In this document: piece after piece, positions 1-40,621 of the stretch
Position numbering within the stretch: the stretch's first letter is position 1
Layout: the number at the start of each line of letters is the position of its first letter
Made by a program: the position numbers and the translations under genes
Virus record (IMG/VR): IMGVR_UViG_3300035070_000531
Span: 1-40,621 of that record
Reading direction: 5' to 3' (one strand)
Length of the DNA: 40,621 nucleotides
Source: a virus
Notes under the pieces: model-generated
Database searches by the model: none
Seen by the model: the letters and a program-made list of their open reading frames with translations, nothing else
Told to the model about the DNA's origin: nothing

Positions 1-2
1 AC

Positions 3-65
3 GTTAGCCCAGCATGGAATAGAGAGTACATTACAACAATAGAAGATCATATATTTTATAGATAG
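3..65 (+). CDS. possible 3' end of an upstream gene (partial)
   Basis: An open frame enters from the left edge and stops with TAG at 63-65, nine bases before the next start codon. The 20 visible codons give no recognisable domain. The spacing fits the tight gene packing of this block, but another frame (1-42) is also open to the edge, so the assignment is weak. Confidence 0.25.
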   Translation, partial: VSPAWNREYITTIEDHIFYR

Positions 66-74
66 GAGTAAGAC

Positions 75-386
75 ATGATAGGTAGAGACACTATACTAGA
101 CAATGCTAAAGCCTTAGTTACAGGAGACAGAGACAAAGAGTATGGCAGTGCCTTTGATAACTTCAATGACATAGCTAGAGGATGGAGTGTTATATTAGAC
201 AAGCATATAACACGAGAGGATGTCATACTGTGTATGTCATGGGTTAAGATAGCACGTTTAGTAAAGACACCTAGTCACATAGATAGTTGGACAGATCTGG
301 CTGGGTATGCAGGACTAGGTGGTGAGATAGGATCAATAGATGCATCAACTAAAATTGAAATGGCAAGAAAAGGAAATGTAACATGA
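75..386 (+). CDS. DUF6378-type phage protein
   Basis: A 103-residue soluble protein with the pattern of the phage family annotated DUF6378: an N-terminal ILDNAKALVTGDRDKEYG stretch (near residues 7-24), a middle ITREDVILCMSWVKIARL helix and the DSWTDLAGYAGLGGEI segment near the C-terminus. The function of the family is unknown. It has a TAGGAG Shine-Dalgarno site just upstream, and its stop overlaps the next start (ATGA at 383-386), implying translational coupling. The family link is from memory of the consensus, not a search. Confidence 0.75.
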   Translation: MIGRDTILDNAKALVTGDRDKEYGSAFDNFNDIARGWSVILDKHITREDVILCMSWVKIARLVKTPSHIDSWTDLAGYAGLGGEIGSIDASTKIEMARKGNVT

Positions 387-859
387 ACTTATTTTTTATA
401 GACAAATGCCCAATCAAATCAGCACAACAACTATGTGATAAGCACGTAGTCAAGATGGTGTTGGAGACTGCACAGATGTGTAGCACTGCTATGCATGAGT
501 GGGGCTTTGCACGACACCTAAAGCATGTATATAAATCTGCCTACAAGAATCACCCTATGACTGTGTGGGTTAGAGACAACGAACATAACTTTGCATGGGC
601 TGTAAATCATGGCCTTGAGATAGGCCGAGAGTATACACGTAGGTATGGTAAGATACACAAAAGTACCGCAGTACTAGCAGAGATGGATGATGGGTGGGTT
701 CACGATGATTATGATGCACACACTACACCACCACAGTGTATGCCAGATGAGTTCAAGTGTGACGATTATGTGGAAGCGTATCGTGCATACTACCGCAAGG
801 ATAAACGCTACATACTACACTGGACAGGCAGACCTGTACCTGATTGGATTACAGCTTGA
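383..859 (+). CDS. conserved phage protein with CDKHVVKM motif, possible pyrimidine-dimer glycosylase-like
   Basis: A 158-residue protein starting MNLFFIDKCP, with CDKHVVKMVLETAQ near residues 18-31, KNHPMTVWVRDN, RRYGKIHKS, a late CMPDEFK and an aromatic C-terminus (AYRAYYRKDKR, then PDWI). This is a widespread phage family often left as hypothetical. The DKHVVK segment recalls the DKHL motif of Pyr_excise-type pyrimidine-dimer DNA glycosylases, so a DNA-repair role is conceivable but unproven. It overlaps the stop of the preceding gene by four bases. Confidence 0.6.
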   Translation: MNLFFIDKCPIKSAQQLCDKHVVKMVLETAQMCSTAMHEWGFARHLKHVYKSAYKNHPMTVWVRDNEHNFAWAVNHGLEIGREYTRRYGKIHKSTAVLAEMDDGWVHDDYDAHTTPPQCMPDEFKCDDYVEAYRAYYRKDKRYILHWTGRPVPDWITA

Positions 860-860
860 C

Positions 861-917
861 ATGGAGTGGGAAATCATATACCTATTAGTAGGTTTGTTAG
901 TAGCCATTATCTTTTGA
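861..917 (+). CDS. possible 18-residue membrane peptide
   Basis: ATG at 861 follows the previous stop by one base and opens an 18-codon frame (MEWEIIYLLVGLLVAIIF) that would be one short hydrophobic helix. It ends 12 bases before the next gene. There is no clear Shine-Dalgarno site, so it would depend on translational coupling. It fills the only gap in this stretch, but a peptide this short could arise by chance. Confidence 0.3.
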   Translation: MEWEIIYLLVGLLVAIIF

Positions 918-929
918 AAGGAGAACGAG

Positions 930-1148
930 ATGCCTAGATATGAAGTGTGTGTTCTGGTAGAGCTACCTCATAATGAGGAGGTAGATGAACTAGAGTACAT
1001 GGTAGATGTGTCACATAATATGGTGGAGGCATTACAATTAGATACCATACCTAAGTTAGTACACTATGCACTTGACCATGCACGTGAAGATTATCCACAC
1101 TCAAAAGTGGAATTAGAATTTATAAAGGAGATACAATATGTTCACTAA
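930..1148 (+). CDS. small acidic hypothetical protein
   Basis: A 72-residue protein with no domain I recognise. It is acidic and appears to alternate strand and helix (PRYEVCVLVELP, then EALQLDTIPKLVHYALDHA, then SKVELEFIKEI), as small ferredoxin-like folds do, which is only a guess. An AAAGGAG site lies about eight bases upstream of ATG. Its stop lies inside the start of the next gene (11-base overlap). Confidence 0.65.
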   Translation: MPRYEVCVLVELPHNEEVDELEYMVDVSHNMVEALQLDTIPKLVHYALDHAREDYPHSKVELEFIKEIQYVH

Positions 1149-1476
1149 CAAACTTAAGAATATACTATATGTGGTAATGCTAATGGTAGTGCTACCTCTC
1201 ACTGCATATGCACAGAACCCTGCAGCATGTAGAGACCGGGACAAGGCTATAAAATATTTAGAGCATGTTCATAATGAGGAGTTAGTATTCAGAGGTATAT
1301 CTACAAGAGGACATGTCACACTGATACACTTTAATAGTAAGACAGGTGAATGGACTGCCAGTATTATACAAACACAGAACCCTACCTTGCTATGTGGTGT
1401 AGACAATGGTGGTACAGGTGAGATCATGGCTAATGGTGATGGTAGTACACTAAAGAAAAAGAAGAAAGTATGGTAG
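1138..1476 (+). CDS. exported protein with signal peptide
   Basis: A 112-residue protein. Residues 1-25 form a typical Sec signal peptide: lysines at 5 and 7, a hydrophobic core YVVMLMVVLPLTA, and an AYA cleavage site before Q26. The mature part has two cysteines (C31 and C86) that could form one disulfide, a beta-rich middle, and a C-terminal run of five lysines (KKKKK). It is likely periplasmic or membrane-associated in a Gram-negative host. Its function is unknown; with the two membrane proteins downstream it suggests a small envelope-directed cluster. It overlaps its neighbours at both ends. Confidence 0.7.
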   Translation: MFTNKLKNILYVVMLMVVLPLTAYAQNPAACRDRDKAIKYLEHVHNEELVFRGISTRGHVTLIHFNSKTGEWTASIIQTQNPTLLCGVDNGGTGEIMANGDGSTLKKKKKVW

Positions 1477-1676
1477 ACGATAAGATGTACAGTAATAGTA
1501 TCTTTGAAATGGTATGGAATGCAGCCCATCACGATCCTGATTATGGTGAGCAACATGCATCAGTGGTTGCATCCATGCACAAGATACCTATAACTACGCT
1601 TATGAAAGTAGTGCGACACGCACAACGTACACCTAAGTCTGTCGAGTGGAACAGAGTGAGTGGTAACTTTACTTAA
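1470..1676 (+). CDS. small hypothetical protein
   Basis: A 68-residue soluble protein of unknown function. The start at 1470 overlaps the end of the exported protein by seven bases. ATG at 1485 is an alternative start, and neither has a strong ribosome site. It contains a likely helix (VVASMHKIPITTLMKVVRHA), and the IPITTLMKVVRHAQ part vaguely recalls a helix-turn-helix recognition segment. That resemblance is too weak to name a function. Confidence 0.55.
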   Translation: MVDDKMYSNSIFEMVWNAAHHDPDYGEQHASVVASMHKIPITTLMKVVRHAQRTPKSVEWNRVSGNFT

Positions 1677-1691
1677 TAAAGGATATACATT

Positions 1692-1964
1692 ATGTTAGAT
1701 GACCATGAAGGAACAAGAACAATAACTAAAACCCCACTGTACACATTTGATTGGTACATAAAATGGGTAGCAAGTCTGCTACTTATGATTGGTATGGTAC
1801 TTACTGCAAACAATATCTTTCCTATCAACTTAATCTTTCATGCAATAGGCATTGCAGGTTGGTTGTGGGTAGGTATGCTATGGAATGATAGGGCGTTGAT
1901 CTTTATCAACACATTTGCTTTAGCCACACTCACTAGTAGTTTAGCTAAGATATATATCCTATAA
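1692..1964 (+). CDS. small membrane protein, about three transmembrane helices
   Basis: A 90-residue protein with a polar N-terminus and about three hydrophobic segments (WVASLLLMIGMVLTA at roughly 26-40, LIFHAIGIAGWLWVGMLW at 48-65, and LIFINTFALATLTSSLA at 69-85). The WYIKWVAS...LTANNIFPINL pattern with a following WNDRAL matches a small membrane family common in marine phages whose role I do not know. AAAGGA lies upstream of the start. The gene stops 10 bases before the larger membrane protein. Confidence 0.7.
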   Translation: MLDDHEGTRTITKTPLYTFDWYIKWVASLLLMIGMVLTANNIFPINLIFHAIGIAGWLWVGMLWNDRALIFINTFALATLTSSLAKIYIL

Positions 1965-1974
1965 GGAGATAAAT

Positions 1975-2934
1975 ATGGAAAGTGTAACATTATGGATGGG
2001 GATAGGATTCTTGTTAGCTGCCTACTCTGTGATAGCAAACGACTCTGTACAAACATTGGGTACTTGGATAGCATCCAATAATGAAAAGTTTAATTGGAAA
2101 ACACTATGGGTATCAGCATCCTCTGTGTTACTTGCTACGTTGTGGTATGGGTGGTACATAAATGGTGGAGACATAAGTTATGGAAGATTAACTAAGATAC
2201 CCTTTCAAGAAGTACAATGGTATCATGCAACAGCACCTGCTTTGCTACTGCTACTAACTAGGATAGGAGTGCCTGTCTCTACCAGTTTCCTAGTGTTATC
2301 TGCTTTTGCTAGTACGTTTGTACTAGAGAAAATGTTAATGAAATCCATGATGGGTTATGCAGTAGCAGGTGTAGCAGCCTATGCTATCTGGTTTGCCATA
2401 ACGAAGTACTTTGATGAGAGCACTCCTGTTAAGGAAGAACACAAAAGATACTGGCACATAGGACAATGGACAGCTACAGGTTTTCTGTGGTGGACATGGC
2501 TATCACATGACATAGCAAACATTGCAGTGTTCCTACCTCGCACTGTACCTGTAGATCTCATGGTAATAATTAGTACTGTATTTGTATTAGGATTAGCATG
2601 GGTCTTCCATGAAAGAGGAGGTAGAATACAGAGTATTGTACTAGAAAAGAAACACACACGTTATGTAAGAAGTGCATGTCTTATTGACATGTTTTATTTT
2701 GTAGTGCTATGGTTCTTTAAAGAACTTAATAATATTCCAATGAGTACCACTTGGGTATTTGTAGGACTACTAACAGGAAGGGAACTAGCTATAGCTACAC
2801 TAACTAACAAAGAAAGTTTTAAGAAAGTATTTCCATTGGTAGGTAAAGACTTCTTTAAAATGATGATAGGGTTAGGTGCTAGTGTCGGCATAGTTCTTGG
2901 GATACACTATATTATAATTCCAAATGGATACTAG
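1975..2934 (+). CDS. large polytopic membrane protein, about nine transmembrane helices
   Basis: A 319-residue protein made almost wholly of hydrophobic segments (for example WMGIGFLLAAYSVIA, SASSVLLATLWYGWYI, VDLMVIISTVFVLGLAWVF, and a final IGLGASVGIVLGIHYIII), about nine in all. I see no transport or enzymatic motif. A charged loop near residues 213-228 (HERGGRIQSIVLEKKH) is probably cytoplasmic. An integral membrane protein this large is unusual for a podovirus. Superinfection exclusion, envelope remodelling or signalling are possible, with no direct evidence. It has an AAGGAG site upstream and a tight operon position before the integrase. Confidence 0.7.
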   Translation: MESVTLWMGIGFLLAAYSVIANDSVQTLGTWIASNNEKFNWKTLWVSASSVLLATLWYGWYINGGDISYGRLTKIPFQEVQWYHATAPALLLLLTRIGVPVSTSFLVLSAFASTFVLEKMLMKSMMGYAVAGVAAYAIWFAITKYFDESTPVKEEHKRYWHIGQWTATGFLWWTWLSHDIANIAVFLPRTVPVDLMVIISTVFVLGLAWVFHERGGRIQSIVLEKKHTRYVRSACLIDMFYFVVLWFFKELNNIPMSTTWVFVGLLTGRELAIATLTNKESFKKVFPLVGKDFFKMMIGLGASVGIVLGIHYIIIPNGY

Positions 2935-2945
2935 GAGGAATAACA

Positions 2946-3827
2946 ATGAGAGCGATACCACTAAAGAAGTTGGTCAAGCTATACTTACAGTCATCTGAGT
3001 TTAATCGCTTACGTGATCAAACAAAGTTAGACTACACTAGGTTCTTAAAGATATTGACAGACACGTTAGGTGAAACAACTGCCTCTGTTGTATCAGGTAA
3101 GGACGCAAGGATGGCGTATGAAGAATGGGTTACACGAGGCATACACCTAGCTAATCACGTGGCAGCAGTAGCTGGCATTGTGTATAGGCATGGTCAGGAT
3201 ATGGAGTACGTTAAGAATAATCCATTCACGCTAGTAAGGAAGCTATCACCTGTTGCACGTAACACAGTATGGACACAGGATCAGGTGCGTCAGTTTCTTG
3301 ATGTAGCCTATGGTGACTTTGTGTATCGTAATGTGGGACTGATAGTGCAGATGGCCTACGAATGGTGTCAGCGTGTGGGTGATATGCGTATGCTGACATG
3401 GGATAGTATTGACTTCAATACACGTAGACTAAAACTGCTACAGTCCAAGCGTGGTGCAGAGGTACAGCTACCTATATCAGATGAGTTACTTGAAATGCTT
3501 ACAGAACAACGTCAGGACTTTGACTTCCAGAAATATGTAGCACCTATGCCTACACCTTATGGTGGTGAGTACAAGCCATTCTCAATGGAACGATTGTCCA
3601 AGATAGGTAGGAAGATAATGCGACAGGCTAAACTGCCAGATGAATTACGCTTGATGGATCTTAGAAGAACTGGTACAACTGAAATGGTAGAGGCAGGTGT
3701 TCCACTGCCACAGATTATGTCAGTGACAGGTCATGCTAATCCACAATCGGTGAAGCCTTACATAAAGAATACTTATCTTAGTGCTAACAGTGCGCTGACT
3801 GCACGACAACAGTTTAAGGAGGAATGA
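2946..3827 (+). CDS. int: tyrosine recombinase / phage integrase
   Basis: A 293-residue protein with an N-terminal SAM-like arm (about residues 1-100, TKLDYTRFLKIL) and a catalytic domain. Catalytic positions seen are R143 in CQRVGDMRMLTW, K168 in SKRG, R240 in MDLRRTGTTEM, H263 in VTGHANPQ and the likely nucleophile Y272, nine residues after H263 as in lambda Int. In the HxxR box the usual His is Met (M237). The family cuts and rejoins DNA at att sites, so the phage may be temperate or descend from one. Neighbouring gaps are only 1-11 bases, so no att site lies beside the gene. Confidence 0.92.
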   Translation: MRAIPLKKLVKLYLQSSEFNRLRDQTKLDYTRFLKILTDTLGETTASVVSGKDARMAYEEWVTRGIHLANHVAAVAGIVYRHGQDMEYVKNNPFTLVRKLSPVARNTVWTQDQVRQFLDVAYGDFVYRNVGLIVQMAYEWCQRVGDMRMLTWDSIDFNTRRLKLLQSKRGAEVQLPISDELLEMLTEQRQDFDFQKYVAPMPTPYGGEYKPFSMERLSKIGRKIMRQAKLPDELRLMDLRRTGTTEMVEAGVPLPQIMSVTGHANPQSVKPYIKNTYLSANSALTARQQFKEE

Positions 3828-3828
3828 T

Positions 3829-4293
3829 ATGCTATCTAGTAGTTTAACTAAAAAACAACAGTATATGAAAGATTATAATAGTAGACCCGATGTCAAAGAT
3901 GCTAAAAAACTATGGTACACGCTTAAAGGAAGTAAAAGAAGGAAGAAAATTTGGAATATTAAGAAGTATGCAGACATAACTCTGGTTTATTTAAGACAGA
4001 GAATAAATAATACTAGATATAGAAATAAGGACACGACATTGACACCTGAAGAATTACTAGAATTGATACCAAAAGATTTAAGATGCCCTGTATTTGGAAC
4101 TAAATTTTCATTTGGTAGTGGTGTAAATCAATTTAGTATGTCTATAGATAGAATAGATAATGACAAAGGCTATCATAAAAATAACGTAGTGATTGTTTCT
4201 ATGAAAGCTAATGCCATGAAAAGTTCAGCCACACTTAAGGAGCTATACCAAGTTGCAGATTTTTATTATGAACTAGAAAAAAGGAGTGCGTAG
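3829..4293 (+). CDS. HNH-type endonuclease, probable mobile gene
   Basis: A 154-residue protein. The basic N-terminal half (KGSKRRKKIWNIKK) fits DNA binding. The C-terminal half has RCPVFGTKF, SIDRIDNDKGYHKNN and VVIVSMKANAMKS (about residues 85-131), the pattern of phage HNH-like endonucleases in which an Asp-rich DRID box takes the place of the first His. Such genes often behave as free-standing homing endonucleases. It lies between integrase and primase and looks more AT-rich than its neighbours, which fits later insertion. It has a strong AAGGAGGAATGAT ribosome site. Confidence 0.75.
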   Translation: MLSSSLTKKQQYMKDYNSRPDVKDAKKLWYTLKGSKRRKKIWNIKKYADITLVYLRQRINNTRYRNKDTTLTPEELLELIPKDLRCPVFGTKFSFGSGVNQFSMSIDRIDNDKGYHKNNVVIVSMKANAMKSSATLKELYQVADFYYELEKRSA

Positions 4294-4294
4294 T

Positions 4295-4531
4295 ATGAAA
4301 GAGAGATATGTAGTAGCAGGTTTAGAGTATATTGCAGAAGATGTACATTTGTACCTAGCCTTGCACAATGGTTTTAAAACTAAGTTACAAGCTGAAAGAA
4401 TAGTAGATAGTTTATACGATGATGATCAAGTTCTAGAATGTAAAATATTTAGTGTATCTGAACTACAAGAGGGACGCGAGGATGGTAACACAATAAAATC
4501 TGAAGATATAGTATATCGTAGTGTAATCTAA
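4295..4531 (+). CDS. small hypothetical protein
   Basis: A 78-residue acidic protein without a recognised domain (LEYIAEDVHLYLALHNGF, then a helical TKLQAERIVDSLYDDDQV part). The start at 4295 is preferred because AAGGAG at 4281-4286 is eight bases upstream. An in-frame GTG at 4286 overlaps that site and is unlikely. The stop overlaps the primase ATG (TAATG), suggesting coupled translation. Confidence 0.6.
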   Translation: MKERYVVAGLEYIAEDVHLYLALHNGFKTKLQAERIVDSLYDDDQVLECKIFSVSELQEGREDGNTIKSEDIVYRSVI

Positions 4532-5289
4532 TGCTTGAATATCTCACAGGCTTAGATATCACTGATGGTAGTTCTGTACGTATGGATTGTCCTGAATGCA
4601 AAGGACGTAGGACATTCACTGTGTCCAATCTAAATGGACAGCTACTGTGGAACTGTTACAAGGCAGGGTGTAGTATCAGTGGTGCTAATAGGGTGAGCAT
4701 GTCTGCTACTGCTATACAGGATACGCTAAACAAAATAGTAAGGGTAAAGGACACTAGCTTTGATATGCCTATGTATGTAGTGCCAGTACCTGTACCTACT
4801 GATGCCCCTGTCTATGAGTATGCAAGTGAGTGGGGTCTTGATGTAGCAGAGCATGGTCTGATGTACGACATACGTGAGCATCGTGTTGTGTTTCCTGTAG
4901 TACACAATGGCATTACAGTTGACGCTACAGGCAGGGCATTGGGTAAGAGGATACCTAAGTGGAAGCGATATGGAAATAGTGGGTTGCCTTATGTATATGG
5001 TTGTGGTAAGGTAGCTGTTGTTGTAGAGGATTGCGTTAGTGCAGCAGTTGTTGGAGGAGATCGACATACAGGGGTAGCTTTAATGGGAACCTCCATGTCC
5101 AACGAACAGAGGCAATACCTAGCGCAGTTCTCTACAGCAGTAGTAGCATTAGATCCTGATGCATCAAAGAAAACTTTAGCAATAGCAAAGGAGTTACGAA
5201 GTGTAGTTGATAATGTAAAAGTCCTACGTCTACAGGACGATATAAAGTATAGACACAAGAAAGATATGGACGCTCTTAATGAACTATGA
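4531..5289 (+). CDS. DNA primase with zinc finger and TOPRIM domain
   Basis: A 252-residue protein corresponding to the primase half of T7 gp4. The N-terminal zinc ribbon uses C20, C23, C42 and C47 (DCPECKG and NCYKAGC). The TOPRIM core has E166 in VAVVVEDCVSAAVV and the D208-P-D210 pair in VVALDPDAS, which bind the metal ions for RNA primer synthesis. Unlike T7, it is a separate polypeptide from the helicase, whose gene begins 11 bases downstream. The two products probably act together at the fork. Confidence 0.9.
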   Translation: MLEYLTGLDITDGSSVRMDCPECKGRRTFTVSNLNGQLLWNCYKAGCSISGANRVSMSATAIQDTLNKIVRVKDTSFDMPMYVVPVPVPTDAPVYEYASEWGLDVAEHGLMYDIREHRVVFPVVHNGITVDATGRALGKRIPKWKRYGNSGLPYVYGCGKVAVVVEDCVSAAVVGGDRHTGVALMGTSMSNEQRQYLAQFSTAVVALDPDASKKTLAIAKELRSVVDNVKVLRLQDDIKYRHKKDMDALNEL

Positions 5290-5300
5290 AAGGATGAGCT

Positions 5301-6524
5301 ATGGAACTTTCACTTATACGAAGCCTTATGGAGAAGCAATTCTACGAGGAACACAGGGGTTCACGTTGCCCTATGAAACTATTTAGCAAGGACATACAGA
5401 AAGTTAAACGTGTAATAGATAAAGCAATGGATGACTATGATCGCAGTGTCTCACCAGATGAAGTTGAGGCACTTTTTTTATCGGATAATCCAACACTGAC
5501 TACAGCACAGAAGCAACAGTACTCTGCTTTGTTTGGTCAGATTAAAACACAACAGCCTATGGGTAAGGACATAGCACAAGAGGTACTGTCTAAGTTATTT
5601 CAGCAGGTAATTGGTGAAGAGGTTGCCAACTTAGGTTTCGACTTTGTTAATGGATCACTCAAAAGTCTACAGCCACTACGTAATCTACTTGAGGTACATG
5701 GTGATGACTTCATACCTAAGTTACAGGTACAGTGGGAAGACATGAACATGGACAGGATACTAGACGAGGGTGACTTACAAAGCAAGTGGACCTTCAACAT
5801 ACCTAGCCTTGCACGTAAGGTTCCGGGCGTAAATGCAGGTCAGCTTATTGAGATAGGTGCTAGATCTAACACAGGTAAGACTAGCTTCCATGCCAGCTTG
5901 GTTATGGGGCCAGATGGTTTCGCAGATCAGGGTGCTAAAGTTATTGTGCTCTGTAATGAAGAAACACCTACTCGTGTAGGTCACAGGTATCTGACATGTG
6001 CAGTAGGTACAGATTCAGTAGGCATACGTAAGGATAAAGCTAGACATCTTGCTACGTACAAAGCTAAGTCTAGACATCTTAAGTTCAAGGACAGTACAGA
6101 GAAAGACATGGCATGGGTGGAGTCAGTATGTAAGTACTACAAGCCTGACATCATCATGCTAGATATGGGTGACAAGTTTACATCCACAGCTAACTCTGCC
6201 AGTATACATGAGACACTCAAACAGAATGTCATGTACGCTAGGCAGATAGCAAAGCAACAGGAGTGTGCTGTGTTCTATATGTCACAGTTATCTGCTGAAG
6301 CTGAAGGTAGAGTAGTACTCAATCAATCTATGATGGAAGGTTCCAAGACAGGCAAGGCAGCTGAAGCTGACCTCATGCTCCTGATTGCAAGAAACCCACC
6401 AACAGAGAACCAGACTGAGGAAGATACACAGAGACATATTAACATTGCGAAAAATAAGTTGACAGGTTGGCATGGTATGGTAACTTGTGAGTTTGATTAT
6501 AAGACAGCATTGTTTTCAGCATAA
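5301..6524 (+). CDS. replicative DNA helicase, DnaB/T7 gp4-like (SF4)
   Basis: A 407-residue RecA-fold helicase. The N-terminal part (1-150) is helical and not recognised. The core has Walker A at 186-194 (GARSNTGKT, K193), a catalytic-Glu segment VLCNEETPTR near 217-226, and Walker B ending at D288 (PDIIMLDMGD). Later conserved parts include a YMSQLSAEAEGR stretch and a GSKTGKAAEAD segment like the DnaB H4/R-finger region. It would form a hexamer that unwinds DNA ahead of the polymerase. AAAGGATGAGCT precedes the start. Confidence 0.9.
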   Translation: MELSLIRSLMEKQFYEEHRGSRCPMKLFSKDIQKVKRVIDKAMDDYDRSVSPDEVEALFLSDNPTLTTAQKQQYSALFGQIKTQQPMGKDIAQEVLSKLFQQVIGEEVANLGFDFVNGSLKSLQPLRNLLEVHGDDFIPKLQVQWEDMNMDRILDEGDLQSKWTFNIPSLARKVPGVNAGQLIEIGARSNTGKTSFHASLVMGPDGFADQGAKVIVLCNEETPTRVGHRYLTCAVGTDSVGIRKDKARHLATYKAKSRHLKFKDSTEKDMAWVESVCKYYKPDIIMLDMGDKFTSTANSASIHETLKQNVMYARQIAKQQECAVFYMSQLSAEAEGRVVLNQSMMEGSKTGKAAEADLMLLIARNPPTENQTEEDTQRHINIAKNKLTGWHGMVTCEFDYKTALFSA

Positions 6525-6535
6525 GGAGGTTAAAC

Positions 6536-7222
6536 ATGGTTAATATATTCACACCTAAGAAGGATGCAGATGAGCAGATCTTCTTTCCATTTGGTCCTGT
6601 CATGGGCTACAAGAAACTAAGTCCTGAGTTTGTAAAGAACATGAATAGTTTCTATGAAGAAGAACCTAATCTACAAGACTATTCAGATAACTTAGTTGGT
6701 AAGGTAGGTCAGGAGCTACACTTCAGTGAAGCAATGAGAGACTTATTCCTTAATGAAGTCAAAGACTTTATAGGCAGGTATAATCAGACAGCTACTATAC
6801 GAAACTCATATGGTAGAAACAGATTAAATACAGATGCATTCGATTATAGTATGCAGTTTGTATCTGGTTGGTTAGTTAGACAATTTCAACATGAGTACAA
6901 TCCAGTGCATCTACATACAGGATGTCGTATGTCCTGTGTTGGGTATCTTAAACTGCCTGAAGGTATCGAGAAAGAATGGGAAGAGGACTACAAAGATCAT
7001 CATCCTTCTCATGGACACATACAGTTTATATCTGGTAGTGCAGGTAGCTACAGTGCTACAAACTTTATGGTAAGACCACAAGTAGGAGACTTCTATGTAT
7101 TCCCTAGTGAGTTGTTCCATTGTGTGTATCCTTTCTATACTAAAGGTGAGCGCAGATCATTTAGTTCTAACTTTAACTTCGTAGAAATTCCTAAAGGAGA
7201 GAAAAGTGAAACTGACTCTTGA
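6536..7222 (+). CDS. 2-oxoglutarate/Fe(II)-dependent oxygenase
   Basis: A 228-residue protein of the phage 2OG-Fe(II)_Oxy_5 type. Likely iron ligands are H125 and H127 in NPVHLHTGCRMSCVGYL and the distal H195 in VFPSELFHCVYPF; R206 or R207 in ERRSFSSNFNF would bind the 2-oxoglutarate carboxylate. The double-stranded beta-helix region spans about 105-217. The family oxidises diverse substrates and the target here cannot be told. Its place between helicase and polymerase hints at DNA or nucleotide modification, which is inference. It overlaps the polymerase start by 17 bases. Confidence 0.85.
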   Translation: MVNIFTPKKDADEQIFFPFGPVMGYKKLSPEFVKNMNSFYEEEPNLQDYSDNLVGKVGQELHFSEAMRDLFLNEVKDFIGRYNQTATIRNSYGRNRLNTDAFDYSMQFVSGWLVRQFQHEYNPVHLHTGCRMSCVGYLKLPEGIEKEWEEDYKDHHPSHGHIQFISGSAGSYSATNFMVRPQVGDFYVFPSELFHCVYPFYTKGERRSFSSNFNFVEIPKGEKSETDS

Positions 7223-9248
7223 TGTAGAAAACACAGTAATCAAACGTGAAGGTAAGCTACAGCTAGATCCTTTCGAGCCAGAGAACACACTTGTTATGGT
7301 GGGTATGCTTGATGATCAAGGCAATGAAGACATCGTTACGTTTGATCACAGTGAAGTAGAGGCTACTCCTAATGGTCATGCTATTGTACAGAGTAAGCTA
7401 GATCAAGCTACTGTACTGATTGGTCACAACATAGGCCATGACTTAGTGTGGCTATGGGAGTCAGGCTTTACCTACAATGGATCAGTGTTTGACACAATGA
7501 TGATGGAGTACCTAATACTACGTGGTGTCAAGCAACCTCTGTCATTGGAAGCATGTGCTCAACGCTACGATCTGGATACTAAGAAACAGGACACACTCAA
7601 GGCTTATCTCAAGCAGGGTGTATCAGTACGTGACGTACCACATGCTGAGTTATCTGAGTATCTAAGTGCTGACCTACATGCAACACAACAACTGGCACAT
7701 GAGTTACGTGTCAAGCTAGTGGGTACAGATGCTAGTGGTATGCACAATGTAGTGCAGCTAACTAATCAGATGGTTATTGCATTAGCTAAGATCTACACGA
7801 GAGGTTTTAACGTAGACATTACTGCACTGGAAGGTGTACGTATTGCATTTGAAGAAGAAAGAAAGGAGGTATTATCATACTTAGAAACTAAAGTAAGGGA
7901 ATTAATGGGGGATGTACCATTAAACTTAAGCAGTCCAGAGCAATTATCCACTCTGATATACAGTCGTAAGCCTGTAGATAAAACAGTCTGGATAAATAAG
8001 TTCGATCCATATATGGGGCAGACTGCTTTTAAACAACTTGTCAGGGAAGAAACTGACATAGTGTACAAGTCACATGTAAAGCGGTGTGCCGATTGCTATG
8101 GGTCAGGTAAAATAAGAAAGGAGAAAAAGGATGGAACACCATACGCCAAACTGTCAAAGTGCAACTCGTGCGATGGCAATGGGTATCATGTTATTCCTAC
8201 TAGTATTGTTGGTGGTTTAAAGTTTAATGCTCCCAATGCTAAGTGGGCTACAGCTAATGGGTTCTCTACTAACAGAAAGAACCTAGAGCTACTAGCAAAC
8301 TCAGCGAGAACTAAAGGCATGACTGATGCACTAGAGTTTCTTGAGAAGGTACAAAGGCTATCTGCATTGGATACTTATCTATCCTCATTCGTTGGTGGGA
8401 TAGCTAACAATGTGAAAGCTGATGGTAAGTTACACGTAAGACTGAACCAACACATGACATCTACTGGTAGGCTAAGTGGGAAAGAGCCTAACATGCAGAA
8501 CATGCCACGTGGTGGTACGTTCCCTGTCAAACGTGTATTTGTATCAAGGTTCAATGGAGGCAAGATACTTGAAGCTGACTTTGCACAGCTAGAGTTTCGA
8601 GTAGCTGCGTACCTATCTCAAGATCCTGTAGCTATCAGGGAAGTAACAGATGGTTTTGATGTGCATTCCTACACAGCCAAGATCATTACAGATGCTGGGC
8701 AGGTTATGTCCAGACAGGATGCCAAAGCACATACCTTTGCTCCTCTATATGGGGCTAGTGGATATGGTAGATCTAAAGCAGAAGCTACCTACTACACCCA
8801 CTTCAATGAGAAGTACAAAGGTATTGCTAACTGGCATGACACTCTTGCCAAAGAAGCACTTAACACAGGCAAGATTACAACACCATCAGGTAGGGAGTTT
8901 TCTTTCCCTGATGTACAGAGAAATGCACGTGGTAGGATCAGTTATTTTACACAGATCAAGAACTATCCTGTGCAATCATTTGCTACAGCAGATATTGTAC
9001 CTGTAGCATTACTATGGATAGAGACTTTATTGAAAGGTAAAAAGTCCTGTGTTGTCAATACAGTACATGATAGTATTGTTATTGACGTACATCCAGAAGA
9101 AGAAGAACAAGTCTTAACAGCTATCGAAGATTGTAATACCAATTTAGATACATGTATTAAACAACATCTAGGTGTTGATATTAATGTACCTTTATTATTA
9201 GAATCTAAAATAGGTAATAATTGGCTTGACATTAAGGACGTTGCGTAG
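7206..9248 (+). CDS. polA: family A DNA polymerase with DnaJ-like zinc insertion
   Basis: A 680-residue replicative polymerase. The 3'-5' exonuclease has D6 and E8 (TLDVENT), D79 (HNIGHD) and D156 (YLSAD). The polymerase has motif A LEADFAQLEFR (D458), motif B SRQDAKAHTFAPLYG (R503, K507, F511, Y515) and motif C VNTVHDSIV (H621, D622). F511 aligns with E. coli Phe762. Between the domains are two DnaJ-type knuckles, C294xxC297xGxG and C319xxC322xGxG, a hallmark of HMO-2011-type phages. GTG at 7206 is chosen because AAAGGAGAG lies upstream and the exonuclease motif begins at once. Confidence 0.96.
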   Translation: MKLTLDVENTVIKREGKLQLDPFEPENTLVMVGMLDDQGNEDIVTFDHSEVEATPNGHAIVQSKLDQATVLIGHNIGHDLVWLWESGFTYNGSVFDTMMMEYLILRGVKQPLSLEACAQRYDLDTKKQDTLKAYLKQGVSVRDVPHAELSEYLSADLHATQQLAHELRVKLVGTDASGMHNVVQLTNQMVIALAKIYTRGFNVDITALEGVRIAFEEERKEVLSYLETKVRELMGDVPLNLSSPEQLSTLIYSRKPVDKTVWINKFDPYMGQTAFKQLVREETDIVYKSHVKRCADCYGSGKIRKEKKDGTPYAKLSKCNSCDGNGYHVIPTSIVGGLKFNAPNAKWATANGFSTNRKNLELLANSARTKGMTDALEFLEKVQRLSALDTYLSSFVGGIANNVKADGKLHVRLNQHMTSTGRLSGKEPNMQNMPRGGTFPVKRVFVSRFNGGKILEADFAQLEFRVAAYLSQDPVAIREVTDGFDVHSYTAKIITDAGQVMSRQDAKAHTFAPLYGASGYGRSKAEATYYTHFNEKYKGIANWHDTLAKEALNTGKITTPSGREFSFPDVQRNARGRISYFTQIKNYPVQSFATADIVPVALLWIETLLKGKKSCVVNTVHDSIVIDVHPEEEEQVLTAIEDCNTNLDTCIKQHLGVDINVPLLLESKIGNNWLDIKDVA

Positions 9249-9254
9249 TATAAC
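9226..9254 (+). promoter_or_regulatory. sigma70-type promoter
   Basis: TTGACA at 9226-9231, a 17-base spacer, then TATAAC at 9249-9254. The -35 box is perfect and the -10 box matches in five of six positions. The -35 lies in the last codons of the polymerase gene and the -10 starts directly after its stop. Transcription would begin near 9261 and read the gene at 9292 and those after it. The 43-base gap after the polymerase is the largest in this block. The -10 context TATAACTAT recurs at the capsid promoter. Confidence 0.65.
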
Positions 9255-9291
9255 TATGCTCTTTTGAAAAACTATGTGAGGAGAATAACAC

Positions 9292-10185
9292 ATGTCGATA
9301 ACAACTGTAGATACAAACAACTATGACGAAATGGCTAAAGCAATGGGCATCACAGCAGATGCTGGTAACAAGAGTAAGCAGACTAGCAATCTAGCTAGAC
9401 TACGTATATCTCATTCAGCCATCATGGGTGAGACTGAACTTAAAGGTAAGAAGGTAAACATGGAGGTGGTGTCAGGTGGACACTTCAAGTTAGAAGTACC
9501 AGACAGTAGCACTGTGTACGCACCACAGATTAAGATACGTACATTCTTACAACGCTTTATGTACAAGCGTTTCATTAAAGGTTCAGGTAACATTCCTAAT
9601 CGCTTTGTCAAGACTGTCATGGGTGAGTCCTTGTATGTCGATCTCAAAGACAACGATGGTGGGTTCAACTGTGGTAAGCCTAGTGGTTGGATCAAAGACT
9701 TCAAGGCACTGCCTACTGCACAGCAGGATCTGATCAGACAGATCAAACGAACACGTGTTGTGTTTGGTTTAGCTGACCTCGTTGATCCTGTAGATGAATC
9801 AGGTGCAGAAACTAAGGTAGGTACTACACCTTTCATATGGGAGATAGATAATCGTGATGCCTTTAAGATACTAGGTGACACATACAACTCCTTTAATAAG
9901 CAGAGATTACTACCTATCTCACATGTGCTTACTATCGGCACAGAAGAAAAGCCATTGCCAAATGGTAGTAGCTTCTATATCCCAGAAGTATCTGTTGATA
10001 TGGACAACACTATTGCCCTGACATCAGATGATCAGTCTACGTTTGCTGACTTCATGGGGTGGGTAGATAGTTACAATGAGTACATCGCTACTGCATGGAA
10101 TGATAAGTCCAAGCGTAAGATGTCTGCTGATGATACAGACTTAGTGAATGAGTTTGTTGACCTTGAAGATGAAGCAGTAGCGTAA
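9292..10185 (+). CDS. putative ssDNA-binding protein (inferred)
   Basis: A 297-residue protein with no domain I can name firmly. It starts after a GAGGAG site and lies between polymerase and exonuclease, where T7-like phages keep replication proteins. The middle is beta-rich and basic (IKIRTFLQRFMYKRFIKG, near 80-97). The C-terminal tail is strongly acidic (DDTDLVNEFVDLEDEAVA), as in T7 gp2.5 and other ssDNA-binding proteins. Those two traits and the context are the only basis for the call. It is probably highly expressed, being first behind the promoter at 9226-9254. Confidence 0.5.
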   Translation: MSITTVDTNNYDEMAKAMGITADAGNKSKQTSNLARLRISHSAIMGETELKGKKVNMEVVSGGHFKLEVPDSSTVYAPQIKIRTFLQRFMYKRFIKGSGNIPNRFVKTVMGESLYVDLKDNDGGFNCGKPSGWIKDFKALPTAQQDLIRQIKRTRVVFGLADLVDPVDESGAETKVGTTPFIWEIDNRDAFKILGDTYNSFNKQRLLPISHVLTIGTEEKPLPNGSSFYIPEVSVDMDNTIALTSDDQSTFADFMGWVDSYNEYIATAWNDKSKRKMSADDTDLVNEFVDLEDEAVA

Positions 10186-11051
10186 TGAATCATCCTGCTG
10201 AACTGGCACTAGCGCAGTACATGACAGATGCAGCCAATGGTAAGGCTGTATTATCTGAAGATACAATAGAACGTATTGGTAAGGATGTCATGGATGCACT
10301 AGCTCGTCAGTTTGGTGGGGGCAACAAGCGTGGTGAGTTCGGCTTGAGGATGTCTAATATAGGCAGACCCTCTTGCCAACTCTGGTTTCAAAAGAACCAG
10401 CCTGAGAAAGCACAGCCCCTACCCAGTAACTTTGTAATGAACATGATGTTAGGAGATATAGTAGAGGCAGTATTCAAAGGACTATTGACTGAAGCAAAGG
10501 TAGAGTATGGAGATGCTGATACAGTAGAGCTAGACCTACCTGAACAAGACACTAAGATTAAAGGCACTTATGATATAGAGATTGATGGGGCTGTAGATGA
10601 TATTAAATCTGCATCTGATTGGTCCTACAGAAATAAGTTCAAAGACTTTGCTACGTTAAAAGCACATGACTCGTTTGGTTATGTGGGTCAACTTGCAGGG
10701 TATGCTAAAGCATCAGGTCTTAAGCCCGGTGGTTGGTGGGTAGTTAATAAAGCAAATGGTAGCTTTAAATATGTACCAGCTAAAGGCATTGACATGATGG
10801 AAGAAATGTACCATATTAACAAGACAGTCAAGACTGTTAATAAGAATGAGTTCAAGAGATGTTTTGACTCAGTAGAAGAAACCTTTAATGGTAAACCAAC
10901 AGGTAATAAAGTACTAGGTAGTGAGTGTAGCTGGTGTTCTTTCCGCAAAACCTGTTGGCCTAAGTTGAAAGAACTGCCAGCATTGAAGTCACGTGCAAAG
11001 GAACCTAAGATAGTTTCTTACGTGCATATAGAGAAGGAGAGTAAAGCATGA
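10185..11051 (+). CDS. Cas4/RecB-like PD-(D/E)XK exonuclease, likely Fe-S
   Basis: A 288-residue nuclease. The PD-(D/E)XK core includes E94 (LGDIVEAVFK), D130 (GTYD), D139-I-K141 (DDIKSAS) and the RecB-family Q169xxxY173 (GQLAGY). One Cys before the core (C64 in RPSCQLWF) and three after it (C248, C251, C257 in ECSWCSFRKTC) match the C...CxxCx5C layout that holds a 4Fe-4S cluster in Cas4 and AddB. It probably resects DNA during recombination or host-DNA breakdown, the role T7 gives to gp6. Its ATG overlaps the previous stop (TAATG). Confidence 0.82.
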   Translation: MNHPAELALAQYMTDAANGKAVLSEDTIERIGKDVMDALARQFGGGNKRGEFGLRMSNIGRPSCQLWFQKNQPEKAQPLPSNFVMNMMLGDIVEAVFKGLLTEAKVEYGDADTVELDLPEQDTKIKGTYDIEIDGAVDDIKSASDWSYRNKFKDFATLKAHDSFGYVGQLAGYAKASGLKPGGWWVVNKANGSFKYVPAKGIDMMEEMYHINKTVKTVNKNEFKRCFDSVEETFNGKPTGNKVLGSECSWCSFRKTCWPKLKELPALKSRAKEPKIVSYVHIEKESKA

Positions 11052-11200
11052 CTGATTTTCCTGAAGCAAGTTATCTTGAGGCAAATCCAGACGTTAAAGA
11101 AGCTGTAGAGAATGGACAGTTTCGTGATGGTAAGCATCACTATGATGCATATGGCAAGAATGAAAACAGAAAGGGGTTAGAAGAATGGGTGAAGACTTAA
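11048..11200 (+). CDS. 50-residue single-repeat protein (NPDV...HY..YG motif)
   Basis: An open frame of 50 codons from ATG at 11048, with AAGGAG at 11034-11039 upstream and an ATGA overlap with the exonuclease stop. It is a single copy of a repeat: ASYLEANPDV (7-16), then an ENGQF turn, then HHYDAYGKNENRKG (30-43). The same pattern occurs at residues 76-110 of the 1047-residue virion protein on the other strand (ASYAKANPDV, DAGQF, DHFQKFGGGEDRQG), with about 18 of 40 positions identical by eye. The function is unknown. It overlaps the next start by 16 bases. Confidence 0.72.
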   Translation: MTDFPEASYLEANPDVKEAVENGQFRDGKHHYDAYGKNENRKGLEEWVKT

Positions 11201-11412
11201 CAGAACTAGAAGATGCAATTAAGGAAGCTGAGAAACAGCTATCTGAAATGAAACGTGAGTACAAAGAGAAGCGTACTGCTTCCTTACGTGCTGCATTAGA
11301 GGCTAGAAAAGACATAGACTCTACAATACGTGAGGAGCTAAAGACGTTAGGTTATAATATAAATAACACAGGCTCTGGTGCATTTTCATTCTGGCATGGT
11401 AGAGCTTACTAA
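11185..11412 (+). CDS. small coiled-coil hypothetical protein
   Basis: A 75-residue protein. Residues 4-55 are charged and helical with heptad-like spacing (LTELEDAIKEAEKQLSEM), so a coiled coil is likely. The C-terminus (GYNINNTGSGAFSFWHGRAY) is different and short. There is no known domain. It overlaps the 50-residue repeat ORF and is followed within a few bases by endonuclease I. Confidence 0.6.
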   Translation: MGEDLTELEDAIKEAEKQLSEMKREYKEKRTASLRAALEARKDIDSTIREELKTLGYNINNTGSGAFSFWHGRAY

Positions 11413-11415
11413 CAC

Positions 11416-11871
11416 GTGATGAACTACACAAAGTTCTCTCATGCAAGGAAGTATGGGTACAGGTCAGGCTTAGAGAAGAAACTCGCAGATGAACTTAAGG
11501 TTTTAAAAGTAAAGTTTTCATATGAAAGCCTTAAGATAGAGTGGGAAGACCTAGCCTACCGTACCTATACTCCTGATTTTGTACTGAATAATGGTATAAT
11601 CATAGAGTCTAAGGGGATGTTTACTGCTGCCGATAGGCGTAAGCACCTTGCAATTAAGAGACAACATCCTAAACTGGATATAAGATTTGTCTTTGAAAAC
11701 AGTAGAAGAAAGCTACGTAAAGGAGCGAAGAGTACGTATGGAGAGTGGTGTTATAAGTATGGCTTACTGTATAGTAACAGAGTTATACCTGAAGAATGGT
11801 TAAAAGAAAAAGGCAAGAACAAACACAAGAAGTTTATAGCCTTTACAGGAACTAAGAGGAGAATCGTATGA
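11416..11871 (+). CDS. endonuclease I (T7 gp3-like Holliday-junction resolvase)
   Basis: A 151-residue protein collinear with T7 gp3: RSGLEKKLADEL, then YTPDFVLNNGIIIESKG, then DRRKHLAIKRQHPKLDIRFVF, KGAKSTYGEWC and IPEEWLKE. Active-site residues are E20, D54, E64 and K66, counted from the GTG at 11416 (ATG at 11419 is also possible). The enzyme cuts branched DNA, helping to break down host DNA and resolve replication intermediates before packaging. The C-terminus is basic. Its stop overlaps the next start (ATGA). Confidence 0.93.
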   Translation: MMNYTKFSHARKYGYRSGLEKKLADELKVLKVKFSYESLKIEWEDLAYRTYTPDFVLNNGIIIESKGMFTAADRRKHLAIKRQHPKLDIRFVFENSRRKLRKGAKSTYGEWCYKYGLLYSNRVIPEEWLKEKGKNKHKKFIAFTGTKRRIV

Positions 11872-12230
11872 CAGAAGAAATAACACCTGAGTTTGATCCT
11901 AATGATTTTGCAATACGATTGCGTCCTCATATGGTAGATGGCCAATGGAATGGTGATGTAGATATATGTATAATGTGGGATGACAAACACAAACTTACAG
12001 GAGAAGACTTTACAAAGCTAATGCATTTGACTAAAATGATTTGTGCTTCTGTGCCTATGATGGAGTACGATGAAGTACTAAGAAGCGACATAAGTAATTA
12101 CGTAACAGACTACGAGAATGACACGTTACCAAAGACACATATAACTGAGCCTGTTCGGGCAGAAGTAACTAGTGTAGATGGTAATGTAATACACCTAACA
12201 TTTAACACTAAGACGAAAGGATCAGCATAA
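11868..12230 (+). CDS. hypothetical phage protein
   Basis: A 120-residue acidic protein with no recognised domain. The central part (TGEDFTKLMHLTKMICASVPMM cut at 12000-12060 in DNA) is predicted helical, and the C-terminal end (VTSVDGNVIHLTFNTKTKG) looks beta-stranded. It overlaps its neighbours by four bases upstream and one base downstream, as in an operon with coupled translation. Confidence 0.6.
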   Translation: MTEEITPEFDPNDFAIRLRPHMVDGQWNGDVDICIMWDDKHKLTGEDFTKLMHLTKMICASVPMMEYDEVLRSDISNYVTDYENDTLPKTHITEPVRAEVTSVDGNVIHLTFNTKTKGSA

Positions 12231-12514
12231 TGGATACACTTACAATGGGCAATGAGACTATTACGATTAAAGATACCAGTGGGCCATTTTCATTCTCATC
12301 TTTTGATATGGTAAATCATCCACCACACTATAATCAAAATGGGGTAGAGTGCATTGACGCTATCAGTGCTGCTACAGGTGATAACTTTAAGTACTACCTG
12401 CAAGGTAACATAATGAAGTACTTATGGAGGTTTGATTACAAAGGTAAGGCTGTAGAGGATCTGAATAAAGCTAAGTGGTACTTAGATAAACTAATAGAAC
12501 ACATGGATAAATAA
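12230..12514 (+). CDS. DUF3310 protein, T7 gp1.7-related
   Basis: A 94-residue protein. Residues 27-90 carry the DUF3310 pattern: VNHPPHYNQNGVECIDAI, NFKYYLQGNIMKYLWRF, then KAVEDLNKAKWYLDKLI. T7 gp1.7, a nucleotide kinase, contains this domain, but many short members exist and catalysis by this one is unproven. It lies next to RNR and MazG genes, which fits nucleotide metabolism. The first 26 residues are specific to this protein. The stop overlaps the next ATG (TAATG at 12512-12516). Confidence 0.82.
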   Translation: MDTLTMGNETITIKDTSGPFSFSSFDMVNHPPHYNQNGVECIDAISAATGDNFKYYLQGNIMKYLWRFDYKGKAVEDLNKAKWYLDKLIEHMDK

Positions 12515-12675
12515 TGAGAGTAAAAGTATTTATAACTTTAGACATTGACAAGGAGGAGTATCCAATGCCCTCTGATGGAGATGTCGCATCTGAAATAGGT
12601 GATGGCTTACGTGAATACATCCATGATGTAGAAGGCTTAGAGGTATCATCATTAAAAATTACTATGGAGAGATAG
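12514..12675 (+). CDS. 53-residue hypothetical protein
   Basis: A frame of 53 codons starting MRVKVFITLDIDKEEYPMP and ending at TAG 12673-12675, two bases before the RNR start. It overlaps the DUF3310 stop by one base and leaves no unassigned space between the two genes. A beta-alpha-beta pattern is plausible (RVKVFITLDI, helix DVASEIGDGLREYI, then VSSLKITM). Similar small proteins with a C-terminal SSLKI-type strand occur in phages, function unknown. Confidence 0.6.
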   Translation: MRVKVFITLDIDKEEYPMPSDGDVASEIGDGLREYIHDVEGLEVSSLKITMER

Positions 12676-12677
12676 AC

Positions 12678-14636
12678 ATGCACACAAATAATTATTTAAG
12701 TTCTGACTACCAAAATTTTATTGCGCTATCACGCTATGCCAGATGGAGAGAAGGTGATCAGAGGCGTGAAGGTTGGCTTGAGACAGTAGAGAGATACTTC
12801 AACTATCTTGAGAACTACGTAAAAGATAAGTATGGTTACACGATGCCTGATGATATACACAAGAAACTATCTAGTGCAGTACAGGATTTAAATGTTATGC
12901 CAAGTATGAGAGCATTGATGACAGCAGGAGCACCATTGGATATATGCCACGTGCCTAGCTACAACTGTTCATACATGACAGTAGATACGCCAAGAGTATT
13001 TGATGAATGCATGTACATACTTATGTGTGGTACAGGTGTTGGCTTCTCTGTTGAGAGACAGTACACAGATAAGCTACCCATAGTTAATGAAGAACTACAT
13101 CATTCAGATACAGTAATTAAAGTAGGAGACTCACGTGTTGGATGGTCAAAGTCTCTCAAAGAATTACTAGCTATGTTATACTCTGGTCAGATACCTACAT
13201 GGGATGTCAGTGCAGTACGTCCTGCTGGTGCTAGGCTAAAGACCTTTGGTGGTCGGGCATCTGGTCCTGCACCACTAGAAGATCTGTTTAACTTCTGCAT
13301 TGAGAAGTTTAAAGGTGCAGTAGGACGTAGACTAACACCATTAGAGTGCCATGACATCATGTGTAAGATAGGTGAGGTGGTGGTAGTAGGTGGTGTAAGA
13401 CGTAGTGCACTGATCAGCCTGTCAGATATTGATGACGATCAGATGCGCCATGCTAAATCAGGACAGTGGTGGGAGAATGAAGGACAGAGAGCACTAGCTA
13501 ACAACAGTGTAGCTTATAGCACTAAGCCTGACATGGGAACATTCATGCGAGAATGGACATCACTGTACGAAAGTCAATCTGGTGAGCGTGGTATATTCAA
13601 CAGGCAGTCAGCAGTTAAACAGGTTAAAAAAACAGGTAGAAGACAATCTTTAAAAAGTTGGACAAATGAACCATATCTGTTTGGTTGTAACCCATGCTCT
13701 GAGATTATACTAAGACCATTTCAGTTCTGTAACCTATCGGAAGTAGTAGCACGTAATACTGATACACTTAAAACACTTAAAGAGAAAGTAAAGTTAGCTA
13801 CTATACTAGGTACATTACAATCTACACTTACTGACTTTAGATATTTACGTAAGATATGGAAGACTAATACTGAGGAAGAAAGGTTGTTAGGTGTATCTCT
13901 TACAGGTATCATGGACTGTCCATTGTTAAATGGTAAGCAACAGAGAAACAATCTTCCTAAAGTATTAGAGGAACTAAAGAAAGTAGCTATAGATACCAAC
14001 AAAAAAATAGCAAAGGCAATAGGTATCAACATGTCAGTAGCTATTACATGTGTTAAGCCATCAGGTACTGTATCACAGCTAGTAGATAGTGCCAGTGGCA
14101 TTCATGCAAGGCATAGTCCATACTACATCAGGACAGTACGTGCTGATAACAAAGACCCTATGACACAGTTCATGGTTGATATGGGTATACCTAATGAGCC
14201 TGACGTTACTAAGCCTTTAGACACTACAGTGTTTAGCTTTCCTACTATTGCACCAATAGGGGCTGTGACACGTAATGACATGACAGCAATAGAGCAGTTA
14301 AATCTGTGGCTAACATATCAAACACACTGGTGTGAACACAAACCATCTGTTACAATATCGGTTAAGCAGAACGAATGGATGGAAGTAGGAGCATGGGTGT
14401 ATGAGAACTTTGATGATCTATCAGGCATTAGCTTCCTACCTTACAGCGAGCATGTGTATAAGCAAGCTCCCTACCAAGAGGTAGATAAGTCTACATGCAT
14501 GGAGATGGTTAAGCGTATGCCAAGCAGAATAGATTGGAGTAAGCTATCCGACTATGAAAAGGAAGATGGCACATCAGGAGGCAGGGAACTAGCCTGTTCA
14601 GCAGGGGTGTGTGAAGTTGTTGATTTAACTACATAA
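12678..14636 (+). CDS. class II (B12-dependent) ribonucleotide reductase, monomeric RTPR type
   Basis: A 652-residue enzyme that makes deoxyribonucleotides using adenosylcobalamin. The active-site cysteine pair is C97 (SYNCSYM) and C351 (FCNLSEV). The thiyl loop is N338-P-C340-S-E342 (GCNPCSEI). The C-terminal shuttle pair is C640 and C645 (ACSAGVCEV). Other marks are MCGTGVGFSVER (116-127), VVGGVRRSALIS (237-248) and KPSGTVSQL. It is somewhat shorter than the Lactobacillus enzyme, and no separate small subunit is needed or present. The host must make or import cobalamin. It supplies dNTPs for phage replication. Confidence 0.95.
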   Translation: MHTNNYLSSDYQNFIALSRYARWREGDQRREGWLETVERYFNYLENYVKDKYGYTMPDDIHKKLSSAVQDLNVMPSMRALMTAGAPLDICHVPSYNCSYMTVDTPRVFDECMYILMCGTGVGFSVERQYTDKLPIVNEELHHSDTVIKVGDSRVGWSKSLKELLAMLYSGQIPTWDVSAVRPAGARLKTFGGRASGPAPLEDLFNFCIEKFKGAVGRRLTPLECHDIMCKIGEVVVVGGVRRSALISLSDIDDDQMRHAKSGQWWENEGQRALANNSVAYSTKPDMGTFMREWTSLYESQSGERGIFNRQSAVKQVKKTGRRQSLKSWTNEPYLFGCNPCSEIILRPFQFCNLSEVVARNTDTLKTLKEKVKLATILGTLQSTLTDFRYLRKIWKTNTEEERLLGVSLTGIMDCPLLNGKQQRNNLPKVLEELKKVAIDTNKKIAKAIGINMSVAITCVKPSGTVSQLVDSASGIHARHSPYYIRTVRADNKDPMTQFMVDMGIPNEPDVTKPLDTTVFSFPTIAPIGAVTRNDMTAIEQLNLWLTYQTHWCEHKPSVTISVKQNEWMEVGAWVYENFDDLSGISFLPYSEHVYKQAPYQEVDKSTCMEMVKRMPSRIDWSKLSDYEKEDGTSGGRELACSAGVCEVVDLTT

Positions 14637-14648
14637 GGAGTATATAAT

Positions 14649-15125
14649 ATGATTGCACTAGATATAACAGACGATATGGTAATGGAAGCTAGGCACAAGA
14701 TGTTAGAGATGGGCATGTTACAGCAGTCCATCTTGAATGGTGGAGGTACACTAGCAGGTTTCATAGGGGAGCAGGTAGCTCTGAAAGTAATGGGAGGTAA
14801 GTGGTTGAACACTTATGACTATGACATTATGCTTGACAATGGTAAGACAGTAGACGTAAAGACAAAGCAGACAAGTGTACCTCCACTAAGTCATTACGAA
14901 TGTTCTGTGGCTAAGTTAAACACCAGACAGAAGTGTGACATGTATGCCTTTGTACGTGTTAAGAAAGATCTTAGCACTGCATGGTTCTTAGGTAGTAAGG
15001 ATAAGATAGAGTACTTTGATAAAGCTGTGTTTAAAAAGAAAGGCGATAAAGATGGTGACAATAACTTTGTTATCAGGTCTGATTGTTATAATATGGCAAT
15101 TACTGAATTGGATCAACCGAATTAG
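14649..15125 (+). CDS. PD-(D/E)XK nuclease-like protein
   Basis: A 158-residue protein with a compact nuclease-like signature: E41 in AGFIGEQVAL, D59 in TYDYDIML and D69-V-K71 in TVDVKTKQTS, the E...D...DxK order of the PD-(D/E)XK fold. The second half (MYAFVRVKKDLSTAWFLG) completes a small alpha/beta domain. The substrate is unknown; such proteins in phages may be repair, restriction-like or junction nucleases. AAGGAG precedes the start. It sits between RNR and the RMF-like gene. Confidence 0.68.
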   Translation: MIALDITDDMVMEARHKMLEMGMLQQSILNGGGTLAGFIGEQVALKVMGGKWLNTYDYDIMLDNGKTVDVKTKQTSVPPLSHYECSVAKLNTRQKCDMYAFVRVKKDLSTAWFLGSKDKIEYFDKAVFKKKGDKDGDNNFVIRSDCYNMAITELDQPN

Positions 15126-15139
15126 CAGGGAGAAGTAGT

Positions 15140-15349
15140 ATGCGTAGAGGACTAAATAAGAATGATGCACCACTAAAAATACAGTGGCGTAGAGGTTACG
15201 ATGCTTTCTACAGGGGAGCAAAGTATACTAACCCCTACAAAGAAAACTCCATGCAATCTAGAGAGTGGGAACGTGGTTATAACAAGGCCTACTTTGAGAC
15301 ACTACGAAAGGTGAAGCATGAAGAGCAACTTAGAACAGTCGGCACTTAA
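15140..15349 (+). CDS. ribosome modulation factor (RMF)-like protein
   Basis: A 69-residue basic protein. Residues 17-51 (from WRRGYDAFYRGAKYTNPY through SREWERGYNKAY) follow the pattern of E. coli RMF: RGYxAxxxGx5-6PY, then SR/RSxW, then Gx3A. RMF binds 30S subunits and pairs ribosomes into inactive 100S dimers. A phage copy could bias host translation or be a fold reused for another RNA-binding purpose. Matching is by motif only. It has a GGGAGAAG ribosome site and is followed closely by MazG. Confidence 0.65.
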   Translation: MRRGLNKNDAPLKIQWRRGYDAFYRGAKYTNPYKENSMQSREWERGYNKAYFETLRKVKHEEQLRTVGT

Positions 15350-15371
15350 CTGGTTGAAGGAGAGATATGCA

Positions 15372-15701
15372 ATGTTAGATTTTAATGATTACCAAAAGAT
15401 CGCACAGACAACAGCTATATATCCACGAGAATATAAGATTACATATCCAGCTTTAGGTTTAGTTGGGGAAGCAGGTGAGGTAGCTAATAAGGTAAAGAAA
15501 CTTATTAGGGATGGTGAAGATACCATGCCTCACGATTGGAAGGAACAACTAGCATCAGAGATAGGTGATGTACTGTGGTACTGTGCAGCACTGGCATCTG
15601 ATCTTGACATGTCGTTAAGTGTTATAGCTAAACAGAATAAGGATAAGCTAGAAGCTAGGTTAAAGAAAGGTACGATACAGGGTAGTGGAGATAAGCGTTA
15701 G
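15372..15701 (+). CDS. mazG: MazG-like nucleotide pyrophosphohydrolase
   Basis: A 109-residue MazG-fold protein: an LDFNDYQKIAQTTAIYP start, then GLVGEAGEVANKVKKLI and EIGDVLWYCAALA, which give the two acidic pairs (EAGE and EIGD) that bind magnesium. Family members hydrolyse (d)NTPs; phage versions were proposed to act on (p)ppGpp, but later work favours nucleotides. ATG 15372 is chosen because AAGGAG at 15357-15362 lies nine bases upstream and the family N-terminus begins here. An in-frame ATG at 15318 would add 18 residues and overlap the RMF-like gene. Its stop overlaps the stop of the opposite-strand gene. Confidence 0.88.
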   Translation: MLDFNDYQKIAQTTAIYPREYKITYPALGLVGEAGEVANKVKKLIRDGEDTMPHDWKEQLASEIGDVLWYCAALASDLDMSLSVIAKQNKDKLEARLKKGTIQGSGDKR

Positions 15702-18700
15702 TTACTTATCATAGACCTACCTAATGCCGCCGCAGTAGCAAGATGATCTACATCAGGTTCTATTCTCTGTTGTTCTAAAACTGTTTTACCATACATAGTT
15801 TTATATATATCATCTGCTAATGCACGGCCTCTTCTACCAGTTTTAATCCACTCCCCTCTACTAAAAGGAGTCGGTCCAGATCCACCTTGTACATCACGTG
15901 CGGCTACTTCTCCTAAAGATTTAGCCACTTGATTTAAACTGTTAAGTCTTTTACGTATTTCATTTTCCTGTTGTGGCCTACTAAGTTTCTTATACACTCT
16001 AGACTCTACGAGCTTACCTAATTCACTCTCTACAAATGGACCTAGATATTTATTTACATGACCAGCTGCAATCTTATCACCAGTATTTACAGTAAGTGTG
16101 AATGATTTCATGCCATGTTTTTCTAGTTCTCTTTCAATAGAGTTAAATCTTTCACGTGTAGTTGTACCAAAGAAAGCTCTCATTAGTGAGTCTTGTCTAT
16201 ATCTATAGTCTGCTCTAGTTGTTTGTTCTTTGGGAGGCAGGGATTGTTTTAGTATGGGTATTCTATATGTATATCTATTTAAGGTTGCATCACCTACACG
16301 TTCAAAGAAACCCTCTCCCTCTACCTGTGCAGGATCTCTCTGCATTGCTTCTTGATCATCAAAGAAAGATAATACATCTGACAGAAAACCCAAACCTGTT
16401 AATGGTCTTCCAGTTACTTCACCTAGATAGTTACCAATCTTATCTGCTATTCTCTCATTAGCAATTTTATCTGTACCACCCTCTGTGATACCTTCTAAAA
16501 TAAGTTTAACTATTGCTTCAGATGTACCTGCATAATCTCCTGTTCTATACCTAACACCTGTATAGTCTTTTGCAAACTGTAGAAAATCTACTCCTGTTCC
16601 TACTGACAGACCTTCATCGTTATTCCTAATCATCTTGTGTATTATTTTACCTAGAGCTAGATGTGCTCCAATAGGCCAGAATCTTTGCATGTCGTACTGT
16701 CTGCCATCATCAGCTTTGATTACAGTTGGAGGTAAGTCACCATCTCCTTGTTCGTACATATACTCTGCATATTTAACTGATGAAATTAGTAGACCTGTAC
16801 CTACTATAGCTTTCCCTAAACGATCTCTTGCGTACTGCATATCAGCAGGTGTTGTCGCATCCAGCATTTCATCGCCCTGTTTTTTTAACATTTTATTAAC
16901 CATCATAGTAACAGCGTTCTTAGTTCCTTTAGCACCTTTCATAATTCCTCTACCAGAAGGGATAGCACCTAAAGGACTGTATGCTAACTGGTGCGCTATA
17001 GCATTAACTGTAAATCTTGCATATGGGAACTGTCCTGTTCCAATACCGGGAACAAAAGGTAGAGCTTCTACTAAACGAACAGCACCATTACCAGCCCCTT
17101 CTAAAAACCCACCGCCCTGTTTCCAACTACGAGGCATAGAGGCAAATGTAGCTTGCATAGCGTCACGTGCACTAGCTTTTAATACATCTGTAGTTAGCTC
17201 TGCTTCCCTCGCCACAAGCTCATCGAAGCTAACACCAGTACGTCTTAACTTTCTATCTACTGAAGCTGCAAAGATTGCTCGTCTACCATACACATCTACT
17301 ACCATATTTAAATGGTTTGCTAATGTAGAAAATTTACTTAGTCCTGAATTATTATCAAAGCCACTCATTGATCTATCTATAGTTCTAGCTATATTAGGAT
17401 TATGTTTAAGTAAATACTCTGTCATCTCCTGTGCTAGTTGCGGATTATCTAAAAATAGAAATGGTGCAAGTGTGTCTTTAGTCATGTTACTAAATCCATT
17501 AATCACACCTTTAGCAGATGCCTGACCTGTAGCAATACTTTTAGCAGATCTACCCAAGTGATACAGTGTTGTTTCAAAAGCATTAGCAGCAGCTTGAAAT
17601 GTCTGTGTACCCATGAGAGAAGCTAAGTTAGCAGCCGTAGTACCTAACTGTACAACTGCTAATGCTCTACCTTCACGATCTAATCTTTTTATGCCTTCAT
17701 AAAACCAGTTATTATACTGTGTTCTAGCTGGGTTATTTGATAATTGATCTAGTGCTTTAGCAAAATCCTCATTTATAAGTTTTCCATCTGCACCTTTTTT
17801 ATTTCTCCATGCTTCTATCCGCTTACCTAAAGGACCGAGCATACCTATAGCTTTACCACTTTCAGACCACGATACAGCAGTCATTGCTTCAAAAGACTCT
17901 ACATCTATTCCTGCTTTTGCTAGAGCTTTATCTAATAAATCAGGATCTAATTCTCTAGCAGTAGATGTTTTAGTAATAGTTCTAACCATCTCATTTACTT
18001 TTAACTTTGAGAACTGATCTACAGACATACCTAGATCGTTAGCTAATTTATTTACCTCACCTCTAACTTCATAGTCTTTAAATATAGTTTCAGCTACAGT
18101 AGTTATTCTGGCTAGTACTTCATTCTTTACTTTAACATCTAATAAATCTAAATTTTCTGCATTACCTAGATCGTCTAGTAGTTTTTTACCGTCTATAGGA
18201 TTTACTAATGTATTGGATAGTTGCTCTACATCAAACAGTTCACCCTGACCAGTTTGTTTACTTTCTACATTTTCTATTATTAGGTTAGACTGTTCAGCAT
18301 TTTGTTTAGAGTCTTCTTTTATCTTACTAGCTTTTTCTTTTCTTAACTTTTTCTGGTATGCTAATCGCTCACTTAAATCTGCAAACTCTGCTTTCTGAAC
18401 TGATCCATATCCTACCGCACCAAAGATACCACCTGTTACCCCTGCTATAGCAGTAGTTGTAGGATCTATTTCCCTATCTTCAGATTCTAAGTTGGCTTGT
18501 TGTAATGTTTGTATGCCTACAGATCTAGTAGCCTCTCCTAATCCCTCTACAGTAGCACCTATCTTTGCACCTCTAGCAAATCCTACAGATTTAGCTTTTG
18601 CTAGTGCTGCTTTTCTACCTTGAGTCATTAATGTTTTCTTCACTACCTCTACTGCACTTTTAGAAAAGAATTTACCAACAAGACCTGTGAGGAGTACGAC

Positions 18701-19393
18701 AGGATCAGTAACATTGTACCATAAGAAGTCTATTAATGCTGACTTAGTATCTCCACCTCCTTTTTCAAAGAAAGCAGGTATATTATTTTCTACATCTATA
18801 AATAAATCTACAAAGTTATCTCGCTCTTCTACTGAAGCAGTACGTAACCAATCTAATTCTGATCCTAGATTAATAAGGTTAGATTCCATAGCACGTTTTG
18901 CAGTTAAAAATCTTTCAAGGTATTCTGTATTTGTCTGGTTCTCTTGTTGTCTTCCTTCTTTTCCATACCGCGCTTCAAAATGTTTACGTAACATATCCAT
19001 ACGATTATTATCAGCAGACCATTCAGCTACAGATATTTTAATCTCTTCTGGTTCTGCTTTTAATTCCATACCAGACATAAGACTACGAGGTTGCGCTCTC
19101 TCTTTTATTGCCTGTGGAGGTAAGTCTCTTCCTGCTCTAGATACATATTCAGGAGGGTCAATGTCTAATTCATCCTGACCTAACTCTTCCTGTGCTTGCA
19201 CATTTTCTTTTTGTTTTTGAGGAGCGTCTAAATCTACATCTATGAGTTTATCATCATCATTATCATCTGTGTTTTTATCCATAGCCACAGATAAATCTAC
19301 ATCTTTAAGCTCATCATCATTTATATTTTTATCCATAACCACAGATAAATCTACATCTTTAAGCTCATCAATAGGTTCAGTTTCTAAAGACAT
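15698..19393 (-). CDS. large putative internal virion / DNA-ejection protein
   Basis: A 1231-residue protein, the last gene of the virion block, where T7-like phages place the gp16-type internal protein (T7 gp16 is 1318 residues). The N-terminus (5-50) is very acidic and repeated (DELKDVDLSV). Hydrophobic parts include DPVVLLTGLVGKFF near 232-245 and AIAGVTGGIFGAVGYG near 314-329, which could insert in the host membrane; helical, charged regions fill the rest. I see no lytic-transglycosylase motif. Size, position and composition support an ejection protein; there is no sequence homology I can confirm. Confidence 0.7.
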   Translation of the reverse strand: MSLETEPIDELKDVDLSVVMDKNINDDELKDVDLSVAMDKNTDDNDDDKLIDVDLDAPQKQKENVQAQEELGQDELDIDPPEYVSRAGRDLPPQAIKERAQPRSLMSGMELKAEPEEIKISVAEWSADNNRMDMLRKHFEARYGKEGRQQENQTNTEYLERFLTAKRAMESNLINLGSELDWLRTASVEERDNFVDLFIDVENNIPAFFEKGGGDTKSALIDFLWYNVTDPVVLLTGLVGKFFSKSAVEVVKKTLMTQGRKAALAKAKSVGFARGAKIGATVEGLGEATRSVGIQTLQQANLESEDREIDPTTTAIAGVTGGIFGAVGYGSVQKAEFADLSERLAYQKKLRKEKASKIKEDSKQNAEQSNLIIENVESKQTGQGELFDVEQLSNTLVNPIDGKKLLDDLGNAENLDLLDVKVKNEVLARITTVAETIFKDYEVRGEVNKLANDLGMSVDQFSKLKVNEMVRTITKTSTARELDPDLLDKALAKAGIDVESFEAMTAVSWSESGKAIGMLGPLGKRIEAWRNKKGADGKLINEDFAKALDQLSNNPARTQYNNWFYEGIKRLDREGRALAVVQLGTTAANLASLMGTQTFQAAANAFETTLYHLGRSAKSIATGQASAKGVINGFSNMTKDTLAPFLFLDNPQLAQEMTEYLLKHNPNIARTIDRSMSGFDNNSGLSKFSTLANHLNMVVDVYGRRAIFAASVDRKLRRTGVSFDELVAREAELTTDVLKASARDAMQATFASMPRSWKQGGGFLEGAGNGAVRLVEALPFVPGIGTGQFPYARFTVNAIAHQLAYSPLGAIPSGRGIMKGAKGTKNAVTMMVNKMLKKQGDEMLDATTPADMQYARDRLGKAIVGTGLLISSVKYAEYMYEQGDGDLPPTVIKADDGRQYDMQRFWPIGAHLALGKIIHKMIRNNDEGLSVGTGVDFLQFAKDYTGVRYRTGDYAGTSEAIVKLILEGITEGGTDKIANERIADKIGNYLGEVTGRPLTGLGFLSDVLSFFDDQEAMQRDPAQVEGEGFFERVGDATLNRYTYRIPILKQSLPPKEQTTRADYRYRQDSLMRAFFGTTTRERFNSIERELEKHGMKSFTLTVNTGDKIAAGHVNKYLGPFVESELGKLVESRVYKKLSRPQQENEIRKRLNSLNQVAKSLGEVAARDVQGGSGPTPFSRGEWIKTGRRGRALADDIYKTMYGKTVLEQQRIEPDVDHLATAAALGRSMISN
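19272..19370 (-). repeat. tandem 54-bp repeat inside the 1231-residue protein gene
   Basis: Two 45-base blocks, 19272-19316 and 19326-19370, differ at one base and are offset by 54 bases. They encode DELKDVDLSV[V/A]MDKN twice, 18 residues apart. A third, degraded copy (KLIDVDLDA) follows near 19228. The length is a multiple of three, so copy-number change would keep the frame. The encoded repeat is acidic and probably unstructured. Confidence 0.85.
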
Positions 19394-19406
19394 TATATAA
19401 TCCTAA

Positions 19407-20909
19407 TCATCCTGTAGGTCCACCACCCGGTGTGTCTATGGCTACAAGCCTATTTATAATATTCATAGCATCATCTCTAGTGTACGTAATACCTTTTGCT
19501 CTTCCTGAATTTTGAATACTTGTAATTACTTGCTCAAATTTTCCATCTGCTATAAACTTTTTAAATTGAGCCACTTGCGTAGGATCACTTTTAATTGCAT
19601 CTAAATACATATCGGTTGCTTGCCTTTTATTAGTTGGCATATTGTTTGAGCCACTAGCTGTATTGTTTTGTTGAGCACCTCCTGCTGGCTCTTCCTCTGT
19701 ATCGCTAGTTGCACCTACTATACCTGCTACCTGACGTTCTAATTCTTGAACTTCTGTAGCTAGATCATTTAATATAGCATTTCCAAGTGTATCAGTACCT
19801 CCTTTTTTCATCATGTTAATATAGTTCTTTCTAATTTTTATTTGTCCTTGTAATCCCATCAACTGAAGTTTTGGAGGACTATGTATTACTGTTTCACCTG
19901 TATCGGCATTAAAAATAGGTCTTGGAGTTGTTATCTTACCTTGTCGTATACCAAGATCTTTAAATAATTGGTTATCATCAATATTTATCATGCTTTGCAC
20001 TGAAGAACCTTTAATGTACGTACCAGTTCGTAGTCCAGTAGATGTACTTTCAGCAGCTTCTTTTAACTTTATAAAACCTAATAATTTCATCGCTTTTTCA
20101 GTCGTGCCATTTGCAAGAACTTCTTGATCGTAAGCCTCTCCTAAATTAAGTTTGTCACCTGCCGCTAACTTTTTGTATTCACCTATAAGTGTAAGCTCTT
20201 GTTTCATTCGAGTATTCTGAGCTTCAAGCTCCTTTCTTTCAGCAGGATTCATGTTAGGATTTGAATTTAATTTTTTTACAATATTAAATTGTCGTTTCAT
20301 TAAATTAGCAGACATTTCTTGAAAAGTTTTTACAGTAGGTATAGCCTCATCTAAGTTAGGTAACTTTCTTTTTTCTGACATAGGACTAACTTCTGTAGGT
20401 GCAGAGGACATAGACGCTACATAGCTATCAGTCTTACGTTGTATAGCTTCAGGCCCACCATATCCAAACATCTTAGACCATCCACGAGCAGAAGATTCAA
20501 CAGGTGCAAGGGCTTTTACAGGTGCGGTTGCCATCTCGCCAAGCTGTTGTGGTGTTGGAAGATCTCCTTCTTCAACTGAAATACCAGCGTACTGAGCAGG
20601 AGTTATATCATTTTCTTTTGTGTATGCTAATAGCTGTGCCGTAGCTTCTTCTGCATAGGGTAGCCCACCTTTCTCAATGTAATGTCTTAGAATAGCAGTT
20701 CCACCCGGACCTAACTGCGCTGCTAGTTTCTGTGTTTTAGCTATATTTTCACGTAAGGTCTTATCACGCTCATCCTGTCGTTGTATTGTTCTTTCAGCAC
20801 GTAGCTTTGCAAGCTGTTTTGTTTCTAACTTACCTGCTTCAATATCTGCTGATATAACTTTTTCTGCTCCTGTAGCAATACCTGCTAGTACTCCTTTAAA
20901 TAAGCTCAT
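19407..20909 (-). CDS. putative internal virion protein
   Basis: A 500-residue, mostly helical protein. It starts MSLFKGVLAGIATGAEK, a mildly hydrophobic glycine-rich stretch, followed by a long charged helix (about 20-70, KLETKQLAKLRAERTIQRQ). A Ser/Gly/Asn-rich linker lies near 395-425, followed by a small C-terminal helical part. No family is recognised. Between the 163- and 1231-residue genes it may be the counterpart of T7 gp15, a positional guess. Its ATG overlaps the preceding stop (TAATG), with GGAGACAG upstream. Confidence 0.6.
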   Translation of the reverse strand: MSLFKGVLAGIATGAEKVISADIEAGKLETKQLAKLRAERTIQRQDERDKTLRENIAKTQKLAAQLGPGGTAILRHYIEKGGLPYAEEATAQLLAYTKENDITPAQYAGISVEEGDLPTPQQLGEMATAPVKALAPVESSARGWSKMFGYGGPEAIQRKTDSYVASMSSAPTEVSPMSEKRKLPNLDEAIPTVKTFQEMSANLMKRQFNIVKKLNSNPNMNPAERKELEAQNTRMKQELTLIGEYKKLAAGDKLNLGEAYDQEVLANGTTEKAMKLLGFIKLKEAAESTSTGLRTGTYIKGSSVQSMINIDDNQLFKDLGIRQGKITTPRPIFNADTGETVIHSPPKLQLMGLQGQIKIRKNYINMMKKGGTDTLGNAILNDLATEVQELERQVAGIVGATSDTEEEPAGGAQQNNTASGSNNMPTNKRQATDMYLDAIKSDPTQVAQFKKFIADGKFEQVITSIQNSGRAKGITYTRDDAMNIINRLVAIDTPGGGPTG

Positions 20910-21400
20910 TACTGTCTCCTACTCATTAACCCACCACCAGTATCTGTTTCTATGTCTGGTATTGGCATATCATCTGGCTCTTCATCCATTTGCTCTGTAC
21001 TAAAATCTTTTAACTTAGAAAGTAATAATTCGGTACTCATTGGTTTATCAGATGTAGTATCATCCATACCACTATTATACTCTATACCAGCAGCTTCTAC
21101 TGTAATTAACATCATCTCCATAATCACAGGCAGTGCGAGTATGCCAGAGTCTACACTATGTATGCCCTGCATTACGCTATTCATCTGTATTGTATTAGCT
21201 ATTGTAGTTAGTGGAATGCCTGACTCTGCTACATCAACTAGCATATCAGCAAAATTATCTTCAGCTAACTTCTCTACATAATATTCTGCTACATCTTTAG
21301 TGTTAACAAAACGTGGCGGTTGTTGCCAAGGTCTGTTGCCTACCTCTGTAGTTAATGACATGCCCGGAATAGGTGCATCAAATCTAGGTCCATCAACCAT
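20909..21400 (-). CDS. hypothetical virion-block protein
   Basis: A 163-residue acidic protein. The centre is helical (VAEYYVEKLAEDNFADMLV and LPVIMEMMLITVEAAGI), and the C-terminal third is rich in Asp, Glu, Met and Pro (EEPDDMPIPDIETD), so probably flexible. No family is recognised. It is coupled to both neighbours by overlaps (8 bases upstream, shared TAATG downstream), which suggests a role in the same structure as the 500-residue protein. Confidence 0.6.
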   Translation of the reverse strand: MVDGPRFDAPIPGMSLTTEVGNRPWQQPPRFVNTKDVAEYYVEKLAEDNFADMLVDVAESGIPLTTIANTIQMNSVMQGIHSVDSGILALPVIMEMMLITVEAAGIEYNSGMDDTTSDKPMSTELLLSKLKDFSTEQMDEEPDDMPIPDIETDTGGGLMSRRQ

Positions 21401-21596
21401 TGCCTATATTACCTCTCTCTTCTTGTATAGCACTTACATACTCTTTTATTATAGCTATAGGTTCTGCTTGTGATGTAGATGTTTTCTTAGTGTCCATGTT
21501 ACGTGTTAGCAATCCTTTACTCTTAACTTCGGGTTTAGGAGCATTCATGGTTTTCATTATTTTTTTGTAAACATCTGTTGTATAATTAGTATTCAT
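21393..21596 (-). CDS. small hypothetical protein
   Basis: A 67-residue basic protein beginning MNTNYTTDVYKK. The start at 21596 is preferred: on the minus strand AAGGA lies about ten bases upstream. An in-frame ATG at 21626 would add ten residues and overlap the end of the 1047-residue gene. The C-terminal half (EPIAIIKEYVSAIQEER) is helical. There is no known domain; it is conserved in place among the virion genes. Confidence 0.55.
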   Translation of the reverse strand: MNTNYTTDVYKKIMKTMNAPKPEVKSKGLLTRNMDTKKTSTSQAEPIAIIKEYVSAIQEERGNIGNG

Positions 21597-21609
21597 AATG
21601 TATGTATCC

Positions 21610-24600
21610 TTATTTAATTTTTGCACCTATAAAAGCAGCACCTAATGTACCAACTAAATTACCTATAGCTGTTCCTGCGGCAGTGCTGCTTGCTTCTGCT
21701 TGTATATCCCTACGTGCATCAGCATTTAAATTAGCCTCTGCTAGTGATGCTATTCTATCTAGTTCATTCTCAGCAGAGGTATACGCAAATTCAATCATAT
21801 CTGAGTACTGTTGCCATAGATCACTGTAAGCTGTATTAGATATGTCTAGCAAAGCTGAAGCATTTAATTCGTTTACACGATTCTGTGCAGCTGTATCTGC
21901 TGTAGCTATCTGCCTACGCCATACTGCATTTGCCTGATCAATGACTAGTCTATTCTGTGCATTGAACTGATCACGTTGGTTCTCTATTTCTGCATTAAAT
22001 CTACTGACTGTACCATCCTGCCCTGCATTAAACTGTGCTATAGCATTCTTCTGCGCATCATTAAACTGACTAGTCTGTGTAGCTAAGTTAGCAAAGAACT
22101 GATTTGACTGATTATCAGATGAAGCATTAAACTGCTTACGTGCATTGTCTGCTGCACTGTCAGTAAACAAAGACTGTATACGTTGCTGTGCATTAAATAT
22201 TGTGGTCTGCTGTGCGTTACTTACATCAGTTAGATCTTTCTGTAAGAATGCCTGTGCTTCCTGTACAGCTGCCTGTTGTCTGTTATTAAGATTTGATATA
22301 TCTAGCTGTGCTAATGATGCAATCTCTGCCATCTGTACAGCTTGTTTATTACTTAAGTTACTTAGGTTCATTGTGTTTACAATGTTACTATTCTCTAACT
22401 GTACCTGTTGTTGTGCAGTAAAGTTCTTATCTGCAATGTCTGCAACTCTTGCTGCATTAGTTACACGAGATTGGAAACCCTGATCAAATTCCTGACCCAT
22501 AAAACTAGCACGTTGCTGTGCATAGAATACAGCCATCTGTTGCCTGTTAGATAAGTTCTGTCCTTCAAACTGTGCCTGTATCTGGGCATCTGCCTGTGCT
22601 ATAGGTAAGGCTGACTCCATTGCTGCCTGTACAATAGCCTGTCCAGCTATAGATGAGGAACCTAATCCTCTCCTAACCATCTCAGCAGTAGCAGCTCTCA
22701 TTGCACCAGCAGCCCATGATGGAGGATTAGATGCATCAAAGTCAGTAAGTAGATTGCTAAGTTGTCCAGCTACAGTAGCAGAGGCAGTAGGGTTAGCAGA
22801 CTGTGCAACTATCTGTTCTACAAATGTTGCAGCATCAGATGCTTTAGCAACAGGTGCTACTGTTTCTGCCTCTGTTATACCCGCACGTTGTACTTGTGTG
22901 CTAGGATCAATTTCTATACCTGTACCTGTCTCAGCAGTCTGTCCTGTTACAGCAGAGGTAGTTTGTTGTGCTGCATCTGGTTTAGCTTTAGTAAGTGACA
23001 TAGTACGTCCAGCAGTTGCATCTGTCACACCTTTAACACCAGTTGCTGTGTTAGTTGTGTCTGCTACCTGCGCTAATGAAGTACCTTCTGGTGTAGCTGT
23101 AGCACCTGTTGGTGTAGCAGCCCTACCAGCAGTAGCTACTGGATCTGCTGCACTTAACTGACCAGCAGTTGTAGCTATATCTGTACCCTCTGCAATAGGT
23201 ATACCTTGTGCATCTAAACGTGTGCCATCTGCTAGTACAGGAGTTTCTAATCTAGCCGCACTTATGTCTGCTATGCTAGTCAAACCTGCATATGGAGATT
23301 GTGATGGTACAAGTGCATCTATCTTAGGTCTTTTGTTCTGTAACATCTCCTGTCTACCAAACTGTATAAAGTGTTGTCTTAATTCGTAATCACTTAAGTT
23401 TGCAAGATCAGGATTATTATCTCTATATATCTGCATTTCTGCACTATTAAGTATTTGTGCATTTCTATCAAAGTTAGTAGCATTTGATGCACCACCAATA
23501 GCTATGTATGTTCTACGTAACTCTTCAGGTGTAAGATTTTGATACTCATCATTAGAATATCTAAATGCTTCTAGCTGTTCGGGTGTTAGATCAAACTGTA
23601 CAAGAGGTGGTCTAGCACCAGATGCTATTTCATTTCTACCAAACTGTGCATAGTGTGATCTAGCTTCAGCTAAAGTATCTACACCAGCTGCACGTAAGTC
23701 AGGGTACTGATCTAAATAATCCATAATAACTTCATCTGGTGCATCATCAAAATTAGTTGGTGTTAGTGATAAACCAGTTAAAGGATTAATTCTATTGCTG
23801 TTACCAAAAGCATCATAATGTGCTTGTGCTAATCTTTGATTTTTTTCTTGTTCAGTTAATCCCTCTAATGATGCTGGATCTAAACCAAATGTATTACCTG
23901 CATTAATAGCATCTACAATGTCCTGTCTGTTTGCTAAGTATACACCACCATCTACAAGCGCACCTTGTCCGGGTATCACAGGTGATGGTGCTGGTTCACC
24001 TGTAGCTCCCGTTACTGTATCATCTGTTGATTCACCTGTTTCACCACCTACATTAACACTGTACCCACCTGTACGAGTTGTATAAGTTTCTCCTGTAAGT
24101 GGATTAGTGTGTGTTACTAATCCTTGAGTATTTGTACTACCTGCTGGTGGTGGTGTTAGCCAACTAGGTATTGGTCCTTGTGATACTGTTTGACCATCTG
24201 TACCTGCTGGTGGTTGAGTAGATGCTGAATCAGGTGCGGGAACTCCCGGTCTATTTTCTGCACCACCATAGTTTGTAAAGTGTTCTACTGCATATTGTTG
24301 GGCCGTAAGAGTAGGATCAGCCTGTTGTCTTTCTGCAAAGTTTTGTGCTAAGTCAGGGTTATTTGCAGGATCTATATAAGATGTAGCATCAAACTCTGCT
24401 GGAGGTGTAAAACCTGTTACACCTTGTCTGTCTTCACCACCACCAAACTTTTGAAAGTGATCAGCTGCACTAGTAAACTGACCTGCATCAATAGCTGCCT
24501 GTACATCTGGGTTAGCTTTTGCATAAGAAGCAGGATTAAAACCTTCAGGCAAATTAAAACCACCAGCTTGAAAGTTACGCACGTAACCACCACTAGCCAT

Positions 24601-24753
24601 GTTCATAGCTTTGTTTACGTAGCTATTCATCATCATTTGCTTATCTGGATTAGCTTGCAAATAAGATTGGAACTGATCAGCAGGGCCAGTATAACCCATA
24701 CGTTGCTGTATCTTCTTCATGCCTTCTGGTTTAAATCCTTGAAACATTTGCAT
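21610..24753 (-). CDS. large virion protein with NPDV-type repeats and helical C-terminus
   Basis: A 1047-residue protein in three parts. Residues 28-475 hold about six degenerate repeats of the form YxxxNPDhx...HFxxFGxxExR (clearest at 76-110, 125-169, 345-381 and 438-475). Residues 480-660 are rich in Ala, Thr and Val. Residues 690-1020 are long helices rich in Gln, Asn and Ala with recurring QFNA/RFNA and NLxNRQQ units. The end (AAGTAIGNLVGTLGAAFIG) is a glycine-rich hydrophobic segment like those of podovirus ejection proteins. Probably an internal or tail-tip protein acting during DNA entry; the exact role is inferred. Confidence 0.7.
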   Translation of the reverse strand: MQMFQGFKPEGMKKIQQRMGYTGPADQFQSYLQANPDKQMMMNSYVNKAMNMASGGYVRNFQAGGFNLPEGFNPASYAKANPDVQAAIDAGQFTSAADHFQKFGGGEDRQGVTGFTPPAEFDATSYIDPANNPDLAQNFAERQQADPTLTAQQYAVEHFTNYGGAENRPGVPAPDSASTQPPAGTDGQTVSQGPIPSWLTPPPAGSTNTQGLVTHTNPLTGETYTTRTGGYSVNVGGETGESTDDTVTGATGEPAPSPVIPGQGALVDGGVYLANRQDIVDAINAGNTFGLDPASLEGLTEQEKNQRLAQAHYDAFGNSNRINPLTGLSLTPTNFDDAPDEVIMDYLDQYPDLRAAGVDTLAEARSHYAQFGRNEIASGARPPLVQFDLTPEQLEAFRYSNDEYQNLTPEELRRTYIAIGGASNATNFDRNAQILNSAEMQIYRDNNPDLANLSDYELRQHFIQFGRQEMLQNKRPKIDALVPSQSPYAGLTSIADISAARLETPVLADGTRLDAQGIPIAEGTDIATTAGQLSAADPVATAGRAATPTGATATPEGTSLAQVADTTNTATGVKGVTDATAGRTMSLTKAKPDAAQQTTSAVTGQTAETGTGIEIDPSTQVQRAGITEAETVAPVAKASDAATFVEQIVAQSANPTASATVAGQLSNLLTDFDASNPPSWAAGAMRAATAEMVRRGLGSSSIAGQAIVQAAMESALPIAQADAQIQAQFEGQNLSNRQQMAVFYAQQRASFMGQEFDQGFQSRVTNAARVADIADKNFTAQQQVQLENSNIVNTMNLSNLSNKQAVQMAEIASLAQLDISNLNNRQQAAVQEAQAFLQKDLTDVSNAQQTTIFNAQQRIQSLFTDSAADNARKQFNASSDNQSNQFFANLATQTSQFNDAQKNAIAQFNAGQDGTVSRFNAEIENQRDQFNAQNRLVIDQANAVWRRQIATADTAAQNRVNELNASALLDISNTAYSDLWQQYSDMIEFAYTSAENELDRIASLAEANLNADARRDIQAEASSTAAGTAIGNLVGTLGAAFIGAKIK

Positions 24754-24756
24754 TGT

Positions 24757-24993
24757 CTATAACCTTTTTTCTAATACTTTGTCTAGCTTATCCTCTAACC
24801 TATGGAGAGCTTCTGACACCATACGCATATCTTCTCTTAGCTCCTGCTTAGTAGAGTAATCTTCTCTAGTTCTATTTAAAAGTATATCTATTCGCTTAAC
24901 TTCAGCCATAAGATTCCTGAACATCCAAATAGCTGGGCCAATAACCAGCGTTAGTACTACGTTCCAAAAAATTACTGGCGATATTTCTTCCAT
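24757..24993 (-). CDS. single-helix membrane protein with coiled coil (holin- or spanin-like candidate)
   Basis: A 78-residue protein. Residues 8-27 (IFWNVVLTLVIGPAIWMFRN) form one transmembrane helix. Residues 28-76 are a charged coiled coil (EVKRIDILLNRTREDY, then LHRLEDKLDKVLEKRL). Small phage proteins with this layout include Rz-type inner spanins and some holin-like proteins, so a lysis role is possible; a virion membrane role is also possible. It is the only lysis candidate in the virion block. It lies tightly between a propeller protein and the 1047-residue gene. Confidence 0.6.
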   Translation of the reverse strand: MEEISPVIFWNVVLTLVIGPAIWMFRNLMAEVKRIDILLNRTREDYSTKQELREDMRMVSEALHRLEDKLDKVLEKRL

Positions 24994-24999
24994 TAGTCA

Positions 25000-26448
25000 T
25001 TAACCTTTCACAATTAATTCTGTTGCAGATATTGCAGTTCCAGCCACAACACTAGGACTATCTGCACTCGTTCCTAACGTGCCATCAGTCTGTACATAAT
25101 ATGTCTGACCTGCTGTTAGTGATGTTTGATCTTTGTTTACTGTGCCAACTACGTCTATTGTAGCTTCTGCTGTATCAGCGTAAGTACCACCAGATGCTAT
25201 GCCTATGTAGTTTTCTGTTGTTAGGTTTGTTGGTACAGATGTTGAAAATGTTTGAGCCTTACCATAACCAGTATTACTTTGATCACTATATGCAACAATT
25301 AATTTATTGTTTGTTGTATCTTCAACAAGAGCAAATCTTGTACTATAACTAGTTACGTGAGTTGCCTCACTTCCAAAAGTAATACCAGTACCAGATACTG
25401 TTCCTTCAATGTATTGACCATCAGTTGCACCAGCATCATAATAAAATATAACAACTTTTCCAGAGGTACTGTCAAACCCAATATCAATTCCATCATCTCC
25501 TGCTGTACTAGAACTGTTAAAAACTACAGCCGTACCAAATGAGATACTAGTTCCTGATACAGTTCCTACAATAGCAGTTCCATAGCTACTATTTCCATTA
25601 TCTTCATATGCTATAACAACTTTATTATTAGTACTATCAAAAGTTATGGCTGTACGTCTAGTATCTGCATTTTCAAACAAAACTTCTGAACCAAAACTTA
25701 TAGATGTTCCAGATACAGTACCTACAGCAGCTCTGCCTTTAGTGTCTCCATAATCTAAGTACGCAACAACAACTTTGTTATTTGAACTGTCAAATGTAAT
25801 ATCTATGTAGGCATTAGAAGCAGTATTAAATACTGCATCTGAACCGAAACTAATTCCTGTTCCTGATACAGTACCAACATTAGCAGTTCCTTTATTTGAA
25901 TCACTTTGATCCCTATAAACAACAACAACTTTATTACTGTTAGTATCAAAAGTTAAAGCATTATAATAACTTATACCACTATTAAATACAACTTCAGATC
26001 CAAAACTAATACTATTATCACTGGAATCAATTGTACCTACAATAGCAGTACCGTAATTAGAATTACCAGCATCTCTATACACTATAACTGTTTTGTTATT
26101 TGAACTGTCAAATGTAATATCTATGTCAGCAGTCTCACTGCTATTATAAACTACAGGGGTTCCAAAACTTATTGATGAACCTGACACAGTTCCTACAACT
26201 GCTGTACCATAGTCACTAGCATTTGAATATGTTATAACAATTCTTTGTAAATTACTATCATAGGCAATAGAATTGCGTTGTGTGTTTCCATTTTCAAATG
26301 TAGCTGCTGTACCTAATGATGCAGCAGACTCACTAATCTGTGTAACCGTACCAGTACTATTAACAATTACAGGCTTACCATTTGTAATCGCACCAGATGC
26401 AACAGCTTTATATTTACCTGCTTGTTTCGGGGGAACGTATGCTACCAT
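25000..26448 (-). CDS. seven-repeat predicted beta-propeller virion protein
   Basis: A 482-residue protein. Residues 17-36 form a cap (ASGAITNGKPVIVNSTGTV). Residues 45-405 hold seven repeats of about 51 residues, each with a FGTxVVFNS start, FDSxNNKVVIAYRD in the middle and GTAIVGTVSGTxI at the end. Residues 412-482 form a cap with TENYIGIAS and GQTYYVQTDGTLGTSA, ending ATELIVKG. Seven copies of a four-strand-sized unit suggest a seven-bladed propeller. It is probably a tail appendage or receptor-binding component. It is a paralog of the two genes upstream. No enzyme motif is seen. Confidence 0.75.
   Translation of the reverse strand: MVAYVPPKQAGKYKAVASGAITNGKPVIVNSTGTVTQISESAASLGTAATFENGNTQRNSIAYDSNLQRIVITYSNASDYGTAVVGTVSGSSISFGTPVVYNSSETADIDITFDSSNNKTVIVYRDAGNSNYGTAIVGTIDSSDNSISFGSEVVFNSGISYYNALTFDTNSNKVVVVYRDQSDSNKGTANVGTVSGTGISFGSDAVFNTASNAYIDITFDSSNNKVVVAYLDYGDTKGRAAVGTVSGTSISFGSEVLFENADTRRTAITFDSTNNKVVIAYEDNGNSSYGTAIVGTVSGTSISFGTAVVFNSSSTAGDDGIDIGFDSTSGKVVIFYYDAGATDGQYIEGTVSGTGITFGSEATHVTSYSTRFALVEDTTNNKLIVAYSDQSNTGYGKAQTFSTSVPTNLTTENYIGIASGGTYADTAEATIDVVGTVNKDQTSLTAGQTYYVQTDGTLGTSADSPSVVAGTAISATELIVKG
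25234..26316 (-). repeat. seven tandem about 51-residue repeats (propeller 1)
   Basis: Coding repeat array inside the 482-residue protein. The seven units are recognised by the recurring FDSxNNKVVI and GTVSGTxISFG signatures. DNA copies are imperfect, so they are old relative to each other. Boundaries are approximate. Confidence 0.75.
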
Positions 26449-26451
26449 GTC

Positions 26452-27927
26452 TTACCCTTTCACAATCAGTTTAGTTGCAGTTACAGCAGTACCAGCTACG
26501 ACTGAAGGATCATCTGCTGATGTACTTAGCGTACCATCATTCTGTACAAAATACTGTTGGGCTGGTGTTAAGCTACTCTGGTTTTCATCGATAGCACCTT
26601 TAGTATTTATCGTAACAGGTTGTCCATCTGCTACTGTATCTTGTGCAAAGCCTATGAAGTTTTCTGAGGTTAAAGCATTTGAAGTGGCAGTTCCTCCTAT
26701 TTGAAAAACTATAGCGTTTCCTATATTTGATTCACCAGTATCCCTATATGCAACAACAACTTTATTATTTGTTGAATCAAATGCTGAAGCACTTGGATAC
26801 ATTCTAGTATAACCACTATTAAATGTAGTTGAAGATCCAAAACTAATACTATTGTCTGAAGGATCTACTGTGCCTACTATTAATTTGCCATCACTTGAGT
26901 CACTTTGATCTCTATGCATTATGGCTACTTTATTTACGTTAGAGTCAAATGTTATTGTTGTCTGACCATTTGTTCCTGAGTTATAAGCTACAGCAGTACC
27001 GAATGATATAGTTGTACCCGAAACAGTTCCCACAATAGCTGTTCCATAATTTGAATTATTACCATCCTTGTAAGAAATTACTATTCTATTAGAATTACTA
27101 TCAAATGCCATTGTTAAATTTGCTCCATCACCAGTATCTATACCAACAGCCGTACCAAAGCTAATTCCTGTACCTGACACAGTACCTACAACTGCTTTAG
27201 GTTTATTTCCATCTCCACCATCTGCATATGCAATAACAACTTTTCCATTACTAGAATCAAAATCAAGAGTTATAGCACCAGCTTCTGCGCTTTCAAATAC
27301 AGCAGCTGTACCAAATGAAATTCCAGTCCCAGAAACTGTTCCTACAATAGCTGTTCCATAAAAAGAATTACCATCATCTCTATATGCTATAACAACTTTA
27401 TTATTAGTAGAATCAAAAGTTATATTATTATGTGTTGTTGCTGCACTTTCGTAAACAACTGGTGTACCAAATGAGATACTAGTATCTGACACAGTAGCTA
27501 CAACAGCGGTTCCATAACTAGAATTTCCTTGATCAACATAAGAAATTACTACTTTATTTGAGTTACTATCAAATGCGGCTGCTACATATGCTACAGCAGC
27601 ACTTTCAAATATAGCAGCAGAACCAAATGAGATACTAGTTCCAGAAACTGTACCAACTATGGCAGTGCCATAATCACTGTTAGCATCGTCTTCATATGCA
27701 ATAACAATTTTACCAGCATTAGAATCAAAAACAGTAGAGGTATAAGCTGTTAGGGCATTTTCAAAAGTAACTTGAGAACCTACACTTTGTGTTACAGTTG
27801 ATTCAGCAGTTGTACTACCAACAGTACCATCAGTATTCACAATTACAGGCTTACCTCCAGTAATAGCACCAGATGCTGTACCTTGTGTCTGCCTAGATAG
27901 TTGTGGGTTATTACCAACGATACGCAT
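26452..27927 (-). CDS. seven-repeat predicted beta-propeller virion protein (paralog)
   Basis: A 491-residue paralog of the preceding gene product with the same plan: an N-terminal cap (ASGAITGGKPVIVNTDGTV, 18-36), seven blade-like repeats at about 48-411, and the C-terminal TENFIG cap with QQYFVQNDGTLSTSADD ending ATKLIVKG. Blade centres vary most at the positions before FDS (for example TAYTSTV, TTHNNIT, TRMYPSAS), which would form loops on one face. It likely decorates the tail or forms a fiber tip. The separation of only three bases from its paralog suggests tandem duplication. Confidence 0.75.
   Translation of the reverse strand: MRIVGNNPQLSRQTQGTASGAITGGKPVIVNTDGTVGSTTAESTVTQSVGSQVTFENALTAYTSTVFDSNAGKIVIAYEDDANSDYGTAIVGTVSGTSISFGSAAIFESAAVAYVAAAFDSNSNKVVISYVDQGNSSYGTAVVATVSDTSISFGTPVVYESAATTHNNITFDSTNNKVVIAYRDDGNSFYGTAIVGTVSGTGISFGTAAVFESAEAGAITLDFDSSNGKVVIAYADGGDGNKPKAVVGTVSGTGISFGTAVGIDTGDGANLTMAFDSNSNRIVISYKDGNNSNYGTAIVGTVSGTTISFGTAVAYNSGTNGQTTITFDSNVNKVAIMHRDQSDSSDGKLIVGTVDPSDNSISFGSSTTFNSGYTRMYPSASAFDSTNNKVVVAYRDTGESNIGNAIVFQIGGTATSNALTSENFIGFAQDTVADGQPVTINTKGAIDENQSSLTPAQQYFVQNDGTLSTSADDPSVVAGTAVTATKLIVKG
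26695..27786 (-). repeat. seven tandem about 52-residue repeats (propeller 2)
   Basis: Repeat array in the 491-residue protein, again seven units with the FDSxxNKVVI and GTVSGTxISFG signatures. Boundaries are approximate. Confidence 0.75.
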
Positions 27928-27935
27928 AGTAATCC

Positions 27936-28193
27936 TTACTCAGCGTTAGGATCTACCCAATTGGGATTGTTAGTCCAATTGGTTCCATCAAAGAAGTGTT
28001 TGTTACCTGACCAACCATCAGGTGCTGTAACATCTTCATGCATTGTTGCATTGCTACTATTTAAATCAGCAATATAGAAATCTACTGGATCACTACCTAC
28101 TGTGATCATGTCAGATCCCATTGTTACTGGTTTATCATCAGCGAATACATATTTACTTAATTTAGTTGAGTTTTCTACGATTGTCTTAGCCAT
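27936..28193 (-). CDS. small virion-associated protein
   Basis: An 85-residue protein (MAKTIVENSTKLSKYVFADD, then DFYIADLNSSNATMHEDV, then a Trp-rich C-terminus with FFDGTNWTNNPNWVD). Similar small proteins with an N-terminal MAKxIVE and a FADD segment accompany tail fiber genes in marine phages, from memory. The function is unknown; a fiber-associated or assembly role is plausible from its position between two propeller genes. Confidence 0.65.
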   Translation of the reverse strand: MAKTIVENSTKLSKYVFADDKPVTMGSDMITVGSDPVDFYIADLNSSNATMHEDVTAPDGWSGNKHFFDGTNWTNNPNWVDPNAE

Positions 28194-28199
28194 GTGTGT

Positions 28200-30791
28200 T
28201 TATCCTTTCACAATTAATTCACTAGCACCTATTGCAGTTCCTGCGATTACTGATGGATCATCTGCGCTAGTATCCAATGTTCCATCTGTTTGTACGAAAT
28301 ATTGTTGTCCTATGGTGAGATCTTCTGGTGTTCCAGCAAGAGATAGTACAATACCTTTACCTTTATTACTGTCACCATTATCTCTATAGAAAATAACACC
28401 TCTGTTTTCATTGCTGTCAAATGTAGTTGATGCATACAGAGTAACTGCTTCATTAAAAGTTACAGCAGTTCCATAACTAATAGATGTACCAGATACTGTG
28501 CCTACAATATATTTTCCATAATCATTGTCTGCATCATCATAGTAAGAAACAATTACTTTATTATTTGAGTTATCAAATGCAGTTGATATATCTTCTGTGT
28601 CAGCAGCTTCAAATACAACAGCAGATCCAAAACTAATTCCAGTACCACTCACCGTTCCTATAACAGATGTACCATAATTACTATTACCAGCATCCTGATA
28701 CACAATAACTACTTTATTATTTAAACTGTCAAAAGTTATATTTATATTTCTGACACCAGCAGACTCAAATACAGCTGCTGTTCCAAAACTTATATCTGTT
28801 CCTGATATTGTGCCGACAATAGCTGTACCATAGCCACTGTTACCATCATCTCTATATACAACGACTACTTTATTGTTACTGTTATCAAATGCACATCTAA
28901 TATCTTGAGTGTCTGCACTCTCAAAAGTTACTTCTGTACCAAAAGTTATATCTGTGCCTGATACAGTGCCTACCCTTGCTTTTCCATGTCCTCCTTCTGA
29001 GTATTTATCTCTATAAACTATTGCTACTTTGTTACTGTTAGTGTCAAAAGTGGTTGCATTCATGGCAACACCTAAAGAAGAGTCATATGTAGCAGGAGTA
29101 CCAAAACTAATTGAGTTATCAGATGAATCTATAGTTCCTACAATAGCTTTACCAGTTTCACCAGAACTTTGATGAGTATATACAATAACAACTTTATTAT
29201 TACTGCTATCAAAAGTTATGCCATATCCATTAGTATTTGAACTTTCAATAATAGTTGGAGTACCAAATGTAATAGTTGAACCACTTACTGAACCGACACA
29301 AACAGTTCCATAATTACTATTACCAGCATCCTGATATACAACTACTACTCTATTGTTAAAGCTATCAAATGTCGCTACTGTACCTCTACTTCCTTCGCCA
29401 ACTGTATCACTTTCAAAGACTACTGCTGTTCCAAGTGAGTCAGAAGCAGATGCAACTTGCGGTATGTTCCTAGCAATCGATCCAGTAGTTTTTACAGTAG
29501 CTTTTTGTCCATCTGCATATGCTGCGTTGGCTATGCCTATGAAGTTTTCGGTTGTTAAAGTTGTCGGTTGAGCATTCTGTAGTATTCTTGCAGTGCCATC
29601 ATCTCCATCACCTGCATCTTTATATGATATAACAACTCGCTCTGCATTACTGTCATAACCTAAACCAATATACTCTGTATTAGTATTAAACGTAGCAGGA
29701 GTAGTAAAACTAATTGATCTACTTGCACCAACGGTTCCTACAACATATGTACCTGCATTACTGTTACCAACATCCCTATATGCTATAACTACTTTCCCTA
29801 CAGAAGCATCAAACACTGCATCAATGTATTGATTATCAGCAGATTCAAAAACTACAGGTGTGCCAAGACCACTAATCTCTGTATTATTTACGTTACCTAC
29901 TACTGCTGTACCATAGCTACTATTACTGTTATCGTGATATGCCATCACAACTACTTGATTAGTGCTGTCGTATGCTAAACCTATATAATCACCACCAGTA
30001 ACAGATACTCGTATCTCACTACCAATACTTATAGATGTTCCTGATACAGTACCTACACACATACTAGGATTATAACTTTGACCTAAATCAATATAGCCAA
30101 AAACAACTCTTTGTTCATCGCTATCATAAACACAACGAGGATGTGCAGTATTAGCATTATTAAATACAACAGGAGTTCCAAATGATATAGATGTACCGCT
30201 TACTGTTGCTACAACAGCAGTGCCATGACCACTGTTACCAAAGTCAGTATAACTGATAACAACTTTGTTAGTGCTACTATCAAAACAAGCATCTATATAT
30301 ACAGCGTTGTTAGTCGTAAAAGTAGCTTCCGACCCAAAACTGATGCTGTTATCGCTAGGGTCTACAGCGCCAACTACTGCCTTACCTTTGTTACTATCTG
30401 TCGTATCTCTGTAAGCTATAACAATTTTGTTAGAGTTTGAATCAAAAGCTATACCATAAAATTCTGCTTCACCTGATGAATCAAAAGCAACAGTAGTTCC
30501 AAATGTTACAGATGTACCACTTACTGAACCAACGGTTGCTGTTCCATTACTATTACTTCCATTTTTATGTGCAATAACAATTCTATTACTATTACTATCA
30601 AATGCCACACGATTGTAGTTAGATGCGTCACTTGAATATTCTGTTTCAGATCCTAAAGTTAAAGATATAGCATCAGTGACACCACTAACTGTACCAGTAG
30701 AGTTTACAATAACAGGTTCACCATCAGTTATTGCACCACTAGCAATAGCTCGTACTTCAGCATCTAAAGCTATGTCACCAACAAATCTCAT
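28200..30791 (-). CDS. double seven-repeat predicted beta-propeller virion protein
   Basis: An 863-residue protein: cap (ASGAITDGEPVIVNSTGTV, 18-36), seven blade-like repeats at about 45-405, a middle cap (TENFIGIANAAYADGQ, about 409-424), seven more repeats at about 450-815, and a C-terminal cap (QQYFVQTDGTLDTSADD, ending ASELIVKG). It reads as two copies of the single-propeller plan joined end to end, with the TENFIG segment missing before the last cap. No catalytic motif is seen. A receptor-binding or adhesive tail protein is the most likely role, by context. Confidence 0.75.
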   Translation of the reverse strand: MRFVGDIALDAEVRAIASGAITDGEPVIVNSTGTVSGVTDAISLTLGSETEYSSDASNYNRVAFDSNSNRIVIAHKNGSNSNGTATVGSVSGTSVTFGTTVAFDSSGEAEFYGIAFDSNSNKIVIAYRDTTDSNKGKAVVGAVDPSDNSISFGSEATFTTNNAVYIDACFDSSTNKVVISYTDFGNSGHGTAVVATVSGTSISFGTPVVFNNANTAHPRCVYDSDEQRVVFGYIDLGQSYNPSMCVGTVSGTSISIGSEIRVSVTGGDYIGLAYDSTNQVVVMAYHDNSNSSYGTAVVGNVNNTEISGLGTPVVFESADNQYIDAVFDASVGKVVIAYRDVGNSNAGTYVVGTVGASRSISFTTPATFNTNTEYIGLGYDSNAERVVISYKDAGDGDDGTARILQNAQPTTLTTENFIGIANAAYADGQKATVKTTGSIARNIPQVASASDSLGTAVVFESDTVGEGSRGTVATFDSFNNRVVVVYQDAGNSNYGTVCVGSVSGSTITFGTPTIIESSNTNGYGITFDSSNNKVVIVYTHQSSGETGKAIVGTIDSSDNSISFGTPATYDSSLGVAMNATTFDTNSNKVAIVYRDKYSEGGHGKARVGTVSGTDITFGTEVTFESADTQDIRCAFDNSNNKVVVVYRDDGNSGYGTAIVGTISGTDISFGTAAVFESAGVRNINITFDSLNNKVVIVYQDAGNSNYGTSVIGTVSGTGISFGSAVVFEAADTEDISTAFDNSNNKVIVSYYDDADNDYGKYIVGTVSGTSISYGTAVTFNEAVTLYASTTFDSNENRGVIFYRDNGDSNKGKGIVLSLAGTPEDLTIGQQYFVQTDGTLDTSADDPSVIAGTAIGASELIVKG
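28330..30660 (-). repeat. two arrays of seven blade repeats (propellers 3 and 4)
   Basis: Fourteen units of about 52 residues in two sets of seven, divided by the middle cap. Units of the second set tend to resemble each other more (VVFESAxTxxI...FDxSNNKVVIVY). Boundaries are approximate. Confidence 0.75.
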
Positions 30792-30799
30792 TTAAGTTC

Positions 30800-31174
30800 C
30801 TATGAAAGTTCTTCGTATGTAACTGTGTATGTTAAATCGTTAGCTGCACTTGCAGTAACACCAAGAGACTTATCTTCTTCTAAGTATAGCCCTTGGTTCT
30901 TATCTATAATAACTACAAATGAGTCTGCTGGTACTGCTATAGTAGAAGCAATAACTACTGCTGTTCCTGCTAGATCGTCTTGAGGGTATATCGCTACAGT
31001 TACAGTAGCTGAGTTTGTACCATCTACGTTAGATATAATGAGGCTGTTTATTTTCATTACCTTACCAGATGATGCAGGATTATTTACAGCATTGACTGCT
31101 GAAGTTCCTGTTAGTAATGCAGTTGCTGTCTTTGCAGTAATGGTTGCTACATTGACAATATTAGGTGCTGCCAT
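30800..31174 (-). CDS. small beta-rich virion protein
   Basis: A 124-residue protein starting MAAPNIVNVATITAKTATA, with strands such as KINSLIISNVDG and ATVTVAIYPQDD and an IAVPADSFVVIIDKN segment. This pattern is common in structural proteins of marine phages near tail fiber genes. It is predicted to be a beta-sandwich and so could be a fiber-base or decoration protein; the precise role is unknown. AGGA lies upstream of the start. Confidence 0.65.
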   Translation of the reverse strand: MAAPNIVNVATITAKTATALLTGTSAVNAVNNPASSGKVMKINSLIISNVDGTNSATVTVAIYPQDDLAGTAVVIASTIAVPADSFVVIIDKNQGLYLEEDKSLGVTASAANDLTYTVTYEELS

Positions 31175-31301
31175 TTTTATTTTCCTCTTCAGTTTCTATA
31201 TTTAGCTTATCTAAGCCATAACCACCAACCCAAGGTTCAAGTATATCATCTGTCTTAAACCATGCCTGATTCATTTTAATTAACTTCCATATGTACTTCA
31301 T
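31161..31301 (-). CDS. 46-residue small ORF between tail genes
   Basis: ATG at 31301 (minus strand) with AAGGAAAA just upstream opens 46 codons: MKYIWKLIKMNQAWFKTDD, then LEPWVGGYGLDKL and an acidic end. It fills most of the 140-base gap between the fiber gene and the next gene, and overlaps the latter by 14 bases. No domain is known. The good ribosome site and operon-like overlap support it being real. Confidence 0.55.
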   Translation of the reverse strand: MKYIWKLIKMNQAWFKTDDILEPWVGGYGLDKLNIETEEENKNGST

Positions 31302-31314
31302 AACTTTTCCTTAT

Positions 31315-33867
31315 CTATCCAAATACCATCGCCATAGCGATAGCTTTACCTGTAGATGCTTTTGCATCTAATTGAGTTTGTATTGCACTAGTTACTCCTG
31401 CTACATGATTTAGTTGAGCAGCAGTTGCGGTTACATTAGTACCACCAATATCTAGAGTAGTCATAGAAACTTCTCCAGCAACAGTAAGAACACCATTAGC
31501 TAATGTCATTAAATCGGTATCATCTGTGTGACCTATAGTTGTACCATTAATTAATACGTTGTCAATATCTAAAGACCCACCTGATATAAGACCAGTAGTT
31601 GTAATAGTAGAAGATCCATTATCTATGTTACCAAAACCAGAAGTTATAGAACCTGCATTTAGTGCTCCAGTTGTAACTATGTTAGTACCACCAACAGAGT
31701 GACTAGCAAAGTATGTAGATACGGTATCAACATTAGTCATACGCATTGTACCACCATCATTAATAAGTATGCCATCACCACTTGCTACTGCTGTTGTACC
31801 TCTAGCTGTATCACCATCAATTAAATTTAATTCAGCACCTGTAGCTGTTATAGCTGTACCTGCATAGTTTAAATTACCAGCTGCTATATTTACTTCACCT
31901 GTACCTTTAGGTGTAATATCTATATCTATATTTGAATCTGAACCAAATGCACCTACAACAATAGCATCACCTGTTGCAGAGTTAGTAACTTCAAGAGCAT
32001 TAACAGCAGAACCTGTAGTTTGAAATACTACCTGTTCATTACCATTTGCATCAGCAATAAAACCAGCATCAGCAAACTTAGGAGCAGTAAGTGTTTTATT
32101 TGTAAGTGTAGTTGTTGAACTAGCAGTAACAGCAGATGTCATTGAGTTATCTACATATGCTTTAATAGATTGTTGTGTAGCTAGTTTAGTTGCAGAGTTA
32201 GAAGCTAAGTTATCTTCATCAAGAACTGCTGTACCACTAACACCTGTATTAAGTACTGGGCTAGTAAGAGTTTTGTTTGTAAGTGTTTGTGTAGCTGTAT
32301 CACCAACTAAATTAGAAGTAGTAGCTGGTAGAGTTAGTGTAACATTGCCAGAGAAAGCACTGTGAGCAGGAGCATTAATTGCTGCATAGTGGGCGTTAGA
32401 AGATTCACAATAAAAACGTATAGAAGATACAGAACCACCATTCTTAAGATCTATCAAACCACTTTCTATACCTACATTACCATCTAGTACAACCTGACCT
32501 GTTCCTTTAGGTGTTAGCTTAAGACTAATGTTTGAGTCACCACCTGTAGCTGATACCTCTGGTGGATTACCTGTAGCAGCATTAGTAATGTCTAGCTGGT
32601 TGACTGCTGTAGCTGTTTTTTGAAATATAATAAACTCATTACCACTATCATCGTTAATACCATGTGCATCATCAAATGCTATATTAAAAGAGTTAGTATC
32701 AAGGTCAGCACCTAACTGTGGAGAACTATCATCTACAACATTAGATATAGCAGAAGATGTAGCAAGACCAGATACCACAGCACTTCTAGCTATTTTCTTA
32801 AGACCACCACCTGAAGTATCTATAGCAAGAAATACATCATCGTCAGCTACTGTAGATATTTCACTTAGAGCAGTAACAGCAGTAGGATTAAAGTTTGTGC
32901 CATCAGCTATAAGCAACATACCAGAAGTATTTGTAGCCATAGTTAAGTCATCACCTGATATGGTTAAGTCACCAGCAACAGTAACATTAGCACCTGACAT
33001 CGTAAGTGCAGTAGTTGACCCTGACTTAATTATAAGATCACCAGAGCTATTAGTTAAAGCACCATACTGTGTGCCATCATCTTTTAATAGTACATCTGCA
33101 CCATTTGCATCAAGTACAACATCACCTGCTGTGTCAATAATTAAATCACCTGTATCATTCACTATGTAAGAATTAGTACCACCATGATATAAGTTTAGAT
33201 CCTCACCCGCACCTAATGTAAGTCTACCAGTAGCACTATCCCCTGTAAGATCATCTGCATCAGCGTCTACATCTATTTTTAACAAACCACCTGACGTTAT
33301 GTTAGATGCACCATTATCAATGTTACCAAAGCCAGAAGTTATGCTACCAGAATCTAGTGCACCTACAGTTGTTAAACTTGCACCTGTATCAATATTAGAT
33401 TCAACCCACGTTTCCAAATCAGCAAACGTAAGCTGTTTCATTGTACCACCGTCATTTATAATAAACTGATCTGAGGTTGCTATAGTTACACCAGTAGAAG
33501 CAGATGTGTCACCATCTACAATATTAAGTTCAGCAGCAGTAGAAGCAATAGCTGTACCATTAAAGTTAATAGCATCTATGTAAGCAACACCATCAATATA
33601 CAAATCTTTAAACTCTGCACCACTAGAACCTAAATCAAATGCATCATCAGTAGATGGTGTAATACTAGTTGCTGCTATGGTAAGCTGTTGTGCTGGTCCT
33701 AGTTTAGTTATTGCCCCACCTTCTGCTGCTGTACCATCATGGGTATGTCCTGATGTACTAAAGGCAGTTACGATAGCATCAAACTCTCCATCAAAGTCAG
33801 AGGCATTAATAATATTACCATCAGCAATATTGTTAGCAGTATCGTTACGTGTATATCCTGTTCCCAT
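31315..33867 (-). CDS. tail fiber protein
   Basis: An 850-residue fiber. The N-terminus (GYTRNDTANNIADGNIINAS, then GHTHDGTAAEGG at 40-51) is the marine podovirus fiber head that joins the tail. The shaft has repeated LTNKTLTSP/LTNKTLTAP units, AxELNxxDGD units and INDGGTM segments. The end (GKAIAMAMVFG) is typical of marine phage fibers and no self-cleaving chaperone domain is seen. A stretch of about 95 residues is duplicated (near 103-196 and 667-761). It likely binds host receptors, together with the propeller proteins downstream. Confidence 0.85.
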   Translation of the reverse strand: MGTGYTRNDTANNIADGNIINASDFDGEFDAIVTAFSTSGHTHDGTAAEGGAITKLGPAQQLTIAATSITPSTDDAFDLGSSGAEFKDLYIDGVAYIDAINFNGTAIASTAAELNIVDGDTSASTGVTIATSDQFIINDGGTMKQLTFADLETWVESNIDTGASLTTVGALDSGSITSGFGNIDNGASNITSGGLLKIDVDADADDLTGDSATGRLTLGAGEDLNLYHGGTNSYIVNDTGDLIIDTAGDVVLDANGADVLLKDDGTQYGALTNSSGDLIIKSGSTTALTMSGANVTVAGDLTISGDDLTMATNTSGMLLIADGTNFNPTAVTALSEISTVADDDVFLAIDTSGGGLKKIARSAVVSGLATSSAISNVVDDSSPQLGADLDTNSFNIAFDDAHGINDDSGNEFIIFQKTATAVNQLDITNAATGNPPEVSATGGDSNISLKLTPKGTGQVVLDGNVGIESGLIDLKNGGSVSSIRFYCESSNAHYAAINAPAHSAFSGNVTLTLPATTSNLVGDTATQTLTNKTLTSPVLNTGVSGTAVLDEDNLASNSATKLATQQSIKAYVDNSMTSAVTASSTTTLTNKTLTAPKFADAGFIADANGNEQVVFQTTGSAVNALEVTNSATGDAIVVGAFGSDSNIDIDITPKGTGEVNIAAGNLNYAGTAITATGAELNLIDGDTARGTTAVASGDGILINDGGTMRMTNVDTVSTYFASHSVGGTNIVTTGALNAGSITSGFGNIDNGSSTITTTGLISGGSLDIDNVLINGTTIGHTDDTDLMTLANGVLTVAGEVSMTTLDIGGTNVTATAAQLNHVAGVTSAIQTQLDAKASTGKAIAMAMVFG

Positions 33868-33873
33868 TTTTAA

Positions 33874-35877
33874 TTACCTTCTTGCATGTGTTGCATATTC
33901 CAGTGTCAATGCGTCAAGCGCATATGGAACATCTGTATTATTATCTGCTTCAAACTGTGCAGATATAGTCTTACCTGATCCTGTAGTCTGTGCAGAAAAT
34001 ACTTTCTGTAACTTAGCACCAAATGTAGCAGATCCATATGCACCAATACCATAGAACTGAGAAGCATTGCTAGTTGCATTTGTAAATGTTACTGCTGGCA
34101 TAACTACAGCACCACTCTCATCAAAGTCAAATTTTAAGTTTAGATCAAAGTTTACTCTTCCTTCTGGGTCTAGATAGAACTGAGCTTTGTATATTGTCTT
34201 TCGTATACGTGGATCATTAATAGGATAGAAAGGTGTAGCAAATGTAGTTGCTATATTATTACCATCAAAACTAGATGTATCATTTTCCATTCTATGTAAG
34301 AAACCTTCTTTACCTGAAAATATAACAAACTCAGTTGTTCCTGAATACACACTTGCACATGCTGTTACCTGTATACCTCTGGTTTCTGCAAAGTCAATAA
34401 CAGATGCTTCACCGGGAGATGCAAATTGTGTAAACAGTATACCTTGTGCATTAGGTCTTGTAAAGTTATTATTCCAACCAAATAGCCTATATTGTGATTT
34501 ATTTCTTATGACTAAGCTAAAAAAGTCTGTATGTAGTTTTACAAAGTCATTAAATGTACCCTGTATCTTTTTAGTAATAGGTGCTAAACCAAAGTCACCA
34601 ATACGTTCAGTAGCACTAAGAAGCCTTAAACCATCAGGGGCCATGAATACAACATCACCACCTATCTCCTGTACACTGTCAGTCTGTATACATCCTATGT
34701 CACGTGTAATAGGCTGTAAGTTAAATGTTGCTAATGCGTCACCATTTAATCTAAAGATAGATGAATCTGTAAATACTATAAGCTGATCTCTAAAACTTTT
34801 TATTGCTACTATACTATTATCTAAACCAATACTACCAGCACCATTACCACTTTGAAAATCTGTAGTAGTTAGTGGTGATCCAAAACTTAATACCCTACCT
34901 TTAGCATAAAAGATATGGTTTTTATGTGTAGCTACAACTGTAGCACCTATAACATCTGATGGTGCACTATCTAGTACAGTAAATGTAGTACCATTATATA
35001 ATGCAGGTGCATTTGCTCCATCAACTATCACAAGAGTTTTAGTTCCTGTAAAGTCAATAATATCAAAACGTGTATTAATTGCACCTTCTCTATCACTAGA
35101 TATAAATGTTATAGCTGCATTATCTGATGGGCTACTTGCTAGTGCAGGATGAATAGTTATATTTACTTCTTTACTTCCTGAGTCAGAGTATGATGAAACA
35201 GTTGTTTCAACTCTATATACTTTATCTATACCAGCAATTGTAAATACATCACCTGCTTGTGGAAATGTATCAAACGCATCTGCAACTAATGTTGTACCTG
35301 TTTGACTACCACCATCTATTAATGGTGTACCATAGTTAGGTTTATTTATTTTAGTGTAGCCACTACCTGCTGTTTCTACTATGTCAGCATTCATAGCTAC
35401 AACAGCTTTATCATTAAAGTATGTCATACCATTTGCATAGTTAGCTGTAGTAACTGTAACAAATGTAACTACTGCACCATTAGCAGGGCTTGAGTTTAAA
35501 GAGCTAGTAAGTGTTAGTGTAACCTCATCTCTAGCAGCAGTGTAACTAACACCGCCTGAAGCTACTGTGTATGTGCCAGAAACACCATCTATTGTAAGTG
35601 TATCACCAACAGCAGGTGTAGTATGTATAGCTCTTAATGATAATGATGTACCTGATTGAGATGCACCATTTACAACTGGATTACCGTAGGGTGCTATAAT
35701 AGCACTATCAAACTTTTCATATCCCTGTATACGTTTGTAACCTCCATCAATAGATGGTTCGTAGTTACGTAGTATTCTGGCAGAACCGGGAGCATTGATA
35801 GCTTGTTGCAATGGACTAAGATTAGTTACTAGTCCACCTTTAAACTCTATTCTAAATGTCTCCCATGCATCAGGCAT
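33874..35877 (-). CDS. tail tubular protein B / nozzle (T7 gp12-like, P22 gp10-related)
   Basis: A 667-residue protein with the N-terminal pattern FRIEFKGGLVTNLSPLQQA, PGSARILRNYEPSIDGGYKR (about 7-51) and a middle with LIVFTDSSIFRLNG, RDIGCIQTDSVQEIGGDVVF and MAPDGLRLLSATERIGDFG, the signature of podovirus tail nozzle proteins. It forms the lower tail tube through which DNA passes. It overlaps the adaptor gene by one base, as gp11-gp12 pairs often do. Two internal copies of a segment with GxSQSGTxLxxxA and GDxxTIxGV (near 50-70 and 190-215) look like repeated beta domains. Confidence 0.85.
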   Translation of the reverse strand: MPDAWETFRIEFKGGLVTNLSPLQQAINAPGSARILRNYEPSIDGGYKRIQGYEKFDSAIIAPYGNPVVNGASQSGTSLSLRAIHTTPAVGDTLTIDGVSGTYTVASGGVSYTAARDEVTLTLTSSLNSSPANGAVVTFVTVTTANYANGMTYFNDKAVVAMNADIVETAGSGYTKINKPNYGTPLIDGGSQTGTTLVADAFDTFPQAGDVFTIAGIDKVYRVETTVSSYSDSGSKEVNITIHPALASSPSDNAAITFISSDREGAINTRFDIIDFTGTKTLVIVDGANAPALYNGTTFTVLDSAPSDVIGATVVATHKNHIFYAKGRVLSFGSPLTTTDFQSGNGAGSIGLDNSIVAIKSFRDQLIVFTDSSIFRLNGDALATFNLQPITRDIGCIQTDSVQEIGGDVVFMAPDGLRLLSATERIGDFGLAPITKKIQGTFNDFVKLHTDFFSLVIRNKSQYRLFGWNNNFTRPNAQGILFTQFASPGEASVIDFAETRGIQVTACASVYSGTTEFVIFSGKEGFLHRMENDTSSFDGNNIATTFATPFYPINDPRIRKTIYKAQFYLDPEGRVNFDLNLKFDFDESGAVVMPAVTFTNATSNASQFYGIGAYGSATFGAKLQKVFSAQTTGSGKTISAQFEADNNTDVPYALDALTLEYATHARR

Positions 35878-36626
35878 TATAGACTATCCAAGCTCGATCC
35901 TGCTGTAGACCTAGATGAACCTAGTCTACGTCCTCCTGTTGCAGCAGGTATCATATAAGACCTCATGTAGTGATAACGATTAATTAACATAGACCTCATT
36001 GCTTTAATGCCCTCATCTGCCCTCTCCTTGACCACCACAGCATCTTGAGTGTTACCCCTAAACATATATGCATGAAACATTGCAGCGTCCACCACAACGT
36101 GTTTAAAGCGGTCTGGGATAACCATTGTGTCACCATGAGCAGATAGGTCTGCCTGAAATACATAGTAGTCAAATACTAATGTGTATGCCTTATCTGGAGG
36201 TTCTATTAAACCATATTTTAAATCAGGTCCATGAAAAACAAAACGTGGTAGTGCACGTGTCTGACTTGCAGCGTACTCCTGATCCACGTATTTTTCTAAA
36301 TATTCATCGTATGTAATTAAAGCTAGTTTCTTTGTGTCGTTTCCTAATGTAGCATCCTCTTTTATTCTAAACGATTCAAAGTCTATAAGTTTAGCATCTG
36401 TTGGAAATGCATATCGTGTCGTACCAGCAACTAATGTTTGTTCTTTTTCTGAATGATTAAAAGGCCACTCATACTCGCTTTCATTAATGTAGCGTATAGC
36501 AGAGTTGACTGCATCTTTTATATGTGCATAAAAACCTGTGGCTGATCCAAAGTTAGAACTGGTAAGCTCAACTTCGTTCAGCCTTTTGTTGACATCATTA
36601 ACTAATGTTAGAAATGTTGTAGCCAT
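35877..36626 (-). CDS. tail tubular protein A / adaptor (T7 gp11-like)
   Basis: A 249-residue protein: helical N-terminus (TFLTLVNDVNKRLNEVEL, then VNSAIRYINESEYEWPF), a middle beta part (TTRYAFPTDAKLIDFESFRI, split by turns) and a helical end (VVVDAAMFHAYMFRGN). This is the plan of podovirus adaptor proteins that join the portal to the nozzle. It is first after the hairpin at 36645-36669, with AAGGATATATT before its ATG. The basic, Ser-rich C-terminus (GGRRLGSSRSTAG) is probably flexible. Confidence 0.82.
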   Translation of the reverse strand: MATTFLTLVNDVNKRLNEVELTSSNFGSATGFYAHIKDAVNSAIRYINESEYEWPFNHSEKEQTLVAGTTRYAFPTDAKLIDFESFRIKEDATLGNDTKKLALITYDEYLEKYVDQEYAASQTRALPRFVFHGPDLKYGLIEPPDKAYTLVFDYYVFQADLSAHGDTMVIPDRFKHVVVDAAMFHAYMFRGNTQDAVVVKERADEGIKAMRSMLINRYHYMRSYMIPAATGGRRLGSSRSTAGSSLDSL

Positions 36627-36644
36627 AATATATCCTTAAGTAGA

Positions 36645-36669
36645 AAGGGGCAGGTTTATCCCACCCCTT
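36645..36669 (-). terminator. terminator-like hairpin between head and tail genes
   Basis: On the minus strand the 25 bases form a 10-bp stem (AAGGGGTGGG with ACCTGCCCCTT-side CCTGCCCCTT, including two G-T pairs) and a five-base loop ATAAA, followed by TCTACTT, a weak U-run. It lies in the 52-base gap between the small head gene and the adaptor. The poor U-tract suggests partial termination, which would lower tail-gene expression relative to capsid. T7 has its T-phi terminator at this same place. Confidence 0.6.
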
Positions 36670-36678
36670 CCACATGTG

Positions 36679-37173
36679 TTACGCGAGTGTATCACGATCC
36701 ACTTCATCTGCACCTACTGTGCCTATGTCATCAACGTCTAGCAATAATGCAAAGACACGGATAACACCAGCCGTTGTAGTTCCAGTTTGTGCCTGAATTA
36801 AAACGTCAAGCGTGTCGGCAGTTGCACCAACAGTGAGAGGTCCATTACCTGCACCTACACTGTATGCACCTGCTGATGCACCGTCAAAGTCAAAGCCATC
36901 AACGTATGCATCCACATCAACACCTGTCACTCCTAGATCTAGTGCACAGTCAGAAGAAGTACCAGCGTGAACTGTTGTTACTTCAAAACCAGCATCTAAT
37001 ATCATAGTATTAGCAGGTACTGTTATGGCTTGAATAATATCGGCAGCAGCTAGTGCTGTACCTTTAGCGGTAGCAGCAGCTCCAAAGTCAATACTATTTT
37101 GCACCAAGTAAGGAGAGCGACCTCTGGCATCTGAGCCACGAGCCGCTGAACTTAAGGTTGTTACTGTAGCCAT
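36679..37173 (-). CDS. small head protein, possible capsid decoration
   Basis: A 164-residue acidic, Ala/Gly/Thr-rich protein (TVPANTMILDAGFEVTTVH, then GVIRVFALLLDVDD at the end) predicted to be nearly all beta. It directly follows the major capsid gene (12-base gap) and shares its transcript before the hairpin, so it is likely made in large amounts. Capsid decoration or a head fiber is the best guess. It has only one cysteine and no membrane segment. Confidence 0.65.
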   Translation of the reverse strand: MATVTTLSSAARGSDARGRSPYLVQNSIDFGAAATAKGTALAAADIIQAITVPANTMILDAGFEVTTVHAGTSSDCALDLGVTGVDVDAYVDGFDFDGASAGAYSVGAGNGPLTVGATADTLDVLIQAQTGTTTAGVIRVFALLLDVDDIGTVGADEVDRDTLA

Positions 37174-37185
37174 TATTCAGTCTCC

Positions 37186-38244
37186 TTATACCAAGCAATA
37201 ACGTGCAACACTTAGAGCTTCAGGTCTAAGTATCTTACGTCCATACAAATGCATTCCCCGAACTATGTCGGCAAAGCTATCAGGGTCACGATATGTCTCT
37301 GTCTTATTAATCTGCTCGGCAGTTGCTACAGCAGAAGAATGTCCAGATACAATCATACCAAAGTTAGAGGAGTTTGTACCACCAGTAGTAGATGGGCCAG
37401 TTCCAATAGAAGGTAGGTTGTTAGACATATATACTTTGAAACCATGAAGGTTATTAAGTATAAGACCATTTTGTATTCCGCTTCCACCAAAGTCACCATT
37501 GAGAAGACGAGAATCTTCATCTTTGAGAACTTCAACGAAAACTGGATCAACGACAAGCCAACGATTGTTGGTGTCAACATTTTGCTGATCAAGCAAACGA
37601 GCCATACGAGCTACAATTTGTAATGGATTAGCATTACCTGAACCGGGTGTAGCAGAAGTTGCCCCACCAGCACGTGCCTGAATACCAATTGCGTTACTGG
37701 AAGAACCACCAAACTGAGAAGCATCTATCTTCATTGAGCTTAGTAATTCGTCAGTACCTGCTGTAGATACAGCAACTGAACCATTAACAGTTGTGTTAGC
37801 AGTATCAGCATTGGTATGCAAAGAAGACTGTTTGAAACCAGTCAAGTAACCAAGAGCGTCTTGGTCAAACTGGTCAGCTAGTCTGTAAGCCGCACGATCA
37901 GTTGCAAGCTGTTGGAAGTTGATGTGAGAATGTGCCTCTTCAATATCATCGACTTTAAATGCAAAGTAGTTTGCTTTGTCAATGGTAAGAGAGAACTCTT
38001 CATCATCCAAGTCTTGCGGAGTAATCGTAGTACCACGAGCATATGCTTTGACCGTGATTTCTGGCTCCTTAATTATTTTAACGCTATCGCCCATGTTTGC
38101 GATTTCGCCAAAGTAGTCACTATTTGTAATAGCTTCAACAATAGAAGCCTTACGAAAAGCTACTTGTACCTGCTTAGAGTAGATAATTGGTGAAAAATTA
38201 CCATTAGGCAGGTTGCCGTAGCCTGTTGCAGTTGAAAATGCCAT
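37186..38244 (-). CDS. major capsid protein
   Basis: A 352-residue protein. The N-terminal part has KQVQVAFRKASIVEAITN and GDSVKIIKEPEITVKAY, and the middle has DDIEEAHSHINFQQLATDR, typical of HK97-fold podovirus coat proteins of marine phages; the end has MHLYGRKILRPEALSVARY. It follows the scaffold gene. ATG at 38244 is chosen since AGGAGAAAATAAA lies directly upstream; an in-frame ATG at 38268 would place that ribosome site inside the gene. Transcribed from the promoter at 38445-38472. Confidence 0.88.
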   Translation of the reverse strand: MAFSTATGYGNLPNGNFSPIIYSKQVQVAFRKASIVEAITNSDYFGEIANMGDSVKIIKEPEITVKAYARGTTITPQDLDDEEFSLTIDKANYFAFKVDDIEEAHSHINFQQLATDRAAYRLADQFDQDALGYLTGFKQSSLHTNADTANTTVNGSVAVSTAGTDELLSSMKIDASQFGGSSSNAIGIQARAGGATSATPGSGNANPLQIVARMARLLDQQNVDTNNRWLVVDPVFVEVLKDEDSRLLNGDFGGSGIQNGLILNNLHGFKVYMSNNLPSIGTGPSTTGGTNSSNFGMIVSGHSSAVATAEQINKTETYRDPDSFADIVRGMHLYGRKILRPEALSVARYCLV

Positions 38245-38273
38245 TTTATTTTCTCCTATATACGACATCCCAT

Positions 38274-38290
38274 GTGTACATATTGTACAC
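38274..38290 (-). promoter_or_regulatory. perfect 7-bp inverted repeat before the capsid ribosome site
   Basis: GTGTACA and TGTACAC separated by TAT. In RNA it is a 7-bp hairpin with a three-base loop about 20 bases upstream of the capsid Shine-Dalgarno. It could be an mRNA stabiliser, a processing site or a protein-binding palindrome. Its role is unknown. Confidence 0.5.
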
Positions 38291-38444
38291 TATTTTTATC
38301 TACCTTAAGGGCCGTGAACTAAGAGGTTGTACGTGTAAGGCCAACTACACATAGGCTCTTCTTCATCGGGTTGTCTTAGAAGTATAGTGAGATATAGTTA
38401 GGTAGTCTTATTCAAGGGCTAACTACATCTTGCGACTATGTATA

Positions 38445-38472
38445 GTTATATACACAATCTACTGTTTGTCAA
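38445..38472 (-). promoter_or_regulatory. sigma70-type promoter for the capsid operon
   Basis: On the minus strand, TTGACA (plus-strand 38467-38472), a 16-base spacer, then TATAAC (38445-38450) within the context TATAACTATAC. It begins six bases beyond the scaffold stop codon, in noncoding DNA. It shares TTGACA and TATAACTAT with the promoter at 9226-9254. It would allow high capsid expression by host RNA polymerase. Confidence 0.7.
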
Positions 38473-38478
38473 CACTAA

Positions 38479-39333
38479 TTAACGTGCCGATCCAGATAAA
38501 TCGTATACAAACTTGTTTTGTCTAATAGCTTCCATGATTTCATCTGATTTACTTTCATATTCCTTTGCAGTCATACGCTGTACATCAGACTCTCTTAGAA
38601 AAGAACTAGATTCATTTTCTACAGGTTTGTTACGTTTTCCTTTTGTAGACACAGACTTAGCTGCATCTCTATTATTAGTTTTCTTAGTTGCAATACTTCT
38701 ATCTGCCTTATACAAATCAATTGCTCTAGCAGCAGATCGTGCATCATTATCATTTTCATACAAAGCATTCTGTATCCATTGTGGCTGTTCATCTGCCCAT
38801 GCATGAAAGTCATCATCGTTACGTATCTCATCAAAGTCTGGATGCATCTGTAACAACTCTGTCTCTGCACGTTGTTTGCTTACGTCCTGTTGCATATCAT
38901 CTAATGCTTTAACACGTTGCTCTAGACTAGCTGATTGTTCTGCTGCTTTCTTCATAGCTATTGTTTCTACTATAGCAGCTACATCAGGATACTCTTTAGC
39001 CCATGTTTCTATATCCTCGTCAGACTTAGGAAGTTTAATCTGTTTCTTAGTTGACTGTTCTAACTGGCTCTTAAGTGCATTTATTTCAGTCTTTAGTTCT
39101 TCTGTCTGTTTCTGCTGATGCCTACGTAGATCTGAGTATCTTTTCTTAAATGTTTTTTCTTCAGCAGTAGTAGGTTCACTTTCTACTTCTTCTGTTGAGG
39201 CATCCTGTTTTTGTTCTTCTAGTAGCTGTTCTAGTTCTTCTTCATCCTTCTTAAGTTTCTCATCCTTACTGTAAGGTCTAGATACAAATGCTACTTTACT
39301 TGGTTCTACTTCTACTTCTGTTACGTCTAACAT
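38479..39333 (-). CDS. capsid scaffolding protein
   Basis: A 284-residue, highly charged and helical protein. Residues 22-125 are rich in Glu, Lys and Gln with coiled-coil spacing (TEELKTEINALKSQLEQS). The middle has HPDFDEIRNDDDFHAWAD, common in podovirus scaffolds, and a basic segment (STKGKRNKP) precedes the helical C-terminus that would bind coat protein. Its place directly before the capsid gene supports the call. It guides procapsid assembly and is absent from the mature head. AAAGGAAATATAAT precedes the start. Confidence 0.85.
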   Translation of the reverse strand: MLDVTEVEVEPSKVAFVSRPYSKDEKLKKDEEELEQLLEEQKQDASTEEVESEPTTAEEKTFKKRYSDLRRHQQKQTEELKTEINALKSQLEQSTKKQIKLPKSDEDIETWAKEYPDVAAIVETIAMKKAAEQSASLEQRVKALDDMQQDVSKQRAETELLQMHPDFDEIRNDDDFHAWADEQPQWIQNALYENDNDARSAARAIDLYKADRSIATKKTNNRDAAKSVSTKGKRNKPVENESSSFLRESDVQRMTAKEYESKSDEIMEAIRQNKFVYDLSGSAR

Positions 39334-39351
39334 ATTATATTTCCTTTCGTT

Positions 39352-39387
39352 GGGGCTATGGTAGCCTTATTAGGGGCATAGGTAGCC
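39352..39387. repeat. pair of 15-base direct repeats in the 69-base gap
   Basis: GGGGCTATGGTAGCC (39352-39366) and GGGGCATAGGTAGCC (39373-39387) differ only in a central TAT versus ATA. The first also contains the inverted pair GGCTA/TAGCC. They occupy most of the gap between the edge gene and scaffold. They may form small hairpins or bind a protein; no function is known. Confidence 0.45.
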
Positions 39388-39402
39388 AACACATGTGGTT
39401 TG

Positions 39403-40621
39403 TTATCTTGAAGCTAAACCACCACGCTTCATCTTCTTTTGTTTTTTCTTTTTAGGTCGTACTATTAACCCACCATCATACTCTTCTGCTGCCTGTCCTT
39501 CTGCTTGACCTGAATCATCTGGTCCTGTATCATCACTTTGTGAGTCAGCAGTTCCACCAACTGCTCCTACACCTGTAGTATCTGGATCTGGTTGTTGCCC
39601 ACCAAATTGAGACATACTAAAAGCCTCATCAAAGGCTTTTGCTTCAACCATATCTTTAAAGTCTTTAGCATCCTTACCACCTATAATATCACCAGTAGAT
39701 AAATCTGTAACTGTACCGAATCTATCAACAGCCATTGGAGATGGTATACCACCAACAGTACCTATACCTACTGTACCTGTAGAACCTGTTGGTGCACCTA
39801 CAGAATCTTCGTAAGATTTTTGTGCACGTTCAGCTACTGTTTGCATATCTTTTTCTCTTTGAGCAGCTAATTCACTTTTACTGTAAGATTGTTGTTTTGC
39901 ATAAGATGCTTTTGCTGTAGCTAAATCTTTATCAATACCTTTTGCTATACCTAAACTTGTATCTATTTGTGTATCTGTTAAAGCCCCTAAACCAAATGCC
40001 ATTCCTTTTCCTAGTGTGCTTGGACCTAATGCAAAATCACCTAACATACCAAATCCTTTAGCAACTCCTCCTATAACACCACCCATTGGTCCTGCTAAAT
40101 CTTTTCCAAAAGCTGCCTGTTCTGTTTCAGTCATTTCAGAAACACCTACAGTGTCTCTATCTGGTCCACCATCTACTTCACCACTACCCAGTTCAGTCTC
40201 TACTTTAGCAGTTTCTGTTTTAATATCTCTAGGTTTTGCTTCAGCTTTCTTAGGTTTCTCTACAAACCCTTTAGGTAATGGTGGAAAAAACTTACCACCT
40301 ATTTTAGTAGAGATCATCTCCTGTCCTGTAGCTGGATTATAATATGTAGTAGGTGCTACATAACCATCTAAACCCAATAGTTGTCCACCTCTACTATAAC
40401 TAGGCATACCACCTTTATTCATCTCATTATCAGGTGGTCCTGCTACAATAATTAAATCTTCCATACCAAATGGCACATCATCATCTATAGTAGCTTCTTC
40501 AGAGTTACCCATCTGCCCCATCTCTTCCATACGAGCTAAACCTCTCTTAGCCTTATCACGCATGAGCATTAGTTTTTCTAAACCTATAAATCGTACAACA
40601 TCAGCAGGAAATACAAACTCA
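39403..40621 (-). CDS. partial head-module protein, 5' end beyond the window
   Basis: The frame stays open from the stop at 39403 to the right edge. At least 405 residues are visible. The part before the first internal ATG reads EFVFPADVVRFIGLEKLMLM, a motif I associate with a large marine podovirus virion protein encoded near portal and scaffold, so the true start lies to the right. The rest is Gly/Pro/Lys-rich, with an acidic linker and a very basic end (RPKKKKQKKMKRGGLASR). The function is unknown; position suggests a head or portal-associated protein. Confidence 0.75.
   Translation of the reverse strand, partial: EFVFPADVVRFIGLEKLMLMRDKAKRGLARMEEMGQMGNSEEATIDDDVPFGMEDLIIVAGPPDNEMNKGGMPSYSRGGQLLGLDGYVAPTTYYNPATGQEMISTKIGGKFFPPLPKGFVEKPKKAEAKPRDIKTETAKVETELGSGEVDGGPDRDTVGVSEMTETEQAAFGKDLAGPMGGVIGGVAKGFGMLGDFALGPSTLGKGMAFGLGALTDTQIDTSLGIAKGIDKDLATAKASYAKQQSYSKSELAAQREKDMQTVAERAQKSYEDSVGAPTGSTGTVGIGTVGGIPSPMAVDRFGTVTDLSTGDIIGGKDAKDFKDMVEAKAFDEAFSMSQFGGQQPDPDTTGVGAVGGTADSQSDDTGPDDSGQAEGQAAEEYDGGLIVRPKKKKQKKMKRGGLASR

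Follow-up and report, generated by a model that had tools for sequence, protein, structure and literature searches.

The window analysed here, 40,621 nucleotides of the IMG/VR virus record IMGVR_UViG_3300035070_000531, derives from a marine phage with three neighbouring propeller genes that together encode four propellers. These genes, their parts and the adjoining ORFs are located on the minus strand, and they specify single-propeller proteins of 482 (25000..26448) and 491 residues (26452..27927), as well as an 863-residue double-propeller protein (28200..30791). An 85-residue companion ORF lies directly downstream of the 863-residue gene (27936..28193), a 124-residue ORF immediately upstream of it (30800..31174), and a tail-fibre-like ORF of 850 residues further upstream (31315..33867). 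No accepted match to the three proteins was obtained using the Pfam curated cut-off or PHROGs, a PDB sequence search with the 491-residue protein returned chance-level matches only (antibody light chains, E values of at least 0.08), and the propeller proteins had no sequence match to known phage-receptor families. PF18050 exceeds its cut-off over the whole 482-residue protein (E 3.5e-8) but passes in no single stretch, and this hit was rejected as a sum of weak repeat matches. The propeller-cap family is common in virus contigs (one query of IMG/VR yielded 130 relatives, and 213 stretches encode the cap), but it is represented neither in Pfam nor in PHROGs nor among families of solved structure.

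The original prediction held that the three proteins contain sets of exactly seven repeats (7, 7 and 7+7), each of about 51 residues, flanked by shared cap modules. This description proved accurate, as motif and HMM counts place 7 units in the 482-residue protein, 7 in the 491-residue protein and 14 in the 863-residue protein, where one 96-residue gap divides them into 7+7; the period is 51-56 residues (mostly 52), and a cap HMM recovers the flanking modules. A strict regular expression skips the first blade of the 482-residue protein (residue 63), which the blade HMM recovers. The 863-residue protein matches this HMM, which was made from the proteins' own units, with an E value of 3.4e-274; together with the presence of the same units in independent relatives, this value excludes a repeat match by chance. 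Among 80 related IMG/VR loci, nearly all complete ORFs contain either 7 (133 ORFs) or 14 blades (28 ORFs). The remaining counts are 6, 13, 5, 9 and 3, and most of these ORFs show at least one gap of about 100 residues, corresponding to divergent blades that escape the HMM. Insert lengths support the seven-blade quantum independently of the HMM counts, as 222 of 229 inserts between the first two cap segments span 350-399 residues and none falls within the six-blade range of 300-349.

Structure prediction, proposed earlier as a check, gave a confident four-stranded propeller for the 491-residue protein (AlphaFold AF2; pLDDT 94.6, pTM 0.87). The model contains seven repeats of about four strands each, and seven-bladed lectins of Photorhabdus are among the top PDB matches to its fold, with a target-normalised TM of up to 0.77. 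The blade sequence register opens with the last strand in a velcro pattern, and the matched lectins are closed seven-bladed rings. In the model of the 863-residue protein each propeller is well modelled, the overall pTM is only 0.49 and the cap is poor (pLDDT about 40-70); a PDB fold search with this model produced only low-TM multi-propeller matches, since it is uncertain how its domains are placed relative to one another. The expectation of seven-bladed propellers, 28 blades in total, therefore holds at the level of sequence in all three proteins and in a confident model of one, with a less confident model of the 863-residue protein, and the assigned fold is well supported by sequence. The closest solved fold is that of the PLL, PLL2, PLL3 and PHL lectins, which contain seven four-stranded blades with many sugar sites between them and Trp stacking (PMC6943638). 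These bacterial lectins, for which no cap module is reported, share about 13% sequence identity over the aligned part, and their sugar-site tryptophans have no counterpart here, as the 482-, 491- and 863-residue proteins contain no Trp. Sialidases are also among the fold matches, which would suit glycosidase, sialidase or lyase-like enzymes that degrade surface polysaccharide. Such an activity is very unlikely, as the Asp-box motif is absent from all three proteins and seen in only 8 of 259 propellers of relatives, the three proteins lack tryptophan, and the conserved blade columns (D, G, T, S and F) are structural, which is what a scaffold would show.

The caps are three segments (A, B and C) of one module of ~118 residues, which also stands alone in cap-only genes of 118-122 residues in relatives L104, L118 and L107. 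Cap coordinates were taken from the cap HMM and blastn blocks; a multiple alignment misplaces part of segment A in the cap-only proteins. Insertion sites are referred to as port 1 (between A and B) and port 2 (between B and C). In the 491-residue protein, segment A (27814..27882) is followed by the seven-bladed propeller (26683..27813) and by contiguous segments B and C (26455..26679), leaving port 2 empty. The 482-residue protein likewise contains segment A (26338..26406), a propeller stretch delimited by blastn (25224..26318) and segments B and C (25003..25230), the latter placed by the cap HMM and segment identities. The 863-residue protein is arranged as segment A (residues 15-37; 30681..30749), a seven-bladed propeller 1 in port 1 (29568..30680), segment B (about residues 410-440; 29472..29567), a seven-bladed propeller 2 in port 2 (28326..29471) and segment C (28203..28325). 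Because its cap is poorly modelled, A, B and C are grouped into a single putative holder on the basis of sequence. The original prediction had described this protein as two fused single-propeller units, a view that accords with its two rings and with a turn region in segment B that by eye resembles segment A. However, if two single-propeller genes had simply been joined, B-C-A would be expected in mid-protein and a second B before C, whereas each cap segment occurs just once, with only B in the middle, only C at the end and propeller 2 occupying the gap between them. Port 2 is, moreover, empty in most relatives, is filled by another type of repeat domain in two (L007 and L033), and carries a propeller in some orthologues of the 491-residue slot but not in others, making a fusion origin highly unlikely. 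The split two-port holder appears to be undescribed in the literature searched.

Comparison with related phages and metagenomes, also suggested in the original prediction, revealed the same holders carrying different whole propellers or none. Pairwise segment identities were used in preference to an ungapped junction step profile, which drops at both borders but slips in register outside them. In orthologues of the 482-residue slot, amino acid identity is 82-95% for the N-terminus plus A (N+A), 89-100% for B and 89-100% for C, and 40-57% for the propeller; N+A is 89-94% identical in orthologues of the 863-residue slot. Over 13,203 pairs, N+A identity correlates with B+C identity (Spearman 0.54) and hardly with that of the intervening propeller (0.12). 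The 124-residue upstream ORF is 95-98% identical across relatives with differing propellers. Most of the relatives are metagenome contigs, and a join within their conserved cap DNA could stem from misassembly. This reading is disfavoured by the finding of the same pairings of cap and propeller in more than one sample and by an exact empty site in L104, where the flanks of the 482-residue protein's propeller abut (L104:2737|2738, blastn), although single cases may be such errors. The metagenomic origin of the relatives, and the conserved DNA that bounds each variable stretch on both sides, would also fit propellers that diverge in place by rapid substitution, with exchange simulated by fast evolution and assembly error. 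We consider this highly unlikely given the empty site and the following observations. Caps that are 90-100% identical hold propellers of only ~43% identity, a value that stays flat whatever the cap identity, while propellers 91-98% identical are found in unlike caps, and 7 of 32 multi-member propeller clusters (at least 85% identity) span different cap types or ports. These clusters include propeller 1 of the 863-residue protein, which is 91% identical in amino acids, and 88.5% in nucleotides over 1,255 nt, to the propeller of a differently capped gene (L061:9410-10876). The best matches of propeller 2 are located in port 1 of L100 (74%) and port 2 of L067, L003 and L061 (71%). In addition, propeller dN/dS is 0.24 overall, indicative of purifying selection. 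Exchange of propellers as whole cassettes is thus well supported by sequence. Blade-by-blade recombination was rejected, as no pair of propellers is a mosaic with two windows of at least 90% and two of at most 58% identity.

Constraint is distributed unevenly within the propellers. Constraint is weakest in the D-A and B-C inter-strand connections, which should share one face (dN/dS 0.38 and 0.30, respectively), and strongest in the A-B turn (0.11). Positive selection on the propeller loops was not found, as dN/dS is below 1 in all classes and the loops show relaxed constraint. Blades are 43.2% identical within a protein, 42.6% at the same position between proteins and 41.4% at different positions; being almost without position memory, they do not reveal the order of ancestral duplications.

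The genomic surroundings suggest a function at the tail. The 850-residue upstream ORF is 38% identical over 409 residues to CRP-345 gp50, a 'putative tail fiber protein', and the 85-residue companion ORF is related to the N-terminal region of gp48 from Lentibacter phage ICBM2, a protein with a Phage_tail_APC (tail assembly chaperone) domain as its C-terminal region. In L004, L046, L062, L066, L077, L078 and L091, the propeller-cap module makes up the C-terminal region of a protein that resembles a tail fibre. Core genes identify CRP-345 and HMO-2011 as the closest relatives in culture, and the stretches of these phages that were compared match neither blades nor cap. The proteins could alternatively decorate the capsid or tail, binding glycans, particles or mucus-like matter in the environment with no role in host range; a genome with four propellers would favour avidity, and the fold is similar to that of lectins with several weak-affinity sites. 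Yet the propeller genes are located in the tail-fibre region and not beside the coat gene (37186-38268), their fusion partners are fibre-like N-terminal parts, a chaperone-related ORF adjoins them, and receptor matching better accounts for propellers that vary as whole cassettes while the caps stay constant; we therefore consider mere decoration unlikely. A role as adhesins that may extend or switch receptor range, as originally proposed, becomes more likely in view of the tail-fibre-like fusions, the adjacent chaperone-related gene and the exchange of whole propellers.

We favour, as a likely explanation, tail-associated adhesins in which a conserved holder with two ports has its receptor head exchanged by recombination through cap DNA. 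The holder (about 118 residues alone) would offer two loops as ports, with port 1 holding one closed seven-bladed propeller and port 2 optionally a second domain, which in the 863-residue protein is a second propeller. As both ends of a closed ring lie side by side, a propeller could be inserted into a loop without breaking the holder, which would be a simple structural reason for the strict sets of seven and for whole-domain exchange. The conserved cap DNA that flanks each propeller probably provides homology arms, through which co-infecting relatives would swap whole propellers by homologous recombination. The proteins combine a conserved part with an exchangeable one, to which we assign presumptive roles in virion attachment and recognition, respectively; exchange would alter the head that binds a cell-surface, probably glycan, receptor, and may thereby affect host range. 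More tentatively, and with somewhat less than even confidence, the family may constitute a dedicated display system, in which marine phages draw whole propellers, and now and then other domains, from a common pool, inserting and removing them and moving them among genes and ports, with holder DNA also providing the arms for recombination that resets receptor choice. Should the propellers be receptor heads, up to four recognition modules could be read from each genome, clustered and linked to hosts, and predictions of the hosts of uncultured marine phages would become testable.

Phage receptor-binding proteins with propellers are already known, as is the shuffling of tail fibres. Propellers likewise occur in the host-recognition or baseplate-periphery proteins phi11 Gp45 and PRD1 P2, which differ from the present units in having five blades, and in PhiKZ gp131C, which has seven; in the available part of that source, none is reported in a split exchangeable holder (PMC4901313). 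In the Gp38 adhesins of T-even phages the frame is likewise conserved and the receptor tip carries hypervariable segments (PMC12529663), but these are short and lie between glycine-rich motifs, whereas here a folded domain of ~370 residues is swapped whole. Recent exchange of receptor-binding domains has been described for tail fibres (Smug et al. 2023, PMC10684548), and under-recruiting host-recognition genes form metaviromic islands in marine phages (Mizuno et al. 2014, PMC3909814); neither text mentions propellers, and the two-port holder and seven-blade quantum are, relative to those systems, specific to the propeller-cap family. Among the cultured phages in the collection, only Lentibacter phage vB_LenP_ICBM2 has a weak match to the 863-residue protein, namely gp49 (AYP28108.1, 'hypothetical protein'). 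This protein ranks fourth in the viral fold search, is about 28% identical over part of its length and has fewer recognisable blades (4 by HMM); unlike the 863-residue protein it is fused to a fibre-like N-terminus, and an assembly chaperone gene lies directly downstream.

The three propeller genes of the window, all on the minus strand, encode proteins of 482 (positions 25000-26448), 491 (26452-27927) and 863 residues (28200-30791). A motif scan and an HMM made from the 28 units agree that they contain 7, 7 and 14 (7+7) blades, respectively, usually repeating every 52 residues, as anticipated by the original prediction of seven units in every set. Querying IMG/VR with the 491-residue protein yielded 130 relatives, and 80 loci were retained (L-numbers below denote contigs of relatives). 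In complete ORFs of the relatives, the blade HMM finds 7 blades in 133 and 14 in 28, while the remainder mostly contain at least one gap of ~100 residues, which is a divergent blade unseen by the HMM. Independently of this HMM, the insert between cap segments A and B measures 350-399 residues in 222 of 229 cases; no six-bladed members fit, because inserts of 300-349 residues never occur (0/229).

Structure prediction supports the proposed propeller fold. The AlphaFold2 model of the 491-residue protein (86 sequences) is a confident four-stranded propeller (pLDDT 94.6, pTM 0.87), almost entirely beta with ~4 strands per unit. Its sequence opens with a strand of the unit-ending type, which the final unit lacks; this strand offset is the usual means of propeller ring closure. 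For the 863-residue protein (22 sequences) each ring is modeled well (~90), with poorly modeled caps and domain arrangement (overall pTM 0.49). Sialidases, WD40 propellers and Photorhabdus seven-bladed lectins rank highest when the 491-residue model is compared with the PDB using Foldseek, and the lectins give the best target-normalised TM-scores (up to 0.77). By their respective membership criteria, the window proteins belong neither to the PLL lectins nor to the Asp-box propellers. According to PMC4901313, phage receptor-binding or baseplate-periphery proteins with propellers include those of phi11 and PRD1 P2 (five blades each) and PhiKZ gp131C (seven blades, of unconfirmed function).

To define the caps, separate HMMs were used for segments A (N-terminal), B (right behind propeller 1) and C (C-terminal), and all three segments are present in 237 ORFs. 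In four of the loci (L104, L118, L107 and L127, the last at a contig edge), an ORF carries A, B and C contiguously and insert-free, in proteins of ~118-122 residues; at the sequence level, the caps are therefore parts of one holder of ~118 residues, not separate modules. The A-B gap (port 1) holds a propeller in nearly all ORFs. The B-C gap (port 2) is empty in 203 of the 237, accommodates a second propeller (350-424 residues) in 30 others, and in L007:1617-3869 and L033:146-2410 houses a domain of another repeat type (264-276 residues, ~270 aa; 'GIAFNxDGTKMY' repeats). In the 863-residue protein, both ports of a holder are accordingly occupied, and the earlier idea of two fused single-propeller units is not supported. 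A cupredoxin-like stretch (His/Cys/Met pattern, by eye) lies inside segment B in L025:9437-11242 and L055:10586-12412; a Pfam search of the L025 protein gave no cupredoxin match.

Whole propeller domains have been exchanged among relatives, as judged from sequence comparisons. In a set of 211 non-redundant proteins, propeller identity has a median of 40-44% at any cap identity, and of 43.5% even where caps are 90-100% identical. In 13,203 pairs of 163 single-propeller proteins, identity of the N-terminus plus A correlates with that of B+C (0.54), whereas propeller identity barely tracks either flank (0.12 and 0.09). Slot orthologues, matched to individual window genes by cap identity, share 82-97% over the N-terminus plus A, 82-100% over B and 38-57% over the port-1 propeller, and small neighbouring ORFs on their contigs are 91-99% identical in the closest set. 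Conversely, propellers 91-98% identical reside within caps sharing just 49-62%, and among 32 propeller clusters with more than one member, 7 occur in different cap types or ports; propeller 1 of the 863-residue protein shares 91% identity (88.5% at the nucleotide level, over 1,255 nt) with that of a different-slot gene in L061. Relatives being mostly metagenome contigs, individual joins may be chimeric. The 863-residue gene matches L003 at 89% nt through the end of A and at 79% nt from the start of B, with no co-linear match listed over propeller 1, and in the L104 orthologue of the 482-residue gene the propeller flanks directly abut (bases 2737 and 2738), a natural empty site. A search of protein pairs for blade-level mosaics found none. 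Within propellers dN/dS is 0.24, with the A-B turn most constrained (0.11) and the D-A (0.38) and B-C (0.30) connections loosest; by the usual geometry of propellers, the latter two share one face of a four-stranded blade. Exchange and constraint together argue that propeller diversity arises by swapping within a large constrained pool, not by hypermutation. Receptor-binding domain shuffling in phages (PMC10684548) and hypervariable host-recognition islands of marine phages (PMC3909814) are already known; in the open-access literature we found no account of the propeller-cap family, the split two-port holder or whole-propeller exchange.

The window is a virus record of 40,621 bases, and its structural genes, on the minus strand, resemble those of HMO-2011-type podoviruses, with 79-80% identity to Roseobacter phage CRP-345 and Puniceispirillum phage HMO-2011 for the coat protein and 34-61% for tail structure proteins. 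A tail-fibre-like ORF (31315-33867, minus) and a 124-residue ORF (30800-31174, minus) lie upstream of the propeller ORFs. In L004, L046, L062, L066, L077, L078 and the single-cell marine virus AG-345-O18, the propeller-holder unit forms the C-terminal portion of long proteins whose N-terminal regions are fibre-like. Many relatives also have, next to propeller genes, the 85-residue ORF that follows the 863-residue gene (27936-28193, minus); it shares 35% identity with the N-terminal portion of gp48 of Lentibacter phage vB_LenP_ICBM2, a protein whose C-terminal portion belongs to a tail assembly chaperone family (PF16778). The three proteins are probably located on the phage tail, where their rings may bind surface receptors, most likely glycans; co-infecting relatives could recombine through cap DNA and swap the ring, and host preference would change with it.

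Elsewhere in the window, this phage with HMO-2011-type structural genes encodes a tyrosine integrase (2946-3827, plus; PF00589, E 1.4e-21), a family A DNA polymerase (7206-9248, plus) containing a weak DnaJ CXXCXGXG zinc motif match under the curated cut-off, a B12-dependent-type ribonucleotide reductase (12678-14636, plus) and a 2OG-Fe(II) oxygenase (6536-7222, plus). Propeller-cap relatives also occur in bacterial genome contigs (L174 and L177; Pseudomaricurvus and Neptuniibacter assemblies), possibly as prophages, and a contig filed under a Euryarchaeota genome carries a 2,353-residue ORF (L171:5451-12509) with several propeller-holder units per chain and a cupredoxin-like N-terminal stretch.
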